Assembly (NCBI GenBank): GCA_035308905.1
Contig: DATGFS010000030.1
Span: 62,001-126,000, forward strand
Reading direction: 5' to 3'
Length of the DNA stretch: 64,000 nucleotides
From: a bacterium
GTDB lineage: Bacteria > Sysuimicrobiota > Sysuimicrobiia > Sysuimicrobiales > Segetimicrobiaceae
The notes under the pieces are model-generated. The model was given only the letters and a program-made list of their open reading frames with translations. It made no database searches and had not been told where the DNA came from. Made by a program: the position numbers and the translations under genes. Positions 1 to 64,000 of this stretch are shown here, piece after piece (within the stretch, counting starts at the first letter, position 1; every line of letters starts with the position of its first letter).

Positions 1-796
1 CGTCGGCGCCAGCCCAGCCCAGGCACAGCCCGCCGAGCACCTCGGACGTCCAGTGATCGCCGAGATAGACTAAGGACAACGCCAGGACGGCGACAACGGC
101 TACGCTCAAGGCGGGAACGCGTCGAAGCGCCGTGCCAGCGAACAATACCGTCCGTGTCACATGGCCGGACGGGAACCCGTACGGAGTGTACCCCTGCATC
201 ACCGCTGTCAGCGCGAGAATCGTTCTAGTCACGGCGTCCCTGAAGAGCACGACCATCGCACAAGTGGCGAATGCTGCGACCGTCGGCCAGAGCGACAGGG
301 GACGACGATGCCCATCCTGGAGGAGTATGATCGAGAGCCCGGCCGCAGCGATGAGGGCGATCGCGGCAACGGCGTTCGAAACCGACACATCCGAGATGAC
401 GGGCGCATCCGCGAACCGCGGCACTTGAATCCTCAGGTCGGGGCCTGGGTGCACGATCACGTGCTCGAAATAGGCGGCAATCGCGCTAATACCAATCGCT
501 CCAGCCGCCAGCAGCAGGAGCCTGCCGGCGTGCCAAACTTCACCGAGAAGTAGAACGAGAAGCCCGCTCGCAACGAGTCCCGGAATCATGATCGCGGCAT
601 CTGCGAGAGAAACGAGATCGGCGGCGGCGCGGGCAGCACCCGGGAACGCATTCTGGATCGAGGTGTTCTGCATCGAAATCGTGATCGTGCGATCGATGCG
701 CGCGGCGGCCGGCTGTCCGGATGCAATCCCCAGCACAGCGAACAGAAGGAGCGCAACGAGGAAGCGGATTGCGGCGGGACGGAGATGCCGGATCAT
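1..796 (-). CDS. PAP2-superfamily membrane phosphatase, partial (3' end outside window)
   Basis: Reading the minus strand from ATG at 796 gives an uninterrupted frame to the left edge (about 265 codons); a TGA lies in frame just upstream, so this is the first possible start. The protein begins with a hydrophobic signal or anchor segment and has about five further hydrophobic helices. Near the visible end it contains FPSGH, the second PAP2 phosphatase motif, and then YLGDHWTSEVLGG, which matches the third motif with its catalytic His. Family members dephosphorylate lipid phosphates such as undecaprenyl diphosphate or phosphatidic acid at the membrane. The third motif is degenerate: the usual Ser-Arg reads Ser-Leu and the Asp after the His is Glu; the first motif (K-x6-RP) is not clear. 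Activity is therefore uncertain. Confidence 0.75.
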   Translation of the reverse strand, partial: MIRHLRPAAIRFLVALLLFAVLGIASGQPAAARIDRTITISMQNTSIQNAFPGAARAAADLVSLADAAIMIPGLVASGLLVLLLGEVWHAGRLLLLAAGAIGISAIAAYFEHVIVHPGPDLRIQVPRFADAPVISDVSVSNAVAAIALIAAAGLSIILLQDGHRRPLSLWPTVAAFATCAMVVLFRDAVTRTILALTAVMQGYTPYGFPSGHVTRTVLFAGTALRRVPALSVAVVAVLALSLVYLGDHWTSEVLGGLCLGWAGAD

Positions 797-804
797 CTCT
801 CACC

Positions 805-810
805 ACTATA
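805..810 (-). promoter_or_regulatory. -10-like hexamer of the PAP2 gene
   Basis: TATAGT on the minus strand ends 8 bases before the ATG at 796. This would put the transcription start at or next to the start codon, a leaderless arrangement. No good -35 hexamer is visible. Confidence 0.35.
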
Positions 811-872
811 GCCGAAACGAACGCACCCGTCGGCGGCCTGAAGTCTCGTAAGGATCTGTTCTCAAACTGCGG

Positions 873-1162
873 CTAGTGAACCGGGAACGCTTTGGCGAGG
901 CCGTCGAAGTATTTCTTGGCGAGATCGTCAAGTGGTACCGGTGGTTCCACAGGAACGGTCCAGCATGATCGACGTCGATGTAATTGTATTCCCACAGCGG
1001 GCTTGCCGAGCCGTCGTCGTGGAGAGGTACAGGCACAGCGGTGACGCCGATCATACTGGCTTCACGCGTCACCTGAACGGGCACGTACTGAGTGGAGTGC
1101 CACGCACTGTTCCAGTTGGCCGTCACCGTGCCAGTCCCGACGCCGTCGGCCTCGGCGCATCT
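873..1162 (-). pseudogene. Frameshifted gene remnant, family not recognised
   Basis: One minus-strand frame, open from about 1162, reads like real protein: TANWNSAWHSTQYVPVQV, then ASMIGVTAVPVPLHDDG and WEYNYIDVDHAGPF. It then degenerates into arginine/serine-rich run-out around 940. A neighbouring frame starting there gives a natural-looking C-terminus (VEPPVPLDDLAKKYFDGLAK) ending at TAG 875-873. The simplest reading is a single coding sequence broken by a frameshift and lacking its 5' part. The family was not recognised. It could also be two unrelated chance frames. Confidence 0.35.
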
Positions 1163-1940
1163 CTACTCCACGAGCGATCGTTGGGGGGCCGTGCAGGGAT
1201 TACCCCTGCTATTCTGAGGAGCGGAGAACTCCCCCGCGCAGAATATTCTGTGCTCACGGCCCCTGCCCGCAGTGTGGCAGACTGCAAGAATCGGAGGGAT
1301 CAATCGAGAGGTTATTATGACACCGGTCACTCGGCTTCGAACGTAGGTTTGGTTCCGCGAAGTCGCCCGTGGCGTAGGCCCGCGCGGGAATTGCCCCCTC
1401 AACGATCTAGAATCACCATCTGTAAACGGCGCGCTTGCCTGTTCCTCCTCGACGCGCTCAGTTGCGGTCCCCGCCGTGTCGCTGAGGTGGCCGTGGCGGC
1501 ACACGAGGCCCGAATCGCTCCGAGCCCCTTGCGCCGCGCCAAGGAGAGGCTCGGGGTCCGCTCGGTGAAACTCGGATTGCGCGCTGGATGGGCCTGGACA
1601 CTTTTCGCGTAAGCGCCTTCGGGCTGGCACAGTGCGCGCCTTCGGCAAAGGGGTGATTCTTGTCAAGGGGTTTGGCCCGCCATCGTTCGAAGGCGCGGCC
1701 CAGAAGTGTACAAAAAACAACCTCCCGCACGTCCGCGCGCGCGGATAATTGAGCGTTCGCCGGCACGGTCACTAGCTCCGCGGGGGCGTCTAAGGCACCA
1801 CCGCCGGCGACCACACTTTGTAGTCGAGCCAGTAGGTCACCTCAAACGAGGAGACACGACCTTCGAACCACAAAGGTTGCCAGTATTGGAGTCTAAACCG
1901 GAGGTCGAAAACTCGCTGGAGCCCTTGCCCTGCTTATCTT
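1163..1940. other. Gene-free stretch beside tRNA-Pro
   Basis: No frame in this 778-base stretch shows coherent protein features: open frames are short, arginine- and proline-rich, and overlap one another. Base composition is visibly less GC-rich than in the rest of the window. A short hairpin (GCAGGG-N5-CCCTGC, 1193-1209) is present. No repeat of the tRNA 3' end was found that would mark an integration site. Confidence 0.6.
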
Positions 1941-2017
1941 TGGTCGGGCCGGCCGGATTTGAACCGGCGACCACCTGAACCCCATTCAGGTGCGCTACCA
2001 AGCTGCGCTACGGCCCG
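1941..2017 (-). tRNA. tRNA-Pro (anticodon GGG), CCA encoded
   Basis: The minus strand folds into a full cloverleaf: acceptor CGGGCCG paired with CGGCCCG, D-arm GCGC/GCGC, anticodon stem CCTGA/TCAGG with loop ATGGGGT (anticodon GGG at 34-36), and T-arm GCCGG-TTCAAAT-CCGGC. The discriminator base is A and the terminal CCA is encoded (1943-1941). It reads CCC/CCT proline codons. Confidence 0.95.
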
Positions 2018-2028
2018 ACGGCTTCCTT

Positions 2029-2037
2029 ATTATAGCA
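2029..2037 (-). promoter_or_regulatory. Extended -10 promoter of tRNA-Pro
   Basis: TGCTATAAT on the minus strand matches the extended -10 form TGnTATAAT and lies 11 bases before the tRNA 5' end, inside the panE-tRNA gap. No -35 consensus is seen, which fits extended -10 promoters. Confidence 0.6.
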
Positions 2038-2042
2038 CCCGC

Positions 2043-3119
2043 CTACAGGCCCGCGCCCGCGTTGCGGCACGCGTCGAGCAGCGCCGCGGGCTTGTGGCGG
2101 TACGCTTCACGATCCGCCCGGCCCTCGGCGAGCGCGAGGAGCACGTCGGTGATGGTACGGTTGACCGGCACCGGCACGCGGTGACGGTCGCCCTCGAGGG
2201 CGACCGCGCCGTTCAGCACCGTGACCTCGTTCTGGCGCCGCCCACGCTCGAGATCGTGCCAGAGCGACGGCATCTTCTCTCCCCTGCCCCGGCCGAGCGC
2301 GCGGCGCAGCACCGTCTGCCCGGCCCACGGCGGCGCGGCCATCAGCCGAACGAGCAGCGGGACCGGGTAGCCCGGGAGCGCCACGGGCCGCAGACCGAGC
2401 GCCCGCATCACGGCCACCGCCTCGCGGAACGCCGCCCGCTCGAGCGCGAAGAGCCGCGGATCGTGCGCGATGGCCCCGGGCGGCAGGTCAAGAATCGCCG
2501 CCGCCGCGTTCGCCAGGATATTGAGCAGTAGTTTGCTCCACTTCATCTGCGCGGCGTCGGGATAGATGCGGATAGGCAGACCCGACGCCCGGAACATCTC
2601 GGCAACGCGGCCGGCCGGCGCCGCGGTCCCGACGGGCGCGAGCGCGACACCTCCGCCGCTCGTGTGGCGTCTCACCGTGCCCGGCCGTTCCATCTCCACG
2701 GCGATCGTGACGGCGCCGGAGACGGTACGGTCGCCGCCGATCACCCCGGCCACCGTCTCCTCACTGCCGATCCCGTTCTCCAACACCACGACGGCGACAT
2801 CGGGCCGTGCCAGCACCCCGGACAGCAGCGCGAGCGACTCCGGGACCTGGTACGCTTTGACCGTCAGAATGACGAGATCTGGAGGCGCCGCGAGATCGTC
2901 GAGCGAGGTGACCGAGTCCACGGCCTTCGACACGGTCCGTCCGCCGGACGACTCGACGACGAGCCCCCATGTCCGGATCGAGGCGACGTGCGGGCGGCGG
3001 CCGAGCACGGTGACGGCGGGGCTCGTCCCATCGGTGGAACGGGATTCCGCGAGGGCGGCGGCCACGAGCGACCCCACGGCCCCGGCGCCGTAGACGAGAA
3101 CTTGATCGCGGTCAGGCAC
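2043..3119 (-). CDS. panE: 2-dehydropantoate 2-reductase (ApbA/PanE family)
   Basis: This predicted cytosolic enzyme (358 aa) reduces ketopantoate to pantoate with NADPH for coenzyme A synthesis. The N-terminus carries the dinucleotide-binding motif GAGAVGS. The middle has KWSKLLLN, containing the catalytic Lys, and the C-terminal half has the family block DLERGRRQNEV followed by LNG. GTG 3119 was chosen because it shares bases with the plsY stop (TAGTG) and places the Rossmann motif close to the N-terminus; longer open-frame upstream is arginine-rich run-through. It is the last gene of the ispH-der-plsY group. In related gene orders this place is often held by gpsA, another NAD(P)-dependent dehydrogenase. 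Assignment to PanE rather than another ApbA-family ketoacid reductase is by sequence motifs only. Confidence 0.85.
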   Translation of the reverse strand: MPDRDQVLVYGAGAVGSLVAAALAESRSTDGTSPAVTVLGRRPHVASIRTWGLVVESSGGRTVSKAVDSVTSLDDLAAPPDLVILTVKAYQVPESLALLSGVLARPDVAVVVLENGIGSEETVAGVIGGDRTVSGAVTIAVEMERPGTVRRHTSGGGVALAPVGTAAPAGRVAEMFRASGLPIRIYPDAAQMKWSKLLLNILANAAAAILDLPPGAIAHDPRLFALERAAFREAVAVMRALGLRPVALPGYPVPLLVRLMAAPPWAGQTVLRRALGRGRGEKMPSLWHDLERGRRQNEVTVLNGAVALEGDRHRVPVPVNRTITDVLLALAEGRADREAYRHKPAALLDACRNAGAGL

Positions 3120-3715
3120 TACGGTTTCGCGACGCGGTCCGTGACCCGGAGTTCGGTGCCGGCGACGAGCCGCTCGATGTTCGCGCGGTGCCGGTAAATC
3201 GCGAGGAGCGCGGCGATGAGGCCGAAGGCCACATATTCGGGCGGCGTGCGAAGGCGCCACAGCGTGATCGGGACGGATACCGCGGCCACGAGCGATCCCA
3301 GAGAGGAGAACCGGCTGATCGCGACGACCACGATCCAGACGGCCGCGGCGACGAGGGCGGCTTGGAGCGACAGCCCCGCGAGGACTCCAGCCGACGTCGC
3401 GATGCCTTTGCCGCCGCGGAATCCGAGAAAGATCGACCAGTTGTGGCCGGCGATCGCGGCGAGGCCGGTCGCGACGACCGCCCAGGGCGCAAGGCCGGCC
3501 CGGAGCGCCACCAACACGGGCACGAGCCCCTTCAGCACGTCGACGAGCAGCACCGCCGCCGCGACGGCCGGCCCCGCGACGCGCAGCACGTTGGCCGCCC
3601 CGATGTTGCCGCTGCCGTACTTTCGGATGTCTTCCCCACGAAGCACGCGCACCAGAATCAGGCCGGTGGGCAGCGCGCCGATGAAGTACGCGAGGACGAT
3701 GACCGCGGGCGCCAT
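3119..3715 (-). CDS. plsY: Acyl-phosphate:glycerol-3-phosphate acyltransferase PlsY
   Basis: This small polytopic membrane enzyme (198 aa) transfers an acyl group from acyl-phosphate to glycerol-3-phosphate, the first step of phospholipid synthesis. It contains the conserved loops GSGNIGAANVLR and FRGGKGIATSAG, and five hydrophobic helices beginning at MAPAVIVLAYFIG. ATG 3715 is right at the first helix and only 2 bases from the der stop at 3718. Its product feeds PlsC, encoded 9 kb away in the cmk pair, so both acyltransferases of phosphatidate synthesis are in this region. Confidence 0.95.
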   Translation of the reverse strand: MAPAVIVLAYFIGALPTGLILVRVLRGEDIRKYGSGNIGAANVLRVAGPAVAAAVLLVDVLKGLVPVLVALRAGLAPWAVVATGLAAIAGHNWSIFLGFRGGKGIATSAGVLAGLSLQAALVAAAVWIVVVAISRFSSLGSLVAAVSVPITLWRLRTPPEYVAFGLIAALLAIYRHRANIERLVAGTELRVTDRVAKP

Positions 3716-3717
3716 CG

Positions 3718-5082
3718 TTATCCGGACGTTCGCGCGGTCTCCGGAGGTCTCCTCCCCCGCAGCGTCCAGCGGATCGGGGTGCCGGCGAGGTCGAAGGCGT
3801 CGCGGATCCGGCGCTCCAGGTAGCGCTGGTAGTCCGCGGTCATGAGGCGCGGATCGTTGACGAAGAGCACGATGGTGGGCGGCTCCGACTCCGGCTGCGT
3901 CGCGTAGTAGACGTGCAGCCGGTGCCCGCGGCTGTCGGCGGCCGGGGCGGCGGCGGCGACGGCCTGGGTCAGCGCCCGGTTCAGCGGGCCCGTCGGAATC
4001 CGGCTCGCCCGCACCGCCGCCGTGTGAAACACCGCGTCCATCAGCGCGCCGATGCCTTCGCGACGCACGGCCGACGTCGGGCAGACGCGCACCGCGGCGA
4101 GAAACCGGAGCTGGCGCTGCGCGACGCGCTGCACCTGCTCCACCGAGTATCCTCGCAGCAGATCCCATTTGTTCACGGCGACCACGATGCCGCGGCCGGC
4201 CTCATACGCGGTGCGGGCGATGCGCTGGTCCTGGTCGGTGATGCCCTCCGTCGCGTCGATCACGAGCACCACGACGTCGGCGCGGGTCAGCGCCTGGTGC
4301 GTGCGCTGGGTGCTGTAGTACTCTACGGATTCGACCACGCGGGTGCGCCGCCGGAGTCCCGCCGTATCGATCAGCACGACGCCGCGGCCGTCGTACGTGA
4401 GGGCGGTGTCGATCGCGTCGCGCGTCGTGCCGGGCTGCTCGTCGACGACCACGCGATCCTGACCGAGCAGCGCGTTGACGAGCGAAGACTTGCCGACGTT
4501 GGGGCGTCCCAGAAACGCGATGCGGACGGGAGGGGATTCGGCGGCGTTCGGCTCCCGGCGGCCGGCCGGCGCCCCCCCGAACAGCGCCGCGACGATCGCG
4601 TCCAGCAGGTCCCCGGCGCCGCGGCCCGCCGTGGCGGAGACCGGGACGGGATCGCCCACGCCGAGCGCATGGAACTCCGCTGCGTTCAGCTCGGCGGCGG
4701 CATCGTCGGCCTTGTTGGCCAGGAGCAGCACCGGCCGTGCCTGGCGGCGCAGGACGTCCGCGATCTCCGCGTCCTGCGGCGTGAGGCCGGTCTTGGCATC
4801 GACGACGAACAGGATCAGCGCCGCGTCGGCGATCGCGTGCTCGGCCTGCCGGCGCACGGACGCGGTCAGGCCCTGGGTCTTCCCGAGCACCAGGCCTCCC
4901 GTGTCCACGAGCGCGAAGGTATGGCCGCGCCATTCGCACGCGGCTTCCAGCCGGTCGCGGGTCAGTCCGGGCACGGCCTCGACGATCGCCAGCCGGCGGT
5001 GCAGCAGACGGTTGAAGAGCGAGGACTTGCCGACGTTCGGACGGCCGACAATGGCCACCACAGGCGGCCCGTCGCGCGTCAC
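3718..5082 (-). CDS. der: Ribosome-assembly GTPase Der (EngA)
   Basis: Der (454 aa) has two tandem GTPase domains and a KH-like C-terminal domain, and acts in 50S subunit maturation. The first P-loop is GRPNVGKSS near residue 11 and the second is a repeat of GRPNVGKSS near residue 185, followed by DTAGLR and NKWD. The start is GTG 5082, which leaves a normal short N-terminus; the frame is open further upstream, but that part is arginine/glycine-rich and unlike the family. It lies between ispH and plsY, the usual neighbourhood in Terrabacteria. Confidence 0.95.
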   Translation of the reverse strand: MTRDGPPVVAIVGRPNVGKSSLFNRLLHRRLAIVEAVPGLTRDRLEAACEWRGHTFALVDTGGLVLGKTQGLTASVRRQAEHAIADAALILFVVDAKTGLTPQDAEIADVLRRQARPVLLLANKADDAAAELNAAEFHALGVGDPVPVSATAGRGAGDLLDAIVAALFGGAPAGRREPNAAESPPVRIAFLGRPNVGKSSLVNALLGQDRVVVDEQPGTTRDAIDTALTYDGRGVVLIDTAGLRRRTRVVESVEYYSTQRTHQALTRADVVVLVIDATEGITDQDQRIARTAYEAGRGIVVAVNKWDLLRGYSVEQVQRVAQRQLRFLAAVRVCPTSAVRREGIGALMDAVFHTAAVRASRIPTGPLNRALTQAVAAAAPAADSRGHRLHVYYATQPESEPPTIVLFVNDPRLMTADYQRYLERRIRDAFDLAGTPIRWTLRGRRPPETARTSG

Positions 5083-5120
5083 GGCCCGGTCACGGCGGTT
5101 CTCACCGCCCTCGAGCGGGG

Positions 5121-5963
5121 TCAGTGCGTCCCGAGGTCTTGCAGGCGCAGCAGCACGTCTTTGATGATCCAATCCGGCGTGCTGGCGCCGGAGACTACGC
5201 CGACCGATTCCACGCCGCGAAACCAGTCCGGGACGATTTCGTCCGCCGTCTCGATGTGATGCGTCGGGAGGCTGCGCGCCCGGCCGATCTCCGCGAGCCG
5301 GGTGGTGTTGGAGCTGCCGAGGCCGCCCACCACGAGCAGCGCCTGCACGTGCTCGACCATGACGTCGGTCTCTTCCTGGCGCACGGTGATCGCGGGACAA
5401 AGCGTGTTGAGCACCTTGAGCTCGCGCACGCGGATGGCCAGGTCGCCGACGATCTGGCGGAAGTTGTCGAGGGACTGCGTGGTCTGTGAGACCACGCCGA
5501 GCTTGCCCGTGATCTTGACCGCCGCGGCCTCCTCGCGGGTGTGCACGACGGTGACGCGGTCGCCGAGCATCTCCTTGAGCGTCACCATCTCGGGGTGGCC
5601 GTGGTCGCCGACGCAGATGACCTGATACCCCTCGTCCGCGAGCCGCTTCGCCACGGCGTGGGCGCGGATCACGACGGGACAGGTGGCGTCGACGATCCGA
5701 AGTCCTCGCCCGCGCGCCGCGTCGAGCACCGCGTGCGCCACCCCGTAGGCGGAGACGACGAACGCCTCGCCCCCGAGCCCCTCGGGCCGGTCGGCGACCT
5801 TGACGCCGGCCGCTTCGAGACGCGCCACCACCTGGGGGTTGTGGATCAGCGGGCCCCACGTGGTGACGGGGCCGCCGGCGCCCGCGGCGGTCTTCTGCGC
5901 GATGTCCACGGCCCGCCGGACCCCGCCGCAGAAGCCCGTGTGTTTGCCGACGACGATTTTCAT
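5121..5963 (-). CDS. ispH: 4-hydroxy-3-methylbut-2-enyl diphosphate reductase IspH
   Basis: This [4Fe-4S] enzyme (280 aa) performs the last step of the MEP pathway, making IPP and DMAPP. The three cluster-ligating cysteines are visible in TGFCGGV (Cys12), VDATCPV and NTLCPA. The late VSGASTPDW block of the substrate pocket is present. ATG 5963 gives the canonical start MKIVVGKHTGFC. IspH supplies the FPP synthase encoded at 43-44 kb. A -10-like element sits just before the start codon. In related genomes ispH follows plsC directly; here four regulatory genes intervene. Confidence 0.95.
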   Translation of the reverse strand: MKIVVGKHTGFCGGVRRAVDIAQKTAAGAGGPVTTWGPLIHNPQVVARLEAAGVKVADRPEGLGGEAFVVSAYGVAHAVLDAARGRGLRIVDATCPVVIRAHAVAKRLADEGYQVICVGDHGHPEMVTLKEMLGDRVTVVHTREEAAAVKITGKLGVVSQTTQSLDNFRQIVGDLAIRVRELKVLNTLCPAITVRQEETDVMVEHVQALLVVGGLGSSNTTRLAEIGRARSLPTHHIETADEIVPDWFRGVESVGVVSGASTPDWIIKDVLLRLQDLGTH

Positions 5964-5972
5964 GGCGGTTCC

Positions 5973-5981
5973 ATCATAGCA
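5973..5981 (-). promoter_or_regulatory. Extended -10 promoter before ispH, probably leaderless
   Basis: TGCTATGAT on the minus strand (extended -10 form) ends 9 bases before the ispH ATG, so transcription should begin within a few bases of the start codon. It lies between the MEDS-Crp gene stop (5992) and ispH, giving ispH its own promoter despite the interrupted operon. Confidence 0.45.
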
Positions 5982-5991
5982 GAACGCGCGG

Positions 5992-7260
5992 CTATGAAAT
6001 CCTCGACGCCACGTCGGACCCGGGGACGGGCTGTTCCGCGATCGCGGCGAGCTGCTCACCGTCCTGGATGCGAATCCGCGTCCGCTGTGCGTCGAGGATA
6101 TCGAGACGCCTCCACTCGGCGAGAATTCGGCTTATCGTGTAGGGGGACGTGATGACCAATTCCGCCAAATCGCGCCGGGAGAGCGGCACGTTGATGACGA
6201 CGCCGCGGCGCGTCTTGCGGCCTATCGATTGCCCGAGCCGGAGAAAGAGCCGCGCCAGCCGCCGCTTTACGTCCGCGGACAAGAAGTCTTCGAGCCGGGT
6301 CCGCTCTTCCTCCATCAGCTCCTGCAGCCAGCGAATGACGTTTACGCCAACGGCCGGGTGCGCCAGGACTACTTCACCAATCGCCGAGCTGTCCCAAACG
6401 AGCGCCCGGGAGTCCTCCAGTGCCTCCGCGGCGGCAAATCGCACGGCCTCCCCGAGCCCAATGCGGCCGTCGCCGAAGTGCTGCACCGGCGCGACGACGC
6501 GGAGAATCACGCTTTCCCCGCCGGGGGCTGTGCGAACGAGCTTCACCATGCCGCTCGTCAGCATGTAGACGTCCCGGGCCGGAGCTCCCTGGTGAAAGAA
6601 GAACTCTCCTTTGCGTATCACGCGCTGGCGCGCAGACTTGGCCAGGCTCTGCAGATCCTTCGGCGGAAGGCTCCGAAACAATGCACTCATGCTCACGAAC
6701 ACATAGTCGCTCGCAATCACCTTGGTGTGGAGGCGGATCAGCCGCTCCAGCGTGCCGGGATCGGTGTGGTCCCGTCGATACATGCAGGCCAACGTGAGGC
6801 GGCTGGGCGCGGTCGCCCGTTCCAGCAGCGATTCGAACTCCCCCAGCTCGTTGTCCTGGACGCTTTTCTCCAGACTCCAGGCCCAATCGCCGGCTACTCG
6901 CAGGCCCGCAAAGCCGGCGGAGGCGGCTTCCGTCCCGGTCCGGAGCATATGTTCCATGGCCCGCGGGGCATTGAACGGGAACCCGAAGAATTCGCGCGCC
7001 GTCGTGACGGCGAGGGCGCCGCGTTTGACCTCCCGGCTCGTCCGCACCCCGTGCGCGGAGAGCGCCTCCAGGATCTCGCCCGGGCTTGAGTCGGCCGCAA
7101 GGTACACGCAACGTTCGCCCTTGGCGAGCCCGTCGTTGATGTAGGGGGCGGCGAACCGAAACAGCGCCGCCGTGTCCTCGTAGATGAAAATGGCGTGGTC
7201 CCCGGTGCGGGGCCGCGCGAACGTCTGCCGGCCGGGCCTCACCTGCCGATCGTGTTTCAT
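5992..7260 (-). CDS. MEDS-Crp fusion transcription regulator, copy 1
   Basis: This 422-aa protein joins three parts. Residues about 18-175 form a MEDS (DcmR-type) sensory domain: GDHAIFIYED, GLAKGERCVYLA, AGFAGLRVAGDW and the late TLACMYRRD are its typical blocks. Residues about 185-310 form a Crp/Fnr-type cyclic-nucleotide-binding fold (IRKGEFFFHQGAPARDVYML). The cAMP-contacting FGE...R signature reads FGDGRIG without an obvious Arg, so cAMP is unlikely to be the ligand. Residues about 330-405 form a winged helix with recognition helix SPYTISRILAEWRR. GGAGG stands 10 bases before ATG 7260. It is divergent from the HD-GYP gene at 7511 and paralogous to the gene at 9796-11136. MEDS domains are known from dichloromethane-responsive and archaeal regulators; the ligand here is unknown. 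Confidence 0.85.
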   Translation of the reverse strand: MKHDRQVRPGRQTFARPRTGDHAIFIYEDTAALFRFAAPYINDGLAKGERCVYLAADSSPGEILEALSAHGVRTSREVKRGALAVTTAREFFGFPFNAPRAMEHMLRTGTEAASAGFAGLRVAGDWAWSLEKSVQDNELGEFESLLERATAPSRLTLACMYRRDHTDPGTLERLIRLHTKVIASDYVFVSMSALFRSLPPKDLQSLAKSARQRVIRKGEFFFHQGAPARDVYMLTSGMVKLVRTAPGGESVILRVVAPVQHFGDGRIGLGEAVRFAAAEALEDSRALVWDSSAIGEVVLAHPAVGVNVIRWLQELMEEERTRLEDFLSADVKRRLARLFLRLGQSIGRKTRRGVVINVPLSRRDLAELVITSPYTISRILAEWRRLDILDAQRTRIRIQDGEQLAAIAEQPVPGSDVASRIS

Positions 7261-7322
7261 CGCCGCTGGTCCTCCCGCAGAGTCGGCGCTCCCGCGCGTT
7301 GGCGATTCGGCCAGCCGATTTC

Positions 7323-7439
7323 ACCAACAGTTCGCGCCTCTCCGGTAGCCCCCTGCGGACCCGTGCGCCCGCGCACCAAGTGTTCCGGCGCACGGAGTGC
7401 CCCGCGGCAGCGACGGTCGTCCGGCCGGGGTGTTACGGT
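7323..7439 (+). promoter_or_regulatory. Divergent control region, module 1
   Basis: Elements in order: ACCAAC (7323-7328) and TTCGCGCC (7331-7338); a perfect inverted repeat GTGCG-CCCG-CGCAC (7363-7376); the box GCGGCAGCGACG (7404-7415), placed like a -35 element; 18 bases later TACGGT (7434-7439), a TANNNT -10-like hexamer. The same elements occur with the same repeat-to-box distance (41 bases) in module 2. Both MEDS-Crp proteins have almost the same recognition helix, so the inverted repeat is a candidate operator. Confidence 0.5.
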
Positions 7440-7510
7440 TTCCCGGGATCGGGGGGCCGCAGAGATGTCGTGCACAAAATGACCGTTGTTCGGCCGGCGG
7501 GTGCGCCGGA

Positions 7511-9799
7511 GTGACCGGACCGTCCCGGACACCTTCCGAGACGCCACCGCCGCCGCCCGGCCGGGGCGCGCCGCTGCGCGTGCTCGTTGTCGAGGACGAG
7601 CCCGCGCACGCGGAGCTCATGATTGCGGAGCTCCGCCGCGCGGGGTTCGTCGTCGAGTGGTCCCGGGTCGACACCGAGACGGCATACCTCGAACAACTCG
7701 CACGGTCGCCGGACCTCGTTCTGAGCGACTATGCCCTGCCCCGGTTCGGCGGCGAGCGGGCGCTCGAACTCTTACAGAAGCACGGACGCGAGATCCCGTT
7801 CATCGCGGTGTCGGGTACGATCGGCGAAGAGGCCGCGGTGTCGATGATGCGTCGAGGCGCCGCGGACTATCTTCTCAAGGACCGTCTGGCTCGTCTTGGA
7901 CCGGCCGTCGAGCGGGCGCTGTCGGTATGGCAGCTCCGCCGGCAGCAGCGGGAAAGCGAGCGCCGGTACCGCGATCTTGTCACCAACGTTCCGATGGGCC
8001 TGTACCGCACCACGGCCGCGGGCGAGATCCTCGACGCCAATCCGGCGATGGTGCAAATTCTCGGCTTCCCCGACCGCGAGACGCTGCTCGCGACCAACAT
8101 GACGTCGCTTTACATCAATCCCGGGCTGCGCCCGGCGCGGGTGGCCCTGCTCGAGCGAAGCACGGGCACCCACGAGTTCGTCGATCAGCTGCGCCGGTAC
8201 GACGGGACGCCGATCTGGGTCCGCTTCCGCGCGCAGGCGATCCGCGACGCCTCGGGCGCCGTCATCTGCTTCGAAGGCGCGCTGCTCGATATCACGGACG
8301 AGAAGCGGGCGACCGATCTCCTGCGCGCGAGCGAGGAGCGCTTCCGCGGTCTGTTTGAGCAGGTGCCGATCGGCCTCTATCGGACAACACCGGACGGCCG
8401 GGTGGTCGACGCCAACGCCGCGCTTCTGGAAATGCTGGGGTACCCCGAGCGGAAGGCCGTCGTTGCCGCGAACGCCGGAGACTGGTACGTCGATCAGGAC
8501 GACCGTCGCAGGTGGCTCGCGCAGATTGAGCGCACCGCGGTCGTCCTCGGCCACGAAGCCCGCATGCGGCGACGAGATGGAAGGATCATCTGGACCCGTG
8601 ACACCGCCCGTGCCGCGCGCGATGACGGCGGCGCGACGAGGTACTACGACGGCGCAATCGAGGACATTACGGCGCGGAAGGACGCGGAACAAGCCGTCAA
8701 GCGGCAGTTGAACCGGCTGGCCGGCCTGCGGACGATCGACCTGGCGATCACGGCGAGTCTCGATCCCCGGGTCACGCTCAGCGTGCTGCTCGACCAGGTG
8801 ACCGCGCAGCTGGGGGCGGACGCGGCCGCCATCCTCCTCTCCGACGCGGAGACGGGGACGCTGACGCGGACCGCGGCGCGCGGTCTGCCGTCGCGCCCCC
8901 TGCGCGCGGACGGGACCGCGGGGCCGGCCGCGCAGGGGCTGGTGGATCGGGCGGTCGCGGAGTCCCGAATCGTGGCGGTCGGCGACGCCGCCACGGACCC
9001 GGCCGCCCGGGCGGACGAGCCCGCCCTCCGGGACCTGGGGTTTGCGGCGTACTTTGTGGCGCCGCTGGTCGCGAAAGGACAGGTCACGGGCGTGCTGGAG
9101 GTGCTCCACCGGCAGCCGTTCTTCCCCGACACGGAATGGCTGGAGTTCCTCGAGGCGCTCGCCGGACAGACCGCGCTTGCGATCGAAAACGCCGTCCTGT
9201 TCGCCGATCTCCAGCGGTCGAACACCGAGCTGGTGCGCGCGTACGATACCACGCTGGAGGGCTGGGCGCGCGCGCTCGACCTGCGGGACAAACACACCGA
9301 GGGGCATACGCAGCGCGTCACGGACTTGACGGTCAAAGTGGCGCGCGCGATGGGCGTCGGCGGGGAAGAGCTCGCGCATCTCCGCCGCGGGGCGCTGCTC
9401 CACGACGTCGGCAAGATCGGCATCCCCGATTCGATCTTGTTCAAGCCCGGCCCGCTCACCGACGACGAGTGGACCGTGATGCGCCGTCACCCGGACTATG
9501 CCGACCGGCTGTTGACGCCGATTGAATACCTCCGGCCGGCGCGCGCGATCCCATACTGCCACCACGAGAAGTGGGACGGTACGGGGTATCCGCGGGGTCT
9601 GCGCGGCGAGGAGATTCCACTCGCGGCCCGTATCTTCGCCGTCGTGGACGTATGGGATGGGCTGCGGTCGGACCGGCCGTACCGGCGGGCGTGGCCCATC
9701 GAGCGCGTGCGAGAACATATTCGCGGGCAGGCCGGCCGGCACTTCGATCCTGCCATCGTGGACGTGGCCCTGCGGGTGCTGGAGGACGAGTCGGGTTAG
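7511..9799 (+). CDS. Response regulator REC-PAS-PAS-GAF-HD-GYP (putative cyclic-di-GMP phosphodiesterase)
   Basis: Domains in this 762-aa protein: receiver (about 22-140) with acidic pair E28/D29 and phosphoacceptor Asp73 in LSDYALP; two PAS domains (about 160-410, both with PxGLYRTT-type starts); GAF (about 430-570); HD-GYP (about 590-760). The HD-GYP motif set is complete: LLHDVGKIGIP, HPDYADRLL, HHEKWDGTGYPRGLRG and VVDVWDGLRSDRPYR. Such enzymes hydrolyse c-di-GMP or related cyclic dinucleotides. GTG 7511 is the first start that leaves a short N-terminus before REC; it lacks a well-spaced Shine-Dalgarno, so the start is uncertain. The stop overlaps that of the convergent MEDS-Crp copy 2. 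No partner histidine kinase is in the window. Confidence 0.88.
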   Translation: MTGPSRTPSETPPPPPGRGAPLRVLVVEDEPAHAELMIAELRRAGFVVEWSRVDTETAYLEQLARSPDLVLSDYALPRFGGERALELLQKHGREIPFIAVSGTIGEEAAVSMMRRGAADYLLKDRLARLGPAVERALSVWQLRRQQRESERRYRDLVTNVPMGLYRTTAAGEILDANPAMVQILGFPDRETLLATNMTSLYINPGLRPARVALLERSTGTHEFVDQLRRYDGTPIWVRFRAQAIRDASGAVICFEGALLDITDEKRATDLLRASEERFRGLFEQVPIGLYRTTPDGRVVDANAALLEMLGYPERKAVVAANAGDWYVDQDDRRRWLAQIERTAVVLGHEARMRRRDGRIIWTRDTARAARDDGGATRYYDGAIEDITARKDAEQAVKRQLNRLAGLRTIDLAITASLDPRVTLSVLLDQVTAQLGADAAAILLSDAETGTLTRTAARGLPSRPLRADGTAGPAAQGLVDRAVAESRIVAVGDAATDPAARADEPALRDLGFAAYFVAPLVAKGQVTGVLEVLHRQPFFPDTEWLEFLEALAGQTALAIENAVLFADLQRSNTELVRAYDTTLEGWARALDLRDKHTEGHTQRVTDLTVKVARAMGVGGEELAHLRRGALLHDVGKIGIPDSILFKPGPLTDDEWTVMRRHPDYADRLLTPIEYLRPARAIPYCHHEKWDGTGYPRGLRGEEIPLAARIFAVVDVWDGLRSDRPYRRAWPIERVREHIRGQAGRHFDPAIVDVALRVLEDESG

Positions 9800-11136
9800 C
9801 CTCGCGCCGCGGTGCTGCGCAATCTTGATCTGCTTTTGCCCCCGGATGCGCGCTGCTCGGCGATCGCCGCGAGACGTTCCCGGTCTCGGACGATGATCCG
9901 CGTGCGCTGCGCGTCGAGGATCTCCAAGCGCCGCCATTCCGCGAGAATTCGGCTTACCGTATAGGGCGAGGTGATGGTCAGTTCGGCCAGATCCCGGCGC
10001 GAGAACGGCACATCGATGACCGTGCCGCGGCGGGTCTTCCGGCCCACGTAGTGGCCGAGGCGCACGAGCAGCCGCGCGAGTCGCCGGCGGACATCCGGTG
10101 ACATCAAGTCCTGCAGCCGGTCCCGCTCTGCCTCGACCCGGTCCTCCAACAAGCGAAGCGCGTTCTTCGAGACCGCGGGGTGGTTCAATATGAATTGAAT
10201 GAGCGTCGCGCCGTCCCAGGCGAGTGCCCGGCAGCGCTCCAGGGCCTCTGCCGAAGAGGGCCGGACGTCACCCCCGAGCGCAACGACGCGCTCTCCGAAC
10301 GACTCCACCGGCGCGATGAGGCGGAGGATTGCGCTTCGCCCGTCGGCGTCGGTTCGAACCAGTTTCACCAGGCCGGCCGTCAGGAAGAAAACCTCCGTGG
10401 CCCGATCGCCTTGGCTGAAGAAGAGTCCCCGCCTATGAACGGTCCGTTCATGGGCGGAGCGCGCCAGTCCCTCGAGATCCGTCCGGGCGAGATTTCGGAA
10501 CAGCGCGCTGAGGCTTAGGTACACGTAGTCATTGGCGATGACTTTCCCGTGAATCCGAACGTGTCGTTCCAGAATCGCCGGATCGAAGCGATCTCTCCGG
10601 TAGATGCAGGCGAGCGTACGGCGGCCCGCGCCCGCCGTCTTTTCAAGGAGCGTCTCGTACTCTCCAAGTACCTCGTCGGGCAGCCCCTGCTTCCCGGCCC
10701 AGCTCATTTCACCGGCCACCCGCAGTCCGGCGAACCCCGCGGAAACGGCCTCCCTCAGCCCGGCCTGGAGGCGGTCGATCGCGCGTGCGGGGTCGAATGA
10801 GGACGATCCATAGTACTCGCCGGCGGTCATCAGCGCGAAGGCCCCGCGCTTCATCTCTCGATCAACCCGCACGCCGGCCGCGGACAGCGCGTCGGTCACA
10901 TCAGCCGGGCGTGACTCGGCGGTGGCATATAGACAGCGTTCGCCGCCGGCCAAACCTTCCTTAATGAACGGCACGACGAACGCGAACAGTTCGGACGGGT
11001 CGTCGTAGACGAAAACGACGTGATCCCCGACCGCCGGCTCCGGGAACGCGCGCCGGCCCTCCTTCGGCGCTACCGCCGCTACCTCCGGGCGGGCGCGGCC
11101 GAACGCGTGTTCGCCTGGCTTCCGCTGGCCGGGCAT
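9796..11136 (-). CDS. MEDS-Crp fusion transcription regulator, copy 2
   Basis: This 446-aa paralogue of the gene at 5992-7260 has the same order of parts: MEDS (about 35-195; GDHVVFVYDD, GLAGGERCLYA, AGFAGLRVAGEMSW, TLACIYRRD), Crp-type sensor fold (about 205-330; VHRRGLFFSQGDRATEVFFL), and winged helix (about 345-425). Its recognition helix SPYTVSRILAEWRRL and the following ILDAQRTRI match copy 1 nearly residue for residue, so both should bind the same DNA. The sensor parts are more diverged, which suggests different ligands. ATG 11136 gives a short N-terminal extension before MEDS; the start is not firmly fixed. It is divergent from the HD-GYP gene at 11256. Confidence 0.85.
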   Translation of the reverse strand: MPGQRKPGEHAFGRARPEVAAVAPKEGRRAFPEPAVGDHVVFVYDDPSELFAFVVPFIKEGLAGGERCLYATAESRPADVTDALSAAGVRVDREMKRGAFALMTAGEYYGSSSFDPARAIDRLQAGLREAVSAGFAGLRVAGEMSWAGKQGLPDEVLGEYETLLEKTAGAGRRTLACIYRRDRFDPAILERHVRIHGKVIANDYVYLSLSALFRNLARTDLEGLARSAHERTVHRRGLFFSQGDRATEVFFLTAGLVKLVRTDADGRSAILRLIAPVESFGERVVALGGDVRPSSAEALERCRALAWDGATLIQFILNHPAVSKNALRLLEDRVEAERDRLQDLMSPDVRRRLARLLVRLGHYVGRKTRRGTVIDVPFSRRDLAELTITSPYTVSRILAEWRRLEILDAQRTRIIVRDRERLAAIAEQRASGGKSRSRLRSTAARG

Positions 11137-11139
11137 AGA

Positions 11140-11249
11140 ACCAACTTCGCGCCGTTCGATTGCGGCCCTGCGCGTGTGTCGGCGCACCGCGTGCGTCCGC
11201 CCACCACTTGTCCGGCGGCAGCGACGATCGCCATCGAGGACGCTAGGCT
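11140..11249 (+). promoter_or_regulatory. Divergent control region, module 2
   Basis: Elements match module 1: ACCAAC-TTCGCGCC (11140-11153), an imperfect inverted repeat GTGTG-TCGG-CGCAC (11174-11187), the box GCGGCAGCGACG (11215-11226), 17 bases, then TAGGCT (11244-11249). The hexamer ends 6 bases before GTG 11256, so the HD-GYP mRNA may be leaderless. Aligned without gaps from the inverted repeat through the box, about 40 of 57 positions match module 1. Confidence 0.5.
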
Positions 11250-11255
11250 TCGTTC

Positions 11256-12671
11256 GTGGAGGCGTCCTCGTTGGCAAGAACCGATCGGTTCGAGAAACGT
11301 GTTGACTCGCACCCGCTCCCGGCGTGGCTGTACGACGCCGGCACCCTGCGATTTCTCCACGTGAACGAGGCGACGGTCTCGATCAGCGGCTATACGCGCC
11401 GCGGGCTCCTCGCGATGAAGGTCAGCGACGTCTGCGTGGACGCCGCCGGGTCACGGACCGGCTTCCGAATGCCGGCGCAGTGGCGCCTCCGTCTCAAGGA
11501 TGGGAAGGCGATCGACGTCAAATCTGCCGCGCGCGCGGTGCGCACCCGCGGCCGCGATGCCATCCTGGTCGTCGCGCACACGATCGCGCGGCGCCCGCCG
11601 CGGCTCTCCGGGCTCCAGACCGTCTACGATCTCTCGAGACGGCTGCGGACGGCGCGGGCGGCCGAGGAGATGTATCCGGTGATCGTGGAGCAGGCACGGG
11701 CGCTTCTCCGCGCCTACCACGGGTGTCTTGCCCTCCTCAACCCCGAAGGGCAGGTGTTCACGAGGGTCTACACGGTCGGCGTCGTCGGGGAAAAGATCGG
11801 CTCGACGTTTCCGAGCCCCGGGACGCGATCGGGACGGGTGGCGAGCGCCGGCACCCCGTTCGTCAGCCCGGACTTCAGCCGCGAGCGAATTCCCGACTGG
11901 ATGGCCGCCGGCGGCTACCGGGCCTTCGGCCCGCTCGCCATCGTGCCCGTGCCGACGGACGAAGGAATCATCGGGACGCTGTGCGTGGCGCGCGCGAGGG
12001 GATCGGACGGCGCGGCCTTCACCGGCGCCGAGGTGCACCTGCTCGACGGCATCGCCGAGATCACCGGCATGGCGATCCAGCGCGCGCGCCTGCACCGGCA
12101 GCTGCAAGACGCCAACGTGCAGATGGTCGTCGCTCTGGCGCACACGGTGTCGTCGCGCGACGCGTATACGGCCCGCCACTGCAAACGGGTCGCGGCGCTG
12201 GCGGAGCGCGTGGCGCGGCAGCTGGGATGTTCGGACCGCGACGTGCGCGATATCCGCTGCGCCGCGCGGCTGCACGACATCGGCAAGGTCGGGCTCCCCG
12301 ACGCCGTGTTGAGGAAACCGACGGCCCTGACGGACGAAGAATGGTCCGTCATGCGGCAGCACCCGCTGCTCGGCGAGGAGATCCTGCGTCCAGTGCACCG
12401 CCTGCGCGGACCGGCGAAGCTCGTGCGTCATCACCAGGAGGCGTGGGACGGCAGCGGCTACCCGGACGGCCTCAGGGGCGAGGCGATCCCTCTCGGCGCG
12501 CGCATCCTGGCCGTCGTCGACGCGTTCGGCGCGATCACCGAAGCACGTCCGTACAGACCGGCGCGGACCCGCGCCGAGGCCGTGGCGGAGATCAAGCGCT
12601 GCGCCGGGACCCAGTTTGATCCTCGCGTGGTGGCGGCGTTTTGCGCGGTCATCGAACGGCGGTCCGGCTAG
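11256..12671 (+). CDS. PAS-GAF-HD-GYP protein (putative cyclic-di-GMP phosphodiesterase)
   Basis: This 471-aa protein has a PAS domain (about 20-110; HPLPAWLYDAGTLRFLHVN), a GAF domain (about 130-270) and an HD-GYP domain (about 290-465) with LHDIGKVGLPDAVL and HHQEAWDGSGYPDGLRG. Unlike the module-1 homologue it has no receiver domain, so it would be controlled by ligand binding at PAS/GAF rather than phosphorylation. In the late helix the usual DVxDAL reads DAFGAI: the first Asp (metal ligand) is kept, the second is Gly. The start is GTG 11256, immediately after the -10-like hexamer. Its stop overlaps the stop of plsC on the other strand. Confidence 0.87.
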   Translation: MEASSLARTDRFEKRVDSHPLPAWLYDAGTLRFLHVNEATVSISGYTRRGLLAMKVSDVCVDAAGSRTGFRMPAQWRLRLKDGKAIDVKSAARAVRTRGRDAILVVAHTIARRPPRLSGLQTVYDLSRRLRTARAAEEMYPVIVEQARALLRAYHGCLALLNPEGQVFTRVYTVGVVGEKIGSTFPSPGTRSGRVASAGTPFVSPDFSRERIPDWMAAGGYRAFGPLAIVPVPTDEGIIGTLCVARARGSDGAAFTGAEVHLLDGIAEITGMAIQRARLHRQLQDANVQMVVALAHTVSSRDAYTARHCKRVAALAERVARQLGCSDRDVRDIRCAARLHDIGKVGLPDAVLRKPTALTDEEWSVMRQHPLLGEEILRPVHRLRGPAKLVRHHQEAWDGSGYPDGLRGEAIPLGARILAVVDAFGAITEARPYRPARTRAEAVAEIKRCAGTQFDPRVVAAFCAVIERRSG

Positions 12672-13273
12672 GCCAGCAGCCGCGCGATCTCCGTCATGTA
12701 GAGCCGGCCGATCGCGTCGAGCTCATCGCGTCCCCCGCGCTCCCCGCCGGTCGCGGTGACGTAGAGCGGCGGGCCGATCCGGACGGTGATCCGGCCGAGG
12801 CGCAGCCCGCGCGCGTCGCGCGGCAGCACGACGTCGGTGCCGAGCACCGCGACCGGCAGCAGCGCGGCGCCGGTGCGCCGGGCGAGCAGCGCGGCGCCGG
12901 GCTCCGGCTCGCGGAGGGTGCGGTCCCGGCCGCGCGTACCCTCCGGGAACATGACGAGCACCCCGCCCTCCTGTAGAATCCCGAGCGCCGTGCGCAGCGC
13001 CTGTCGATCCGGGGCGCCGCGCCGCACCGGAAACGCGCCGCACTTCGTGACCCACCAGCGCACGCCCGGCACCTGGAACAGCTCGTGCTTTGCCATGAAG
13101 GTGACCCGCCGCCGCAGCGCGGAGCCGACGACGAGCGGATCGAGATCGCTCAAATGGTTGCTCACGACGATGACCGGACCCGCGGCGGGCTCGTAGCCGC
13201 GGCCGTCGACGCGAAATCCAAAGAGCGTGGTGAGGATCACGCGCAGCAGGAACCTCGAGATGCTAAAGACCAT
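12668..13273 (-). CDS. plsC: 1-acyl-sn-glycerol-3-phosphate acyltransferase PlsC
   Basis: This membrane-associated enzyme (201 aa) acylates lysophosphatidate to phosphatidate. The catalytic block is NHLSDLD (H-x4-D) and the substrate-binding block is FPEGTRGR. The hydrophobic N-terminus (MVFSISRFLLRVILTTL) fits membrane attachment. It follows cmk by 12 bases and was probably once continuous with ispH, as in many related gene orders. Confidence 0.93.
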   Translation of the reverse strand: MVFSISRFLLRVILTTLFGFRVDGRGYEPAAGPVIVVSNHLSDLDPLVVGSALRRRVTFMAKHELFQVPGVRWWVTKCGAFPVRRGAPDRQALRTALGILQEGGVLVMFPEGTRGRDRTLREPEPGAALLARRTGAALLPVAVLGTDVVLPRDARGLRLGRITVRIGPPLYVTATGGERGGRDELDAIGRLYMTEIARLLA

Positions 13274-13285
13274 CGGGCTTTAATC

Positions 13286-13987
13286 TCATGGTTGCGGGCC
13301 GCGGAGCCGGACCGCACGGGCGACCAGGGCGAGGACCCGGGCGACGACGTCGTCCACGGGGAGGTTCGTGCTGTCGATCACCGTGGCGTCCGCGGCCACG
13401 ACGAGGGGGGCGACCTCCCTCGTCGTGGCCGCGCGGTCGTCCTCCGCTTCGATGCGCCGGACTTCGTCGAGCGGCACCATCTCCCCGGCCGCCGCGAGCT
13501 CCGCCTGGCGCCGCCGGGCCCGCTCTTCCGGCGAGGCGGTCAGAAACACTTTGATGCGGGCCTCCGGCAGGATGACCGAGCCGATGTCGCGCCCTTCCAT
13601 CACGACTCGGCCCGCCGCGCCGAGTTCCCGTTGGGTGTCGCGCAGCGCGGCGCGCACGCCGGGCACGCGCGCGACCTGCCCGACGATCCGGTTGACCTCG
13701 ACCGTGCGAAGCGCCGGCGTGACGTCCTCGCCGTCGACGTACACGCGGGCGCCCGGCCCGGCCGCTCCGGGCTCGACGCGGACGCGGCCGGCCAGCGCGG
13801 CCAGCGCGGCGGCATCGTCGGGATCGACCCCGCGGCGCAGCGCCGCGGCGGCGACCGCGCGATACATCGCGCCCGTGTCGACGTGCCGGTAGCCGAGACG
13901 GCGGGCGACTTCGCGGGCGATGGTGCTCTTGCCGGACCCCATCGGGCCGTCGATCGCCACCGCGATGTCTGCGCCTTCCCCCGTCAC
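13286..13987 (-). CDS. cmk: Cytidylate kinase
   Basis: This 233-aa enzyme phosphorylates CMP and dCMP. The P-loop is DGPMGSGKST; DTGAMYRA and MEGRDIGSV are CMP-kinase blocks. GTG 13987 was chosen because it places the P-loop about 11 residues from the N-terminus; the frame continues upstream, but only as arginine/serine-rich sequence. It is the first gene of the plsC pair, back to back with the glycosyltransferase gene at 14083. Confidence 0.93.
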   Translation of the reverse strand: MTGEGADIAVAIDGPMGSGKSTIAREVARRLGYRHVDTGAMYRAVAAAALRRGVDPDDAAALAALAGRVRVEPGAAGPGARVYVDGEDVTPALRTVEVNRIVGQVARVPGVRAALRDTQRELGAAGRVVMEGRDIGSVILPEARIKVFLTASPEERARRRQAELAAAGEMVPLDEVRRIEAEDDRAATTREVAPLVVAADATVIDSTNLPVDDVVARVLALVARAVRLRGPQP

Positions 13988-14045
13988 GACGGAACGACTT
14001 CGTCGGCTCCTCCGCGAACGCCTCGCGGTGAGGCCGGTCCGCGCG

Positions 14046-14074
14046 TTGACGCACCGCGGCCCCAACGGTAGGAT
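14046..14074 (+). promoter_or_regulatory. Promoter of the GT39-type gene, leaderless form
   Basis: TTGACG (14046-14051), a 17-base spacer, then TAGGAT (14069-14074) that ends 8 bases before the ATG at 14083. The -35 and spacing are close to consensus and the start codon falls where transcription should begin. Confidence 0.55.
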
Positions 14075-14082
14075 CGTACGCG

Positions 14083-15564
14083 ATGGTCCGACGCGAGCTT
14101 CGGGGGATTCCGCGCGCGGTCGTGGCCGGGGTTGCGCTCGTCACGCTGCTCCGGCTGGCAATCGCGGTCGTGCTCCCGCTCGGGGACGACGAAACCTTCT
14201 ACTGGGAGTGGTCCCGCCATCTCGCGGCGGGCTACCTGGATCAACCCCCCGCCATCGCCTGGTTGATCCACGCGAGCACGGCGCTGTTCGGCAACACCAC
14301 GTTCGCCGTGCACCTCGTGGCCGCGGTCTTGTTCGGCATCACCTCACTCGCGCTGTGGCTGCTGGCCCGCGAGGTGCTCGGCCGCGACGACGCCGCGACC
14401 GCCGCGGTCGCCTTGTTCAATGTCATCCCGGTCTTCGCGGCGGGCGGCCTGCTCGCGGTGCCGGACGGACCGCTCGGCCTCGCCTGGGTGCTGACGCTGC
14501 TGTGGACCTGGCGCGCGGCCCACGAGGCGGGCGGGCGGGCCTGGCTCCACGCCGGCCTGTGGCTCGGTCTGGCGCTCGACAGCAAGTACACGGCCGCCGC
14601 GCTGCCGATTTCGATCGGGCTGTGGCTCGCCGCCTCGCCGTACCGCCGGTGGCTGCGCCGGCCGGAGCCGTACGCCGGCCTGGCGATCGCGGCCCTGCTC
14701 TTTGCGCCCGTCGTCTGGTGGAACGCCACGCACCACTGGGCGTCGTTCTACTTTACTCTGGCGGGTCGTCCCGGGTGGTCCGCGGGACCCAACGCGCCCA
14801 TCTTCCTGGGACTGCAGTTTGTGTATCTTGCGCCGCTGCTGTTCCCGTGGCTTGTGTGGGCGCTCGTCGTCGCCGGCCGGCGCGGGCTCGCCGGGGATCC
14901 GGCCTGGCTGTTTCTCGCGGCGGCCGGCATCCCCGTGATCGCCGGCATCGCCGCCGCGAGCTTCATCGGCGCGGCGAAGGGACACTGGGCGGCGCCCGGG
15001 TACATGACCGCGACGATTGCCCTCGCGGCGCTCATGACCGAGCGGTCGTGGTCGCGGCGCTCCCGCGCGTGGCAGTCCGGCCTGGCCGCCGGGATCGCGT
15101 CCGCGGTGCTCGTGACCGCGCTGGCCCACGCGCTGCCGGTGATCGCGGGCGCGGTGCTGCCGCCGCGCCTCGATCCAACCGTGGACTATTACGGTTGGCG
15201 GACCGCCGCTCCCATGATCGCCGGAGTGGCCCAGCGCGGCGCGCATCGGCCCTTCTTCATCACGAGCGACCGCTACCAGGTCCTGGCGCAGTTCGACTTC
15301 AGCACGGGCGGACGCTATCCGTCGGCGACCGTGACCGGCCGCGACGAGTATGGGTACTGGACGCGATGGAGCGATCTGCGCGGCCGCGACGGCCTGTTCA
15401 TCCAGGACGGTCGCTACCCGCGCCGCGTCGACCTCCGGCAGGGATGCGCCGCCGTCGAACGCGGACCGACCGTGCCGGTCGTGCGGCGCGGCGTCGTCGT
15501 GCGGACGCTCGATCTCGTGTGGTGCCGCGACTTTCTGGGCCGGCCGATTCGCCCGTTGCGCTGA
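14083..15564 (+). CDS. Membrane glycosyltransferase, GT39/ArnT-like
   Basis: This 493-aa polytopic protein has about ten hydrophobic helices. The first extracytoplasmic loop contains GDDETFYWEWSRHLAAGY followed by DQPP, the hallmark acidic loop of PMT/ArnT enzymes that move sugars from polyprenyl-phosphate carriers to lipids or proteins. The C-terminal 130 residues form a soluble region. It stands alone, divergent from cmk, with a leaderless-type promoter. The acceptor and sugar cannot be told from sequence. Confidence 0.8.
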   Translation: MVRRELRGIPRAVVAGVALVTLLRLAIAVVLPLGDDETFYWEWSRHLAAGYLDQPPAIAWLIHASTALFGNTTFAVHLVAAVLFGITSLALWLLAREVLGRDDAATAAVALFNVIPVFAAGGLLAVPDGPLGLAWVLTLLWTWRAAHEAGGRAWLHAGLWLGLALDSKYTAAALPISIGLWLAASPYRRWLRRPEPYAGLAIAALLFAPVVWWNATHHWASFYFTLAGRPGWSAGPNAPIFLGLQFVYLAPLLFPWLVWALVVAGRRGLAGDPAWLFLAAAGIPVIAGIAAASFIGAAKGHWAAPGYMTATIALAALMTERSWSRRSRAWQSGLAAGIASAVLVTALAHALPVIAGAVLPPRLDPTVDYYGWRTAAPMIAGVAQRGAHRPFFITSDRYQVLAQFDFSTGGRYPSATVTGRDEYGYWTRWSDLRGRDGLFIQDGRYPRRVDLRQGCAAVERGPTVPVVRRGVVVRTLDLVWCRDFLGRPIRPLR

Positions 15565-15590
15565 TTTGGATCAGGCGCCGGGGCCGGGCT

Positions 15591-16004
15591 CTACCGCCGC
15601 GACTCGCGCATCAGGAGCAGCACGAGCCCGCCGAGGATCAGCACAATCGGAAAGACCTGGTCCTGCACGATCGGGATGAACAGGTGCAGGTTGCGCAAAA
15701 ACAAATAGGCGCCGCCGAAGATGAGGAGCCACCCCAGCATCCGCATCCGGCGGCCCTCGTGGGACGCCGGCGCGCCCCCCGGCGCCGGCGGCACGGCCCC
15801 CGGGTCGGCGATCTGCTCGATCGGCTCCTCCGGGACGATCAGCACCGTGACGAGATAGAGCAGCACCCCGAGTCCGTTCCACGCCGCCAGCACCACAAAC
15901 CCCAGCCGGATCGGGTTGCTGTCGACGCCGAAATAGCGGCCGAGGCCGCCGCAGACGCCGGCGATCCAGTAGTCCGTGCGGGATCGGTACAGCCGCGGCC
16001 GCAT
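15591..16004 (-). CDS. PspC-domain membrane protein
   Basis: In this 137-aa protein, the N-terminal 60 residues match the PspC domain: YRSRTDYWIAGVCGGLGRYF, then a hydrophobic helix ending in VLIVPEEP. A Pro/Ala-rich linker follows and then two C-terminal helices. PspC proteins act in envelope stress sensing; no pspA/pspB genes are seen here, so the role is open. It converges with the glycosyltransferase gene. Confidence 0.85.
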   Translation of the reverse strand: MRPRLYRSRTDYWIAGVCGGLGRYFGVDSNPIRLGFVVLAAWNGLGVLLYLVTVLIVPEEPIEQIADPGAVPPAPGGAPASHEGRRMRMLGWLLIFGGAYLFLRNLHLFIPIVQDQVFPIVLILGGLVLLLMRESRR

Positions 16005-16027
16005 CTACGGGGCGCCGGGCCCGGGGA

Positions 16028-16909
16028 TCACGTCTCGGCGCGGCCGGCACGCGCCAGCACGCGCTGCGCCCGCACGGCGACAGGCCGGTCCACCATGGCG
16101 CCGTCCACCACGACGATGCCCGATCCCGCCGCCTCCGCCTGCTCGAAGGCGTCGACGATACGGCGCGCCTTCGCGATCTCGTCCGCGGCCGGAGCGAGCA
16201 CGCGGTGTACGGGCGCGATTTGGGCCGGGTGAATGACGGTTTTGCCGGTATACCCGAGCCGGCGCGCCTCGGCGGTGTCGGCGGCGAGCCCCGCGCCGTC
16301 GCGGAAATCGGCGAAGATGCCGTCGATCGCCTCCACACCGGCCGCGTGCGCCGCGAGGCTGACCGCGGTCCGCGCCGGGGCGAGCTCGGTCCCTTCGCGG
16401 GTCCGCGGCAGGCCGGCGTCCGCGGTGAAGTCTTCGGCCCCGAAGACGACCCCCCACGCCCGCGGGGACTCCCGGGCGACCGCCGCCGCGTTCAGCACGC
16501 CCCGCGCGGTTTCGACGAGGGCGAGAATCTTGAGACGGCCGCGCGGCAGCCCGAGCCGGTCTTCCACGGCGAGCAGGCGCGCCGCGAGCGCCTGGACGTC
16601 GGCCGGCGACTCGCATTTCGGCAGGCACACGCCGTCCATCCGGGCGCGCGCCGCGCCGCGAAGATCGGCGTCCAGGAGGCCGGAGCCGGTGCTGTTGACG
16701 CGTACGAAGACCACCAGATGCTCCGGCAGCGAACCGTCGAGGGCGGCGGCGACCGTCCGCCGGGCGGCGTCTTTCTCGCCGGGCGCGACGCCGTCTTCGA
16801 GATCCAGAATGACGGCGTCGGCGCCCGCGGCGGCCGCCTTGGCGATCATCTCACGGCGGTGCCCCGGGACGAAGAGGAGGCTGCGCAGCACCCAGGCGGA
16901 GTCGGTCAC
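16028..16909 (-). CDS. HpcH/HpaI aldolase / CitE-like CoA lyase
   Basis: This 293-aa TIM-barrel enzyme belongs to the family that includes citrate lyase beta subunit and malyl-CoA lyase. Visible blocks are RSLLFVPGHR at the N-terminus, ILDLEDGVAPGEKDAAR, the Mg-binding LVETARGV and GAEDFTADAG, and KTVIHPAQI. These enzymes cleave or form C-C bonds in beta-hydroxyacyl-CoA or acid substrates. GTG 16909 is preceded by a G-rich GGTGGGGTGAG. No other citrate lyase subunit is nearby, so a stand-alone lyase is more likely. The exact substrate is not known. Confidence 0.8.
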   Translation of the reverse strand: MTDSAWVLRSLLFVPGHRREMIAKAAAAGADAVILDLEDGVAPGEKDAARRTVAAALDGSLPEHLVVFVRVNSTGSGLLDADLRGAARARMDGVCLPKCESPADVQALAARLLAVEDRLGLPRGRLKILALVETARGVLNAAAVARESPRAWGVVFGAEDFTADAGLPRTREGTELAPARTAVSLAAHAAGVEAIDGIFADFRDGAGLAADTAEARRLGYTGKTVIHPAQIAPVHRVLAPAADEIAKARRIVDAFEQAEAAGSGIVVVDGAMVDRPVAVRAQRVLARAGRAET

Positions 16910-16937
16910 TCACCCCACCCTATCGTATGAAATCGTG

Positions 16938-18245
16938 CTAGAGGATCGCGGCTCCCAGGATGGATCCCACCGCGTGTCCGATCCAGTCGACGAACTGTTC
17001 GATCCCGGTACGCTCGGTCGTCACGTCCTCGGCCGCCACGAGCGGCGAGACGCCGACGAGCCGGCCGCCGGCGGAGAACACGACTTCGCCGATCCGGTCG
17101 CCCCGGCGGAGGGGGGTGTTCAGGTCCGTGGCCAGGCTGACACGGCGAACGACGTTCTCCCCAGGCGTCGTGACGGCGGTCACGTCGCTCGCAACGATCC
17201 CGACCACAGCGCGCTTCGAGGCGGGCAGCTCGACGACGGCGAGGCTTTCACCGGCGCGGGCCAGCGTCGTCGGGTGGAAGTGCGCGAAGCCGTACGACAG
17301 AAGCCGCGTCGCATCCCCCCACATGTCGCGGGTATGCAGGACGACCGCGATCAGACGCCACCCTCCGTGAGTCGCGGAGGCGACCAGGGTGAGCCCGCTC
17401 TCGTCCACGTACCCCGTCTTCACGCCGTCGGCGCCGGGATAGCGGGCGAGCAGTCTGTTGTGGTTGTAGAGGACGCGCGGCGCGTACCCGGCCGGCTGGA
17501 ACGTCCACTTCTTCGTCCGCACGATCTCCGCGATCGTCGGATTGCGCAGGGCGGCGCGCGTGATCACCGTGAGATCGTACGCCGTCGTGTAGTTGTCCGG
17601 CGTGTACAGGCCGTGCGGCGAGCCGAAATGGGTCTGGGTCGCGCCGAGCCGCCGGGCCTCCGCGTTCATCCTGGCGACAAACGCGTTCACCGTGCCGGCG
17701 GTGCCCTCCGCGATGGCGAGGGCCACGTCGTTTCCGGACGGCAGCAACAGGGCGTACAGCAGATCGTGCAGCGGAATGCGCGCGCCCTCGGGCAGGCCGA
17801 CGACCGAGCCGTCGCGGAAGTGCGCCGCCTGCGGGCTGATGGTGATCAGGGTGGACAGCGGCGTCGACTCGGCGGCGACCAGCGCGGTCATGATCTTGGT
17901 CGTGCTGGCCGGGGGCCAGATCAGATGGGGGTTGTGTCCATAGAGCACCTGACCGGACCGGCCGTCGACCAGGATGGCGGCGGTCGCGGTCACGCGCACC
18001 GGCGCCGTTGATGCTACTTGATAGCGGATCGACGGAACGTCCCAGGGCCGGTAGGCCGGTTGGCTGACCGACAAGATCAGCGGCAGCACCGCCGGCGCGG
18101 GGGTGGACGCCGGGCCGGTCGTAACGACGCGTCCCGGCAGGCCGGCGGTCAACGGCGGCTCCAGCGGACCGGTGGACCCCGCGGTCACGCCGATGACCAG
18201 AGCCGCGGTCATCGCGAGCGCGGCGAGCCGGCGGGCCGTGGTCAC
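16938..18245 (-). CDS. D-alanyl-D-alanine carboxypeptidase (peptidase S11, DacF-like)
   Basis: This 435-aa exported penicillin-binding enzyme trims the terminal D-Ala of peptidoglycan stem peptides. Catalytic motifs are PASTTKIM (SxxK), PSGND (SxN) and DGVKTGYVDESG (KTG). The C-terminal 100 residues form the PBP5-type beta domain with a final amphipathic tail. GTG 18245 is 4 bases from the scpB stop and gives a clean signal peptide (VTTARRLAALAMTAALVIG). It sits downstream of scpAB, an order known from Firmicutes. Confidence 0.92.
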   Translation of the reverse strand: MTTARRLAALAMTAALVIGVTAGSTGPLEPPLTAGLPGRVVTTGPASTPAPAVLPLILSVSQPAYRPWDVPSIRYQVASTAPVRVTATAAILVDGRSGQVLYGHNPHLIWPPASTTKIMTALVAAESTPLSTLITISPQAAHFRDGSVVGLPEGARIPLHDLLYALLLPSGNDVALAIAEGTAGTVNAFVARMNAEARRLGATQTHFGSPHGLYTPDNYTTAYDLTVITRAALRNPTIAEIVRTKKWTFQPAGYAPRVLYNHNRLLARYPGADGVKTGYVDESGLTLVASATHGGWRLIAVVLHTRDMWGDATRLLSYGFAHFHPTTLARAGESLAVVELPASKRAVVGIVASDVTAVTTPGENVVRRVSLATDLNTPLRRGDRIGEVVFSAGGRLVGVSPLVAAEDVTTERTGIEQFVDWIGHAVGSILGAAIL

Positions 18246-18249
18246 AGAC

Positions 18250-18963
18250 CTAGGGTGCCGTGGGCGGGAGCGTCGGCGTTCCATTACCATTCCCGGCCGC
18301 GGGCAGCGCCGCGATATCCCTCAGACCGAAGTAGCGTAGAAATCCCTCCGTGGTCCCGTACAGAATCGGCCGCCCCGGACCGGGCCGCCGGCCGATCTCG
18401 CGGATCAGCCGCCGATCCTGCAATTTTATCAGATGATGCACCGATTGCACGCCTCGTACGACATCGACTTCGGCCCGGGTGACAGGCTGCCGGTACGCGA
18501 CGATCGCCAGCACCTCGAGCGTCGCACGGGTCAGCGGGTCCAGTTCGTCGAGCCGCAGCAGGCGCTGGACGTGCGCGCCGTACTCCGGCCGCGTGCACAG
18601 CTGATAGCCGCCGGCCACTTCCTGAATCTGCAGCCCGCGACCGCCGTACTCGACGGTCAGCGCGGCCAGCGTCGCGCGGATTTCCGGCTCCGGGATATCC
18701 AGTACTTTCTTGATTTCCCCGATCTTGAGGATGCCCCCACGCGCGAGGAGCAGGCACTCGATAATGTTGCGCGCCTCGACCGGTTCGCCCGCCCGGCCCG
18801 CGGAGCGCGCCGGACCGTCCGAGGCCGCCCCGTCTGTCGCGGGACCTCCGGCCGCTCCGAGGCCTCCTGCCGGGATGTGATGCGGCGATTCCACCGAGAC
18901 CGATCCCCCGGTGGCGCGGCGGCCGTTGCCCCCGAACCCGTTGGTGTGGCCGGCGGCGCTCAT
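18250..18963 (-). CDS. scpB: Segregation and condensation protein ScpB
   Basis: This 237-aa kleisin-interacting winged-helix protein acts in the SMC-ScpAB chromosome condensation complex. The core starts near residue 60 (EARNIIECLLLARGG) and runs through TRATLEVLAIVAYRQPVTR to the GTTEGFLRYFGL end. The first 58 residues are a Gly/Ala/Ser-rich extension not usual in ScpB; part of it is encoded by a dispersed palindromic repeat (18840-18872). The ATG overlaps the scpA stop (ATGA). Confidence 0.92.
   Translation of the reverse strand: MSAAGHTNGFGGNGRRATGGSVSVESPHHIPAGGLGAAGGPATDGAASDGPARSAGRAGEPVEARNIIECLLLARGGILKIGEIKKVLDIPEPEIRATLAALTVEYGGRGLQIQEVAGGYQLCTRPEYGAHVQRLLRLDELDPLTRATLEVLAIVAYRQPVTRAEVDVVRGVQSVHHLIKLQDRRLIREIGRRPGPGRPILYGTTEGFLRYFGLRDIAALPAAGNGNGTPTLPPTAP
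18840..18872. repeat. Dispersed imperfect palindrome, copy A (inside scpB)
   Basis: Reads CGGGACCTCCGGCCG, 4-5 bases, then GGCCTCCTGCCG on the plus strand. It matches the consensus GCAGGACCTCCGGCC...GGCCTCCTGC shared with copies at 46749, 48463, 51333, 57110 and 62049. Here it is translated in frame in the N-terminal extension of ScpB. Confidence 0.6.
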
Positions 18964-19727
18964 CGCGGCTCCACCCCCGTCCCGGCATCTTTGGCCGGTG
19001 CCGCGGTCCCACGAGCTTGCACCAGAACGATCTCGATCTCGTCAAACGCCTTCGACTGCCGCGCGCGGATCCGCCGCGACTTGATGAGCTCGAGCAACGC
19101 CAGAAACGTGACAATGATCTCCAGCCGGCTCGCGCCGGTCCGGAACAGCGTGCCGAACAGGACGGTTCCCCCGGCGACGTCGAGCGCGCGGACGACCGCC
19201 GCCATCTTCTGCTCGACCGTGAACTGCTCGCCTGCGATCTCCTTCGGGGCGTCTTTGGCCCGGTGCAGGACCTGGTTGAAGGCGGTGAAGAGGTCCTCGA
19301 TGGTGACCCCGTCGAGGAGCACCTCATCGCCGAGGTCGGCCGCGGCCGTGGGATGGCCGAAGATCTGGCCCTGCACCTGCTCGAGGTGCCGCAGCGCCTG
19401 CGCGGCCTCGCGAAACTGCAGATATTCCGCCATTTGCGCGCCCAGGCGGTCCCGGAGATCGCCGGCCGCCTCTTCCACGGGCGGCGGAGCCTCCGCGGGC
19501 GGCGCCTTCGGGACCAGCGTGCGGGCCTTCAGGTCCGCCAGGACGGCCAGGTGCACGAGGACGTCGGTCGCTTCATCGAGCGCGGGATTGACACGCGCCT
19601 GCTCCCGGTACGTTTCGGCGAGCCGGCGGAGCGGGACGCGCGAGAGATCGATCTGACCGCGGTGGGCGAGACTGACGAGCAGATCAATGGGGCCTTCGAA
19701 GACCTCGCACTGCACGTGGTAGGCCAC
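18960..19727 (-). CDS. scpA: Segregation and condensation protein ScpA
   Basis: This 255-aa kleisin subunit bridges the SMC heads. The N-terminal block FEGPIDLLVSLAHRGQIDLS and the C-terminal winged helix (VTFLALLELIKSRRI) are characteristic. GTG 19727 has GGAGG seven bases upstream; the open frame further upstream is rejected as it lacks family sequence. The start block YHVQCEVFEGPIDLL matches other ScpA N-termini. Confidence 0.93.
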   Translation of the reverse strand: MAYHVQCEVFEGPIDLLVSLAHRGQIDLSRVPLRRLAETYREQARVNPALDEATDVLVHLAVLADLKARTLVPKAPPAEAPPPVEEAAGDLRDRLGAQMAEYLQFREAAQALRHLEQVQGQIFGHPTAAADLGDEVLLDGVTIEDLFTAFNQVLHRAKDAPKEIAGEQFTVEQKMAAVVRALDVAGGTVLFGTLFRTGASRLEIIVTFLALLELIKSRRIRARQSKAFDEIEIVLVQARGTAAPAKDAGTGVEPR

Positions 19728-19867
19728 GTCCGTTCCTCCATCCGCTGCTGCAACGAGTCGGTGCTGCGTCCTCTGCTGCGTCGAAAAGCCCGTCGGTGAC
19801 CCCGAGCAGTGGTTCCGCCGCATATTCGAGGTTCCCGGCGGCGTTCCTGCCCCGGTCGCGGCCGGTT

Positions 19868-20485
19868 CTAGAGCCCCGGCAGGCCGCCGGTCGAGGCGTG
19901 ATAGAGCCAGCGCGCGGCCGGCAGCATGATCCGGCCCACCACCCCGGTGTAGAGCAGCACCAGCAGCAGGAGCGTCCCGTATGGCTGCAGCCTCGAGTAG
20001 GTCAGCGCCTGACGGCCGACCAACAGAGACTCCAAAATTCGCGAGCCGTCGAGGGGCGGAATCGGAATCAGGTTGAAAAGCGCGAGAATGACATTGATCC
20101 AAATGAGGGCCGACAGGACCTCCGCAGCCAGCGGGCCGCCGGGCAGGTCCGGCACCTTGAGCAGCGCGCCCACCACGAAGGCGAGCGTGATGTTCGCGAG
20201 CGGGCCGGCGAGCGCCACCTGCAGCATGCCGCGGCGCGGATCGGCGAAATGGCGCGGGTTGACCGGCACGGGGCGCGCCCAGCCGAACCCGAACACCACG
20301 AAGAACAACGTCCCCAGCAGGTCGAGATGGACGAGCGGATTGAGACTCAGCCGTCCGAGCGCCCGCGGCGTGGGATCCCCGAGCCGGTCGGCGACGAAGG
20401 CGTGGGCGAATTCGTGGAAGGTCGCCGCGACCAGCACCGCCGCGAGCGTGATCGCGATCCCGAGCGGATCGCCGAACCCAAGCAC
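19868..20485 (-). CDS. Site-2-protease-type membrane metalloprotease (M50)
   Basis: This 205-aa integral membrane protein has the zinc motif HEFAH in its first helix region, LGRLSLNPLVHLD, and the third ligand region NLIPIPPLDGSRIL. It is of the short SpoIVFB/YwhC-like class without PDZ. Such proteases cut transmembrane substrates; members near scpAB and lysA are common in Terrabacteria but their targets are mostly unknown. GTG 20485 is chosen since it directly precedes the first helix. Confidence 0.85.
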   Translation of the reverse strand: MLGFGDPLGIAITLAAVLVAATFHEFAHAFVADRLGDPTPRALGRLSLNPLVHLDLLGTLFFVVFGFGWARPVPVNPRHFADPRRGMLQVALAGPLANITLAFVVGALLKVPDLPGGPLAAEVLSALIWINVILALFNLIPIPPLDGSRILESLLVGRQALTYSRLQPYGTLLLLVLLYTGVVGRIMLPAARWLYHASTGGLPGL

Positions 20486-20510
20486 CGGCGCGGCGGAGGG
20501 CTGCGGCGCC

Positions 20511-21842
20511 CTACGGGGCGAGCGGCCGGTCGTGCGCCAGCAGATCGTCGATCGTCTCGCCGGCGACGACGACGCGGGACCGCCCGTCGCGCACGAAGAC
20601 GATCGGCGGGCGCGGGTAGCGGTTGTAGTTGCTGGCCATCGAGTAGTTGTAGGCGCCCGTGCTGAACACCGCGAGGAGGTCGCCCGGGCGCGGCCGCGGC
20701 AGGTGCGACTCCCAAATCAGCACGTCGCCGGACTCGCAGCACCGGCCCGCCACGGTCACCTTCTCGGCCGCCGGCTCCCCGAGGCGGTCCGCGAGCACCG
20801 CCTGATATCGCGCCTGATAGAGCGCCGGGCGCGGGTTCTCGTACATGCCGCCGTCCACCGACACGTAGGTGCGCACGCCGGTGATCGTCTTGACCGCGCC
20901 GACCGTGTAGAGGGTCATCCCCGCGTCGCCGACGATGGACCGGCCCGGCTCCACCATGAGAAGCGGCAGCGGGAGCCGGTGTTCCTCCGCGCGCCGGCGC
21001 ACGACCCCCGCCAGCGCGTTCACGTACGCGTCGATCGCCGGCGGCTCGTCCGCCGGCAGGTAGCGGATCCCGAGGCCGCCGCCGAGGTCGAGCTCGTCCA
21101 CCGGCGCCTGATGGTCGCGCGCCATCCACGCGGCGAAATCCATCATCGCCTCCGCGGCGCGGACGAGCGGGTCGAGATCCATGACCTGCGATCCGATGTG
21201 GCAGTGCAGACCGCGCAGCCGGATGCCCGGCAGCGCGAGCGTGCGCGCCACGGCCTCCCGGGCGGTGCCGTCGACGACGCCGAATCCAAACTTGCTGTCG
21301 ACGCCGCCCGTCTGAATGGCGTGGTGGGTGTGCGGCTCGATGCCGGGCGTGAGACGCAGCAGGACGTCCGCGGTGCGGCCCGTGCCCCGCGTCAGCCCGT
21401 CGAGCAGCTCCAGGTCGTAGAAATTGTCCACGACGATCCGCCCCACCCCGCGCTCGAGCGCGAGCCGCATCTCGTCGGGTGTCTTGTTGCTGCCGTGCAG
21501 GAGGAGATCGGCGGCCGGCACGCCGGCGCGCAGGGCGGTATGGATCTCGCCGGCCGACACGACGTCGACCGCGAGGCCCTCGTCGTAGGCCAGCCGGCAC
21601 GTCGCGACGCAGCACAGCGCCTTGCTGGCGAAGATCGGGCGCGAGCGCGGGTAGGCGGCGCGCAGGGCGGTGACGTAGGCGCGGCAGTTCGCCCGCAGGC
21701 GCGCCTCGTCCATGACGTACACGGGGGTGCCGTGCTCGCGCGCGAGCTCCGCGGCCGGCACCCCGCCTACGACGAGCCGATGGTGCTGCACGTCGCCGAG
21801 CAGGACGTCCTGGCCGATCGTGGTCGTCGACACCCCGTCCAC
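20511..21842 (-). CDS. lysA: Diaminopimelate decarboxylase
   Basis: This 443-aa PLP enzyme of fold type III converts meso-diaminopimelate to lysine. Blocks seen: FASKALCC with the PLP Lys, [33 protein letters not shown], and CESGDVL with the active-site Cys. GTG 21842 has GGAGG ten bases upstream; GTG 21833 is possible. A GC hairpin at 21893-21918 separates it from the upstream thiolase gene. Confidence 0.95.
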
Positions 21843-21892
21843 GCGCTTCTTCCCTCCGAGCCCCGGCGCTCTGTGGTCCTCCGATAAACAAC

Positions 21893-21918
21893 CGCCGGCC
21901 CCAAGACTGGAGCCGGCG
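21893..21918 (-). terminator. Probable intrinsic terminator after the thiolase gene
   Basis: On the minus strand CGCCGGC and GCCGGCG form a 7-bp stem with a 12-base loop, followed by GTTGTTT. It lies between the thiolase stop (21973) and lysA. Confidence 0.45.
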
Positions 21919-21972
21919 CCGCCGAAACACACGATATCACGCGCCGCGAGGGCGTGTCAAATTGCGCCTCCG

Positions 21973-23148
21973 TCAGGCGCGCTCCACGGCGAGCGCGACC
22001 GCTTCGCCGCCGCCGAGGCAGACCGCGGCGACGCCGCGCTTCGCGCCGCGCTCCGCCATCGCGTTGAGCAACGTTACGAGGATCCGCGCTCCGCTCGCCC
22101 CGACCGGGTGGCCGAGCGCCACGGCGCCGCCGTGGACGTTGACCCGGTCGAGATCGATGCCCGCCTCGCGCGTCACCGCCAGCACGACGGCGGCGTAGGC
22201 CTCGTTGATCTCGTAGAGATCCACGCCGTCCGCGGACCAGCCGACTTTGGCCAGCAGTTTCTGGATGGCGCCGACCGGCGCGATCGTGAACCACTCCGGC
22301 GCGCGGGCGGACACCGCCTGGCCGACGACCCGGGCCAGCGGCTTGGCCCCCATTTTCCGCGCGGCGTCGGCCGACGCGAGGATCAGCGCCGCTCCGCCGT
22401 CGCTGATCGAGGACGCGTTGGCGACGGTCACGGTGCCGTCCCGCTCGAACACCGGCGGCAGCGACGAGAGCTTCTCCGGCTGGAAGCGGCGGGGTTCCTC
22501 ATCCTCGGCCACCGTTTTGGGCGCACGCCCGTTGGCCACTTCGACCGCGACCGTCTCCCGCCGGAAGTGCCCCGAGTCGAGCGCCTCGAGCGCGCGAGTG
22601 TAGGACCGCCGCGCGTATTCGTCCTGCGCCTCCCGCGAGATCCGGTACTCGCGCGCCAGCAGCTCGCAGCAGCTGCCCATGTGCTGGTCGGTGTAGGCGT
22701 CCCACAACCCGTCGCGGATCATCGTGTCCACGAGCTGTCCGTGGCCGATCCGGTAGCCCGTGCGCGCCTTGTCCAACAGATACGGCGCCGCGCTCATGTT
22801 CTCCATGCCGCCGGCGACGATGATCTCGGCGTCGCCGGCCTGGATCGCCTGCGTGCCGAGCATCGCCGCTTTGAGCCCCGAGCCGCACATCTTGTTGACG
22901 GTCGTCGCGGGGACGGTGTTGGGCAGCCCGCCGTAGATCGAGGCTTGGCGTGCCGGAGCCTGGCCGACGCCGGCGGCGAGGATGATGCCCATGTAGACTT
23001 CGTCGACCTGATCCGGCGGGACCGCCGCCCGGCGCACGGCTTCGGCGATCGCCGCGGCGCCCAGACGCGGCGCCGGCACGGCCGCGAGCGCGCCTTGAAA
23101 GCGGCCGATCGGGGTCCGGACTGCGCTCAGGATCACCACATCACGCAT
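21973..23148 (-). CDS. Acetyl-CoA acetyltransferase (thiolase)
   Basis: This 391-aa enzyme condenses two acetyl-CoA or cleaves acetoacetyl-CoA and longer 3-ketoacyl-CoA. The nucleophile Cys is in [10 protein letters not shown], with [23 protein letters not shown] and the C-terminal CLGGGEA supplying the other catalytic Cys/His. Length and blocks match biosynthetic-type thiolases. ATG 23148 begins [18 protein letters not shown] 23157 is an alternative. It may serve the acyl-CoA pathway at 25-34 kb together with 3-hydroxyacyl-CoA dehydrogenase. Confidence 0.93.
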
Positions 23149-23217
23149 GGCCGCCACCCGCCCTCTGGGTAAGTAGAAGCGTGTACGCCGCGCACCTTGG
23201 CGTCCCGGAGGGACACC

Positions 23218-23370
23218 GTGCCGCACGAGACCGTTGTGACGTTCGCCCGGCTCTCACCGCTCGTCGCCCTCATCGCGGGTATTCTCATCTTGCTTATCCC
23301 GCGGCTCCTCAACTACATCGTCGCGCTCTATCTCATCGTGGTCGGCCTGATCGGCCTCCTCGGACGATAA
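23218..23370 (+). CDS. DUF3096 small membrane protein
   Basis: This 50-aa protein starts at GTG 23218 with GGAGGG five bases upstream. Two hydrophobic segments, SPLVALIAGILILLIPRLLN and YIVALYLIVVGLIGLL, match the DUF3096 pattern of short membrane proteins. Function is unknown. It is divergent from the thiolase gene, and its 3' 117 bases lie antisense to the end of trmI. Confidence 0.75.
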   Translation: MPHETVVTFARLSPLVALIAGILILLIPRLLNYIVALYLIVVGLIGLLGR

Positions 23371-24189
23371 CGCCGCCGCGCGGGCCATGATGCCCGAGGG
23401 ATCGGCGCCGGGCTCCACCCGGCGCGCCGTCACGAGGAAGCCGGTGTGGGCGACCATGCGGTGAGCCGGCCGGACGCTGCGCCCGTCGACGTTCCAGGGT
23501 CGCAGTAGGATCTCGACGGTCTCGATGAGCCCGAACGTCCCCGCGGCGCGCAGGGTCTCCGCGATCTGCATCACCTGAGGGACGGTCGGCAGGTAACTGA
23601 GGAAAATTCCGCCCGAGAGGAGCGCGCCCTCGGCCTGCGGCACCATCCGCCAGGGCTCCGGCAGGTCGAGGACCACGCGGTCGACCGGCGCGTCGTCGGG
23701 AAGGACGCCGTCGGCGAGATCCCGCCGCCGCAGCACGAGCGACCGGGTCTCCCCGAGATAGCGGGTGATGTTGCGCTCGGCGACGCGCGCGAAATCCTCG
23801 CGCAGTTCATAGCTTACGACGCGGCCCTCCGGCCCCACCGCACGGACCAAGGCCATCGTCAGCGAGCCGGATCCGGTCCCGGCCTCGAGGACGCGCGCCC
23901 CCGGAAACACGTCGGCCGCCACGATGATCGCGCCGAGATCCTTGGGATAGACGACCTGGGCGCCCCGCGGCATCTCGAGCACGAACTCGCCGAGGGTCGG
24001 CCGCAGCACGAGGAACCGCTCGCCCCGAGTCGACCGGATCGTTCCGCCTTCGGTCCGTCCCAGCAGGTCGTCGTGCGCGACCCGGCCGCCCCGCAGGTCG
24101 CTGGTGCCGCCGCGCCGGAGCGTGATCATGTAGCGGCGCCGCCGGCGGTCGTAGAGGACGACGGAATCGCCTTCGGCGAGCCCCCTCAT
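23254..24189 (-). CDS. trmI: tRNA (adenine-58-N1)-methyltransferase TrmI
   Basis: This 311-aa SAM-dependent enzyme makes m1A58 in the tRNA T-loop. Blocks: GAQVVYPKDLG, the SAM motif LEAGTGSGSLTMAL, VSYELREDFARVA, and VDRVVLDLPEPW. The core ends near residue 274; the last 37 residues are a highly acidic tail (SSEEADQADHDEIERDD...) encoded opposite DUF3096. It lies 34 bases after ttuA in the mutase-ttuB-ttuA-trmI run, so two T-loop modifications are encoded together. Confidence 0.92.
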   Translation of the reverse strand: MRGLAEGDSVVLYDRRRRRYMITLRRGGTSDLRGGRVAHDDLLGRTEGGTIRSTRGERFLVLRPTLGEFVLEMPRGAQVVYPKDLGAIIVAADVFPGARVLEAGTGSGSLTMALVRAVGPEGRVVSYELREDFARVAERNITRYLGETRSLVLRRRDLADGVLPDDAPVDRVVLDLPEPWRMVPQAEGALLSGGIFLSYLPTVPQVMQIAETLRAAGTFGLIETVEILLRPWNVDGRSVRPAHRMVAHTGFLVTARRVEPGADPSGIMARAAALSSEEADQADHDEIERDDVVEEPRDKQDENTRDEGDER

Positions 24190-24223
24190 GCCGGCCGATC
24201 GCCCGGGGCGAACTGGCCGGCCA

Positions 24224-25180
24224 CTATGACGTTGAAGCGGGCGAGATCGCGGCCGCGCCGGCCCGCCGGAGGCGCATGCGTTCCGCCGCGCGCTCCGTCA
24301 TGCGGCAGAACGCGCAGACCTCCCCGGTCGTGGGCTGTCCGCAGTGGAGGCAGGCGCGAAGGTCGACGTTGTCCTGTCCCTGAACAAGCGGCCGCCCGCG
24401 CTCGAGGAACCCCCAGTACAGGCTCTGCTTGGTGCCGGGCGCCGCCTGCTCGAGGACGTTGAGCGCCTCTTTATATAGAAGGCTGCGGGCGCCGACGCTG
24501 TTCGGGCACTCGTCGAGGATATAGTCGATGCCCCGGATGATCGCGTAGGCGGCGGTTTCCCGCTCGGCGATCCGGAAGAACGGCTTGACCTTCCGGACGA
24601 GGGCGGGATGCGTGCTGTCGAGCACCGGCGCCTGCCGGGCGAGATACTCGGTCTGCCAGTGCAGCAGGTTGCCGAGCAGCACCGCCGCCTCGTCGTCGAG
24701 GTTGTGCCCGGTGGCCACGACCGTGAACCCGCCGTCGCGCGCGACCTTGTTGAACAAGTACCGCTTGCTGAGACCGCAGGCCGAGCAACTGACGCGTCCC
24801 GTCGCCCGCGCGAACGCCTCCACGCCCATGCCGTAGGTCGCGGGGATATCCGCGAGCACCAGTTCGGCCTGTTGGGCCTCGGCGTACGCGACGGACTTGC
24901 GCTGCGACTCCGCCGAGTACTCGCCGATGCCCAGATTGATGTACAGGCCGGTCGTCTGGTAGCCGAGACGGCGCAGGACGTCCCAGAGGGCGAGACTGTC
25001 CTTCCCGCCGGAGACCGCCACGAGGACCCGGTCGTCGCGCGTGAACATGCGCTCATGCTCGATCGCGCGGGCGACCTGCCGCTCGAAGAACTCGAGAAAG
25101 TGCTCGTTGCAGAACGCGGTGTGGTGGCGGCGGATCTCGACCGTCGCCCCCGCGGTGCACTTCTCTTTCTGACAGCGCAT
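24224..25180 (-). CDS. ttuA: tRNA-5-methyluridine(54) 2-sulfurtransferase TtuA
   Basis: This 318-aa PP-loop ATPase puts sulfur on T54/m5U54 of tRNA. It has an N-terminal zinc finger (C3, C8, C24, H27), the ATP motif VSGGKDS, and Fe-S cysteines in SCSACGLSKRY and DECPNS. A C-terminal zinc finger (CLHCG ... CAFCR) completes the TtuA pattern that separates it from TtcA. The ATG overlaps the ttuB stop (TGATG), so the sulfur carrier and the enzyme are translationally coupled. s2T54 raises tRNA melting temperature and is typical of thermophiles. Confidence 0.92.
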   Translation of the reverse strand: MRCQKEKCTAGATVEIRRHHTAFCNEHFLEFFERQVARAIEHERMFTRDDRVLVAVSGGKDSLALWDVLRRLGYQTTGLYINLGIGEYSAESQRKSVAYAEAQQAELVLADIPATYGMGVEAFARATGRVSCSACGLSKRYLFNKVARDGGFTVVATGHNLDDEAAVLLGNLLHWQTEYLARQAPVLDSTHPALVRKVKPFFRIAERETAAYAIIRGIDYILDECPNSVGARSLLYKEALNVLEQAAPGTKQSLYWGFLERGRPLVQGQDNVDLRACLHCGQPTTGEVCAFCRMTERAAERMRLRRAGAAAISPASTS

Positions 25181-25401
25181 CAGGCGATGCCTCCCGTACG
25201 CGCCGAACTGCCGCCGGAGACGACCGGCCGCAGCTCCACGGTGTCTTCGTCGGCGACGCGGGCGTCGTGGGTGAGCAGCGTGGCGCCGCGGATGACCAGC
25301 ACGGACTCCGGGTTGATGCCGAGCTCGACGAGGAGCTCGCGGACGCGGCGGGCCCCTTGGACCTCGACCTCGCGCTTCTGGTGGCGGATCAGCACTTTCA
25401 T
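25180..25401 (-). CDS. ttuB: TtuB-like ubiquitin-fold sulfur carrier with C-terminal extension
   Basis: This 73-aa beta-grasp protein has the ThiS/MoaD/TtuB profile ([20 protein letters not shown], then VLVIRG and DEDTVEL). In TtuB a C-terminal Gly-Gly is adenylated and thiocarboxylated to deliver sulfur to TtuA. Here Gly63-Gly64 is followed by nine more residues, SSARTGGIA, so the diglycine is not terminal unless the tail is removed. The tail is supported by the stop overlapping the ttuA start. A second Gly-Gly lies two residues from the end. Its ATG overlaps the stop of the B12-domain gene. Confidence 0.85.
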
Positions 25402-25811
25402 GCCGCGACGCCCCGCGGCTTGACGTTGTCCCGCACCCAGGCCACGATGCGCTCGAGCGTCGTCCCGGGCGTGAACACCGCGGCGATGCCGGCGGCTTCC
25501 AGGCCGGCCATGTCCTCGTCGGGAATGATCCCGCCGGCGAAGACCTTGTCGTCCCCCGCGCCCTGCGCGCGCAGCAGCTCCACGATCTTCGGCAGCAGCA
25601 CGTTGTGCGCGCCGGAGAGGATGCTGAGCCCGATCGCGTCGACGTCCTCCTGGATCGCCGCGGTCGCGATCATCTCCGGGGTCTGGTGCAGTCCGGTGTA
25701 GATAACCTCGAAGCCCGCGTCCCGGAGCGCCCGCGCGACGACCTTGGCCCCGCGATCGTGGCCGTCGAGCCCGGGCTTCGCGACGAGAATCCGAATGCGC
25801 GCCTGTGTCAC
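25398..25811 (-). CDS. B12-binding small subunit of acyl-CoA mutase
   Basis: This 137-aa cobalamin-binding Rossmann domain has the base-off/His-on motif [11 protein letters not shown] (DxHxxG), SILSGAHN, and GGIIPDED. It is the stand-alone partner of a split methylmalonyl-CoA/isobutyryl-CoA mutase; the catalytic subunit is at 27386-28990 on the same strand. GTG 25811 is preceded six bases upstream by GATAAT, so the mRNA may be leaderless. It starts the run mutase small subunit-ttuB-ttuA-trmI, an unexpected mix of carbon metabolism and tRNA thiolation. Confidence 0.9.
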
Positions 25812-25886
25812 GCCGTTATTATCCCATGTTTCGGCGGGGAACGGGACGGGGAGGTCCCGTGGCAGACAGGCCGCGAACCTGCCCGC

Positions 25887-26705
25887 ATGCCCGCCTACAT
25901 CTGCGTCACCTGCGGCGTCCAGCACGGCGAGCGGCCCGAGCCGCCCGCGTCGTGCCCGATCTGCGAAGACGAGCGCCAGTTCGTAAACCCGCGGGGACAG
26001 GCCTGGACGACGCCGGAGGCCCTCCGCCGGTCCCACCGCAGCGTCCTCCGGGCCGAGGAGCCCGGCTTGATCGGCATCGGGATGGAGCCGTCGTTTGCGA
26101 TCGGGCAGCGCGCGCTGCTCGTGCGGACCCCGGAGGGCAACGTGCTGTGGGACTGCACGAGCCTTCTCGACGGCGCCGTGGTCGAGGCCATCGCGGCGAT
26201 GGGGGGACTGGCGGCGATCGCGATCTCGCACCCGCACTTCTACGCGGCGATGGTCGACTGGAGCCGCGCGTTCGGGCGCGTGCCGATTTATCTGGCCGAG
26301 GCGGACCGCCGGTACGTGATGCGGCCCGATCCGGTGATCGAGTTCTGGGACGGCGACCGCCGGGCGCTGCCGGGCGGCCTTATGCTGGTGCGCTGCGGCG
26401 GCCACTTCCGCGGGTCGACGGTGCTGCACTGGCCCGCGGGGGCCGGCGAGCGCGGCGCGCTGCTGACGGGCGACACCATTCAGGCCGTCCCCGACCGGCA
26501 GGCCGTGAGCTTCATGTATTCCTATCCGAACTATATCCCGCTGCCCGCCCAGACGGTGCAGCGTATCGCCGGGGCGGTCGAGCGCCTGGAGTTCGATCGG
26601 ATCTACGGAGGCTGGTTCGACCGGAGCGTACCGTCCGGCGCCAAGGCGGCGGTCGCGCGTTCGGCGGCGCGGTACGTGCGCGCCCTCGGGACGGCGCCCG
26701 CGTAA
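25887..26705 (+). CDS. MBL-fold protein with N-terminal zinc ribbon/rubredoxin-like domain
   Basis: In this 272-aa protein the first 30 residues carry CVTCGVQ and CPICEDERQ, two CxxC knuckles of a rubredoxin-like metal site. The rest resembles a metallo-beta-lactamase fold: [16 protein letters not shown] in place of HxHx[11 protein letters not shown] for the next His, and LLTGDTIQ for the bridging Asp. The first metal site is degenerate (only SHPH). Family members include uncharacterised hydrolases and flavodiiron-like proteins. Role unknown. It is divergent from the mutase small subunit, and a strong hairpin follows it. Confidence 0.7.
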
Positions 26706-26737
26706 CGGCGGCCGGTCGCGAGGTCGGCGGTGAATAT

Positions 26738-26770
26738 GACGAGGCCGCGGCGTTCCGCCGCGGCCTCGTC
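26738..26770. terminator. Perfect 15-bp inverted repeat between convergent genes
   Basis: GACGAGGCCGCGGCG, loop TTC, then its exact complement (26756-26770). It lies between the stops of the MBL gene (26705) and the secreted-protein gene (26803), a natural place for a two-way transcription stop. No T-tract follows on either strand, so it may instead act as a Rho-assisted or structural block. Confidence 0.5.
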
Positions 26771-26802
26771 TACGTGTCCGCTTCGAGCGGTCCCGGTCGA
26801 GC

Positions 26803-27285
26803 CTACATCCCGGTTTGGGCGTCTACGATGAGCCGTGTCTGCAGCCCGGGCGGGAGGCCGTTCGCCCGTGCCCACGCCCCTACCAGCGCGGACCAATCGT
26901 TGCGGGAGAAAAGTAGCCCCCTGATCTCCCCCGCGCTCACCTGCACCCGCGCGTCCCACGTCGGCACCTGCGAGGTCCACGCGTAGACCACCGCGCGCCC
27001 CGCGAGGGTGGTTCCGTCGAACCGGCAGATCCGGAGACACGCGTACGTGCCGGTGGCAAATGGACGGCCGTAGACCGCGAGGGTCCAGACGCCGCCCGAG
27101 TAGGTACCGCCGGCGGCCACCCCGCCGAACGTTCCCGAGATCGTGCCCGATGGACGAGCGCCGGAGTACGAGGCCCCGGTCAGTGTGAGATTGTACGAGA
27201 GCGGCGTTTGGGCGGCCGCGGGCCTCGGCGACACGATGCCGGTCGCCAGCATGGCCGCCAGTGCGACAACGAGAACGGATCTCAC
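26803..27285 (-). CDS. Secreted protein of unknown function
   Basis: This 160-aa protein has a clear signal peptide ([19 protein letters not shown] then PRPAAAQ, probable cleavage after AAA/AQ). The mature part begins with a Gly/Ser/Thr-rich region of likely beta structure ([21 protein letters not shown]) and contains two nearby cysteines (ACLRIC). The family was not recognised. GTG 27285 is the only start that includes the signal peptide. Tandem hairpins lie upstream, separating it from the mutase operon. Confidence 0.65.
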
Positions 27286-27306
27286 CCCGAAGACACCTGC
27301 CCTTCC

Positions 27307-27349
27307 GGACCGGCGGCGCCGGTCCGTTCTTGCGCGACACAGCGCGCAA
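27307..27349 (-). terminator. Tandem hairpins after the mutase operon
   Basis: Two perfect stems: TTGCGCG/CGCGCAA (27330-27349, six-base loop) and GGACCGGC/GCCGGTCC (27307-27325, three-base loop). In minus-strand order they come 37 bases after the large mutase subunit stop and before the secreted-protein gene. T-tracts are weak. Confidence 0.4.
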
Positions 27350-27385
27350 AGGGCATTTTACCCAGCGCGGAAGTAATCTGTTAGG

Positions 27386-28990
27386 CTACAAGACCGCCTG
27401 CTCGCGGTACTCTCCGTAGGCCTGCCGGAACACGTCGCAGATCTCGCCGATGGTCACGCGGGCGCGCACGGCGTCCACGATCGCCGGCATCGTGTTGCCC
27501 CCGGCGTCGGTCACGCGCCGGAGGGCATCGAGCGCCCGCCGCGCGGCGGCCTGATCGCGCGTGACGCGGATCCGGCGCACGCGCTCGATCTGCCGGCGCT
27601 CGACTTCGGGATCGATCCGCAACTGCGGGATCGGCACCGTGGCGTGGTCGGCGAACTCGTTGACCCCGACGATCGCCTTCTCGCGCCGCTCGATCTGCTG
27701 TTGGTACCGGTAACTCGCCTCGGCGATCTCGCGCATCGGGTACCCCTGCTCGATCGCCGGCAGCATCCCGCCCATCTCGTCGATCGTCCGGATGTAGGCG
27801 GCCGCGTCCGCTTCGACGCGGTCCGTCAGCGCCTCGATGAAATAGGCGCCGCCGGCCGGATCGACGGTGTTGGTCACCCCGGTCTCGTGCGCGATGATCT
27901 GCTGAGTCCGCAGCGCCAGCGTCGCGGCTTCTTCCGTCGGCAGCGCGTAGGTCTCGTCGAGCGAGTTCGTGTGCAGCGACTGGCAGCCCCCGAGCACCGC
28001 GGCGAGCGCCTGGAGCGCGGTCCGGACGATGTTGTTCTGCGGCTGCTGCGCGGTCAGGCTCACGCCGGCCGTCTGCGCGTGCGTCCGCAGCGTGAGCGAC
28101 CGGGGGTTGCGCGCGCGGAACCGCTCCCGCATCAACCGGGCCCACATCCGGCGGGCGGCGCGGAACTTGGCAATCTCTTCGAAGAAATCGCTGTGGACGT
28201 CGAAGAAAAACGACAGCCGCGGCGCGAACGCGTCCACCTCGAGCCCGGCGTCGATGCCTGCCTGCACGTACGCGATCCCATCGGCGAGCGTGAAGGCGAG
28301 CTCCTGGACCGCGGTGGCGCCCGCTTCCCGTATGTGGTAGCCGCTGATGCTGATCGTGTTCCAGCGCGGCAGCTCCCGCGTGCCGTACACCATGAGATCT
28401 TGAATGAGCTTCATGCTCGGGCGCGGCGGGACAATCCACTCCTTCTGCGCGATGAACTCCTTCAGGATGTCGGTCTGCGTCGTCCCGCCCAGCGTCGCCG
28501 GGCTGAGGCCGCGCGCCGTCGCCACCGCCACGTACATCGCGAGCAGCACGTTCGCGGGGGCGTTGATCGTCATCGAGGTGGTGACCTCGTCGAGCGGCAG
28601 GTCGCGCAGCAGGAGGTCCATGTCCTCGACGCTGTCGATCGCGACGCCTTCGCGCCCCACCTCTCCCAGCGAGCGCGGGTGGTCGGAGTCGTAGCCCATG
28701 AGGGTCGGCATGTCGAAGGCGGTGGAGAGGCCCGTCTGGCCCTGCCGCAGGAGGTAGTGAAAGCGCGCGTTCGTGTCCTCGGCCGACCCGAACCCCGCGA
28801 ACATCCGCATCGTCCACAGCCGCCCGCGGTACATGGTGGCGTGGATGCCGCGGGTGTACGGATACTTCCCGGGGGCGCCGAGGTCGCGCGCCGGGTCGTC
28901 CTGCGCGAGGTCGTCCGCGGTGTACAGCCGTTTGATCTCGAGATTCGAGATCGTGCTGAACTGGGCCGCGCGTTCGCCGTGCTCCGCCAT
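27386..28990 (-). CDS. Acyl-CoA mutase large subunit, isobutyryl-CoA mutase-like
   Basis: This 534-aa TIM-barrel subunit of an adenosylcobalamin-dependent mutase starts [20 protein letters not shown] and has [12 protein letters not shown] and [10 protein letters not shown]. The substrate-reading positions are Phe64 ([10 protein letters not shown]) and Gln182 (FIAQKEWI). They align, with constant offsets, to Phe80/Gln198 of isobutyryl-CoA mutase and Tyr89/Arg207 of methylmalonyl-CoA mutase. Phe/Gln is the isobutyryl/butyryl pair. The B12 domain is separate (25398-25811). The ATG overlaps the etfA stop (TGATG), placing it at the end of the hbd-hydrolase-acd-etfB-etfA operon. Family certain; substrate inferred. 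Confidence 0.88.
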
Positions 28991-30054
28991 CAGCCGCCGG
29001 CCGTTCGCCCCGCGCCGTCCCGCCCCGCGGAGCCGGGGTCAGACGGGGCCGTGCGGCCCCCGTCCGTGGCCGCCCCCTTGAGCTTCCGGACCTCTTCGGT
29101 CAGGAGCGGCAGGATCTCGAAGACGTCGCCCACCACGCCGTAGGTCGCGATGCCGAAGATCGGAGCCTGCGGGTCCTTGTTGATCGCGACGATACAGCGC
29201 GACCCGGACATGCCGGCGAGGTGCTGCGGCGCACCGGAGATGCCGCAGGCGATGTACAGCTGGGGATTGACGGTTTTGCCCGTCTGGCCGATCTCGTAAT
29301 CGTGCGGGACCCACCCGGAATCGACCGGCGGCCGGCTCGAACCCACCGCGGCGCCGAGGATCCCGGCGAGCTTGTCGAGCAGAGCGAAGTTCTCCGGGCC
29401 CCGGAGCCCGCGCCCTCCCGAGACGATAATGTCGGCCTCGGTCAGCGGCACCGTCTCGCGCTTGATCGCCGAGACCTCGATGACGCGCGTGCGGATCGAC
29501 CCCGGGTCGAGGCCGACGGGAACGGTCCGCACCTCGGCGGACCGGCCCGCCTCCGCGGGCGCGGGCGGGTAGATGTTCGGCAGCACCACCGCGATTCGCA
29601 TCCCATCGCCGTAGGCGACCCGCGCGATCGCCTTGCGGGTCATGACCGGTCGCGTGGCGACCACCCGCTCGTCCTCGACCGCGACCGACGCGCAGTCGGT
29701 CACGATGCCTGCGTCGAGGCGCGCGGCGAGCCGCGGCGCCAGATCGCGGCCCGCGGCCGTGCTGCCGACGAGCACCAGCCCCGGCGCGGCGCCGGCGAGC
29801 AGTGAGCCCACGACCTGCGCGTGCGCGTCCGTCGTGTACGGCTCGAGCAGCGGCGACTCGGCGACGTGGACCACGTGGGCGCCGTGGGCGGCCAGATCGT
29901 CGGCCAGGGCGGCGATGCCCCGTCCGGCGGCGACGGCGTGGACCTTCATCGGCCCGGCCAGCGTCTTGGCCAGGCCCAGGAGCTCGTAGGTGATCTTGCG
30001 CGGACGGCCGCCCGCGTGCTCGGCGATGACCCAGACGTCGGAGGCCGCGCTCAC
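28990..30054 (-). CDS. etfA: Electron transfer flavoprotein alpha subunit
   Basis: This 354-aa subunit carries FAD. The C-terminal FAD domain shows [40 protein letters not shown] and [11 protein letters not shown]. It takes electrons from acyl-CoA dehydrogenase and passes them to the quinone pool. GTG 30054 overlaps the etfB stop. A Gly/Arg/Asp-rich tail follows the last conserved block. Confidence 0.95.
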
Positions 30055-30824
30055 AGCACCTTCGCCTCCTCGCGCAGCGCGCGGACGAGATCGTGGACGA
30101 CTGCCGCCGGCTCGCCCTCCAGGCGCCGTCCGGCCTGCCGCTTGGGGGGCGGGGTCAATCCCAGCAGCTCGACGTGCGCGGGCGGTGGCGCGGTGATCCC
30201 GAGGTCCGCGAGGGTGCGCACGGTCACGGGGGTCCGCTTCGCCCGCATGATGCCGGGAAGCGACGGATAGCGCGCCTCGTTGATCCCGCGCTCGACTGTG
30301 ATGACGGCCGGCAGCGTCACCTCGAGGACCTCGACGGCCCCCTCGACCTCGCGGTGCGCGGTGGCGTTGCCGTCGCCCAGGTCCAACTTGGTGACCGCGG
30401 TCGCCTGCGGCAGCCCGAGGAACTCCGCGAGGGCCGGCCCCACGATCGCCGCGTTGTCGTCGGTCGAGAGTTTCCCGCACAGCACGAGGTCGCACGGCAC
30501 GGACTTGATCGCCGCCGCCAGCACCCGGGCCGTGCCGATGTGATCGAGCGAGGCGAGCGCCGGCTCCTGAATGTGGATCGCCGCGTCGGCCCCCATCGCC
30601 AGACCGGTACGCAGGGCTTCGACCGCCCGCGCCGGCCCGGCCGTCACGAGCGTCACGGTGCCGCCGAAGCGCTCCTTGATCCGCAGCGCCTCCTCGACGC
30701 CGTGCTCGTCATAGAAGTTGAGGACGAAATTGAGCCCGCTCTCCTCGATGCCCCGCCCGTCGGCGCGGATCCGGATCGGGACCTCGGTGTCGGGAACGTG
30801 CTTGACGCAGACAACGATGTTCAC
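30051..30824 (-). CDS. etfB: Electron transfer flavoprotein beta subunit
   Basis: This 257-aa protein begins VNIVVCVKHVPDTEVPIR and contains LNFYDEHGVEEALRIKE and LPQATAVTKL. It forms the heterodimer with EtfA. GTG 30824 has GGAGGG five bases upstream and overlaps the acyl-CoA dehydrogenase stop, so acd, etfB and etfA are translationally coupled. Confidence 0.95.
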   Translation of the reverse strand: MNIVVCVKHVPDTEVPIRIRADGRGIEESGLNFVLNFYDEHGVEEALRIKERFGGTVTLVTAGPARAVEALRTGLAMGADAAIHIQEPALASLDHIGTARVLAAAIKSVPCDLVLCGKLSTDDNAAIVGPALAEFLGLPQATAVTKLDLGDGNATAHREVEGAVEVLEVTLPAVITVERGINEARYPSLPGIMRAKRTPVTVRTLADLGITAPPPAHVELLGLTPPPKRQAGRRLEGEPAAVVHDLVRALREEAKVL

Positions 30825-31969
30825 GCCTGCCCTCCGCCGAGGACGCTCCGAGCGATCACGAGCCGCTGGATCTCGGACGTTCCCTCGTACAATTCGGTGA
30901 TCTTGGCGTCGCGAAAATGCCGTTCGACCGGGTAGTCTTGAATATACCCGTACCCTCCGAAGATCTGCACCGCCTGGGTCGCCGCCCACATCGCCGTCTC
31001 GGAGGCGAACAGCTTGGCGATCGATGCCTCGAGCGTGTGGCGCCGGCCCTGGTCGCGGATCCACGCGGCCCGGTACATGAGGAGCCGGCCGGCCTGAATC
31101 CGCGTCGCCATGTCCGCGATCTTCCACTGCGTCGCCTGGAAGTCCGCGATCGTTCGCCCGAACTGCCGGCGCTCTTTCGCGTAGGCGACGGCATCTTCCA
31201 TGGCGGCACGGGCGATGCCGAGGGCCTGCGCGGCGATCCCGATCCGGCCGCCGTCGAGCGTGGCCATCGCGACCGTGAAGCCCTTCCCTTCTTCGCCGAG
31301 CAGGCGGGCCGCGGGAAGCCGGCAGTCTTGTAAGACGATCTCACACGTGCTGCTGGCGTGAATCCCGAGTTTGTGCTCGATCTTGCCGACGCTGAGCCCG
31401 GGGTCGCCGCGCTCGGCGATGAAGGCGCTGATCCCGCGCGCTCCCTCCCCGCCGGTCCGGGCGTAGATGATCAGCACGTCGGCCTCGACGCCGTTCGTGA
31501 CGAAGATCTTGGTGCCGTTCAGCACCCAGTGATCGCCGTCGCGCCGGGCCGTGGCGCGCAGCGCCGCCGCGTCCGATCCGGCGGTGGGCTCGGTGAGACA
31601 GTAGCACCCCAGCTTCCGGCCCCGCGCCAGTTCGGTGAGATACGTCCGCTTCTGCGCCTCCGTCCCGAAGGCGAAGATCGGAAAGCAGTCGAGCGAGTTG
31701 TTGACCGAGAGCACCGCCGCGAGCGCGGCCTCGGCGCGGGCGACCTCCTCGAGGACGACGGCGTAGGAGACCGTGTCCATCCCGCCGCCCCCGTACTCCT
31801 CGGGGATGAAGACGCCCATGAGGCCCATCTCGCCCAGCTCGCGCAAGAGCTCCCGCGGATAGGCGCCGCGGCGGTCCATCTCCGCGGCGATCGGCAGCAG
31901 GCGCGTCGTGGCCCACTCCCGCACCGTGGTCTGCACCAAGCGATGCTCTTCGTTCAGGGTGAATTCCAT
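30821..31969 (-). CDS. Acyl-CoA dehydrogenase, short/branched-chain type
   Basis: This 382-aa FAD enzyme introduces a 2,3-double bond in acyl-CoA. Blocks: CYCLTEPTAGSDAAAL, FIAERGDPGLSVGK, YAKERRQFGR, and IFGGYGYIQDYPVER. The catalytic base is the Glu in YEGTSEIQRL, the position used in butyryl- and short-chain enzymes. It sits directly before etfBA, its electron acceptor. With an isobutyryl-type mutase in the operon, butyryl- or isobutyryl-CoA are likely substrates (inference). Confidence 0.93.
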   Translation of the reverse strand: MEFTLNEEHRLVQTTVREWATTRLLPIAAEMDRRGAYPRELLRELGEMGLMGVFIPEEYGGGGMDTVSYAVVLEEVARAEAALAAVLSVNNSLDCFPIFAFGTEAQKRTYLTELARGRKLGCYCLTEPTAGSDAAALRATARRDGDHWVLNGTKIFVTNGVEADVLIIYARTGGEGARGISAFIAERGDPGLSVGKIEHKLGIHASSTCEIVLQDCRLPAARLLGEEGKGFTVAMATLDGGRIGIAAQALGIARAAMEDAVAYAKERRQFGRTIADFQATQWKIADMATRIQAGRLLMYRAAWIRDQGRRHTLEASIAKLFASETAMWAATQAVQIFGGYGYIQDYPVERHFRDAKITELYEGTSEIQRLVIARSVLGGGQA

Positions 31970-32021
31970 CGCACCTTTCGTTCGTGGCGGCCGCGACCCG
32001 AACCTACGTGCTGTATTTCTC

Positions 32022-33407
32022 CTACCTCGTCCGCCGGATGATGCGGAGGCCGTAGGCCGCCGCGCGGGCCCGCGGCGCCCCGTCCATCTGAAAGTGCAGG
32101 TACTGCTCCGCGCCGCGCGGGCTCACGACAAACGCGTCGGGCCCCACCGCGCGCGCCGTCAGCGGCTCGCCGTCGACCTCGACCAGGAGACGGCCGTCCG
32201 CGGCCCGGACGCGCAGCACCATGCCTTCGCCTGAGCGATACTCGCCCGCGTAGGCCGCGAGGCGCTCCGGCGCGCAGACGTAGTCGGGATAGGCGATCGC
32301 CGGCGTCTCCGGCGGAGCGCCCTGGAGGACGTTCAGCAGGCCGTGGGCGATCGTGCGGACCGGCGCGTCCGCGAGGTTGGCGAGGACCGCGACGGCGAGC
32401 CCGTGCGCGGGTACCAGGGCGACGTGCGCCGAGATACTGCGACGGCCGCCCCCGTGCTCGACGAGCGCGCCGCCCCGGTAGTCGGGCAGGACGGCGAGGC
32501 CGTAGCCGTAGCCCTGCCCCGGCGCGATCGCGATGTGCGCGCGGGTCATGGCGGCGACCGCGCGTTCCGACAGAATCCGCCGGCCGCCGGCGACACCGCC
32601 TGTACGGTAGAGCGTCAGGTAATGCAGGAGGTCCGTGGCGGTGGCGCAGATGCCGCCGGCGGGGTTCCAGACCTCGGAGTACCACCAGGTCCGCGCCGGG
32701 ACGGCGCCGCGCGTCCCGTTGCCGGTCCGCGCCACATACGGCGTCGTGACGCCGTCCAACGGCTCCGACGCCGGTCCAAACGTCGTGTGCGCGAGCCCGG
32801 CAGGGCCGATGACCTCCTCGGTCACGAAGCGCGCATACGGCCGGCCGCTCACCCGCGCGATGATCTCGCCCAGCAGGGCGTACCCTTCGTTGCAGTAGCT
32901 GAACTGGGCGCCGGGCGGCCCGAGCGGCATCCAGTCGCTCTCGGCGAGGTAGGCCATCAAATCGCCGGCGGTCGCGAACGGCGGGCGGTCCTCGACGCGC
33001 ACCGGCGGGGGAGGGCCGTCCGGATCCTCGCGGGCGCTCGCGCCGAAGGCGTACCAGCGCGACGGAAGGGGCGGAAACCCGGGGGTGTGCGTCAGGAAGT
33101 GGTGAATCCTGATCGCCGCGGCGTCGCCGCGCGGCACCCGGAACTCCGGCAGATAGTGGACCACCGGGTCGTCCACGGAGAGCCGGTGCTCGTCCGCGAG
33201 CCGCATGATCGCCGCCGCGGTGAAGGACTTGGTGACCGAAGCCACGCCGAAGATCGTCTCGGGCCCGGCGGGGACCGCGCGCTCGAGGTCCGCCGCCCCG
33301 AATCCGCGCGCGTAGACGACGGCGTCGTTCCGGGCCGCCGCGGCCGCGGCCCCGGGCACCCCGGAGCGCGCCAGCAGGTCCTCCGCGTAGGCCTCGAACG
33401 TCTTCAC
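32022..33407 (-). CDS. Serine hydrolase of the class C beta-lactamase / esterase family
   Basis: In this 461-aa protein, the catalytic motifs of the penicillin-recognising fold are SVTKSF (SxxK), YCNEG (YxN) and EHGGGRR (in place of KTG). A C-terminal beta-rich domain (from about residue 350) ends the protein. There is no signal peptide, so a cytoplasmic esterase or peptidase is more likely than an exported beta-lactamase. GTG 33407 overlaps the hbd stop and has GAGGGG five bases upstream; open sequence further upstream belongs to other frames' genes. Its place inside an acyl-CoA operon suggests ester or thioester hydrolysis, unproven. Confidence 0.85.
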   Translation of the reverse strand: MKTFEAYAEDLLARSGVPGAAAAAARNDAVVYARGFGAADLERAVPAGPETIFGVASVTKSFTAAAIMRLADEHRLSVDDPVVHYLPEFRVPRGDAAAIRIHHFLTHTPGFPPLPSRWYAFGASAREDPDGPPPPVRVEDRPPFATAGDLMAYLAESDWMPLGPPGAQFSYCNEGYALLGEIIARVSGRPYARFVTEEVIGPAGLAHTTFGPASEPLDGVTTPYVARTGNGTRGAVPARTWWYSEVWNPAGGICATATDLLHYLTLYRTGGVAGGRRILSERAVAAMTRAHIAIAPGQGYGYGLAVLPDYRGGALVEHGGGRRSISAHVALVPAHGLAVAVLANLADAPVRTIAHGLLNVLQGAPPETPAIAYPDYVCAPERLAAYAGEYRSGEGMVLRVRAADGRLLVEVDGEPLTARAVGPDAFVVSPRGAEQYLHFQMDGAPRARAAAYGLRIIRRTR

Positions 33408-34267
33408 CGGCGCCCCTCGGGATACTCGTAGAATCCCCGTCCGGTCTTGCGTCCGTGGTACCCGGCCAGCACCATCTTGCGCATGAGCGGCGGCGCCGCG
33501 TACCGCGCGTCCTTGAACTCCTGATACATCGCCTCGGCGATGTAGTAGGTCGTGTCGATGCCGACGAAATCGAGCAAGGTGAGCGGCCCCATCGGATGGT
33601 TGAGGCCGAGCTGGACCGCGGTGTCGATGTCTTCCCGGGTCGCGACGCCCAGCTCGAGCGCGCGCACCGCGTCCAGCAGATACGGCACCAGCAGCAGATT
33701 GACGATGAAGCCGGGCGAGTCTTTGCAGACGACGACGGTCTTGCCGAGCGCCTCGCAGAAGGCCCGCGCCGCACCGAGCGTCTCGTCCGACGTCAGGAAC
33801 CCGCGCACGAGTTCCACCGGCTTCATCACCGGGACCGGATTGAAGAAATGCATGCCGATAAACCGGTCGCCCCGGCGCGTCACCGACGCCATCTCGGTGA
33901 TGCTGAGGGAACTTGTGTTGCTGGCGAACACCGTCCCCGGCGGGCACAGCCGGTCGAGCTGCGTGTAGAGCGCCTTCTTCGCGTCCATCAACTCCACGAT
34001 CGCCTCGATGACGAGGTCGCACCCCGCCAGATCCGGAAGGCGCGTCGTTCCGCGCACGCGCTTCCGGGCGGCGTCCCGGTCCGCGGCGGAGAGCTTGCCG
34101 CGTTCCACGCCCCGGCCGAGCGACCGATCGAGGCGGTCGAGCCCCCGGGCGAGCAGGTCGTCGGAGACTTCGCGGACGACGACGTCGTAGCCGGTCCTGG
34201 CGCAGACCTCCACAATCCCCGAGCCCATGAGCCCGAAGCCGGCGACGCCGATTGTTCGAAACGCCAC
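33404..34267 (-). CDS. 3-hydroxyacyl-CoA (3-hydroxybutyryl-CoA) dehydrogenase
   Basis: This 287-aa NAD(P)-dependent enzyme interconverts 3-hydroxyacyl-CoA and 3-ketoacyl-CoA. Blocks: GVAGFGLMGSGI (dinucleotide binding), ASNTSSLSI, GMHFFNPVPVMKPVELV with the catalytic His, and DSPGFIVN. Length is that of the single-domain bacterial Hbd. GTG 34267 has GGAGGT five bases upstream. It is the first gene of the run to the mutase, and the thiolase at 22 kb would complete the cycle. Confidence 0.93.
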   Translation of the reverse strand: MAFRTIGVAGFGLMGSGIVEVCARTGYDVVVREVSDDLLARGLDRLDRSLGRGVERGKLSAADRDAARKRVRGTTRLPDLAGCDLVIEAIVELMDAKKALYTQLDRLCPPGTVFASNTSSLSITEMASVTRRGDRFIGMHFFNPVPVMKPVELVRGFLTSDETLGAARAFCEALGKTVVVCKDSPGFIVNLLLVPYLLDAVRALELGVATREDIDTAVQLGLNHPMGPLTLLDFVGIDTTYYIAEAMYQEFKDARYAAPPLMRKMVLAGYHGRKTGRGFYEYPEGRR

Positions 34268-34318
34268 GGTGCACCTCCCCGCGTTTCCGCGTGCCGCACC
34301 GGCGGCACGCCGTCGGCG

Positions 34319-35623
34319 CTACGCGATGACGTCCAGCACGAGGGACGGCGCGCCCTGCGCCTCCGGCCCGATGCGATACGCGTCGAGGATCCGGCGGCCG
34401 GCCTCGGCCGTCCGCGCTTCGTCGGCCGCCCGCAGCCGCACGAGCGCCTCGCCCCGGCGCACGGCGTGACCGGTTTTCCGCTCGAGAATGATCCCCGCCG
34501 CGGGATCGATCCGGTCGCCGGCCTTCGACCGGCCCGCTCCGAGCGCGATCGCCGCGTACCCGATTGCTTCCGCGTCGATGCCGGTGACAAAGCCGTCGGC
34601 CGGCGAGGCCACCGGCCGCTCCACCTTCGCCCGCGGAAGCCGCTCCGGGTGCTCGACGACCTCGGGATCCCCGCCCTGCGCCTCGACCATCGCGGCCAGC
34701 GTTCGGGCGCCGTCGCCGCTCGCAAGGGCGCTCTCGAGGCGCGCGCGGGCGCCGGCGGCGTCGGCCGCCACGCCCGCGAGGACGAGCATCTGCGCCCCGA
34801 GCGCCAACGAGAGCTCTTTGAGGTCGTCGGGACCTTCGCCGCGCAGCGTGCGGATCGCCTCTTCGACCTCGACGGCGTTGCCCACCGTCCGGCCGAGCGG
34901 CTGCTCCATGCTGCTCAGGACCGCGGCGGTGCGGCGGCCGGCGGCCCGCCCGATCTCCACCATGGCCGCGGCCAGCGCCCGCGATTCGGCGGCGGTCTTC
35001 ATGAACGCGCCGCTGCCGGTTTTGACGTCCAGCACGATCGCCCGGCTGCCGGAGGCGATCTTCTTGCTCATCACGCTCGAAGCGATGAGGGCGACGCTGT
35101 CGACGGTCGCGGTGCGGTCGCGCAGCGCGTACAGCCGTTTGTCCGCCGGCACGAGCTTCGCCGACTGGCCGGCGATCGCGCACCCGACGCGGTTGACCTG
35201 CGCGACGAGCGCGCGGGGCTCGAGCTCGACGCGCAGGCCCGGAATGGCCTCGAGCTTGTCGAGCGTCCCGCCGGTGTGGCCGAGGGCGCGCCCGGACAAC
35301 TTGGCGACGCGCGCGCCGGCGCTGGCCGCGAGCGGCACGACGACCAGCGACGTCTTATCGCCGACGCCGCCGGTGCTGTGCTTGTCGACCGTCGGGCCGG
35401 CGATGCCGCTGAGATCGAGCGTCTCCCCGCTCTCGACCATCGCCCGGGTGAGTGCCGCCGTCTCGGCCGCGGAGAGGCCCTTGAAGTAGACCGCCATCAG
35501 AAACGCCGCCATCTCGGCGTCCGAGACGTCGCCGCGGACGAACGCGCCGACAAACTCCCGGACCGTCTCCGGCGCGAGGGCCTCGCCGTCCCGTTTCGCT
35601 CGGATGACGTCGTACGCTCGCAT
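34319..35623 (-). CDS. Pyrimidine-nucleoside (thymidine) phosphorylase
   Basis: This 434-aa enzyme phosphorolyses thymidine/uridine to base and (deoxy)ribose-1-phosphate. The signature DKHSTGGVGDKTSL, SGRALGHTGGTLDKLE and the phosphate/Lys blocks SVMSKKIASG and VLDVKTGSGAFMK are present. Its sugar-phosphate product is the substrate of DeoB, encoded 1.5 kb away with pnp. Confidence 0.94.
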   Translation of the reverse strand: MRAYDVIRAKRDGEALAPETVREFVGAFVRGDVSDAEMAAFLMAVYFKGLSAAETAALTRAMVESGETLDLSGIAGPTVDKHSTGGVGDKTSLVVVPLAASAGARVAKLSGRALGHTGGTLDKLEAIPGLRVELEPRALVAQVNRVGCAIAGQSAKLVPADKRLYALRDRTATVDSVALIASSVMSKKIASGSRAIVLDVKTGSGAFMKTAAESRALAAAMVEIGRAAGRRTAAVLSSMEQPLGRTVGNAVEVEEAIRTLRGEGPDDLKELSLALGAQMLVLAGVAADAAGARARLESALASGDGARTLAAMVEAQGGDPEVVEHPERLPRAKVERPVASPADGFVTGIDAEAIGYAAIALGAGRSKAGDRIDPAAGIILERKTGHAVRRGEALVRLRAADEARTAEAGRRILDAYRIGPEAQGAPSLVLDVIA

Positions 35624-35775
35624 CGTCGAACGTTCTTACCCTTGGCGCCGGACAAAACCTCCGGGCAGGAGGCGCATCTTTAGTCCGCGCCGCAGGCCCA
35701 GGTGCGCGTCGCGTCGAACCGACGGCCGTTTGCGACTCGAGTGATGCAGGACCCTGGCTCCGGGAGGACATCGCT

Positions 35776-36336
35776 ATCGCGCGCGCGGCCGACGTCCCGA
35801 TCACCGTTCGACCCGCCTCCGCCCGGGAATTCCCCATCGTTTGGACGCTGTTGATGGGCCTCGCCGTGTACGAACGGCGGCGCCGGCAGGTCGAGGCGAC
35901 GCCCGCGCGGCTGCGCCGGCACGGGTCCGGGCGGCGGCCCTACTTCAGGGCGCTGATCTGCCGCCGCGGCGCGACGCCCGTCGGGGTGGCAATCTACCTC
36001 ATGACCTACTCGACGTTCGCGGGCCGGCCGACGCTGTACATCGAGGATATTTTCGTGCTGCCGCGCGAGCGCGGACACGGCGCCGGGCAGGCGATGATGC
36101 GCGCGCTCGCCCGCATCGCCGTGCGCACCGGCTGCGGGCGGATGGCGTGGAGCGTGCTGCGCTGGAACACGCCGGCGATCAGGTTCTACCGGCGGCTCGG
36201 CGCGCACAAGGTCAGCGCGTGGGCGTCGATGGGCCTCGGGACGGACGAGATCAGGCGTCTTGCCGCGTCCGCCTCGGCACGCGCCCGACGTCCCCGTCGC
36301 CGGGGAGGTCGCGCACGATCCTTCGCACGAGGCTGA
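35776..36336 (+). CDS. GNAT-family N-acetyltransferase, atypical start
   Basis: The acetyl-CoA-binding core is visible: LYIEDIFVLPRERGHGAGQAMM (Q/RxxGxG/A region) and NTPAIRFYRRLGAHKV. The first ATG/GTG/TTG in frame (TTG 35851, ATG 35854) would remove the first strand of the fold. Upstream in the same frame reads ADVPITVRPASAREF, a normal GNAT N-terminus, and GGGAGG (35762-35767) stands 8 bases before an ATC at 35776. Translation therefore seems to start at a non-standard codon, or the original start was lost. The Arg-rich C-terminus lies antisense to the end of pnp. Acceptor unknown. Confidence 0.65.
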   Translation: MARAADVPITVRPASAREFPIVWTLLMGLAVYERRRRQVEATPARLRRHGSGRRPYFRALICRRGATPVGVAIYLMTYSTFAGRPTLYIEDIFVLPRERGHGAGQAMMRALARIAVRTGCGRMAWSVLRWNTPAIRFYRRLGAHKVSAWASMGLGTDEIRRLAASASARARRPRRRGGRARSFARG

Positions 36337-37135
36337 CGAAACGGGGGCCGACCGCCGCGGCCGCCGCCAGAACGTCCTGGTGCGAAAGGGTCCCCTCCCC
36401 CCCGGCCGCCGCATTGGTGATCGCCGCGATACCGAGCACGCGCATGCCGGCGTGCCGCGCCGCGATCGCCTCGAGCACCGTCGACATGCCCACCGCGTCC
36501 GCTCCGAAGGCGCGAAGCATCCGAATTTCCGCCGGCGTCTCGTAGGACGGACCCATCACCCCGGCATACACGCCGGCGCGCAGCGGCGTCCGGTCCGCCC
36601 GCGCCGCGGCCTCGGCCAGCCTCCGCAGCGATGCATCGTAGACCTGCGACATGTCCGGGAACCGGGGCCCGAGGCGGTCGTCGTTCGGACCGACGAGCGG
36701 ATTCGTGCCGGTGAAGTTGATGTGATCGGTGAGCAGCATGAGGTCGCCGCGCCGAAACGCCGGGTTCAACGCGCCCGCCGCGTTGCTCAGGATGAGCGCC
36801 GAGGTACCGAGCGCCGCGAGCAGCCGCACGGGAAAGACGACCTCCCGCGCTGTGTAGCCTTCATATAGATGCGCGCGGCCGCGAAGCGCCGCGACCGGCC
36901 GCTCCTCGAGCCGGCCCAGCACCAATTCGCCCGCGTGGCCCTCGGCGGTCGGCACCGGAAAGTGCGGAATCGTCCGGTACGGCACGACGGCCTCGGCCTC
37001 GATCTCCTCGGCCAGGCCGCCGAGGCCGCTGCCGAGCACGATGCCGCAGCCCGGCGCGATCCGGGCGTGCGCCCGCACCACCGCAACCGCTTCGTCAAGC
37101 GCCGCCCGCCCCGGATCCGGCTCGGACCCCGTCAC
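36251..37135 (-). CDS. Purine-nucleoside phosphorylase
   Basis: This 294-aa trimeric-type PNP cleaves inosine/guanosine nucleosides. Blocks: [67 protein letters not shown] and [12 protein letters not shown] 37135 overlaps the deoB stop, linking the two in translation. The last 86 bases overlap the convergent GNAT gene. Confidence 0.94.
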
Positions 37136-38313
37136 GCCCGGAGCACCTGGTCGAGGAAGCTCGTGCCGGCGCCGGTCCCGGAAGCGCCGAGCGCCTCGGC
37201 GACCGTGGCGCCGACGTCGGCGAACGTGCGCCGGACGCCGAGGTCCACGCCGCCCCGAATCCCGGGACCGGCGGCGAGCAGCGGCACGACCTCCCGCGAA
37301 TGATCCGTACTGCTCGTGGTCGGATCGTTGCCGTGGTCCGCGGTGATCACGAGGAGATCCGTTGGACCGAGGCGCCGGCACACCTCGTCGAGCCTGGCGT
37401 CGATGCGCTCGAGGTCGGCGCCGTAGCCTTTCGGGTCGTTCCGGTGGCCGTACTGCGTATCCAGATCGACGAGGTTCGTGAAGACGAATCCGCGGTCGAG
37501 GCCGTCGAGCGCCCGCACCGTTTGTGCGAGCCCGTCCATGTCATCGTGCGTGTGCACGGCCGCGGTGACGCCGCGTCCGGCGAAGAGGTCCGGGATCTTG
37601 CCGACGCCCACCACGGCCACGCCGGCGGCCGCGAGGAGGTCGAGCACCGTGTCCCGCGGCGGCGGCACCGAGAAGTCCCGCCGGCGGTCGGTCCGGACAA
37701 ACCGCCCCGGCTCGCCGACAAACGGGCGGGCGATGACCCGGCTGACCGCGTGGGGGCCGGTGAGAATGGCCCGCGCCGTCTCGCACATGCGGTAGAGCTC
37801 GTCGATCGGGATGACCGATTCATGCGCCGCGATCTGGAAGACGCTGTCGGCGGAGGTGTAGACGATGGGCCGCCCCGTGCGCATGTGCTCGTCGCCCAAC
37901 TCCGCGATGATGACCGTGCCCGACGCCGGCCGGTTGCCGAGGACCCGGCGGCCGATCCGCGATTCGAACTCGTTGATGACCTCGGGCGGGAAGCCGTGCG
38001 GGTACGTCGGAAAGGGCCGGTCGAGGACGAGCCCCATCAGCTCCCAATGACCGGTCGTACTGTCCTTACCGGCCGAGACCTCGGTCAGAATGCCGAAGGC
38101 CCCCTCCGGATGCTCGGCCGGCGGAACGCCGGCGATCTCGGCGAGGCGGCCCAGGCCGAAACGTCCCAGCACGGGGAGCCGCAGTCCGCCGCAGGCGGCC
38201 GCGGTGTGCGGCAGCGTGCTCGAGCCCTCGTCGCCGTAGCGGGCCGCGTCCGGGGCCGGCCCGATTCCGCAGCTGTCGAGCACCAGCACCACCACGCGGG
38301 CGCAGCGGCTCAC
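37132..38313 (-). CDS. deoB: Phosphopentomutase
   Basis: This 393-aa alkaline-phosphatase-fold enzyme interconverts (deoxy)ribose-1- and 5-phosphate. Visible: [12 protein letters not shown] (metal Asp), [13 protein letters not shown] with the phosphorylated Thr, VHTHDDM, and [18 protein letters not shown] metal ligands. It joins the products of pnp and the pyrimidine phosphorylase to central metabolism. GTG 38313 overlaps the Nudix stop. Confidence 0.95.
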
Positions 38314-38852
38314 GCCGTCGGCACGCCGAATCGTTCCGCCGCGAGCAGGATGCCGACGATCGACTTCGCGTCGCGGATCTCGCCGGTCGCGACGAGGCGC
38401 CGCGCGACGGCGAGCGGGACGCGGTGCACCGTAAGATCCTCTTCCTCCCGCTCCGCCGTCGCGGGATGCAGATCCTCCGCGAGAAACAGATGCATCTCTT
38501 CGTTGGAGAAACCGGGAGCCGGATAGAACGTCGCGAGCCGCTCCCACGCGTGCGCGGCGTAGCCGGCTTCTTCGGCGAGCTCGCGCCGCGCGCAGGCTTC
38601 CGGGGTCTCGGGCGGTTCGATCGTCCCGGCGGGAATTTCGAACAGCATCCGGCCGACCGCGTGCCGTGTCTGTTGGACCAGCACGATCTCCCGGTCGGGG
38701 AGCATCGCGACCATCGCCACCGCGCCGGGATGCTCCACCACTTCCAGCGCCCACCGGCGGCCGCCGGCGTTCTCCATCTCGTCCACGCGCACCGAAAAGG
38801 CGCGGCCGGCGAACACCCGGCGGCTGCCGAGCACGCGCGCGCCGCCCGTCAT
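38310..38852 (-). CDS. Nudix hydrolase, ADP-ribose pyrophosphatase-like
   Basis: This 180-aa protein has the Nudix box running from [12 protein letters not shown] to [10 protein letters not shown] (G-x5-E-x7-REUxEExGU). The Pro about 15 residues after the box and the preceding [12 protein letters not shown] fit ADP-ribose pyrophosphatases, which give ribose-5-phosphate plus AMP. This suits the neighbouring deoB and phosphorylases. GAGGCGGG precedes the ATG. Confidence 0.85.
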
Positions 38853-38892
38853 CCCGCCTCGAGCATTCGCCGAAGGGATGCGACCGCTTCGG

Positions 38893-39792
38893 TCAGTCGC
38901 CGCCTCGCGCTCCGGTGGTCTCGTAGACCGGGGTGCCTTCGCGGGTGGCGAGGTCCCGGAACGCGGCCAGCACCTTCATCGTGATCGGCCCCGGCTTGCC
39001 GGTGCCGACGGCCCGTCCGTCGACCTCGACGACCGGCCCGAGTTCCGCGCCGGTGCCGGTCAGGAAGCACTCGTCGGCGGTGTAGATGTCGTGCAGCGTC
39101 AGCACCTGTTCCGCCGCCGGCACGCCCATCGCAGCGCAGAGGTCCAGCACCGTCTGGCGTGTCACGCCCTGCAGAATGCCGAGGTACGCCGGCGGCGTCG
39201 CGACGCGCCCGTTGCGCACCATGAAGACGTTGTCGGCGGTGCACTCGGCGACGTAGCCTTCCGTCGTCAGCATCAGGCCCTCGTCGGCGCCGGTCAGGTT
39301 CACCTCGAGGCGCGCCATGATGTTGTTGAGGTAGTTGCAGGTCTTGACGCGCGGGTTGAGCACGTCGACCGGCCGCTGCCGGGTCGAGGTCGTCACGAGC
39401 CGAAGCCCCTTGCGGTACGCCTCTTCCGGATACAACTGGATCGTGTCGACGATGATCACGACGCTCGCCTTCGGGCATTTGCGGGGGTCGATGCCGAGAT
39501 CACCGCGGCCGCGGGACACAACCGGGCGGATGTAGGCATCGCGCAGCCCGGTGCGCCGGACGGTCTCCACGATCGCGCCGCTGACCTCGTCGCGGCTCAT
39601 CGGGATCTCGAGCTTCAGGGTACGGGCGGACTCGAACAAGCGGTCCACGTGCTCGGTCAGCTTGAAGATCCGGCCGTTGTAGCAGCGAATCCCTTCGAAC
39701 ACCCCGTCGCCGTACAGGAAGCCGTGGTCGTAGACCGAGACGCTGGCTTCCTCCTTGGAGACGAAGCGGCCGTTGACGAAGACCAGTCCCAT
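38893..39792 (-). CDS. ilvE: Branched-chain amino acid aminotransferase
   Basis: This 299-aa fold-type IV PLP enzyme converts leucine, isoleucine and valine to 2-ketoacids and back. Blocks: DHGFLYGDGVFEGIR, PRVKTCNYLNNI with the PLP Lys, GYVAECTADNVF, and FLTGTGAELGPV. ATG 39792 has GGAGGG seven bases upstream. Branched-chain ketoacids give isobutyryl-CoA, so it may connect to the mutase operon; this is inference. Confidence 0.92.
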   Translation of the reverse strand: MGLVFVNGRFVSKEEASVSVYDHGFLYGDGVFEGIRCYNGRIFKLTEHVDRLFESARTLKLEIPMSRDEVSGAIVETVRRTGLRDAYIRPVVSRGRGDLGIDPRKCPKASVVIIVDTIQLYPEEAYRKGLRLVTTSTRQRPVDVLNPRVKTCNYLNNIMARLEVNLTGADEGLMLTTEGYVAECTADNVFMVRNGRVATPPAYLGILQGVTRQTVLDLCAAMGVPAAEQVLTLHDIYTADECFLTGTGAELGPVVEVDGRAVGTGKPGPITMKVLAAFRDLATREGTPVYETTGARGGD

Positions 39793-39867
39793 ACGGTGTC
39801 CCTCCACCCAGAGTGAAAACTAACCGCGCCGCCACGACCCCTTCGAGCGGCGCGGGTCTCGGTACGG

Positions 39868-41586
39868 TCAGCGGTTCGCCCTTGGCGCGGAGGCCTCCTT
39901 TGTATGCCCCGTCTGCCGGGGGACCTCCGGCCGGAGACCGTCCCCGGCGGCGTCCGCGCCCACGCTGTGCTGCCGCGCGAGCGCCGCCGCCACGAACGAC
40001 CGGTACAGCGGATGCGGCCGCGTCGGCCGCGACCGATATTCCGCGTGGAACTGCGTTCCGAGAAACCACGGGTGTCCGGGCAGCTCGACGATCTCGACGA
40101 GATTGCGCTCCGGGTAGAGCCCGGTCACGCGCAGCCCGTGGCGCGTCAGAACCGGCAGGTATTCGTTGTTGACCTCGAACCGATGCCGGTGGCGCTCCTC
40201 GACGTCGTCCGTCCCGTACGCCGCGTGCGCGAGCGAACCCGGGGCAAGCCGGCAGGGATAGAGGCCCAACCGCATCGTGCCGCCCTTGTCCGTCACGGCC
40301 TTCTGCTCCGGCAGCAGATCGATCACCGGATGCGGCGTCGCCGGGTCCACTTCTGTCGTGTTGGCGCCCTCGAGTCCGCAGACGTGGCGCGCGAACTCGA
40401 CCACGGCCCACTGCATGCCGTAGCAGACCCCGAAGAACGGCACGCCGTACGTCCGCGCAAACTGCGCGGCCTTCACCTTGCCCTCCACGCCGCGGGCGCC
40501 GAACCCCGGACATACGAGGATGCCGTGGAACCGCCCGAGCCGCGCCGCCACGCCGGCCTCGTCGAGCGCCTCGAGCTCCTCGGAGTCCTGCCTGACGATG
40601 CGCACACGGCAGCCGGTCGCGATCCCGCCGTGCCGCAGCGCCTCCTCGATGCTGATGTAGGAATCGTCGTTGCCCATGTACTTCCCGACAAGCGCGATCT
40701 CGACCACTTCGGGCGAGTTCAGCAGGCGGTCGACCATTACGCGCCAGTCCGTCAGGTCCGGCGCGCGGACCGGCAGGTCGAGGCGCTTTTCGGCGATGCG
40801 CGCGAGTCCCTCGTCCTCCAGGACCAGCGGGACTTCGTACACGCTCTGCGCGTCGATGGACTGGATCACGCCCTCGGGCGTCACGTCGCAGAACAACGCC
40901 AGCTTGTCGCGCAGGCTGCGCGACAGCGGACGCTCCGCCCGGCACACGATGACGTCCGGATGAATGCCGATGCTGCGCAGTTCCTTGACGCTGTGCTGCG
41001 TCGGCTTGGTTTTGAGCTCGCCGGCGCCGCGGAGGTACGGGACGAGCGAGACGTGCACGTACATCACGTTGGCCTCGCCGACAAAGCGCCGGAACTGCCG
41101 GATCGCTTCGAGGAACGGCAGGCTCTCGATGTCGCCGACCGTTCCGCCGACCTCGACGATCATCACATCCGCGCGCTGAAGGCGCGCGACGCGGCTGATC
41201 TCGTCGCGGATCTCGTTCGTGACGTGCGGAATGACCTGCACGGTCCCGCCGAGGTACTCCCCCCGGCGCTCGCGGGCGATCACGGCGCCGTAGATCTTGC
41301 CGGTCGTCGTGTTGTTGTCGCGCCCGAGGCTCTCGTCAATGAACCGCTCGTAGTGCCCGAGGTCCATGTCGGTCTCGGCGCCGTCGTCGGTGACGAAGAC
41401 CTCCCCGTGCTGGAACGGGTTCATCGTCCCGGCGTCCACGTTGACGTACGGGTCGAACTTCAGCGCGCTGACCCGCCACCCGCGGCTCTTGAGCAGACGG
41501 CCGAGCGAGGCCGACGTGATGCCCTTCCCGAGCGCCGAGGCGACGCCCCCTGTGACGAAGATGTACTTGGTTTGCTGCTGCGTCAT
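39868..41586 (-). CDS. pyrG: CTP synthase
   Basis: This 572-aa enzyme aminates UTP to CTP using glutamine. Synthetase domain: [44 protein letters not shown]. Glutaminase domain: GVCYGMQ with the nucleophile Cys (usually GICLGMQ) and FHAEYRSRP (usually FHPEFKSRP). The C-terminal 30 residues extend beyond the usual end and are partly encoded by a degenerate palindrome. Cmk, encoded at 13 kb, acts in the same nucleotide pool. Confidence 0.96.
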
Positions 41587-41644
41587 CGGCTGCGTCCCCC
41601 CGCAGAGTACCGCCTCGTCCGGCCGAGTCCTTCCGGTCCGCCCA

Positions 41645-42544
41645 TCATCGTTCGCCGCCCCACGACAGCTTCGTGCGCAGCAGCCGATAGAAGCCCGTGC
41701 GCCCGAGGCGGACGAGGCGCGTCCGGCACGGCGCCCGCGCCACCCGCACGATATCTTCCGGCTCGAGCGGTTCGCCCTCCTGGCCGTCGACCGTCAGCAC
41801 GGACGGCGCGCCGGTCGGCTCGACGCGGATCGTGATCGCCTCGTTGCCGGAAAGCACGACGGCGCGGGCGTTCAGCGTGTGCGCGCAGATCGGGGTGAGC
41901 ACGATCGCGTCGAGATCGGGGTGCAGGATCGGGCCGCCTGCCGAGAGCGAGTACGCCGTCGAGCCGGTCGGGGTGGCGACGATGAGTCCATCCGCCAGGT
42001 GCGTGGCCAGGTGGTCGTCGTTGATGTCGGTGCGGATCCGTAGAATTCGGGCGTAGCCGCTCTTCGTGACGACGACGTCGTTGAGCGCCAGGAGCTCGCG
42101 GACGATCCGTTCCTCTCCGGCGCCGGCCGCCGTGGACTTGACGCGGCAGATCTGCGCCAGCAGCATCATCCGCTCGTCCACGCGGTAATCGCCGGCGAGG
42201 ACGCGCAGCAGCGCGTCGTCGACGGCCCGGTCGTGCACCTCGGCCAGGAAGCCGAACCCGCCGAGGTTCACGCCGAGGATAGGAATCCCGTTGGGTGCGG
42301 CCTGCCGGGCCGAATTCAAGATCGTGCCGTCTCCGCCGAAAACGACCAGCATCTCCACGCGCCCGGCGAGCTCGGCGGCCGGCGCGCCGAGCTCGGAGAG
42401 GCCGAGGGTCTGCGCGCTCTCCTGGTTGACGATCACGTCGACCCCGCGCGAGGTCAGCAGCGTCACCGCGTGCCGCGCCAGGTGTCCGACCTCGGGGTCG
42501 CCCCGCAATTTCTCGATGTTGACGATCAGGCCGACGGCGTTCAT
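41645..42544 (-). CDS. nadK: NAD kinase
   Basis: This 299-aa enzyme phosphorylates NAD to NADP. Blocks: [32 protein letters not shown] and [20 protein letters not shown] 42544 overlaps the tlyA stop (ATGA); the ispA-tlyA-nadK order is common in Firmicutes. Confidence 0.95.
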
Positions 42545-43398
42545 GCGCCGCGCCTTCCGAGGCGTCGGTGCGCGTCCGCGACGGCGGCATCGATGTCGAG
42601 CGCCGGAGTCGGCCGCCAGGCGGCCGGCCGGGGGCGCGCCGGCACCGCCGCCGTCCCCTGCCTGATGAGATGCGCCAGGTACTCGATGTTCCCGGCCGGA
42701 CCGGTGATTGGTGACGGCGTCACCGCCGCCGGCGTGAGCCCCGACCGCGCGGCGGCGGCGAGCGCGTCCTCGACGACCGCGGCGTGCACCGCGGGATCGC
42801 GGACGACCCCGCCGCGCCCCACCGCGGCCCGGCCCGCTTCGAATTGCGGTTTGACGAGCGCGACGACGCTTCCGCCCGGCCGGACGAGCCCGGCGATCAC
42901 GTTCCACACGAGGCGCAGGCTGATGAACGACAGGTCCGCGGTGACGAGATCGGCGGCGGCGGCAAACCGGTCGGGTGTAAGCTGCCGTGCGTTCGTGCCT
43001 TCCATGACGATCACCCGCGGATCCCGCCGGAGACTCCAGGCGAGCTGCCCATGTCCGACGTCCACGGCGTAGACCCGGACGGCCCCCGCCTGCAGCAGAC
43101 AGTCGGTGAAGCCGCCGGTGCTGGCGCCGAGATCGATCGCCACGGCGCCGCGCGCGTCGATCCCGAACGCCGCCAGCGCGTGCGCGAGCTTGACGCCGCC
43201 CCGGCCGACGTACGGGTGCGCCGGAGCGACCACGCCGACGCGCATCTCCGGCGTCACGCGGCGGCCCGGCTTATCCGCGACGGCGCCGTCGACGGTGACG
43301 CGTCCCGCGAGGACCGCGGCCTGCGCACGGGCCCGGGTGTCCGCGAGGCCCTCCAGCACCAGCCGTTCGTCCAGCCGCACGCCGGTCCCCCGCTTCAC
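42541..43398 (-). CDS. tlyA: TlyA-family 23S/16S rRNA 2'-O-methyltransferase
   Basis: In this 285-aa protein, an S4 RNA-binding domain (RLDERLVLEGLADTRARAQA) is followed by an FtsJ-type methyltransferase (DLGASTGGFTDCLLQAGA, ADLSFISL, LVKPQFEAGR). TlyA proteins methylate rRNA ribose; some are called hemolysins. GTG 43398 overlaps the FPP synthase stop. Confidence 0.9.
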   Translation of the reverse strand: MKRGTGVRLDERLVLEGLADTRARAQAAVLAGRVTVDGAVADKPGRRVTPEMRVGVVAPAHPYVGRGGVKLAHALAAFGIDARGAVAIDLGASTGGFTDCLLQAGAVRVYAVDVGHGQLAWSLRRDPRVIVMEGTNARQLTPDRFAAAADLVTADLSFISLRLVWNVIAGLVRPGGSVVALVKPQFEAGRAAVGRGGVVRDPAVHAAVVEDALAAAARSGLTPAAVTPSPITGPAGNIEYLAHLIRQGTAAVPARPRPAAWRPTPALDIDAAVADAHRRLGRRGA

Positions 43399-44309
43399 CG
43401 GTCCCGCTCCAGCAGATAGATCGCAAGATCTTCGAGCCGCGCGCTGCGCGCGCCGAGCGGTGCGAGGGCCAGCACCGCGTCGTCCGTCGCCTCCGCCGCG
43501 AGCCGCCGCGACCGCTCGAGGCCGAACACGGCCGGGAACGTCACCTTCGACTGGCTGGCGTCGGCCCCGGTTCCCTTGCCGAGCTTGCCGCTCTCGCCGA
43601 CGACGTCGAGGATATCGTCGATGATCTGGAAGGCGAGGCCCATGTGCTCCCCGTAGCGGTCGAGCGCGCGGAGATCACCCTCCTCGGCTCCGGCAAGCAC
43701 AGCGCCGATCTTCAGGCAGGCCCGGATGAGCGCGCCGGTCTTCAGACGGTGAATCTGACGGACCTCGGCCTCGGCCGGCACGGCGTGGACGGCGAGCAGG
43801 TCGAGCACCTGGCCGCCGACCATCCCTTCACTGCCGATGCCGAGCGTCAACTCGCGAATCGCCCGCACCACCCGGTCCGGCGGACATCCCGGCACGTCGG
43901 CGTTCCGCGCCAGCAGCTCGAACGCATGCGCGTGCAGGGCGTCGCCGGCCAGCACGGCCATCGCCTCGCCGAAGACCACGTGGCAGGTCGGCCGTCCCCG
44001 CCGGACCGCCGAGTCGTCCATGGACGGCAGGTCGTCGTGAATCAGCGAGTAGGTGTGGATCAGCTCGACCGCGCAGGCCGAGGGCAGCACGGCCTCGGGC
44101 GGGGCGCCCGCGACCTCGGCGCCGGCGATGACCAGCATCGGACGCAGCCGCTTGCCGCCGGCAAACACGCTGTACCGCATGGCGCGGTGGACGTCGGCCG
44201 GGGGGGCGCTTTCCGAGGGGAGATACCGGTCCAGGGCGCTCTCGACGAGCCGGCCGTGCTCGGCGAGAACGCTCTCGATGGCGACCGGTCGGCGGGACGT
44301 TTCCGGCAT
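43395..44309 (-). CDS. ispA: Farnesyl diphosphate synthase-type polyprenyl synthetase
   Basis: This 304-aa enzyme condenses IPP with allylic diphosphates. First Asp-rich motif HDDLPSMDD, second FQIIDDILD, with AGGKRLRPML. The residues before the first motif and the two-residue insertion (DDLPSMDD) are those of short-chain bacterial FPP/GGPP synthases. It uses the IPP/DMAPP made by IspH. Confidence 0.92.
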   Translation of the reverse strand: MPETSRRPVAIESVLAEHGRLVESALDRYLPSESAPPADVHRAMRYSVFAGGKRLRPMLVIAGAEVAGAPPEAVLPSACAVELIHTYSLIHDDLPSMDDSAVRRGRPTCHVVFGEAMAVLAGDALHAHAFELLARNADVPGCPPDRVVRAIRELTLGIGSEGMVGGQVLDLLAVHAVPAEAEVRQIHRLKTGALIRACLKIGAVLAGAEEGDLRALDRYGEHMGLAFQIIDDILDVVGESGKLGKGTGADASQSKVTFPAVFGLERSRRLAAEATDDAVLALAPLGARSARLEDLAIYLLERDR

Positions 44310-44315
44310 CCTGGC

Positions 44316-44582
44316 TTAGCGGATCTCGAACTCCTTTCCCTGGCCCGGGTCCGGCTGCCAATCCTGGTGGACGTCGCGTACGAAGGCCCCCGGCGGCCCG
44401 CTGCTCACGGCGTTCACCAGCGCATCGAGCGCGGGACGCTCGCCGTCCGCCACGACCTCGACGCGCCCGTCGGACAGATTGCGCACCCAGCCCCCCACGC
44501 CCAACCGGTGCGCCGTCCGGCGGGTGAACTCACGAAAGCCGACGCCTTGGACCCGGCCGGATACCAAAAGACGCACCCGCAC
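44316..44582 (-). CDS. Acylphosphatase
   Basis: This 88-aa enzyme hydrolyses acyl-phosphates. The signature VSGRVQGVGFREFTRRTAH includes the catalytic Arg, and GWVRNLSDGRVEVVADG carries the catalytic Asn. GTG 44582 lies 12 bases from the nusB stop. Confidence 0.93.
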   Translation of the reverse strand: MRVRLLVSGRVQGVGFREFTRRTAHRLGVGGWVRNLSDGRVEVVADGERPALDALVNAVSSGPPGAFVRDVHQDWQPDPGQGKEFEIR

Positions 44583-44594
44583 TCCGAGGCGCCA

Positions 44595-45017
44595 CTACGG
44601 AGCGGCCTGCCGAACCAGGCGCGGGTCGAGCCGGACGATTCGGCCGAGCATGCCGTTGACGAACCGCCCCGACTCTTCCGTGCTGTACTGCTTCGCCAGC
44701 TCGACCGCCTCGTTGATGATGACGCCGACTGGGGTGTCGGTGTGCTGCAGCTCGAAGATCGCCATGCGGAGCACGTTCCGGTCCACCGTCGCCATGCGCT
44801 CGAGGGTCCAGTGCTCCGCGACGCTGCGGATCAACGCGTCGATCTCCTCGACGTGCCGCCGCGTGCCGCGCACGAGCCCGTCGATGAGCGTCCAATCGTC
44901 CTGCGGCCAGCCCTCTGCGCGCAGGGGTTCGAGGGCGTCGTCGATGCGGCCTTTGCCCAGGTCGACCTGAAAGAGCACGCCGAGCGCGGCCTCACGGGCC
45001 TGGTGGCGCGTACTCAT
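44595..45017 (-). CDS. nusB: Transcription antitermination factor NusB
   Basis: This 140-aa all-helical protein binds boxA RNA with S10 during rRNA transcription. Blocks: RHQAREAALGVLFQVDLG, LERMATVDRNVLRMAIFEL, VIINEAVELAKQYSTEES and FVNGMLGRI. It is the first gene of the operon running through pyrG; a consensus promoter and a terminator lie upstream. Confidence 0.95.
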   Translation of the reverse strand: MSTRHQAREAALGVLFQVDLGKGRIDDALEPLRAEGWPQDDWTLIDGLVRGTRRHVEEIDALIRSVAEHWTLERMATVDRNVLRMAIFELQHTDTPVGVIINEAVELAKQYSTEESGRFVNGMLGRIVRLDPRLVRQAAP

Positions 45018-45039
45018 GCGGGCCCCGCCGAAAACAGAC

Positions 45040-45060
45040 TGACCACCGAGACGGTGGTCA
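45040..45060 (-). terminator. Hairpin between ribF and nusB
   Basis: TGACCACC-GTCTC-GGTGGTCA on the minus strand, a perfect 8-bp stem, followed by GTCTGTTTTC and preceded by a run of A. It should end transcripts coming from ribF, but it also lies inside the nusB leader downstream of the promoter at 45134-45162, so it could work as an attenuator. Confidence 0.5.
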
Positions 45061-45133
45061 GAGACGGCTTTTTTCGGGGCGTGTCGCGCCCCACAGCGCG
45101 CAACATCGGTGTCACATGCTCCTGCACCACCGT

Positions 45134-45162
45134 ATTATACCCGCTCACCCTTCGGCGAGCAA
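45134..45162 (-). promoter_or_regulatory. Promoter of the nusB-pyrG operon
   Basis: TTGCTC (45162-45157), a 17-base spacer, then a perfect TATAAT (45139-45134) on the minus strand. The -35 overlaps the last codons of ribF. The start site would be near 45127, giving a 5' leader of about 110 bases that contains the hairpin at 45040-45060. Confidence 0.65.
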
Positions 45163-46074
45163 CTGCCGGACGGCGTCGACGTCGACGGCGATCTGACGGG
45201 TGAGCGCGGCCGCGTCGGGAAACGCGCGCTCGTCGCGGACGCGCCGCGCGAACTCGAGCGTCATCGGTTCGCCGGCGCAGTCGCCGTCGAAATCGAGCAG
45301 GAAGGTCTCGACGCTGACCCCGCCCCCGCCGAAGGTCGGGCGGGTGCCGATGTTGGTCGCGCCGCCGTAGGGGCGGCCGCGCACGGTGGCGACGGTCGCG
45401 TACACGCCGTGCGCCGGGACGATCTTGCGCGGCTCGACCGCGAGATTGGCCGTCGGCACGCCGATCGTACGGCCGCGTCCTTCGCCGGGGACCACCCGTC
45501 CGGCCAGACGGTAGCGCCGGCCGAGCAGGCGCCCGGCGTCCTCGACGAGGCCTTCCCGCAGCGCGGCGCGTATGCGGCTGCTGCTGACCGGCTCACCGCC
45601 GATAAGCACGGCGGGGACGAGATGGACCGGGACGTCCGCCTCCCGGCCCCACGCCTCCAGCTGGCGCGCCGTCCCCTCGCGGCGGAACCCGAAGGTATAC
45701 GACGACCCCGCGACGATCTCGCGGGCGTCGAGGCGCCCGCGCAGCACGTCGCCGAGCCACGCCGCGGCGGAAATCCGCGAGAACGCGTCGTCGAACGGCA
45801 GCACGAGGGCCGCGTCCAGGCCGAGCGTCTCGAACTGTTCGAGCCGTTCGTCGATTGTGCTGAGGAGGACCGGCTCGCGGCCCGGCCGCAGGACCTCGAG
45901 CGGATGCGGTTCGAACGTCAGCGCCGCGGCCGGCCCGCCGCGCGCCCGCGCGCGCTCGGCGGCGAGCCCGATGACGCGCCGGTGGCCGAGATGAACCCCG
46001 TCGAACGTGCCGAGCGCGAGGACCGGCGCCCGGACCTCGGCCGGCCAGTCAGCGAGGCCGAAGATGCGGCGCAC
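45145..46074 (-). CDS. ribF: Bifunctional riboflavin kinase / FAD synthetase
   Basis: This 309-aa enzyme makes FMN and FAD. N-terminal FMN adenylyltransferase: ALGTFDGVHLGHRRVI, VSSSRIRAAL; C-terminal kinase: GRTIGVPTANL and GVYATVATVRG. GTG 46074 has GGGAGG four bases upstream and overlaps the end of truB by 26 bases. FAD is the cofactor of the EtfA/acyl-CoA dehydrogenase pathway. It is the last gene of the rimP operon. Confidence 0.95.
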   Translation of the reverse strand: MRRIFGLADWPAEVRAPVLALGTFDGVHLGHRRVIGLAAERARARGGPAAALTFEPHPLEVLRPGREPVLLSTIDERLEQFETLGLDAALVLPFDDAFSRISAAAWLGDVLRGRLDAREIVAGSSYTFGFRREGTARQLEAWGREADVPVHLVPAVLIGGEPVSSSRIRAALREGLVEDAGRLLGRRYRLAGRVVPGEGRGRTIGVPTANLAVEPRKIVPAHGVYATVATVRGRPYGGATNIGTRPTFGGGGVSVETFLLDFDGDCAGEPMTLEFARRVRDERAFPDAAALTRQIAVDVDAVRQLLAEG

Positions 46075-47092
46075 GCGGCCTCCCGGGTCCCGCCGGGCGC
46101 GACTGCGGTGCCGGAGCGCCGCCCCCGCCGGCCAATACCTTGAACGGACGGAGCAATCCCTGCTCCACCCGCGCGAGGGCGACGAGCGTGCCGCGCCGGC
46201 TGCGGAGTCGCACCGGCAGCTCATCGGCGAGCGCGTGTCCCGCCTTCCAGGCCGGCACGGGATGCCCGTGCAGCACGTCGCTCACGCTCTGGTCGGAGAG
46301 ATCGACGGCCGGAAGGTGCCCCACGGCGTCGTCCATCGAGATCAGGGCGCCCTCGAGCGCGCCCGCCGCGGCGAGCGCGCCCAACTCCTCGAGGGTGCGC
46401 GCGTGCTCGATCTCGAACGTGCCCGTGCGGGTGCGCACCATGAAGTGCGCGTAGCCGCCCACACCGAGCGCATCCCCGACGTCGGCGCACAACTTGCGGA
46501 TGTACGCGCCCTTGCCGCACGTCACGTGCAGCAGGAGGCGCATCCAGTCGCGGTCGTGGCTTACGATCTCGATTTCGTGGACGACAATCGGCCGCGGCTG
46601 GACGTCCACCACCTCGCCGCGCCGCGCAAGCTCGTAGAGCCGGGCCCCTTCGTGGTGAATGGCCGACACCATCGGCGGCACCTGCAGGATCTCCCCGGTG
46701 AACCGGCGGAGGACGCCTTCCACGGCGGCCCGCCGCGCCCTGTCTGGCGCAGGACCTCCGGTCGCTCCGCGCCCTCCTGCCGGCGGCGCCCCGTCTCGCG
46801 CTGTAATCTCACGGTGGCCGGCCGCGGGCGGCGGCAGTATCTCGCCGTAGGCGTCGCCGGTGCTGGTGCGCACGCCGAGACGCAGCTCGACACGATACTC
46901 CTTATCGACGTCCATCAGGAACTCGCTGAGCCGGGTCGCCCGTCCCAGGCACAGCACGAGCACCCCGGCGGCGCCGGGGTCGAGCGTGCCGGTGTGGCCG
47001 ACGCGCCGGAGCCCCGCAAGGCGTCGCACGGCATCGACGACGTCGTGCGACGTCATCCCCGGCGGCTTCAGGACGTTGAGAACGCCGTCCAC
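46049..47092 (-). CDS. truB: tRNA pseudouridine(55) synthase TruB
   Basis: This 347-aa enzyme makes pseudouridine 55 in the tRNA T-loop. Blocks: VLNVLKPPGMTSHDVV, GHTGTLDPGAAGVL with the catalytic Asp, KEYRVELRLG, and GAYIRKLCADVG. Between the two catalytic halves there is a Gly/Ala/Pro/Arg-rich insertion of about 30 residues (GAPPAGGRGATGGPAP) encoded by a dispersed palindrome (46749-46780). A Gly/Pro-rich tail overlaps the start of ribF. GTG 47092 starts at the conserved motif. Confidence 0.93.
   Translation of the reverse strand: MDGVLNVLKPPGMTSHDVVDAVRRLAGLRRVGHTGTLDPGAAGVLVLCLGRATRLSEFLMDVDKEYRVELRLGVRTSTGDAYGEILPPPAAGHREITARDGAPPAGGRGATGGPAPDRARRAAVEGVLRRFTGEILQVPPMVSAIHHEGARLYELARRGEVVDVQPRPIVVHEIEIVSHDRDWMRLLLHVTCGKGAYIRKLCADVGDALGVGGYAHFMVRTRTGTFEIEHARTLEELGALAAAGALEGALISMDDAVGHLPAVDLSDQSVSDVLHGHPVPAWKAGHALADELPVRLRSRRGTLVALARVEQGLLRPFKVLAGGGGAPAPQSRPAGPGRPRAPHLRPR
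46749..46780. repeat. Dispersed imperfect palindrome, copy B (inside truB)
   Basis: GCAGGACCTCCGGTCG, short middle, GCCCTCCTGC. It is translated in frame as a low-complexity insertion of TruB. Confidence 0.6.
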
Positions 47093-47100
47093 GGCGCGCC

Positions 47101-48069
47101 TCAGGAGACCGCGCCGGCCGCGAGCTCGCGCTGCACCGCGTCCAGCGTGCGGCGCACCACCTCGGGCAGCGGCCCGGTCGCGGTGAACCCGGCCGCGGCT
47201 GCATGGCCCCCGCCGGCGAAGGCTTCGGCGACGACGTTCACCCGCACCCCGGGACGGCCGCGCATGCTGACCCGGATCCCGTCCGGCTCTTCCTTAAACA
47301 ACAGTGCGACCTGGACGCCGCCGATGGCGCGCAGCATCCCGACGATCCCCTCCGACTCTTCCATCGACGTGCCGGACGTCCGCAGCATCTCCTGCGTCAC
47401 CGACGTCCAGGCGATGCGGCCGTCGGGCGATACCTCGAGGCGGCTCAGCGCCATACCCAGCAGCCGCAGCGCGGCGGCGGGACGGTTCTCGTACACCTGC
47501 GTGTAGATGTCCACGGGACGTGCGCCGGCCTGGACCAGATCCGCGGCGATGCGCAGCGTGCGCGGGGTCACGCTCGCGTACCGGAAGCTGCCGGTGTCGG
47601 TGAGGAGGGCGGTGAGCAGGCACGTTGCGCCGTCGGCGTCGATCGGGCCGAGGGCCTGGACGATCGGCGTCACGAGTTCCCCGACCGCCGCGGCGGCCGG
47701 ATCGTAGAGGATCAGATCGCCGTAGCCGCCGTTGCTCATGTGGTGATCGATGTTGATCCACAGCGGCACGCCGACCGCCCGCGCCGCCAGCGCCCCCGCC
47801 CGGTCCGGCGTGCTGCATTCCATGAACACCGCGGCCCCGAACGGCTCATCCGCGGCGAGCGCCGTCACGATCTGGTTCGCGCCGGGCAGAAACCGGTACA
47901 TCTCCGGCACCCCGTCGCTGCTCGCGACCACCGCCTGCTGGCCGCGCGCCCGGAGCGCGCGCGCGAGCGCGAGCGTCGATCCGAGGCAGTCGCCGTCGGG
48001 CGAGACGTGGTTGAGGAGCAGCACCCGCCGGCCCAGAAGCGTTTCCGCGATCCGTTCGGCCGGCGTCAT
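47101..48069 (-). CDS. nrnA: DHH-family oligoribonuclease / pAp phosphatase NrnA
   Basis: This 322-aa enzyme degrades short RNA and 3'-phosphoadenosine 5'-phosphate. DHH motifs: NHVSPDGDCLGS, INIDHHMSNGG; DHHA1 motif: GGGHAAAAGF. In other bacteria NrnA-type enzymes also remove pGpG, the product of HD-GYP/EAL phosphodiesterases, which would connect it to the HD-GYP proteins here; that link is inference. The ATG overlaps the rbfA stop. Confidence 0.92.
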   Translation of the reverse strand: MTPAERIAETLLGRRVLLLNHVSPDGDCLGSTLALARALRARGQQAVVASSDGVPEMYRFLPGANQIVTALAADEPFGAAVFMECSTPDRAGALAARAVGVPLWINIDHHMSNGGYGDLILYDPAAAAVGELVTPIVQALGPIDADGATCLLTALLTDTGSFRYASVTPRTLRIAADLVQAGARPVDIYTQVYENRPAAALRLLGMALSRLEVSPDGRIAWTSVTQEMLRTSGTSMEESEGIVGMLRAIGGVQVALLFKEEPDGIRVSMRGRPGVRVNVVAEAFAGGGHAAAAGFTATGPLPEVVRRTLDAVQRELAAGAVS

Positions 48070-48431
48070 TCGGGGTCCCGGTCGTCGCGCTCCTTGGTAA
48101 CCTGCCGCAGCAGGCGGTTGACGCGGTCGCCCTGCTCGATCGATTCGTCGATCCGGAAGGTCACCTCGGGCGTGTAGCGCAGCCGGATCCGGTGCGCCAG
48201 TTCGGTGCGCACGAACCCCTCCGCGCTCCGCAGGCCCTCCATCGTGCGCGCCTTCGCCTCGGCGTCCCCGTACACGCTCACGAAGATCCGGGCGTGGCGG
48301 AGGTCGGGACTGAGCTCGACGTCGGTGACGGAGACGAACCCGATGCGCGGGTCCCGCATGTTGCGCTGCAGAATCGCGCTGGTTTCCTCTTTGAAGAGCT
48401 CGCGGAGACGGGCGATGCGCGGACTCGTCAT
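48066..48431 (-). CDS. rbfA: Ribosome-binding factor A
   Basis: This 121-aa KH-domain protein assists 16S rRNA 5'-end maturation. Blocks: RIARLRELFKEETSAILQRN, RIGFVSVTDVELSPDLRHA, YTPEVTFRIDESIEQGDRV. ATG 48431 has GGGAGG eight bases upstream; a palindromic repeat separates it from the DUF503 gene. Confidence 0.95.
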   Translation of the reverse strand: MTSPRIARLRELFKEETSAILQRNMRDPRIGFVSVTDVELSPDLRHARIFVSVYGDAEAKARTMEGLRSAEGFVRTELAHRIRLRYTPEVTFRIDESIEQGDRVNRLLRQVTKERDDRDPE

Positions 48432-48462
48432 GACCGGCCCCTCCCTTACCGCTCCCGTCTGC

Positions 48463-48495
48463 GCAGGACCTCCGGCCGCCTTCGCAGCCTCCTGC
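48463..48495. repeat. Dispersed imperfect palindrome, copy C (DUF503-rbfA gap)
   Basis: GCAGGACCTCCGGCCG, short middle, AGCCTCCTGC. It lies between the DUF503 stop and the rbfA ribosome-binding site. Confidence 0.65.
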
Positions 48496-48499
48496 CGGC

Positions 48500-48781
48500 T
48501 CATCGCATCTCGGTGCTGTAGTCGAGCAGCACCAGCTCGCCGTGATGCTCGATCTCGCGCGCCACGCGGGCCAGCACCGAGTCGGCGTGGCGGGTGTCGG
48601 TGCTGACGCAGGCGACCGCCAGCCCGGCGCGCCGCCAGGAGTCCTGATACGTCACTTCGGCCGCCGCGACGTTGAAGCGGTGATGGAGCCGGTCGAGGAT
48701 CGACTTGACGATCCGGCGCTTGTCCTTGATGCTCTGCGTGCCCGGCAGGCCGCACTCGACGTGCAGCACCCCCACCACCAT
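48500..48781 (-). CDS. DUF503 family protein (YlxP-like)
   Basis: This 93-aa protein begins MVVGVLHVECGLPGTQSIKD and contains KRRIVKSILDRLHHRFNVAA and the central WRRAGLAVACVS, all typical of DUF503. The family sits between infB and rbfA in many Firmicutes and is thought to act in ribosome function; its biochemical role is not established. It is 12 bases from the infB stop. Confidence 0.92.
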   Translation of the reverse strand: MVVGVLHVECGLPGTQSIKDKRRIVKSILDRLHHRFNVAAAEVTYQDSWRRAGLAVACVSTDTRHADSVLARVAREIEHHGELVLLDYSTEMR

Positions 48782-48793
48782 GGCCCGCCGCGC

Positions 48794-51310
48794 TTAGGCC
48801 GGCGCCGCCTCCACGGCGAACACCTCGAAGACGTCGCCTTCCTTCACGTCGTTGAACCGCTCGATCTGGATGCCGCACTCGAAGCCTTCGAGCACTTCCC
48901 GCACGTCTTCCTTGAACCGCCGCAGCGAGCCGACGACGCCCTCGTGCACGACGATGCCGTCCCGGATCACGCGCACCTTCGCGCCGCGGGTGATGCGGCC
49001 CGAGGTCACGTAGCTGCCGGCGATCGTGCCCACGCGGCTGATCGAGTAGACGCGCCGGACCTCCACGCGGCCCAGCACCACCTCGACCATCTTGGGCGCC
49101 AGCATGCCGGTCGTCACCTTCTTGATGTCGTCCAACACCTCGTAGATCACGCGGTAGAGGCGGATGTCGACATGCTCCTGCTCGGCGAGTTTCCGCGTCT
49201 GGGGCTCCGGCCGGACGTTGAAGCCGACGATCACGGCCTGGCTGGCCGCGGCGAGCATCACGTCCGATTCGCTGATGTTGCCGACCGCGGCGTGCAGAAT
49301 CGTGATCAGCACCTCGGGGGTGGTGACCCGCTCGATCGCCGGGACGAGCGCCTCGACGGAGCCCTGCACGTCGCCCTTCACGATCACGCGCAGCTCGCGG
49401 CGCTCGGTGATGGTGCCGGTCTCGCGCGAGATCTCCTCGACGCTGAGCTGGCGCGACCGGGCCTGCTCCGCGGCGCGGCGGCGCTCCCGCCGCTCTTCCG
49501 CCACAGCCTTGGCGATGCGCTCGTTGGAGACGGACTCGAGCAGGTCGCCGGCCTGCGGCACGTCGCTCAGGCCGATGATCTCAACCGGGGTGCTCGGGCC
49601 GGCCGTTTCGGTGCGCACCCCGGCCTCGCTCTGCATCGCGCGGATGCGCCCGTAGGTCTCGCCCACCACGACCGCGTCGCCCACGCGCAGCGTCCCGTCC
49701 TGGACCAAGATGGTCGCCACCGGGCCGCGCCCCTTGTCGAGGCGCGCCTCCACGACCGTGGCACGCGCCGGCTTTTCGGGCGTGGCGCGCAGATCGCGCA
49801 GCTCCGCGACCAGCAGAATCATCTCGAGCAGCGTGTCGATCCCCGTGCCCTGCCGCGCCGAGACGGGCACCATGATCGTGTCGCCGCCCCAGTCCTCCGG
49901 CACCAGCCCGAGATCCGAGAGCTGCTGCTTCACGCGGTCCGGATTGGCCTGCGGGATGTCGATCTTGTTGATCGCCACCACGATCGGCACGCGCGCCGCC
50001 TTGGCGTGGTTGATGGCCTCGATCGTCTGCGGCATCACACCGTCGTCGGCCGCGACCACCAGCACGGCGATGTCGGTCACCTGGGCGCCGCGGGCGCGCA
50101 GCGCGGTAAACGCCTCGTGGCCCGGGGTGTCGATGAACGCGATCTTCTTCCCGTTCACCTCGGCCGTGTACGCGCCGATGTGCTGCGTGATCCCGCCGAA
50201 CTCGCGCGCGGCGACGGACGTCTTGCGGATCGCGTCGAGCAGGCTCGTCTTGCCGTGATCGACGTGCCCCATCACCGTGACGATCGGCGGCCGAGGCGTC
50301 GTGCCCTTCTCTTGCGGCGTCGTCTCGGACACCTCGAGGGTCGGCGCCACTTCCTGGACCTGCTCGACGACTCTGGCCTTCGGCGCGTAGTTGAACGCCG
50401 CCATGACCTTCGCCGCCACTTCGAGCGGGATCATGTGGTTGACGCCGGCCAGCACGCCGTTCTCGACGAGCTTCTTCACCACTTCGCCCGCGCCGACGCC
50501 CATCCGGGACGCCAGGTCGCCAACCTGGATCGGGCCGCCGAGCTCGAGATAGCGGACCGGCTGCGGAGCCGCCGGTTCGGCGGGCGCCTGCGGCGGAGGC
50601 GGCGGCGCTTCGACGGGCCTCGCCCGCTCGACCGGACGCGCGGGTTCAGGGGCCGCCGGCAGCGGTTCGAGCGCCGGCCTCGGCGGCGCGGCCGTCGTGC
50701 CGGGCTCGTATCGCGGCGTCTTGCGCACGTCGCCGAACCGGATCGTCTTTTCCTTGGCCGGGGCCGCGGGCGCGGCACCCGCGGGTGCGTGGGCGGCCGG
50801 CCGTTCCCGTGCCGGCGTCGCGGGCCGCTTCGCGTCGGTCTTGCCCTCCGCGGGACGCTTCACCGCCGTGCCGCCGGCGGACGCCGCGGCAGGACGCGCC
50901 GCCGGGCTTCGCCCGGCGGTCTCCGCCGGCTTGCCGGCCGCGGGCCGTGCGGCGGTGCCGGCCGCCGCCGGCTGCGCCGGTTCCGGGGCGGGAGGCGCCG
51001 CCGGCTCAGGCCGGGGCGCGCGGAACACCCGGACGCCCTTTACGTCGGCTCCGTACTTCTCGCGGAGAAAGTCGCTCTGCCGCACCTTATCGTCGGCCAC
51101 GACGCGGGCGGGCCCACGCGCGGGTTCAGGCGAGGAGGATGGTGTACCGGCCGCGGCCGACCCCGACACGACGGCGCGGCGGACCCGCGCCACGGTGTCG
51201 TCGTCGAGAACGGACATGTGGTTGCGAACCGAGACCTTGAGGGTCTCCAGCCGGTCGATAAGTTCCTTGCTGGTCAGGCCGAGTTCCCTGGCCAGCTCGT
51301 GTACCTTCAC
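48794..51310 (-). CDS. infB: Translation initiation factor IF-2
   Basis: In this 838-aa GTPase that places fMet-tRNA on the 30S subunit, an IF2 N-terminal helical domain (1-55) is followed by an unusually long Pro/Ala-rich linker (about 60-245) with several AAP and EPA runs. A second IF2_N domain (about 255-305) and the G domain follow: GHVDHGKT at 348-355, then DTPGHEAF and NKID. The C-terminal half has the beta-barrel and fMet-binding domains ([10 protein letters not shown]). GTG 51310 has GGGGAGGGG five bases upstream. Confidence 0.96.
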
Positions 51311-51332
51311 CAGAACCCCTCCCCTGTCGGGC

Positions 51333-51361
51333 GCAGGACCTCCGGCCTCGCGGCCTCCTGC
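51333..51361. repeat. Dispersed imperfect palindrome, copy D (ylxR-infB gap)
   Basis: GCAGGACCTCCGGCC-TCGC-GGCCTCCTGC: GCAGGA/TCCTGC and GGCC/GGCC pair, with CCTCC bulged. It lies between the ylxR stop and the infB ribosome-binding site. Confidence 0.7.
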
Positions 51362-51368
51362 GCTTCAC

Positions 51369-51692
51369 TCATTGCTGCTGCTCCTTGAGCGAGACGCGGC
51401 GAACGACGGGCATGCGAGGCGCCGCGGGCCGCACGATCGCTTCTCGCAGCCGCTGCGCGATGTCCTCCGCCAGGGGCTGCGCGAGCGCGCCGGCGAGGCG
51501 TCCGCCCCGCAGGGCGCGATCGATGCACGCGCCGTCCGGACAAACGTAGGCGCCGCGTCCCGAGACCTTCCCCGTGGCGTCGACGCGAACATCGCCCCCG
51601 GGCGTCCGGACCACCCGCACAAGATCGCGCTTCGCCCGGACCCGGCCGCAGGCGACGCACTGCCGCTGCGGGATCTTGCGGACCTTCGGCAC
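51369..51692 (-). CDS. ylxR: YlxR (RnpM-like) RNA-binding protein
   Basis: This 107-aa protein has the YlxR motif QCVACGRVRAKRDLVRVVR and GRGAYVCPDGAC. Family members sit between nusA and infB; in Bacillus the homologue binds RNase P RNA. It lacks the ribosomal L7Ae-like gene that often follows. Confidence 0.93.
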   Translation of the reverse strand: MPKVRKIPQRQCVACGRVRAKRDLVRVVRTPGGDVRVDATGKVSGRGAYVCPDGACIDRALRGGRLAGALAQPLAEDIAQRLREAIVRPAAPRMPVVRRVSLKEQQQ

Positions 51693-51696
51693 CCGG

Positions 51697-52926
<1,230 letters not shown>

Positions 52927-53028
52927 CAGGCACCTCCACCGCCGGCGCACCGCCTGACGGCGAACTCGCCGGCCGCCATGAACCTCATCGCCCGCCCGCG
53001 CCTGCCACCCGGCCGGCGTTCCCCGGAC

Positions 53029-53529
53029 TTATGAGCGCCGCAGATCTTGCCGCAGCACCTCTTCATCGACCACCAGGCGCGCCTGCGCGATCTCGTCCAT
53101 GCCGAAACGCACCTCACGCCCGTCTTCCAACTGCACCGAAACCCGCCCGTCCACCAGGCCCAGCAGCCGGCCCCGGAACCGCCGCTGCCCATCGAGGGGC
53201 GCATGCGCCGTCACCGCGACGGTTCGTCCGGCAAACCGGACGAACTCCGCCGGCTTCCGCAGCGCCCGATCGAGCCCCGGGCTCGCCACTTCCAGCGTGT
53301 AACGCCCGATCGGCAGATCGTACAAGTCGAGCTCACGGCTGAGCGCCTCGCTGAGCCGGGCGCAGTCTTCGATCCCCGCCCCGCCGCTGTCTCGCTCGAC
53401 CAGGACGCGCAGCACCGGACGCCGAGCGTCGCCGGCCAACTCGACGTCGACGATCTCGAGCCCCATGTGGGCTCCGATCGGCGCCGCCAGCGCCTCGACC
53501 TGGCCTGCAATTTCCTGCCGCCTGCTCAC
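53029..53529 (-). CDS. rimP: Ribosome maturation factor RimP
   Basis: This 166-aa protein supports 30S assembly. Blocks: GLEIVDVELAGDARRPVLRV, GIEDCARLSEALSRELDL, YTLEVASPGLDRALRKPAEF, and FRGRLLGLVDGRV. GTG 53529 is close to GAAGG. It is the first gene of the operon ending at ribF; a 175-base leader precedes it. Confidence 0.94.
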   Translation of the reverse strand: MSRRQEIAGQVEALAAPIGAHMGLEIVDVELAGDARRPVLRVLVERDSGGAGIEDCARLSEALSRELDLYDLPIGRYTLEVASPGLDRALRKPAEFVRFAGRTVAVTAHAPLDGQRRFRGRLLGLVDGRVSVQLEDGREVRFGMDEIAQARLVVDEEVLRQDLRRS

Positions 53530-53562
53530 CTTCAGCCCCTTCGACGCCCCGAAGAAACGAAA

Positions 53563-53583
53563 GAGTGGGTGTCCTACCCACTC
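53563..53583 (-). promoter_or_regulatory. Hairpin in the rimP leader, possible attenuator
   Basis: GAGTGGGT-AGGAC-ACCCACTC on the minus strand is a perfect 8-bp stem, followed by TTTCGTTTCTTC. It lies between the promoter at 53710-53738 and rimP, 34 bases before the start codon, in the arrangement of an intrinsic terminator inside a leader. Confidence 0.5.
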
Positions 53584-53709
53584 CTCGCAGACGCGCCGAC
53601 TTGATGCCGTTACTACCGCACGCCCGTTCGCCGAGGCCTACGCCCGGTCGTGCAGCGTACGCCGGCGCTACCCCCCGGGCTCTGCGTTCTGCTCGAACTG
53701 CCGAAAAAA

Positions 53710-53738
53710 AGTATACCACATGCGGCCCGGGCCAACAA
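53710..53738 (-). promoter_or_regulatory. Promoter of the rimP-nusA-infB-ribF operon
   Basis: TTGTTG (53738-53733), a 17-base spacer, then TATACT (53715-53710) on the minus strand, followed by a T-run. The start would be near 53703, giving a leader of about 175 bases. Confidence 0.65.
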
Positions 53739-53765
53739 CCGGCCGGATCACGCGGCGCTCCGCCG

Positions 53766-54080
53766 TCACGGCGCGGCGGGGTCGAGTTCTCCGCCGAGCG
53801 GCCGCGCCCGCAGCCCCTGGACGGGGCGGCCGAGCAGCCGCTCCGCCGCGGCGACGAAGCGCACGGTGTGCGGCAGCCGGCTGTGCGCCTCGAACGCGGC
53901 CTCGTCCACCCACTCGGAGTGCACGGCGAAGGCGGCCGGTTCCCGCACGGATTCAAACGCCTGGTACCGGAGGCATCCCGCCTCGGCCCGCGTCGGTCCG
54001 GCGACACGCCGCAGTTCGGTGCGAAACTCCGCCGCCGCTTTCGGCGGCGGGTCAAAGTGAGTCAAGAAGTGGAAGGACAC
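53766..54080 (-). CDS. Antibiotic biosynthesis monooxygenase (ABM/YgiN-like) domain protein
   Basis: This 104-aa ferredoxin-like fold protein has the usual N-terminal FLTHFDPPPKAAAEFRTEL, EAGCLRYQAFESV and FAVHSEWVDEAAFEAHSRLPH with the conserved His pair. Members oxidise quinols or small aromatic compounds without cofactors; many are uncharacterised. GTG 54080 overlaps the end of the lipase gene by 29 bases, so the two are probably cotranscribed. Confidence 0.82.
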   Translation of the reverse strand: MSFHFLTHFDPPPKAAAEFRTELRRVAGPTRAEAGCLRYQAFESVREPAAFAVHSEWVDEAAFEAHSRLPHTVRFVAAAERLLGRPVQGLRARPLGGELDPAAP

Positions 54081-55353
54081 GCGGCGCCTCCTGGACCCGG
54101 GACCGGCATGCGCACGGGACGGGGCCGAATCGATATGTCGTCGTTCGATCGATCAGCATGTCGGCGATCTTGGGAGCGGCGACGACGAGCAGTTGGAGGT
54201 GTCTCTGCGGCCCCAGGTCGATGGCGGCGACAAACCGATCCGTAAGTCCCGGCACCCCGCCGCCGCCGTTTACAGGCAACCCCAGCGCGCTTGCGGTCAG
54301 CACGACGCCGTCGCCCGGCCCGAACGAGAACCCGATGTTCGGGAATCGGCCGGTGACCCCGGACATCGTGCCGCCCTCTCGGCGGCCGTACAGCGCGTAC
54401 GCGCGGACAGATTCGGGCAACGGATGCGCGTTGAGTTCCGCGAGCGTCGGGTTCCGGCCGTCGGGCGGGATCGTCCACGATGACTGGGGATCCGGACGCC
54501 AGAACGGGAACGTCGGCAGCAATTCCCGCGCCGCGCGTGTCCGCGCGAGAATCCCCGCGGGGTACCAGGCGTACACGTAGGAGGCGACCGATCCTTCGTT
54601 GGGCGTGGCCACCAGAATCAATCGGTCCACCAGACGGCTCCAGCCCGGTTCGAAGGCGATGTTCCATCGGGCGATCAGCCCGCCGAGGCTGTACCCGACG
54701 ACGTTGATCCGCGCCGCGTATGCGGCGCGAAGCACGACGTTCCGCACGTACGCCGCCAGCGCCGCGGCCGCGTCGCGCAGCGAGAGCGCTCGGGATCGAT
54801 ACGTGAACCAAAACAGGTCCGGAGAAGGACCGGCCGCGGAGAACCCTCGCCGCTCGAACCCCGACATCACCTCGGGATCGGCGGCCTCGGCGATGTCATT
54901 CAAGTATCCGGGAACGATCACGGTAGGCAAGCGCATCACGACCGTCTGCCGGGCGACGGCCGTCGTGTCTCCCTGGCGCACGACGATCTCGACGCTGATC
55001 GGGAGATTCTCTTCGAGCGGCGGCACGGGCGTGAACTCCGCGACGGACACATCGCCGCCGACGCGAATCCGGCCCGCCGGCAGATCAATCGAGGCGGGAA
55101 CTCGCGGCGCGATCAAGGGATGCGTCGGCCGGCGGACCACCTGCCCGCCGACGGCAACCGTCCATTCGATGGTCGGTTGAGGCTCAGGTCGAAGGCCTTC
55201 CACGATCACGTCGGCCCCCAGCCGGCCCGGGCTGAGCATGTGGGGCGCCGAGATGCGGACGACGAACTGCGCCTCCTCGTGCCCTTCGGCGCCGGCCAGC
55301 ACGGCCGCGAGAACGGCGCCGACGAGGAAGAGCGCCGTTCTTCGCATCGCCAT
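54052..55353 (-). CDS. Exported alpha/beta-hydrolase (lipase/esterase-like)
   Basis: In this 433-aa protein, the signal peptide (MRRTALFLVGAVLAAVLAG) is followed by a beta-rich domain of about 120 residues. A hydrolase domain then starts at LPTVIVPGYLNDI. The nucleophile elbow is GYSLGG in INVVGYSLGGLIARW; the late GPGDGVV fits the acid residue and LGPQRHLQLL the His. The long N-terminal beta domain is unusual for bacterial triacylglycerol lipases. The ATG at 55347 is an alternative start. It lies just after asnS in the same direction. Confidence 0.8.
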   Translation of the reverse strand: MAMRRTALFLVGAVLAAVLAGAEGHEEAQFVVRISAPHMLSPGRLGADVIVEGLRPEPQPTIEWTVAVGGQVVRRPTHPLIAPRVPASIDLPAGRIRVGGDVSVAEFTPVPPLEENLPISVEIVVRQGDTTAVARQTVVMRLPTVIVPGYLNDIAEAADPEVMSGFERRGFSAAGPSPDLFWFTYRSRALSLRDAAAALAAYVRNVVLRAAYAARINVVGYSLGGLIARWNIAFEPGWSRLVDRLILVATPNEGSVASYVYAWYPAGILARTRAARELLPTFPFWRPDPQSSWTIPPDGRNPTLAELNAHPLPESVRAYALYGRREGGTMSGVTGRFPNIGFSFGPGDGVVLTASALGLPVNGGGGVPGLTDRFVAAIDLGPQRHLQLLVVAAPKIADMLIDRTTTYRFGPVPCACRSRVQEAPRVLPLLDSL

Positions 55354-55365
55354 CAGCCGATTCGG

Positions 55366-56658
55366 CTACGGATAGAGCCGATTCAGGAGGCGCGGGAACG
55401 GTATCGTCTCGCGCACGTGCTCGAGCCCGCAGATCCACGCCACGGTGCGTTCGACGCCGATGCCGAAGCCGCTGTGCGGGACCGATCCATACCGCCGCAG
55501 GTCCAGATACCACGCATACTGATCTTTCGGCAGCCGGTGCTCCTCGAGCCGGCGCTCGAGCAGCGCGAGATCGTGGATCCGCTGCCCGCCGCCGACGATC
55601 TCGCCGTACCCCTCCGGCGCCAGAAGGTCCACGCCGAGCACGACCTCCGGCCGCCCAGGATCCGGCTGCATGTAGAACGCCTTGCACTGCGCCGGGTAGT
55701 GCGTGACGAACACCGGCCTGTCGAAGGCGTTCGCGAGCACGGTCTCTTCGTCGCCGCCGAAATCGTCGCCCCACGCGATGGGGTGTCCGGCGGCGCGGAG
55801 GCGCTCGACCGCGTCGTCGTAGGTGATGCGCGGGAACGGCGGACGCACGCGTTCGAGCGGTACCCGGTCGCGCTCCAGCGCGCGGAGTTCGGGCTCCCGG
55901 CGCTCGAGGACGCGGGCGACAACCGAGGCCACGAGGCCTTCCGCGAGGGCGATGCAGCCGTCGAGATCGAGATAGGCGGCCTCCGGCTCGATCATCCAGA
56001 ATTCGGTCAGATGCCGCCGCGTCTTCGACTTTTCCGCGCGGAAGGCGGGGCTGAAGCAGTACACGCGGCCGAAGGCGGCCGCGCTCGCCTCGCTGTACAA
56101 CTGCCCGCTCTGCGTAAGGTACGCGTGGGTCTCGAAGTAGGGCGTCTCGAACAGCGTCGAGGTCCCTTCGCACGCGGCGGGCGTGAGAATCGGCGTGTCC
56201 ACCCGCAGATAGCCCTGCTCGTCGAGGTAGTCGCACATCGCCCGCTCGACCTCCGCGCGTACGCGGAGGATCGCCCACTGCCGGCTGCTGCGCAGCCAGA
56301 GGTGCCGGTGGTCCATCAGAAAGTCGACGCCGTGCTCTTTCGGCGTGATCGGGTACGGCGCCGCCAGCTGGACGACGCGCAGGTCGCGCAGCGACAGCTC
56401 GTAGCCCCCCGGCGCCCGGCGGTCCTCGCGGACGGCGCCCTGTGCGACGATCGAAGACTCCTGGGTGAGCGTCCCGATCGTCGCAAACACGTCCGGCGGG
56501 ACGTCGGCGCGCGCCGCGACGGCCTGGACGAGCCCGGTCCCGTCCCGTACGAGCAGGAAATGGATCGCGCCGCTGCTGCGGCGGTTGTAGAGCCAACCGT
56601 GGATCTCCACCGTCTCGCCGGCGTGCGCGGCGAGACGTTCGATCGGTACCGCGGACAT
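55366..56658 (-). CDS. asnS: Asparaginyl-tRNA synthetase
   Basis: This 430-aa class IIb synthetase has an N-terminal OB anticodon-binding domain ([20 protein letters not shown]), motif 2 ([19 protein letters not shown]) and motif 3 ([16 protein letters not shown]). The final block RETIPFPR distinguishes AsnRS. ATG 56658 has GGGAGAGGAG nine bases upstream; ATG 56688, ten codons earlier, lacks one. Having AsnRS means the indirect transamidation route for Asn-tRNA is not needed. Confidence 0.94.
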
Positions 56659-56684
56659 GCGCCCGAACTCCTCTCCCGTTGCGC

Positions 56685-57209
56685 TCATCGCGGCCCGACG
56701 GCCCTCCGCACGGCGTTGTCGAGGGCGGCCACCGCCGTGCTGTCGATCAGCCGCGGTGAGGCGACCACGCGCCCCATCTGCACGATGAGCACGCGATGCC
56801 GCCAGGTGCCGGTGACCGGGAAGACGATGGCCGAGACGTTCGGAAGACGGCGGGCGGCCACGACGAGCGTCTGCGCCTTCCAGATCGTGACGCCGAGAAC
56901 CTGCTCGCTGAGGCGAAGCGCGGCGAGCAGGCGCGGCCCGCCGGCGACGGGCGCAACGGTCGCGACGTCCCCGAGGACCTGCCAGACCGCGTCGAGCGCC
57001 TCGCGGGCCCGCCGCGCGTCGAGCCGCACCGTGCGTCCGTGACCGTCGACGGTGACGAACGCGGTCGCCGGACTCAGGCCCGCCGGCGGCGGCGGCGAGG
57101 CTTCGGCGGGCAGGAGGCCGCGCATGCGGCCGGAGGTCCCGCGCAAACGGGGCAGGACGACCGCGCCCGCCGCGGCGGCCAGGAGCTGCAGCGCCGTCCT
57201 CCGTCGCAT
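56685..57209 (-). CDS. Exported protein of unknown function
   Basis: This 174-aa protein has an N-terminal [19 protein letters not shown] signal segment with a basic front, possibly Tat-like. After a Pro/Ala linker the core contains [35 protein letters not shown] and [14 protein letters not shown]. The family was not recognised. DNA of the linker is formed by an inverted copy of the dispersed palindrome (57110-57142). It overlaps the 5' extension of asnS and lies divergent from the HAD gene. Confidence 0.6.
57110..57142. repeat. Dispersed imperfect palindrome, copy E (inverted, inside the unknown gene)
   Basis: GCAGGAGGCC, short middle, GGCCGGAGGTCCCGC on the plus strand, the opposite orientation to the other copies. 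It is translated in the linker of the exported unknown protein. Confidence 0.6.
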
Positions 57210-57264
57210 CACGCCCCTGCCTACGGCGCATCGCCGCGCGAGTCCTCCGCCGGCCGGCCCGCGG

Positions 57265-57294
57265 TTGCGGCGCACCGGTGTCCCGTCCTACAAT
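57265..57294 (+). promoter_or_regulatory. Promoter of the HAD gene, leaderless form
   Basis: TTGCGG (57265-57270), 18-base spacer, TACAAT (57289-57294), ending six bases before GTG 57301. Confidence 0.45.
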
Positions 57295-57300
57295 GCGGCT

Positions 57301-57972
57301 GTGATTCCGCCGCGCGAGATCGCGCTCGTCTTCGATATGGACAACACCGTGCTGGGGTCGCACATCGACTTCGCCGCGATCCGCCGCACCCTCGGCGCGA
57401 TGCTGCGCGAGACCGGCGCGACCGACGAGTCCGACGAGGCGCTGCGGCGTCTTGCGATCGGGGAGCTGGTGGCCCACGCCGCCGCGCACGACGCCGCGCG
57501 CGGCACCGCGATGGCGCCCCGGATGTGGGAGATCATCACCGCGCACGAGACGCAAGGCCTGCGGGACGCCGCGGCCCTCGACGGCGCGGCCGGCGTGCTC
57601 GGAACGCTGCGGTCGCGCGGCTATCGCGTGGCGATCCTTACCAACAACAGCCGCGCCGGCGCGTCCGTCGCGCTCGAAGCCGCCGGGCTGGCGCACGCCG
57701 CGGAGACCGTCATCACGCGCGACGACGTCCGGTCGATGAAGCCGGCCCCCGACGGCGTCGTGGAGGCCCTCCGCCGCCTCGGCGCCGCGGGCGGCGCCTA
57801 CGTGATCGGCGATTCATGGATCGACGGCGCCGCAGCCGGCGGCGCGGGCGCGCGCTTCGTCGCCTACCGCCGCACGGCCGACGACCTCCAGTCGCACGGC
57901 GTCCGCCCGTGGCGCGTGATCAACCACCTCGTGGAGCTGCTCGCGATCGACTTCGGCGCGGTCGAGCCGTAG
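57301..57972 (+). CDS. HAD-superfamily hydrolase (phosphatase-like)
   Basis: In this 223-aa protein, motif I is FDMDNTVLG (nucleophile Asp and general-acid Asp), motif II is LTNNSR, the Lys is in SMKPAPDG, and motif IV is [11 protein letters not shown]. The all-helical cap is inserted between motifs I and II as in class C1 HAD enzymes such as phosphoglycolate phosphatase. GTG 57301 is preferred because motif I begins a few residues later and the -10 is adjacent. Substrate unknown. Confidence 0.85.
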
Positions 57973-57981
57973 ACGCCGGTC

Positions 57982-58947
57982 CTAGAGCGAAGCGACGGCG
58001 GGGATCAACCGCTCGCCGATCAGGTGGACCGCGTCGAGATCGTCCAGCGTGAAGAACTGCAGGTTGAACCGGCTGATGCCCTCCGCGGTCAGGCCGCGCA
58101 TCTGCTCCGCGATCTCCTCCGGCGCGCCGACCAGCCACCCGGCGTTTCGCAGCTCCCGCGGCAGCTCCGCCGGCGGGGTCGCGGCCCGGGTGATAGCGTA
58201 CTCTTGAACGCTCCGCGCCCGCCGCTCGAGCGCGGCGCCGGTTTCACCGATCAGGATTCCGCCCATCCAGGACCGCCGGATCGTCTTCGGGTCGCGCCCC
58301 ACCTTCCGGCAGGCGGCTTCCAGCGTCGCGGTACGCTCGCGCACCCCGGCCGGCTTCTGCGCGCCGCCGCAGTTCCACTCGTCCGCGTAGCGCGCGGCCA
58401 CCTCGAGGACTTTTGGCCCTTTGCCGCCGATGACGAGCGGAATCCGCCGCTGCGCCGGCTTCGGCCACGCGGTCCCGCCGTCGAGCTGATAGTACCTGCC
58501 TTCGAAGCGCGCCGGCCCGCCGGCCCACAACGCGCGAATCACCTGAACGGCTTCGTCGAGCCGGCGGATCCGTTCGCCGACGCGCGGATACGGGATGCCG
58601 AACGCCTTGTGCTCGCCGTCGTGCCACCCGGCCCCGAGACCGAGCTCGAGGCGTCCGCCGGACAGCGCGTCCACGGCCGCGGCCTCGCGGGCCGTCATGG
58701 CGGGGTGCCGAAACGTGATCGGACAAACGAGCGGTCCGAAGCGAATCCGCCGCGTCGCGCTCGCGAGGTAGGTCAGCGAGGGCCAGCAGTCGAGCCCCGG
58801 GCGGTCGGCGACGCCGAAGAGTGAAAAGAGGTGATCGGACCGCCAGAGCGACTCGAAGCCCGATTGGTCGGCCGCCTCGGCCAGCCGGCGCCAGCGATCC
58901 CACGTGAGACCCTCCTGCCCTTCGATCATGAGCCCGACGTGTGCCAC
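57982..58947 (-). CDS. LLM-class (F420-dependent type) flavin oxidoreductase
   Basis: This 321-aa luciferase-like TIM-barrel protein has VAHVGLMIEGQEGLTWDRW, SLWRSDHLFSLFG, RIRFGPLVCPITFRHPAMTA, GRLELGLGAGWHDGEH and PLVIGGKGPKVLEVAARYADEW. It matches the TIGR-type F420-dependent LLM group often found in actinobacteria and Chloroflexota. GTG 58947 has a strong AAGGAGGA five bases upstream. It may use F420 or FMN; no F420 biosynthesis gene lies in the window. Confidence 0.85.
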   Translation of the reverse strand: MAHVGLMIEGQEGLTWDRWRRLAEAADQSGFESLWRSDHLFSLFGVADRPGLDCWPSLTYLASATRRIRFGPLVCPITFRHPAMTAREAAAVDALSGGRLELGLGAGWHDGEHKAFGIPYPRVGERIRRLDEAVQVIRALWAGGPARFEGRYYQLDGGTAWPKPAQRRIPLVIGGKGPKVLEVAARYADEWNCGGAQKPAGVRERTATLEAACRKVGRDPKTIRRSWMGGILIGETGAALERRARSVQEYAITRAATPPAELPRELRNAGWLVGAPEEIAEQMRGLTAEGISRFNLQFFTLDDLDAVHLIGERLIPAVASL

Positions 58948-58981
58948 GGGGGTCCTCCTTATAACGGATCGCGGGGCGGGC

Positions 58982-59809
58982 CTACCAGAGGTGCTTGAAC
59001 TTCTTCGCGAAGCGGCGCTCGAGGGCGTCCTTGTGCAGGTGGTAGACGGGGCAGTTCCTGATGACGCAGACCTGCAAGGCGGTGTTGCAGTAGGCGTTCG
59101 GCACGCGCCAGCAGTCGTGGTTGACGAAATAGGATCGGCAGACGCCGGTGCGCGGTTCGGCGGTCGCGGGACCCGGATCGTCCGCCTCGAGATCGTCCGC
59201 GGCCGGTGCGGCCGCGTCTCGCGCGTGACCTCCGGCGGCCCGGCCGCCGGGGCGCTGTGCGGGCTTGGCCTTTTTCGCCGTCTGAGCATCTTTGGCCCTC
59301 GCCGCGGGGCCGGGGACCTCAGGCCGCTTCGCCGCCTCTCGCGGCGGCGCCGGGCGTGACGCGGGCCGTCCCGTGCCCGACGCGTCCCTCGCCCTGTCGG
59401 CCGGCCGGAGAAACGCCGTCCCCGAGGTCAGTTCAAACGGCGCCGGTGCGTCTGCGGGCGCGGCCTCGCGCGGCAAGGCGGTGCCCGGTGCGCCGGCCTG
59501 CACGGGCGGTGATGAGTCTTCGCCTGGATCATGCGCGGCCGGCTTTGATGTCGTGGCGGCCGGCGACGGGCGGTCGCCGGCGACCTCGACCGGTCCACCG
59601 TTCAACGCCGGCGTGCCGGCGGGCGTGATGGCCGGGTCGGCGGCTTCGCGGATCTCCGCGTCGACGGCCTCGGGCTTGGTCGTCCCGGCGCCGGCGGGCG
59701 CCGCACCGCGCGGCGCCGGCTCGCGGCCCTCGAAGGCCACGAGATCGCGCGACGTGTCCTCGATGAGGTCTCTAATTCCGCGCCGGAGCGCGTCCCGCTT
59801 TTTGTTCAA
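58982..59809 (-). CDS. Pro/Ala-rich protein with a Cys-rich C-terminal module, next to ParA
   Basis: This 275-aa protein has a short basic/acidic N-terminal helix (KKRDALRRGIRDLIEDTSRD), about 170 residues of Pro/Ala/Gly-rich low-complexity linker, and a compact C-terminal module. The module carries five Cys in about 40 residues: CRSYFVNHDCW, AYCNTALQVC, RNCPVYHLHKD, then a basic FAKKFKHLW end. The Cys plus two His could bind zinc or a Fe-S cluster. Start TTG 59809 overlaps the end of parA by 38 bases, so the two are coupled. No ParB is present. It may be a ParA partner or cargo adaptor; function unknown. Confidence 0.6.
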   Translation of the reverse strand: MNKKRDALRRGIRDLIEDTSRDLVAFEGREPAPRGAAPAGAGTTKPEAVDAEIREAADPAITPAGTPALNGGPVEVAGDRPSPAATTSKPAAHDPGEDSSPPVQAGAPGTALPREAAPADAPAPFELTSGTAFLRPADRARDASGTGRPASRPAPPREAAKRPEVPGPAARAKDAQTAKKAKPAQRPGGRAAGGHARDAAAPAADDLEADDPGPATAEPRTGVCRSYFVNHDCWRVPNAYCNTALQVCVIRNCPVYHLHKDALERRFAKKFKHLW

Positions 59810-60644
59810 GGGCCATCACTTCCTTCGCGAGGCTCATGTACTCGGCCGCCCCGCGCGAGGAGGGCAGATGGACGAAGACCGGCACGCCGATCATGCTCGA
59901 CTCGACCAGTTTGATGTTGAAATGGATCGCGCTCGCGAACACCTTCTCGCCGAAATAGTCGCGGATGCCGTTTAAGATTTCCTTGCCGATGCTGGTGCGG
60001 GCATCGTACATCGTCGGCACCACACCGGCGATCTCCACCTCGTGGCCCGCCTCTTCCCGGACCGCCTTGAGCGTCCGCAGCAACTGCCGCATCCCGAGCA
60101 GCGCGTAGTAGTGGGTCTGAATCGGGATGATCACCTCGTTGCAGGCGACGAGCGCGTTGAGCGTGAGCAGGCCGAGGGACGGCGGCGTGTCGATGATGAT
60201 GTAATCGTACCGCTCCCGCAGCGGCGCCACTTTCTTGCGCAGCGTGTTCTCCCGGCCGATCCGCGAGGACAGCTCCAGTTCCGCGGCGGCGAGGTCGATC
60301 GAGGACGGCGCGAGGTCCAGGTTCGGGACGTTCGACGGCGCGATGATGCTCGCGAGGTCCGCGGACTGGCCGTTCGCGGGCGCGTCCTCGACCAGGATGT
60401 TGTACATCGTGCGCGTGAGCGCCGCGGGATCGGTGCCGAGGCTGACGGTGGCGTTGGCCTGCGGATCGAGATCGATCAGCAGGACCCGGCGTTTACTGAC
60501 GGCAAGGCACGCCGCGAGGTTTACCGCGGTGGTCGTCTTGCCGCATCCGCCCTTTTGATTGACGAGGGCGATGACGCGGGCCGTGGTCGTGCCGTCTGCG
60601 CCCAGGTCCCCGTCCTCCGTGCCGTTGCTCCCTGCCGGTCGCAC
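59772..60644 (-). CDS. ParA/Soj-family partition ATPase
   Basis: This 290-aa protein has the deviant Walker A NQKGGCGKTTTAVNLA, the Walker A' DLDPQANATVSLG and Walker B YIIIDTPPSLGLLT. A GTG start at 60644 gives a 25-residue N-terminal extension before the Walker motif. ParA ATPases move or place DNA, chemoreceptors or carboxysomes along the nucleoid. Here it is not beside ParB or an origin but beside cca and a Cys-rich protein, so a non-chromosomal cargo is possible. Confidence 0.88.
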   Translation of the reverse strand: MRPAGSNGTEDGDLGADGTTTARVIALVNQKGGCGKTTTAVNLAACLAVSKRRVLLIDLDPQANATVSLGTDPAALTRTMYNILVEDAPANGQSADLASIIAPSNVPNLDLAPSSIDLAAAELELSSRIGRENTLRKKVAPLRERYDYIIIDTPPSLGLLTLNALVACNEVIIPIQTHYYALLGMRQLLRTLKAVREEAGHEVEIAGVVPTMYDARTSIGKEILNGIRDYFGEKVFASAIHFNIKLVESSMIGVPVFVHLPSSRGAAEYMSLAKEVMALEQKAGRAPARN

Positions 60645-60660
60645 GCATGTTCGCCGCGGC

Positions 60661-62028
60661 TCAGCGTTCTCCTCCGCCGGAACCCGGGCCGGCGTTCCCG
60701 GCGGTCTCGGCGCCCCCGCTTCCCCGCGCCAGCAGGCCGTCGATGAAGGCCAGCGCCTCGTCCCGGGTGCGGAGCCGTCCCTCGAGCCGCGCGTCTTCGA
60801 CGGCCTCGAGGATCGCCGCGACCCGGGGCCCGGCCGGGACCCCGCGGGCCAGCACGTCGTGGCCAGAGACCAGGCGGGCCGGCGGCGGCGGGGCCGCGGC
60901 GGCCCGCTCCGCCTCGGCGCGCGCCCACTCGTAGAGCGTGAAGTCTTCGTGGCTCGCCGCGCAGTCGGCGCGGTGCAGCTCGAGGAGCTCCGGAAAGATC
61001 TCATCGGCGAACAGCCGGCGCCGCTTCGCCTCGCGCATCTGCGGAAGATCCTTGAAGATCATGTGGCGCCCGACGAGCGCCGTCACGCGGTCGGTGTCGC
61101 GCCGCGGGAACCGGAGGCGCTCCATCACGCTCTCCGCGATCGCGGCGCCCCGCTCGTCGTGGCGGCTGAAGCGGATCCGGTCCGGGGCGTACTCGAGTGT
61201 CTCCGGCTTGCCGACGTCGTGCAGGAGCGCCGCCATCGCGAGCGCCGGCGATGGATGGCGCAGCGCCGCGACCGCCTGCCGCGTGTGCTCGAACACGTCG
61301 CCTTCCGGATGAAAGTTCGGCGGCTGCGGCACGCCGATCTCGGCCGCGACCTCCGGCAGCACGACGGCGAGCAGTCTCGCGTCCCGCAGCAGCGCGAGCG
61401 CCCGCCCGGGGTCGGGTCCGGTCAGCATGCGGACGAGCTCGTCGCGGATGCGCTCCGGGCTCACGGTACGCACGTCCGCGGCGTGGCCGCGAATCGCCTC
61501 GACGGTGTCGGGGTCGATCGTGAAGTCGAGCTCGGCGGCCAGGCGCACCGCGCGCAGCATGCGCAGCCGGTCGTCCGCGAAGCGCGCCGCGGCGTCGCCG
61601 ATCGCACGCACGAGGCGTGAGGCGAGATCGGCGCGGCCGCCCACGAAGTCGAGCACCGCGCCGGCCGCCGGGTCGTAGAACAGGCCGTTGATCGTGAAGT
61701 CGCGGCGCAGCGCGTCCTCGCGCGGGCCCGCGTACCGCACCGACGACGGATGCCGGCCGTCGAGGTACGGACCTTCCGTCCGAAACGTCGCGACCTCGTA
61801 GTCCCCGTCGTCCGCGACCACGCGGATCACGCCGAACGCCGCGCCGACGTCGACCGTGCGCGGGAACAGCGCAACGACCTGCTCGGGGCGGGCCGCGGTG
61901 GCGATGTCGTAGTCCGCGGCGGGCCGCCCCCGCAGCCGGTCGCGGACGCATCCGCCGGCAAGGTAGGTCTCGAACCCGGCGTCCCGAAGCCGCGCCACGA
62001 TCGCCGCCGCCGACGCGAACGTGGGCAC
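60661..62028 (-). CDS. cca: CCA-adding enzyme / tRNA nucleotidyltransferase
   Basis: This 455-aa class II nucleotidyltransferase has an HD domain. N-terminal GGCVRDRLRGRPAADYDIAT, DFTINGLFYDP, then RLRMLRAVRLAAELDF. The HD part contains ALLHDVGKPETLEY and SRHDERG. It repairs or adds tRNA 3' ends; the one tRNA in the window already encodes CCA, so repair is one likely use. GTG 62028 has GAGAGGG seven bases upstream. Confidence 0.92.
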   Translation of the reverse strand: MPTFASAAAIVARLRDAGFETYLAGGCVRDRLRGRPAADYDIATAARPEQVVALFPRTVDVGAAFGVIRVVADDGDYEVATFRTEGPYLDGRHPSSVRYAGPREDALRRDFTINGLFYDPAAGAVLDFVGGRADLASRLVRAIGDAAARFADDRLRMLRAVRLAAELDFTIDPDTVEAIRGHAADVRTVSPERIRDELVRMLTGPDPGRALALLRDARLLAVVLPEVAAEIGVPQPPNFHPEGDVFEHTRQAVAALRHPSPALAMAALLHDVGKPETLEYAPDRIRFSRHDERGAAIAESVMERLRFPRRDTDRVTALVGRHMIFKDLPQMREAKRRRLFADEIFPELLELHRADCAASHEDFTLYEWARAEAERAAAAPPPPARLVSGHDVLARGVPAGPRVAAILEAVEDARLEGRLRTRDEALAFIDGLLARGSGGAETAGNAGPGSGGGER

Positions 62029-62048
62029 CGCGGCTACCCTCTCCGGCG

Positions 62049-62082
62049 GAGGACCTCCGGCCGTCCTCCGGCGGCCTCCTGC
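62049..62082. repeat. Dispersed imperfect palindrome, copy F (sigma-cca gap)
   Basis: GAGGACCTCCGGCCG, longer middle, GGCGGCCTCCTGC. It lies between the cca start and the stop of the sigma-factor gene. Confidence 0.6.
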
Positions 62083-62092
62083 GCGGTCGCGA

Positions 62093-62887
62093 TCACGGTT
62101 CTTCGGGAGCGGAGCGGCGGTCGCTGACGAGGGCACGCAGGCGCGCGAGGGCTTCGCGGAGGATGCGTGAGACGTGCATCTGGGAGATGCCGAGCCGCCG
62201 CGCGATCTCGGCCTGTGACAGATCGTCGAAGAACCGCATGCGGATGATCTGCTGCGCGCGCTCGGGCAGCCGGGCGAGCGCCCAGTCGAGCGTGGCGCGG
62301 TCTTCGAGCCGCTCGAGCGCCACGTCCTCGTCCCCCACGGACTCGAGGAGCGAGACGCTGTGTTCCTCGTCGCCGTCGCTGGTTTCCGCGTCGAGCGAGA
62401 CGAGGCTGTAGGCGCGCCCGACCTCCAGCGCCGAGATCACGTCTTCGAAGTCAACTCCGGTGAACTGCGCGATCTCGGGGATCGTCGGCGACCGGCCGAG
62501 GCGTTGAGACAGCTCTTCGATCGCCCGCATCAGCGTGTAGTTGAGTTCGCGCAGCCGGCGGGGGACGCGGATCGCCCACAGCTTGTCCCGGAAGTGCCGC
62601 TTGATTTCGCCGACGATCGTCGGCGTGGCGTATGTGGTGAACTCGATGCCGCGGGTGGGATCGTACCGGTCGATCGCCTTCAGCAGGCCGATCTGCGCGA
62701 CCTGAATGATGTCCTCGAGCGGCTCGCCGCGGTCCGCGAACTTGCGGGCGAGATAGATGGCGAGACTCTCGTGGGCGAGGGTCAGCTCCTCCCGGACGTC
62801 GGGACTGCGGTCCTCTTGAAACTTTTGGAAGAGGGCCCGGACTTGGTCCTTGTCCAGGAGCCGACGGCCCCGCCGCCGCGTCGCCAT
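62093..62887 (-). CDS. RNA polymerase sigma factor of SigB/SigF/SigG type
   Basis: In this 264-aa group 3 sigma-70 factor, region 2 reads LARKFADRGEPLEDIIQVA and KAIDRYDPTRGIEFTTYATP; region 3 follows. Region 4 contains RMRFFDDLSQAEIARRLGIS then the recognition helix MHVSRILREAL. It is preceded by an RsbW-type anti-sigma gene (stop 62892, start here 62887), the classic pair for stress or sporulation control. No anti-anti-sigma is visible. Confidence 0.93.
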   Translation of the reverse strand: MATRRRGRRLLDKDQVRALFQKFQEDRSPDVREELTLAHESLAIYLARKFADRGEPLEDIIQVAQIGLLKAIDRYDPTRGIEFTTYATPTIVGEIKRHFRDKLWAIRVPRRLRELNYTLMRAIEELSQRLGRSPTIPEIAQFTGVDFEDVISALEVGRAYSLVSLDAETSDGDEEHSVSLLESVGDEDVALERLEDRATLDWALARLPERAQQIIRMRFFDDLSQAEIARRLGISQMHVSRILREALARLRALVSDRRSAPEEP

Positions 62888-62891
62888 CCGG

Positions 62892-63338
62892 CTAAGCCTG
62901 GCGGCGTTTGAGGAGCCGAAGCTCGGTTACGCCCGACGCCGCGTCGTGATGCGCGTCGACCTCGTCGACGAGGCACTGCATGAGGAACAGCCCGAGCCGG
63001 CTCTCATCGATCGGCGTGTCACCGCCGTGGGCCGCGCCCGCTCCGTCTCTCGCCCAAGCCGGCGCCGGCACCCTCGCCGAGACGAGCACCTCGATAGCGC
63101 CCGGCGCCAGGACGAAGGCCGTCGTGAGCGGCTGCGTCCCGTCGGGCCCCGCGACGATCAACGCGGTGCAGGCCTCGCCCACGGCGATCTTGAGATCCTC
63201 GATCTCGTCGTAGGTGAACCCCTGCCGCGCCGCCACGGTCGCGGCGGTCAGCCGCGCCACGCTGACGAACTCCGGGCGGACGGGAATCGAGATCTCGACG
63301 CGTTCGTGCCCCTCGCGCGTCTGCCCTTTGGGCGCCAC
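62892..63338 (-). CDS. RsbW/SpoIIAB-like anti-sigma factor
   Basis: In this 148-aa GHKL-fold protein, blocks are VEISIPVRPEFVSVARLTA, IEDLKIAVGEACTALI (N-box region) and ESRLGLFLMQCLVDEVD (G-box region). In active kinases the N-box reads EACTNAI; here it is EACTALI, so the Mg-binding Asn is missing. It may still bind the sigma factor without kinase activity. GTG 63338 is chosen because no other start keeps the first strand. Confidence 0.82.
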   Translation of the reverse strand: MAPKGQTREGHERVEISIPVRPEFVSVARLTAATVAARQGFTYDEIEDLKIAVGEACTALIVAGPDGTQPLTTAFVLAPGAIEVLVSARVPAPAWARDGAGAAHGGDTPIDESRLGLFLMQCLVDEVDAHHDAASGVTELRLLKRRQA

Positions 63339-63339
63339 G

Positions 63340-63726
63340 TCAGTTCTCCGGTTCGCCAAAGTGTGTTGGCTCCTCCATGCCCCCCGCGGCGCCGCGCCCC
63401 GCGTCGAACGCGCGGCGCAGACGGTCGGTCCGTTCCTCAAACGCGGACCGCCCGCGCGACACCGCCTCCCCGGCCGCGTCCCGCGCACGGGACACGAAAT
63501 CGTCGGCGCCGGTGCGCACGCGGTCGGCGAAATCTCCGGCGGCCTGCCGGGCCTGTTCCGCGACGTCGTCGGCCGTTGTCCTCGCCCGATCGCGGAGCCG
63601 CTCGCCCTCGCGCCGGATGCGGTCCCGCGTCTCGCTGCCGGTCTGAGGCGCGAACAGCAGTCCGAGCGCCAGTCCGATCATCCCGCCAATGAAGATCCCG
63701 ACGGCAAAGTCACGGCGTTCGGTCAT
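63340..63726 (-). CDS. YtxH-like envelope/stress protein
   Basis: This 128-aa protein has a single N-terminal helix FAVGIFIGGMIGLALGLLFAP followed by a charged coiled-coil-like region with repeated Arg/Asp/Ala heptads (RDRIRREGERLRDRARTTAD). This matches the YtxH family of general-stress membrane proteins. ATG 63726 has GGAGGG six bases upstream. It follows a DUF948-type gene, the usual ytxG-ytxH order. Confidence 0.85.
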   Translation of the reverse strand: MTERRDFAVGIFIGGMIGLALGLLFAPQTGSETRDRIRREGERLRDRARTTADDVAEQARQAAGDFADRVRTGADDFVSRARDAAGEAVSRGRSAFEERTDRLRRAFDAGRGAAGGMEEPTHFGEPEN

Positions 63727-64000
63727 GCGTAGCCCTCCTCCTCTCGCGTCGAGGCCATAAGAACTGTATACCCTCGCGCAGCGCGGTAAGTAACCCCGCC
63801 GCGCTGGCCACGGACGGGCCCACCACATCCGCCGCCATGTAGCGCATCGCGGCGCCGGCAAGTTCCACGGTCCGCGCGGTCGCCGCGGTCAGACGATCCA
63901 TGCGTTCGACCGCCTCCGCAAGGCCGCCGATCGCGTCCATCGTCCGCTCCGCCTTGGCCGTCGCCTCGCGCAGCTCCGTGATCAGCGCCGGCAGCGTGCC
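63710..64000 (-). CDS. DUF948/YtxG-like protein, partial (5' end outside window)
   Basis: The minus-strand frame is open to the right edge. Visible residues LPALITELREATAKAERTMD, then GGLAEAVERMDRLTAA and MRYMAADVVGPSVASA, match the C-terminal part of DUF948 proteins, which have one membrane helix and a long amphipathic helix. Its stop overlaps the YtxH start by 17 bases. Confidence 0.7.
   Translation of the reverse strand, partial: GTLPALITELREATAKAERTMDAIGGLAEAVERMDRLTAATARTVELAGAAMRYMAADVVGPSVASAAGLLTALREGIQFLWPRRERRRATHDRTP

Follow-up and report, generated by a model that had tools for sequence, protein, structure and literature searches.

A second ParA and its cysteine-rich neighbour in the Sysuimicrobiota: a probable positioning pair of the ParA/MinD type

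Known ParA partners and the ParA2 locus

ParA/MinD ATPases organise most large bacterial cargos, and many of them are called orphans, with partner and cargo unknown. PomX, which acts in cell division, is a coiled-coil protein that forms filaments. The candidate phylum Sysuimicrobiota (CSP1-3), to which the DNA investigated here belongs, is an uncultured phylum of soil and hot springs, of which enrichment cultures have been reported (PMC11604079). Excerpts of three papers describe partners of ParA/MinD ATPases in which a basic peptide at the N-terminus is joined to diverse, unrelated cargo bodies (PMC7993993, PMC10241942, PMC12204374). ParB activates ParA via a short N-terminal motif in which hydrophobic residues surround one Arg or Lys (excerpts of PMC12462528), and McdB needs an invariant Trp at its C-terminus in order to associate with carboxysomes (excerpts of PMC11321042).

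We analyzed a window (the whole stretch of DNA under study, 64,000 nucleotides) from a genome of 4.0 Mb in 81 contigs. In this window a ParA gene, parA2, overlaps by 38 nt a gene for a Cys-rich protein, which we refer to as the adaptor. An earlier note on this DNA had described the overlap, which was borne out together with its coordinates and features. The locus comprises the following parts:

59772..60644, minus strand: ParA2, an orphan Soj-type ParA ATPase (Pfam AAA_31, 4.1e-60; orthologue in 42/43 genomes of the phylum)
58982..59809, minus strand: gene of the Cys-rich putative adaptor, an ORF of 275 codons with a TTG start within the 3' end of ParA2
59723..59809, minus strand: N-terminal helix of the adaptor with the ParB-like, putatively ParA-activating peptide (RDALRRGIRDLI, residues 5-16; score matrix test, helix seen when a short homologue was modelled)
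59150..59722, minus strand: Ala/Pro/Gly-rich linker of the adaptor, predicted to be disordered and variable in length (composition; in the short homologue the linker has pLDDT <50)
58985..59149, minus strand: C-terminal five-Cys module of the adaptor with an invariant Trp at its end (alignments; all-helical model)
60661..62025, minus strand: CCA tRNA nucleotidyltransferase, the conserved upstream neighbour (Pfam PolyA_pol, 1.5e-34; upstream in 18/22 loci)

ParA2 and its putative ATPase-activating adaptor probably form a dedicated system, distinct from that of chromosome segregation, which positions a cargo on the nucleoid. ParA2 would bind ATP, dimerise and coat the nucleoid, as its motifs suggest. 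The basic N-terminal helix of the adaptor would touch the ParA2 dimer and trigger ATP hydrolysis, the disordered linker would serve as a flexible tether, and the five-Cys module, probably stabilised by metal, would together with the terminal Trp bind the cargo or oligomerise the adaptor on it. The proposal of an undescribed ParA-adaptor pair in the earlier note is supported by the constant pairing, the separate parAB and the ParB-like peptide; joint action and the positioning of cargo are what we infer from these. The pair looks like an undescribed system of the already known ParA/MinD positioning type. Among open-licence papers in PubMed Central we found none that joins Sysuimicrobiota with ParA, and nothing related to ParA with a cysteine-rich partner beyond the known positioning systems.

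With the ParABS system (Soj/Spo0J) the locus shares a Soj-like ATPase and a partner whose N-terminus resembles the ParB activating peptide. However, the adaptor has neither a ParB_N/CTPase domain nor an HTH according to Pfam, and ParA2 is located away from the origin, with parA1-parB elsewhere, beside dnaA. McdA/McdB, as far as excerpts of PMC11321042 and PMC12204374 describe them, likewise pair an ATPase of the ParA type with a small protein; this partner begins with a basic helix and shows long disorder and an invariant Trp near the C-terminus. In the same excerpts McdB differs by having no Cys module and by carrying its Trp in a short acidic or RVWPD motif, whereas the adaptor Trp closes a Cys-rich domain; the two were compared by features alone, and the shared Trp is a resemblance rather than proof of membership. 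PomX/PomZ and the modular ATPase-activating proteins (excerpts of PMC7993993) resemble the pair in that a short positive N-terminal peptide is joined to an unrelated cargo-binding part. PomX differs from the adaptor, which is mostly disordered and carries the Cys module.

Constant pairing and a separate chromosomal ParA1-ParB

Our survey set of 386 genomes consisted of 43 from the phylum and 343 from outside. By sequence search the five-Cys module was present once per genome in 41 of the 43 phylum genomes, a recurrence which makes it more than a chance pattern; ParA2 was present in 42. Every one of the 41 modules shares contig and strand with a ParA2 match and lies 200-914 bp downstream of it; the earlier note had allowed for a Cys-rich gene that occurs mostly without parA, which is not what we found. 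The exceptions are explained by a contig end in one genome (G024, where the contig breaks off right after ParA2 and the first part of the adaptor gene) and by low completeness in another (G037, 72% complete, with neither ParA2 nor module). Among named genome contigs 24 relatives were found, all of them from metagenome-assembled genomes; several of these contigs equal contigs of the phylum genomes in length. No relative of the module was found in 17 pattern stretches of viral contigs, nor did it match any of 72,556 plasmid records. For these reasons, and since the adaptor has no PHROGs family and the chromosomal context is constant, a phage or plasmid origin of the pair was rejected. One genome contained two ParA2-adaptor pairs, L074 (G018:C144) and L075 (G018:C160), one of them on a contig with masked stretches, representing either a true duplication or a mixed bin.

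The genome of the window encodes a second ParA (ParA1; C14:12168-12920) that is 46% identical to ParA2. It adjoins the genome's only ParB_N match, and dnaA is about 5-6 kb away. The earlier note was right that no parB lies near parA2, as parB is on another contig, beside dnaA; the situation which it considered damaging, a single ParA in the genome with parB elsewhere, is not found here. Because of this separate parA-parB pair beside dnaA we regard ParA2 as a true second copy, and for the same reason a chromosomal parA displaced from its parB was rejected as an explanation. In all four genomes examined dnaA is close to parA1. The gene next to parA1 starts with a ParB-type peptide in 19/20 loci of the phylum (drawn from twenty fetched loci and the window genome's own; L204 gave none and L206 was read in the wrong frame).

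We considered whether the pair acts on DNA or on division instead, in the manner of MipZ or PomZ or as a substitute for ParB, with the Cys module binding DNA, the divisome or the terminus. The universal, single-copy presence of the pair in the phylum would suit a function at the core of the cell cycle, and a Cys module of small size can serve as a metal-stabilised domain that binds DNA or protein. Furthermore, in the one near-complete genome, assembled as one contig of 3.15 Mb (G001), parA1 is located about 7 kb from dnaA and ParA2 1.50 Mb away, near the greatest possible distance of 1.58 Mb when circularity is assumed. This terminus-side position, however, was seen in a single genome, and the adaptor has no ParB_N, HTH or any other Pfam match and no known divisome domain. 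We therefore consider a role in DNA handling or division unlikely.

The motifs of ParA2 speak for the positioning model. A GTG start is possible at 60644, and the protein carries a deviant Walker A motif KGGCGKT as well as DLDPQAN and DTPPS. Among solved structures it matches ParA/Soj proteins most closely, with 8ray in first place (7.4e-60) and Thermus Soj (1wcv) after it. Across 15 ParA2 sequences K17, K22, T23, T24, D44, D46, P47, Q48, D138, P140 and P141 are invariant, and the Walker A, A' and B motifs show no variation. In B. subtilis Soj, R189 and R218 are the basic residues for non-specific DNA binding. In the set of 15, R202 in the DAR segment is invariant and the second basic site is K in 14/15, while 14/15 have F at a nearby position where ParA1 has R. 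At 20 positions ParA2 and ParA1 differ while being conserved within each group, and ten of these positions fall within segments 163-171 and 228-237; the ParA1 segment PRSVRLAEAPS, for instance, is HFNIKLVESSM in ParA2. Such ParA2-specific positions may insulate the ParA2 system from that of ParA1.

The gene neighbours at 22 fetched loci were of the housekeeping type and none pointed to a cargo. ParA2 and adaptor were adjacent at 22/22 (L037 is cut by a contig end). It could be argued that they are translationally coupled neighbours with no joint mechanism, their order being kept for expression only, as they are embedded in a conserved housekeeping run with the CCA-transferase upstream in 18/22 and a class II aminoacyl-tRNA synthetase (labelled by eye) downstream in 17/22 loci. 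Yet other neighbours vary, with a HAD gene in 14/22 and a SigB-like sigma factor in 5/22, every one of the latter from the window's own family, whereas the adjacency of ParA2 and adaptor does not. In addition both are jointly absent outside the phylum, and the N-terminal peptide of the adaptor fits a ParA partner, so that we give coupling alone little credit.

Two minor arrangements were noticed around the pair. At 62093-63861 of the window, genes for YtxH, an RsbW-like kinase and a SigB-like sigma factor stand ahead of the CCA-transferase and ParA2, an order that among the fetched loci occurs only in the window's own family. In some families a small conserved ORF, for which a Pfam search gave no family, is located just upstream of ParA2 (L041:8302-8706, L045:291-707, L085:1614-2009), with a FBPase gene (FBPase_3) nearby.

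Peptide, linker and cysteine module of the adaptor

Of 39 distinct copies, 32 have the two genes overlapping by exactly 38 nt; one copy shows a 29-nt gap and one an overlap of 110 nt. This count is the union of two measurements, with five copies lacking a measurement. The length of the adaptor product ranges from 123 to 366 residues over 39 copies, the shortest possibly reflecting a mis-picked start. In the window the linker comprises 192 residues, with 26.6% Ala and 17.2% Pro. The architecture of a short helix followed by a disordered Pro/Ala linker, as given in the earlier note, was retained; the linker length of 170 residues was not, and there is no fixed length across copies. Likewise the five Cys of the C-terminal module stood, but the window's module of 55 residues contains four His instead of two, none of them invariant. 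The adaptor protein matched no family in Pfam (cut-off 0.1), NCBIfam or PHROGs.

The N-terminus of the adaptor, REELRRGIRALI, resembles the ParA-activating peptide of ParB, RRGLGRGLGALI. A score matrix of 12 positions, derived from 19 distinct ParB peptides at 27 loci, was run along the N-terminal 40 residues of each of 35 adaptor copies. It scored highest on RDALRRGIRDLI or its equivalent, at residue 5 in 34 copies and at residue 4 in one. Shuffling gave p <= 0.01 in 31/35 copies, and 0.050, 0.093, 0.103 and 0.183 in the other four. Of the control N-termini 3/353 (0.85%) reached the median score of the adaptors and 21% reached the lowest adaptor score. As the copies descend from one gene, the match counts as one evolutionary observation, not 35. 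Alternatively, a basic amphipathic helix could have arrived at this likeness by convergence. Where the ParB motif LG[RK]GL has its first Gly, all adaptor copies have Arg (LRRG), a genuine departure from ParB; a few copies of f1 carry other changes. With its positively charged N-terminal peptide and a ParB-type match in 35/35 copies, the adaptor is similar to the modular ATPase-activating partners of ParA and MinD.

We also modelled the adaptor with AlphaFold2. For a homologue of 131 residues the model (mean pLDDT 64.5) shows a helix at residues 2-29 (pLDDT about 70-86 per block), a disordered stretch at 31-74 (linker under 50) and a helical module. The module by itself was modelled as small and all-helical with moderate to low confidence (mean pLDDT 72, pTM 0.43), and Foldseek found no PDB match for it. 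In several families a motif RPILRLVR occurs in the middle of the linker (L054-L070, alignment columns 122-129); the window's own family has it in altered form or not at all.

In 22 aligned relatives the five Cys are invariant and no His is; for this reason any metal would be held by Cys and not by His. The Cys are spaced C-x8-C-W-x6-C-x6-C-x4-C-P, and Trp is the last residue in 25/25 aligned modules. A search of NCBIfam with module members gave no family. The weak Pfam matches (DUF3109 at 0.069 in 1/22, DUF1439, Ank_4, DUF7830) and the only PDB sequence match, a scorpion toxin chain (E 0.18), were taken as chance. The notion that ParA2 is a metal or Fe-S handling enzyme of the Mrp/NUBPL type with the Cys-rich protein as its client or scaffold would suit the five invariant Cys and the common superfamily of Mrp-type ATPases (PF10609 matches ParA2 at 5.8e-10), but we find it very doubtful, as that match is confined to the Walker A region (residues 22-60), ParA2 over its whole length is best matched by Soj-type ParAs, its invariant columns hold no CxxC-type site but only C20, and a ParB-like N-terminal peptide would not be expected.

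Cargo candidates and relatives outside the phylum

If ParA2 and the adaptor position a cargo, two familiar candidates can be judged from their distribution. A shell protein of bacterial microcompartments (PF00936) was found in 1/43 genomes of the phylum (G036:C10:58020-58235), which is not that of the window; with such a distribution microcompartments are unlikely as a general cargo and were rejected as such. Genes for flagella and chemotaxis have been reported from no more than two of the phylum's families (excerpts of PMC11604079). Since the pair is present throughout the phylum, this counts against these structures as its cargo.

Profile searches of the 343 genomes outside the phylum gave no clear orthologue of either ParA2 or the adaptor. 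The ParA2 profile scored 452-528 bits inside the phylum versus at most 322 bits outside (386 genomes). ParB follows 8 of the 10 best outside-phylum ParAs that were fetched, the exceptions being the orphan ParAs of G260 (L177, C20) and G378 (L183, C55). In a tree of 45 ParAs, in which the outside-phylum members are a small sample picked by score against ParA2, ParA2 forms a single exclusive clade (100/100) apart from ParB-linked ParA. The deepest split (100/99) separates the ParB-linked ParAs from a group made up of ParA2 and the two orphans. The orphans are the nearest relatives of ParA2 in the tree, and each is followed by a partner other than ParB: in G260 a TPR protein that starts with LGKGIEAIF, a ParB-like peptide, and in G378 a PilM/PilN protein. 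In contrast to the adaptor these partners have other domains and no Cys module, and against the ParA2 profile the two ParAs reach 322 and 299 bits.

Going further, we tentatively suggest that ParA2 and a metal-binding adaptor could be a phylum-defining means of positioning an undescribed cargo, perhaps a redox- or metal-responsive one, and one branch of orphan ParAs that kept the ParB peptide and swapped the ParB body for a Cys module, a TPR or a PilM/PilN protein. The phylum-wide pairing fixes the partner of an orphan ParA, and the parts of this partner can be read as activating peptide, tether and cargo module. If the positioning model is correct, the Cys module would be a single-copy, universally kept bait for finding the cargo in these uncultured bacteria. 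It would also give a sequence rule for tracing the partners of other orphan ParAs, namely a ParB-like peptide at the N-terminus of a protein that otherwise has no ParB body.

A scan of genome contigs with the full-length adaptor gave 355 stretches of which none was confirmed; most pattern peptides lay in the variable linker. The module profile gave just three weak matches outside the phylum in the 386 genomes (G187, G347 and G188). Those in G187 and G347 are antisense or off-frame to long genes and were dropped as chance. The third (E 7e-4, one genome of 386) is a Cys-rich protein of 63 residues encoded beside a HD-GYP gene. As a single sequence it aligned to the module with a hhalign probability of 94.8% over 35 columns, Cys number and spacing agreeing only partly. 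Of 146 genomes around G188, 14 encode related small proteins. This suggests, without showing it, that the module may descend from a small CW-type metal-binding domain. The small Cys-rich CWEVP...CPVY proteins, to which the G188 protein and its relatives belong, are encoded directly 3' of HD-GYP genes (L071:5623-5811, L207-L212), match no Pfam or NCBIfam family and share the CW-type pattern C-x-A-Y ... C-W-E-V-P ... C ... C-P-V-Y.
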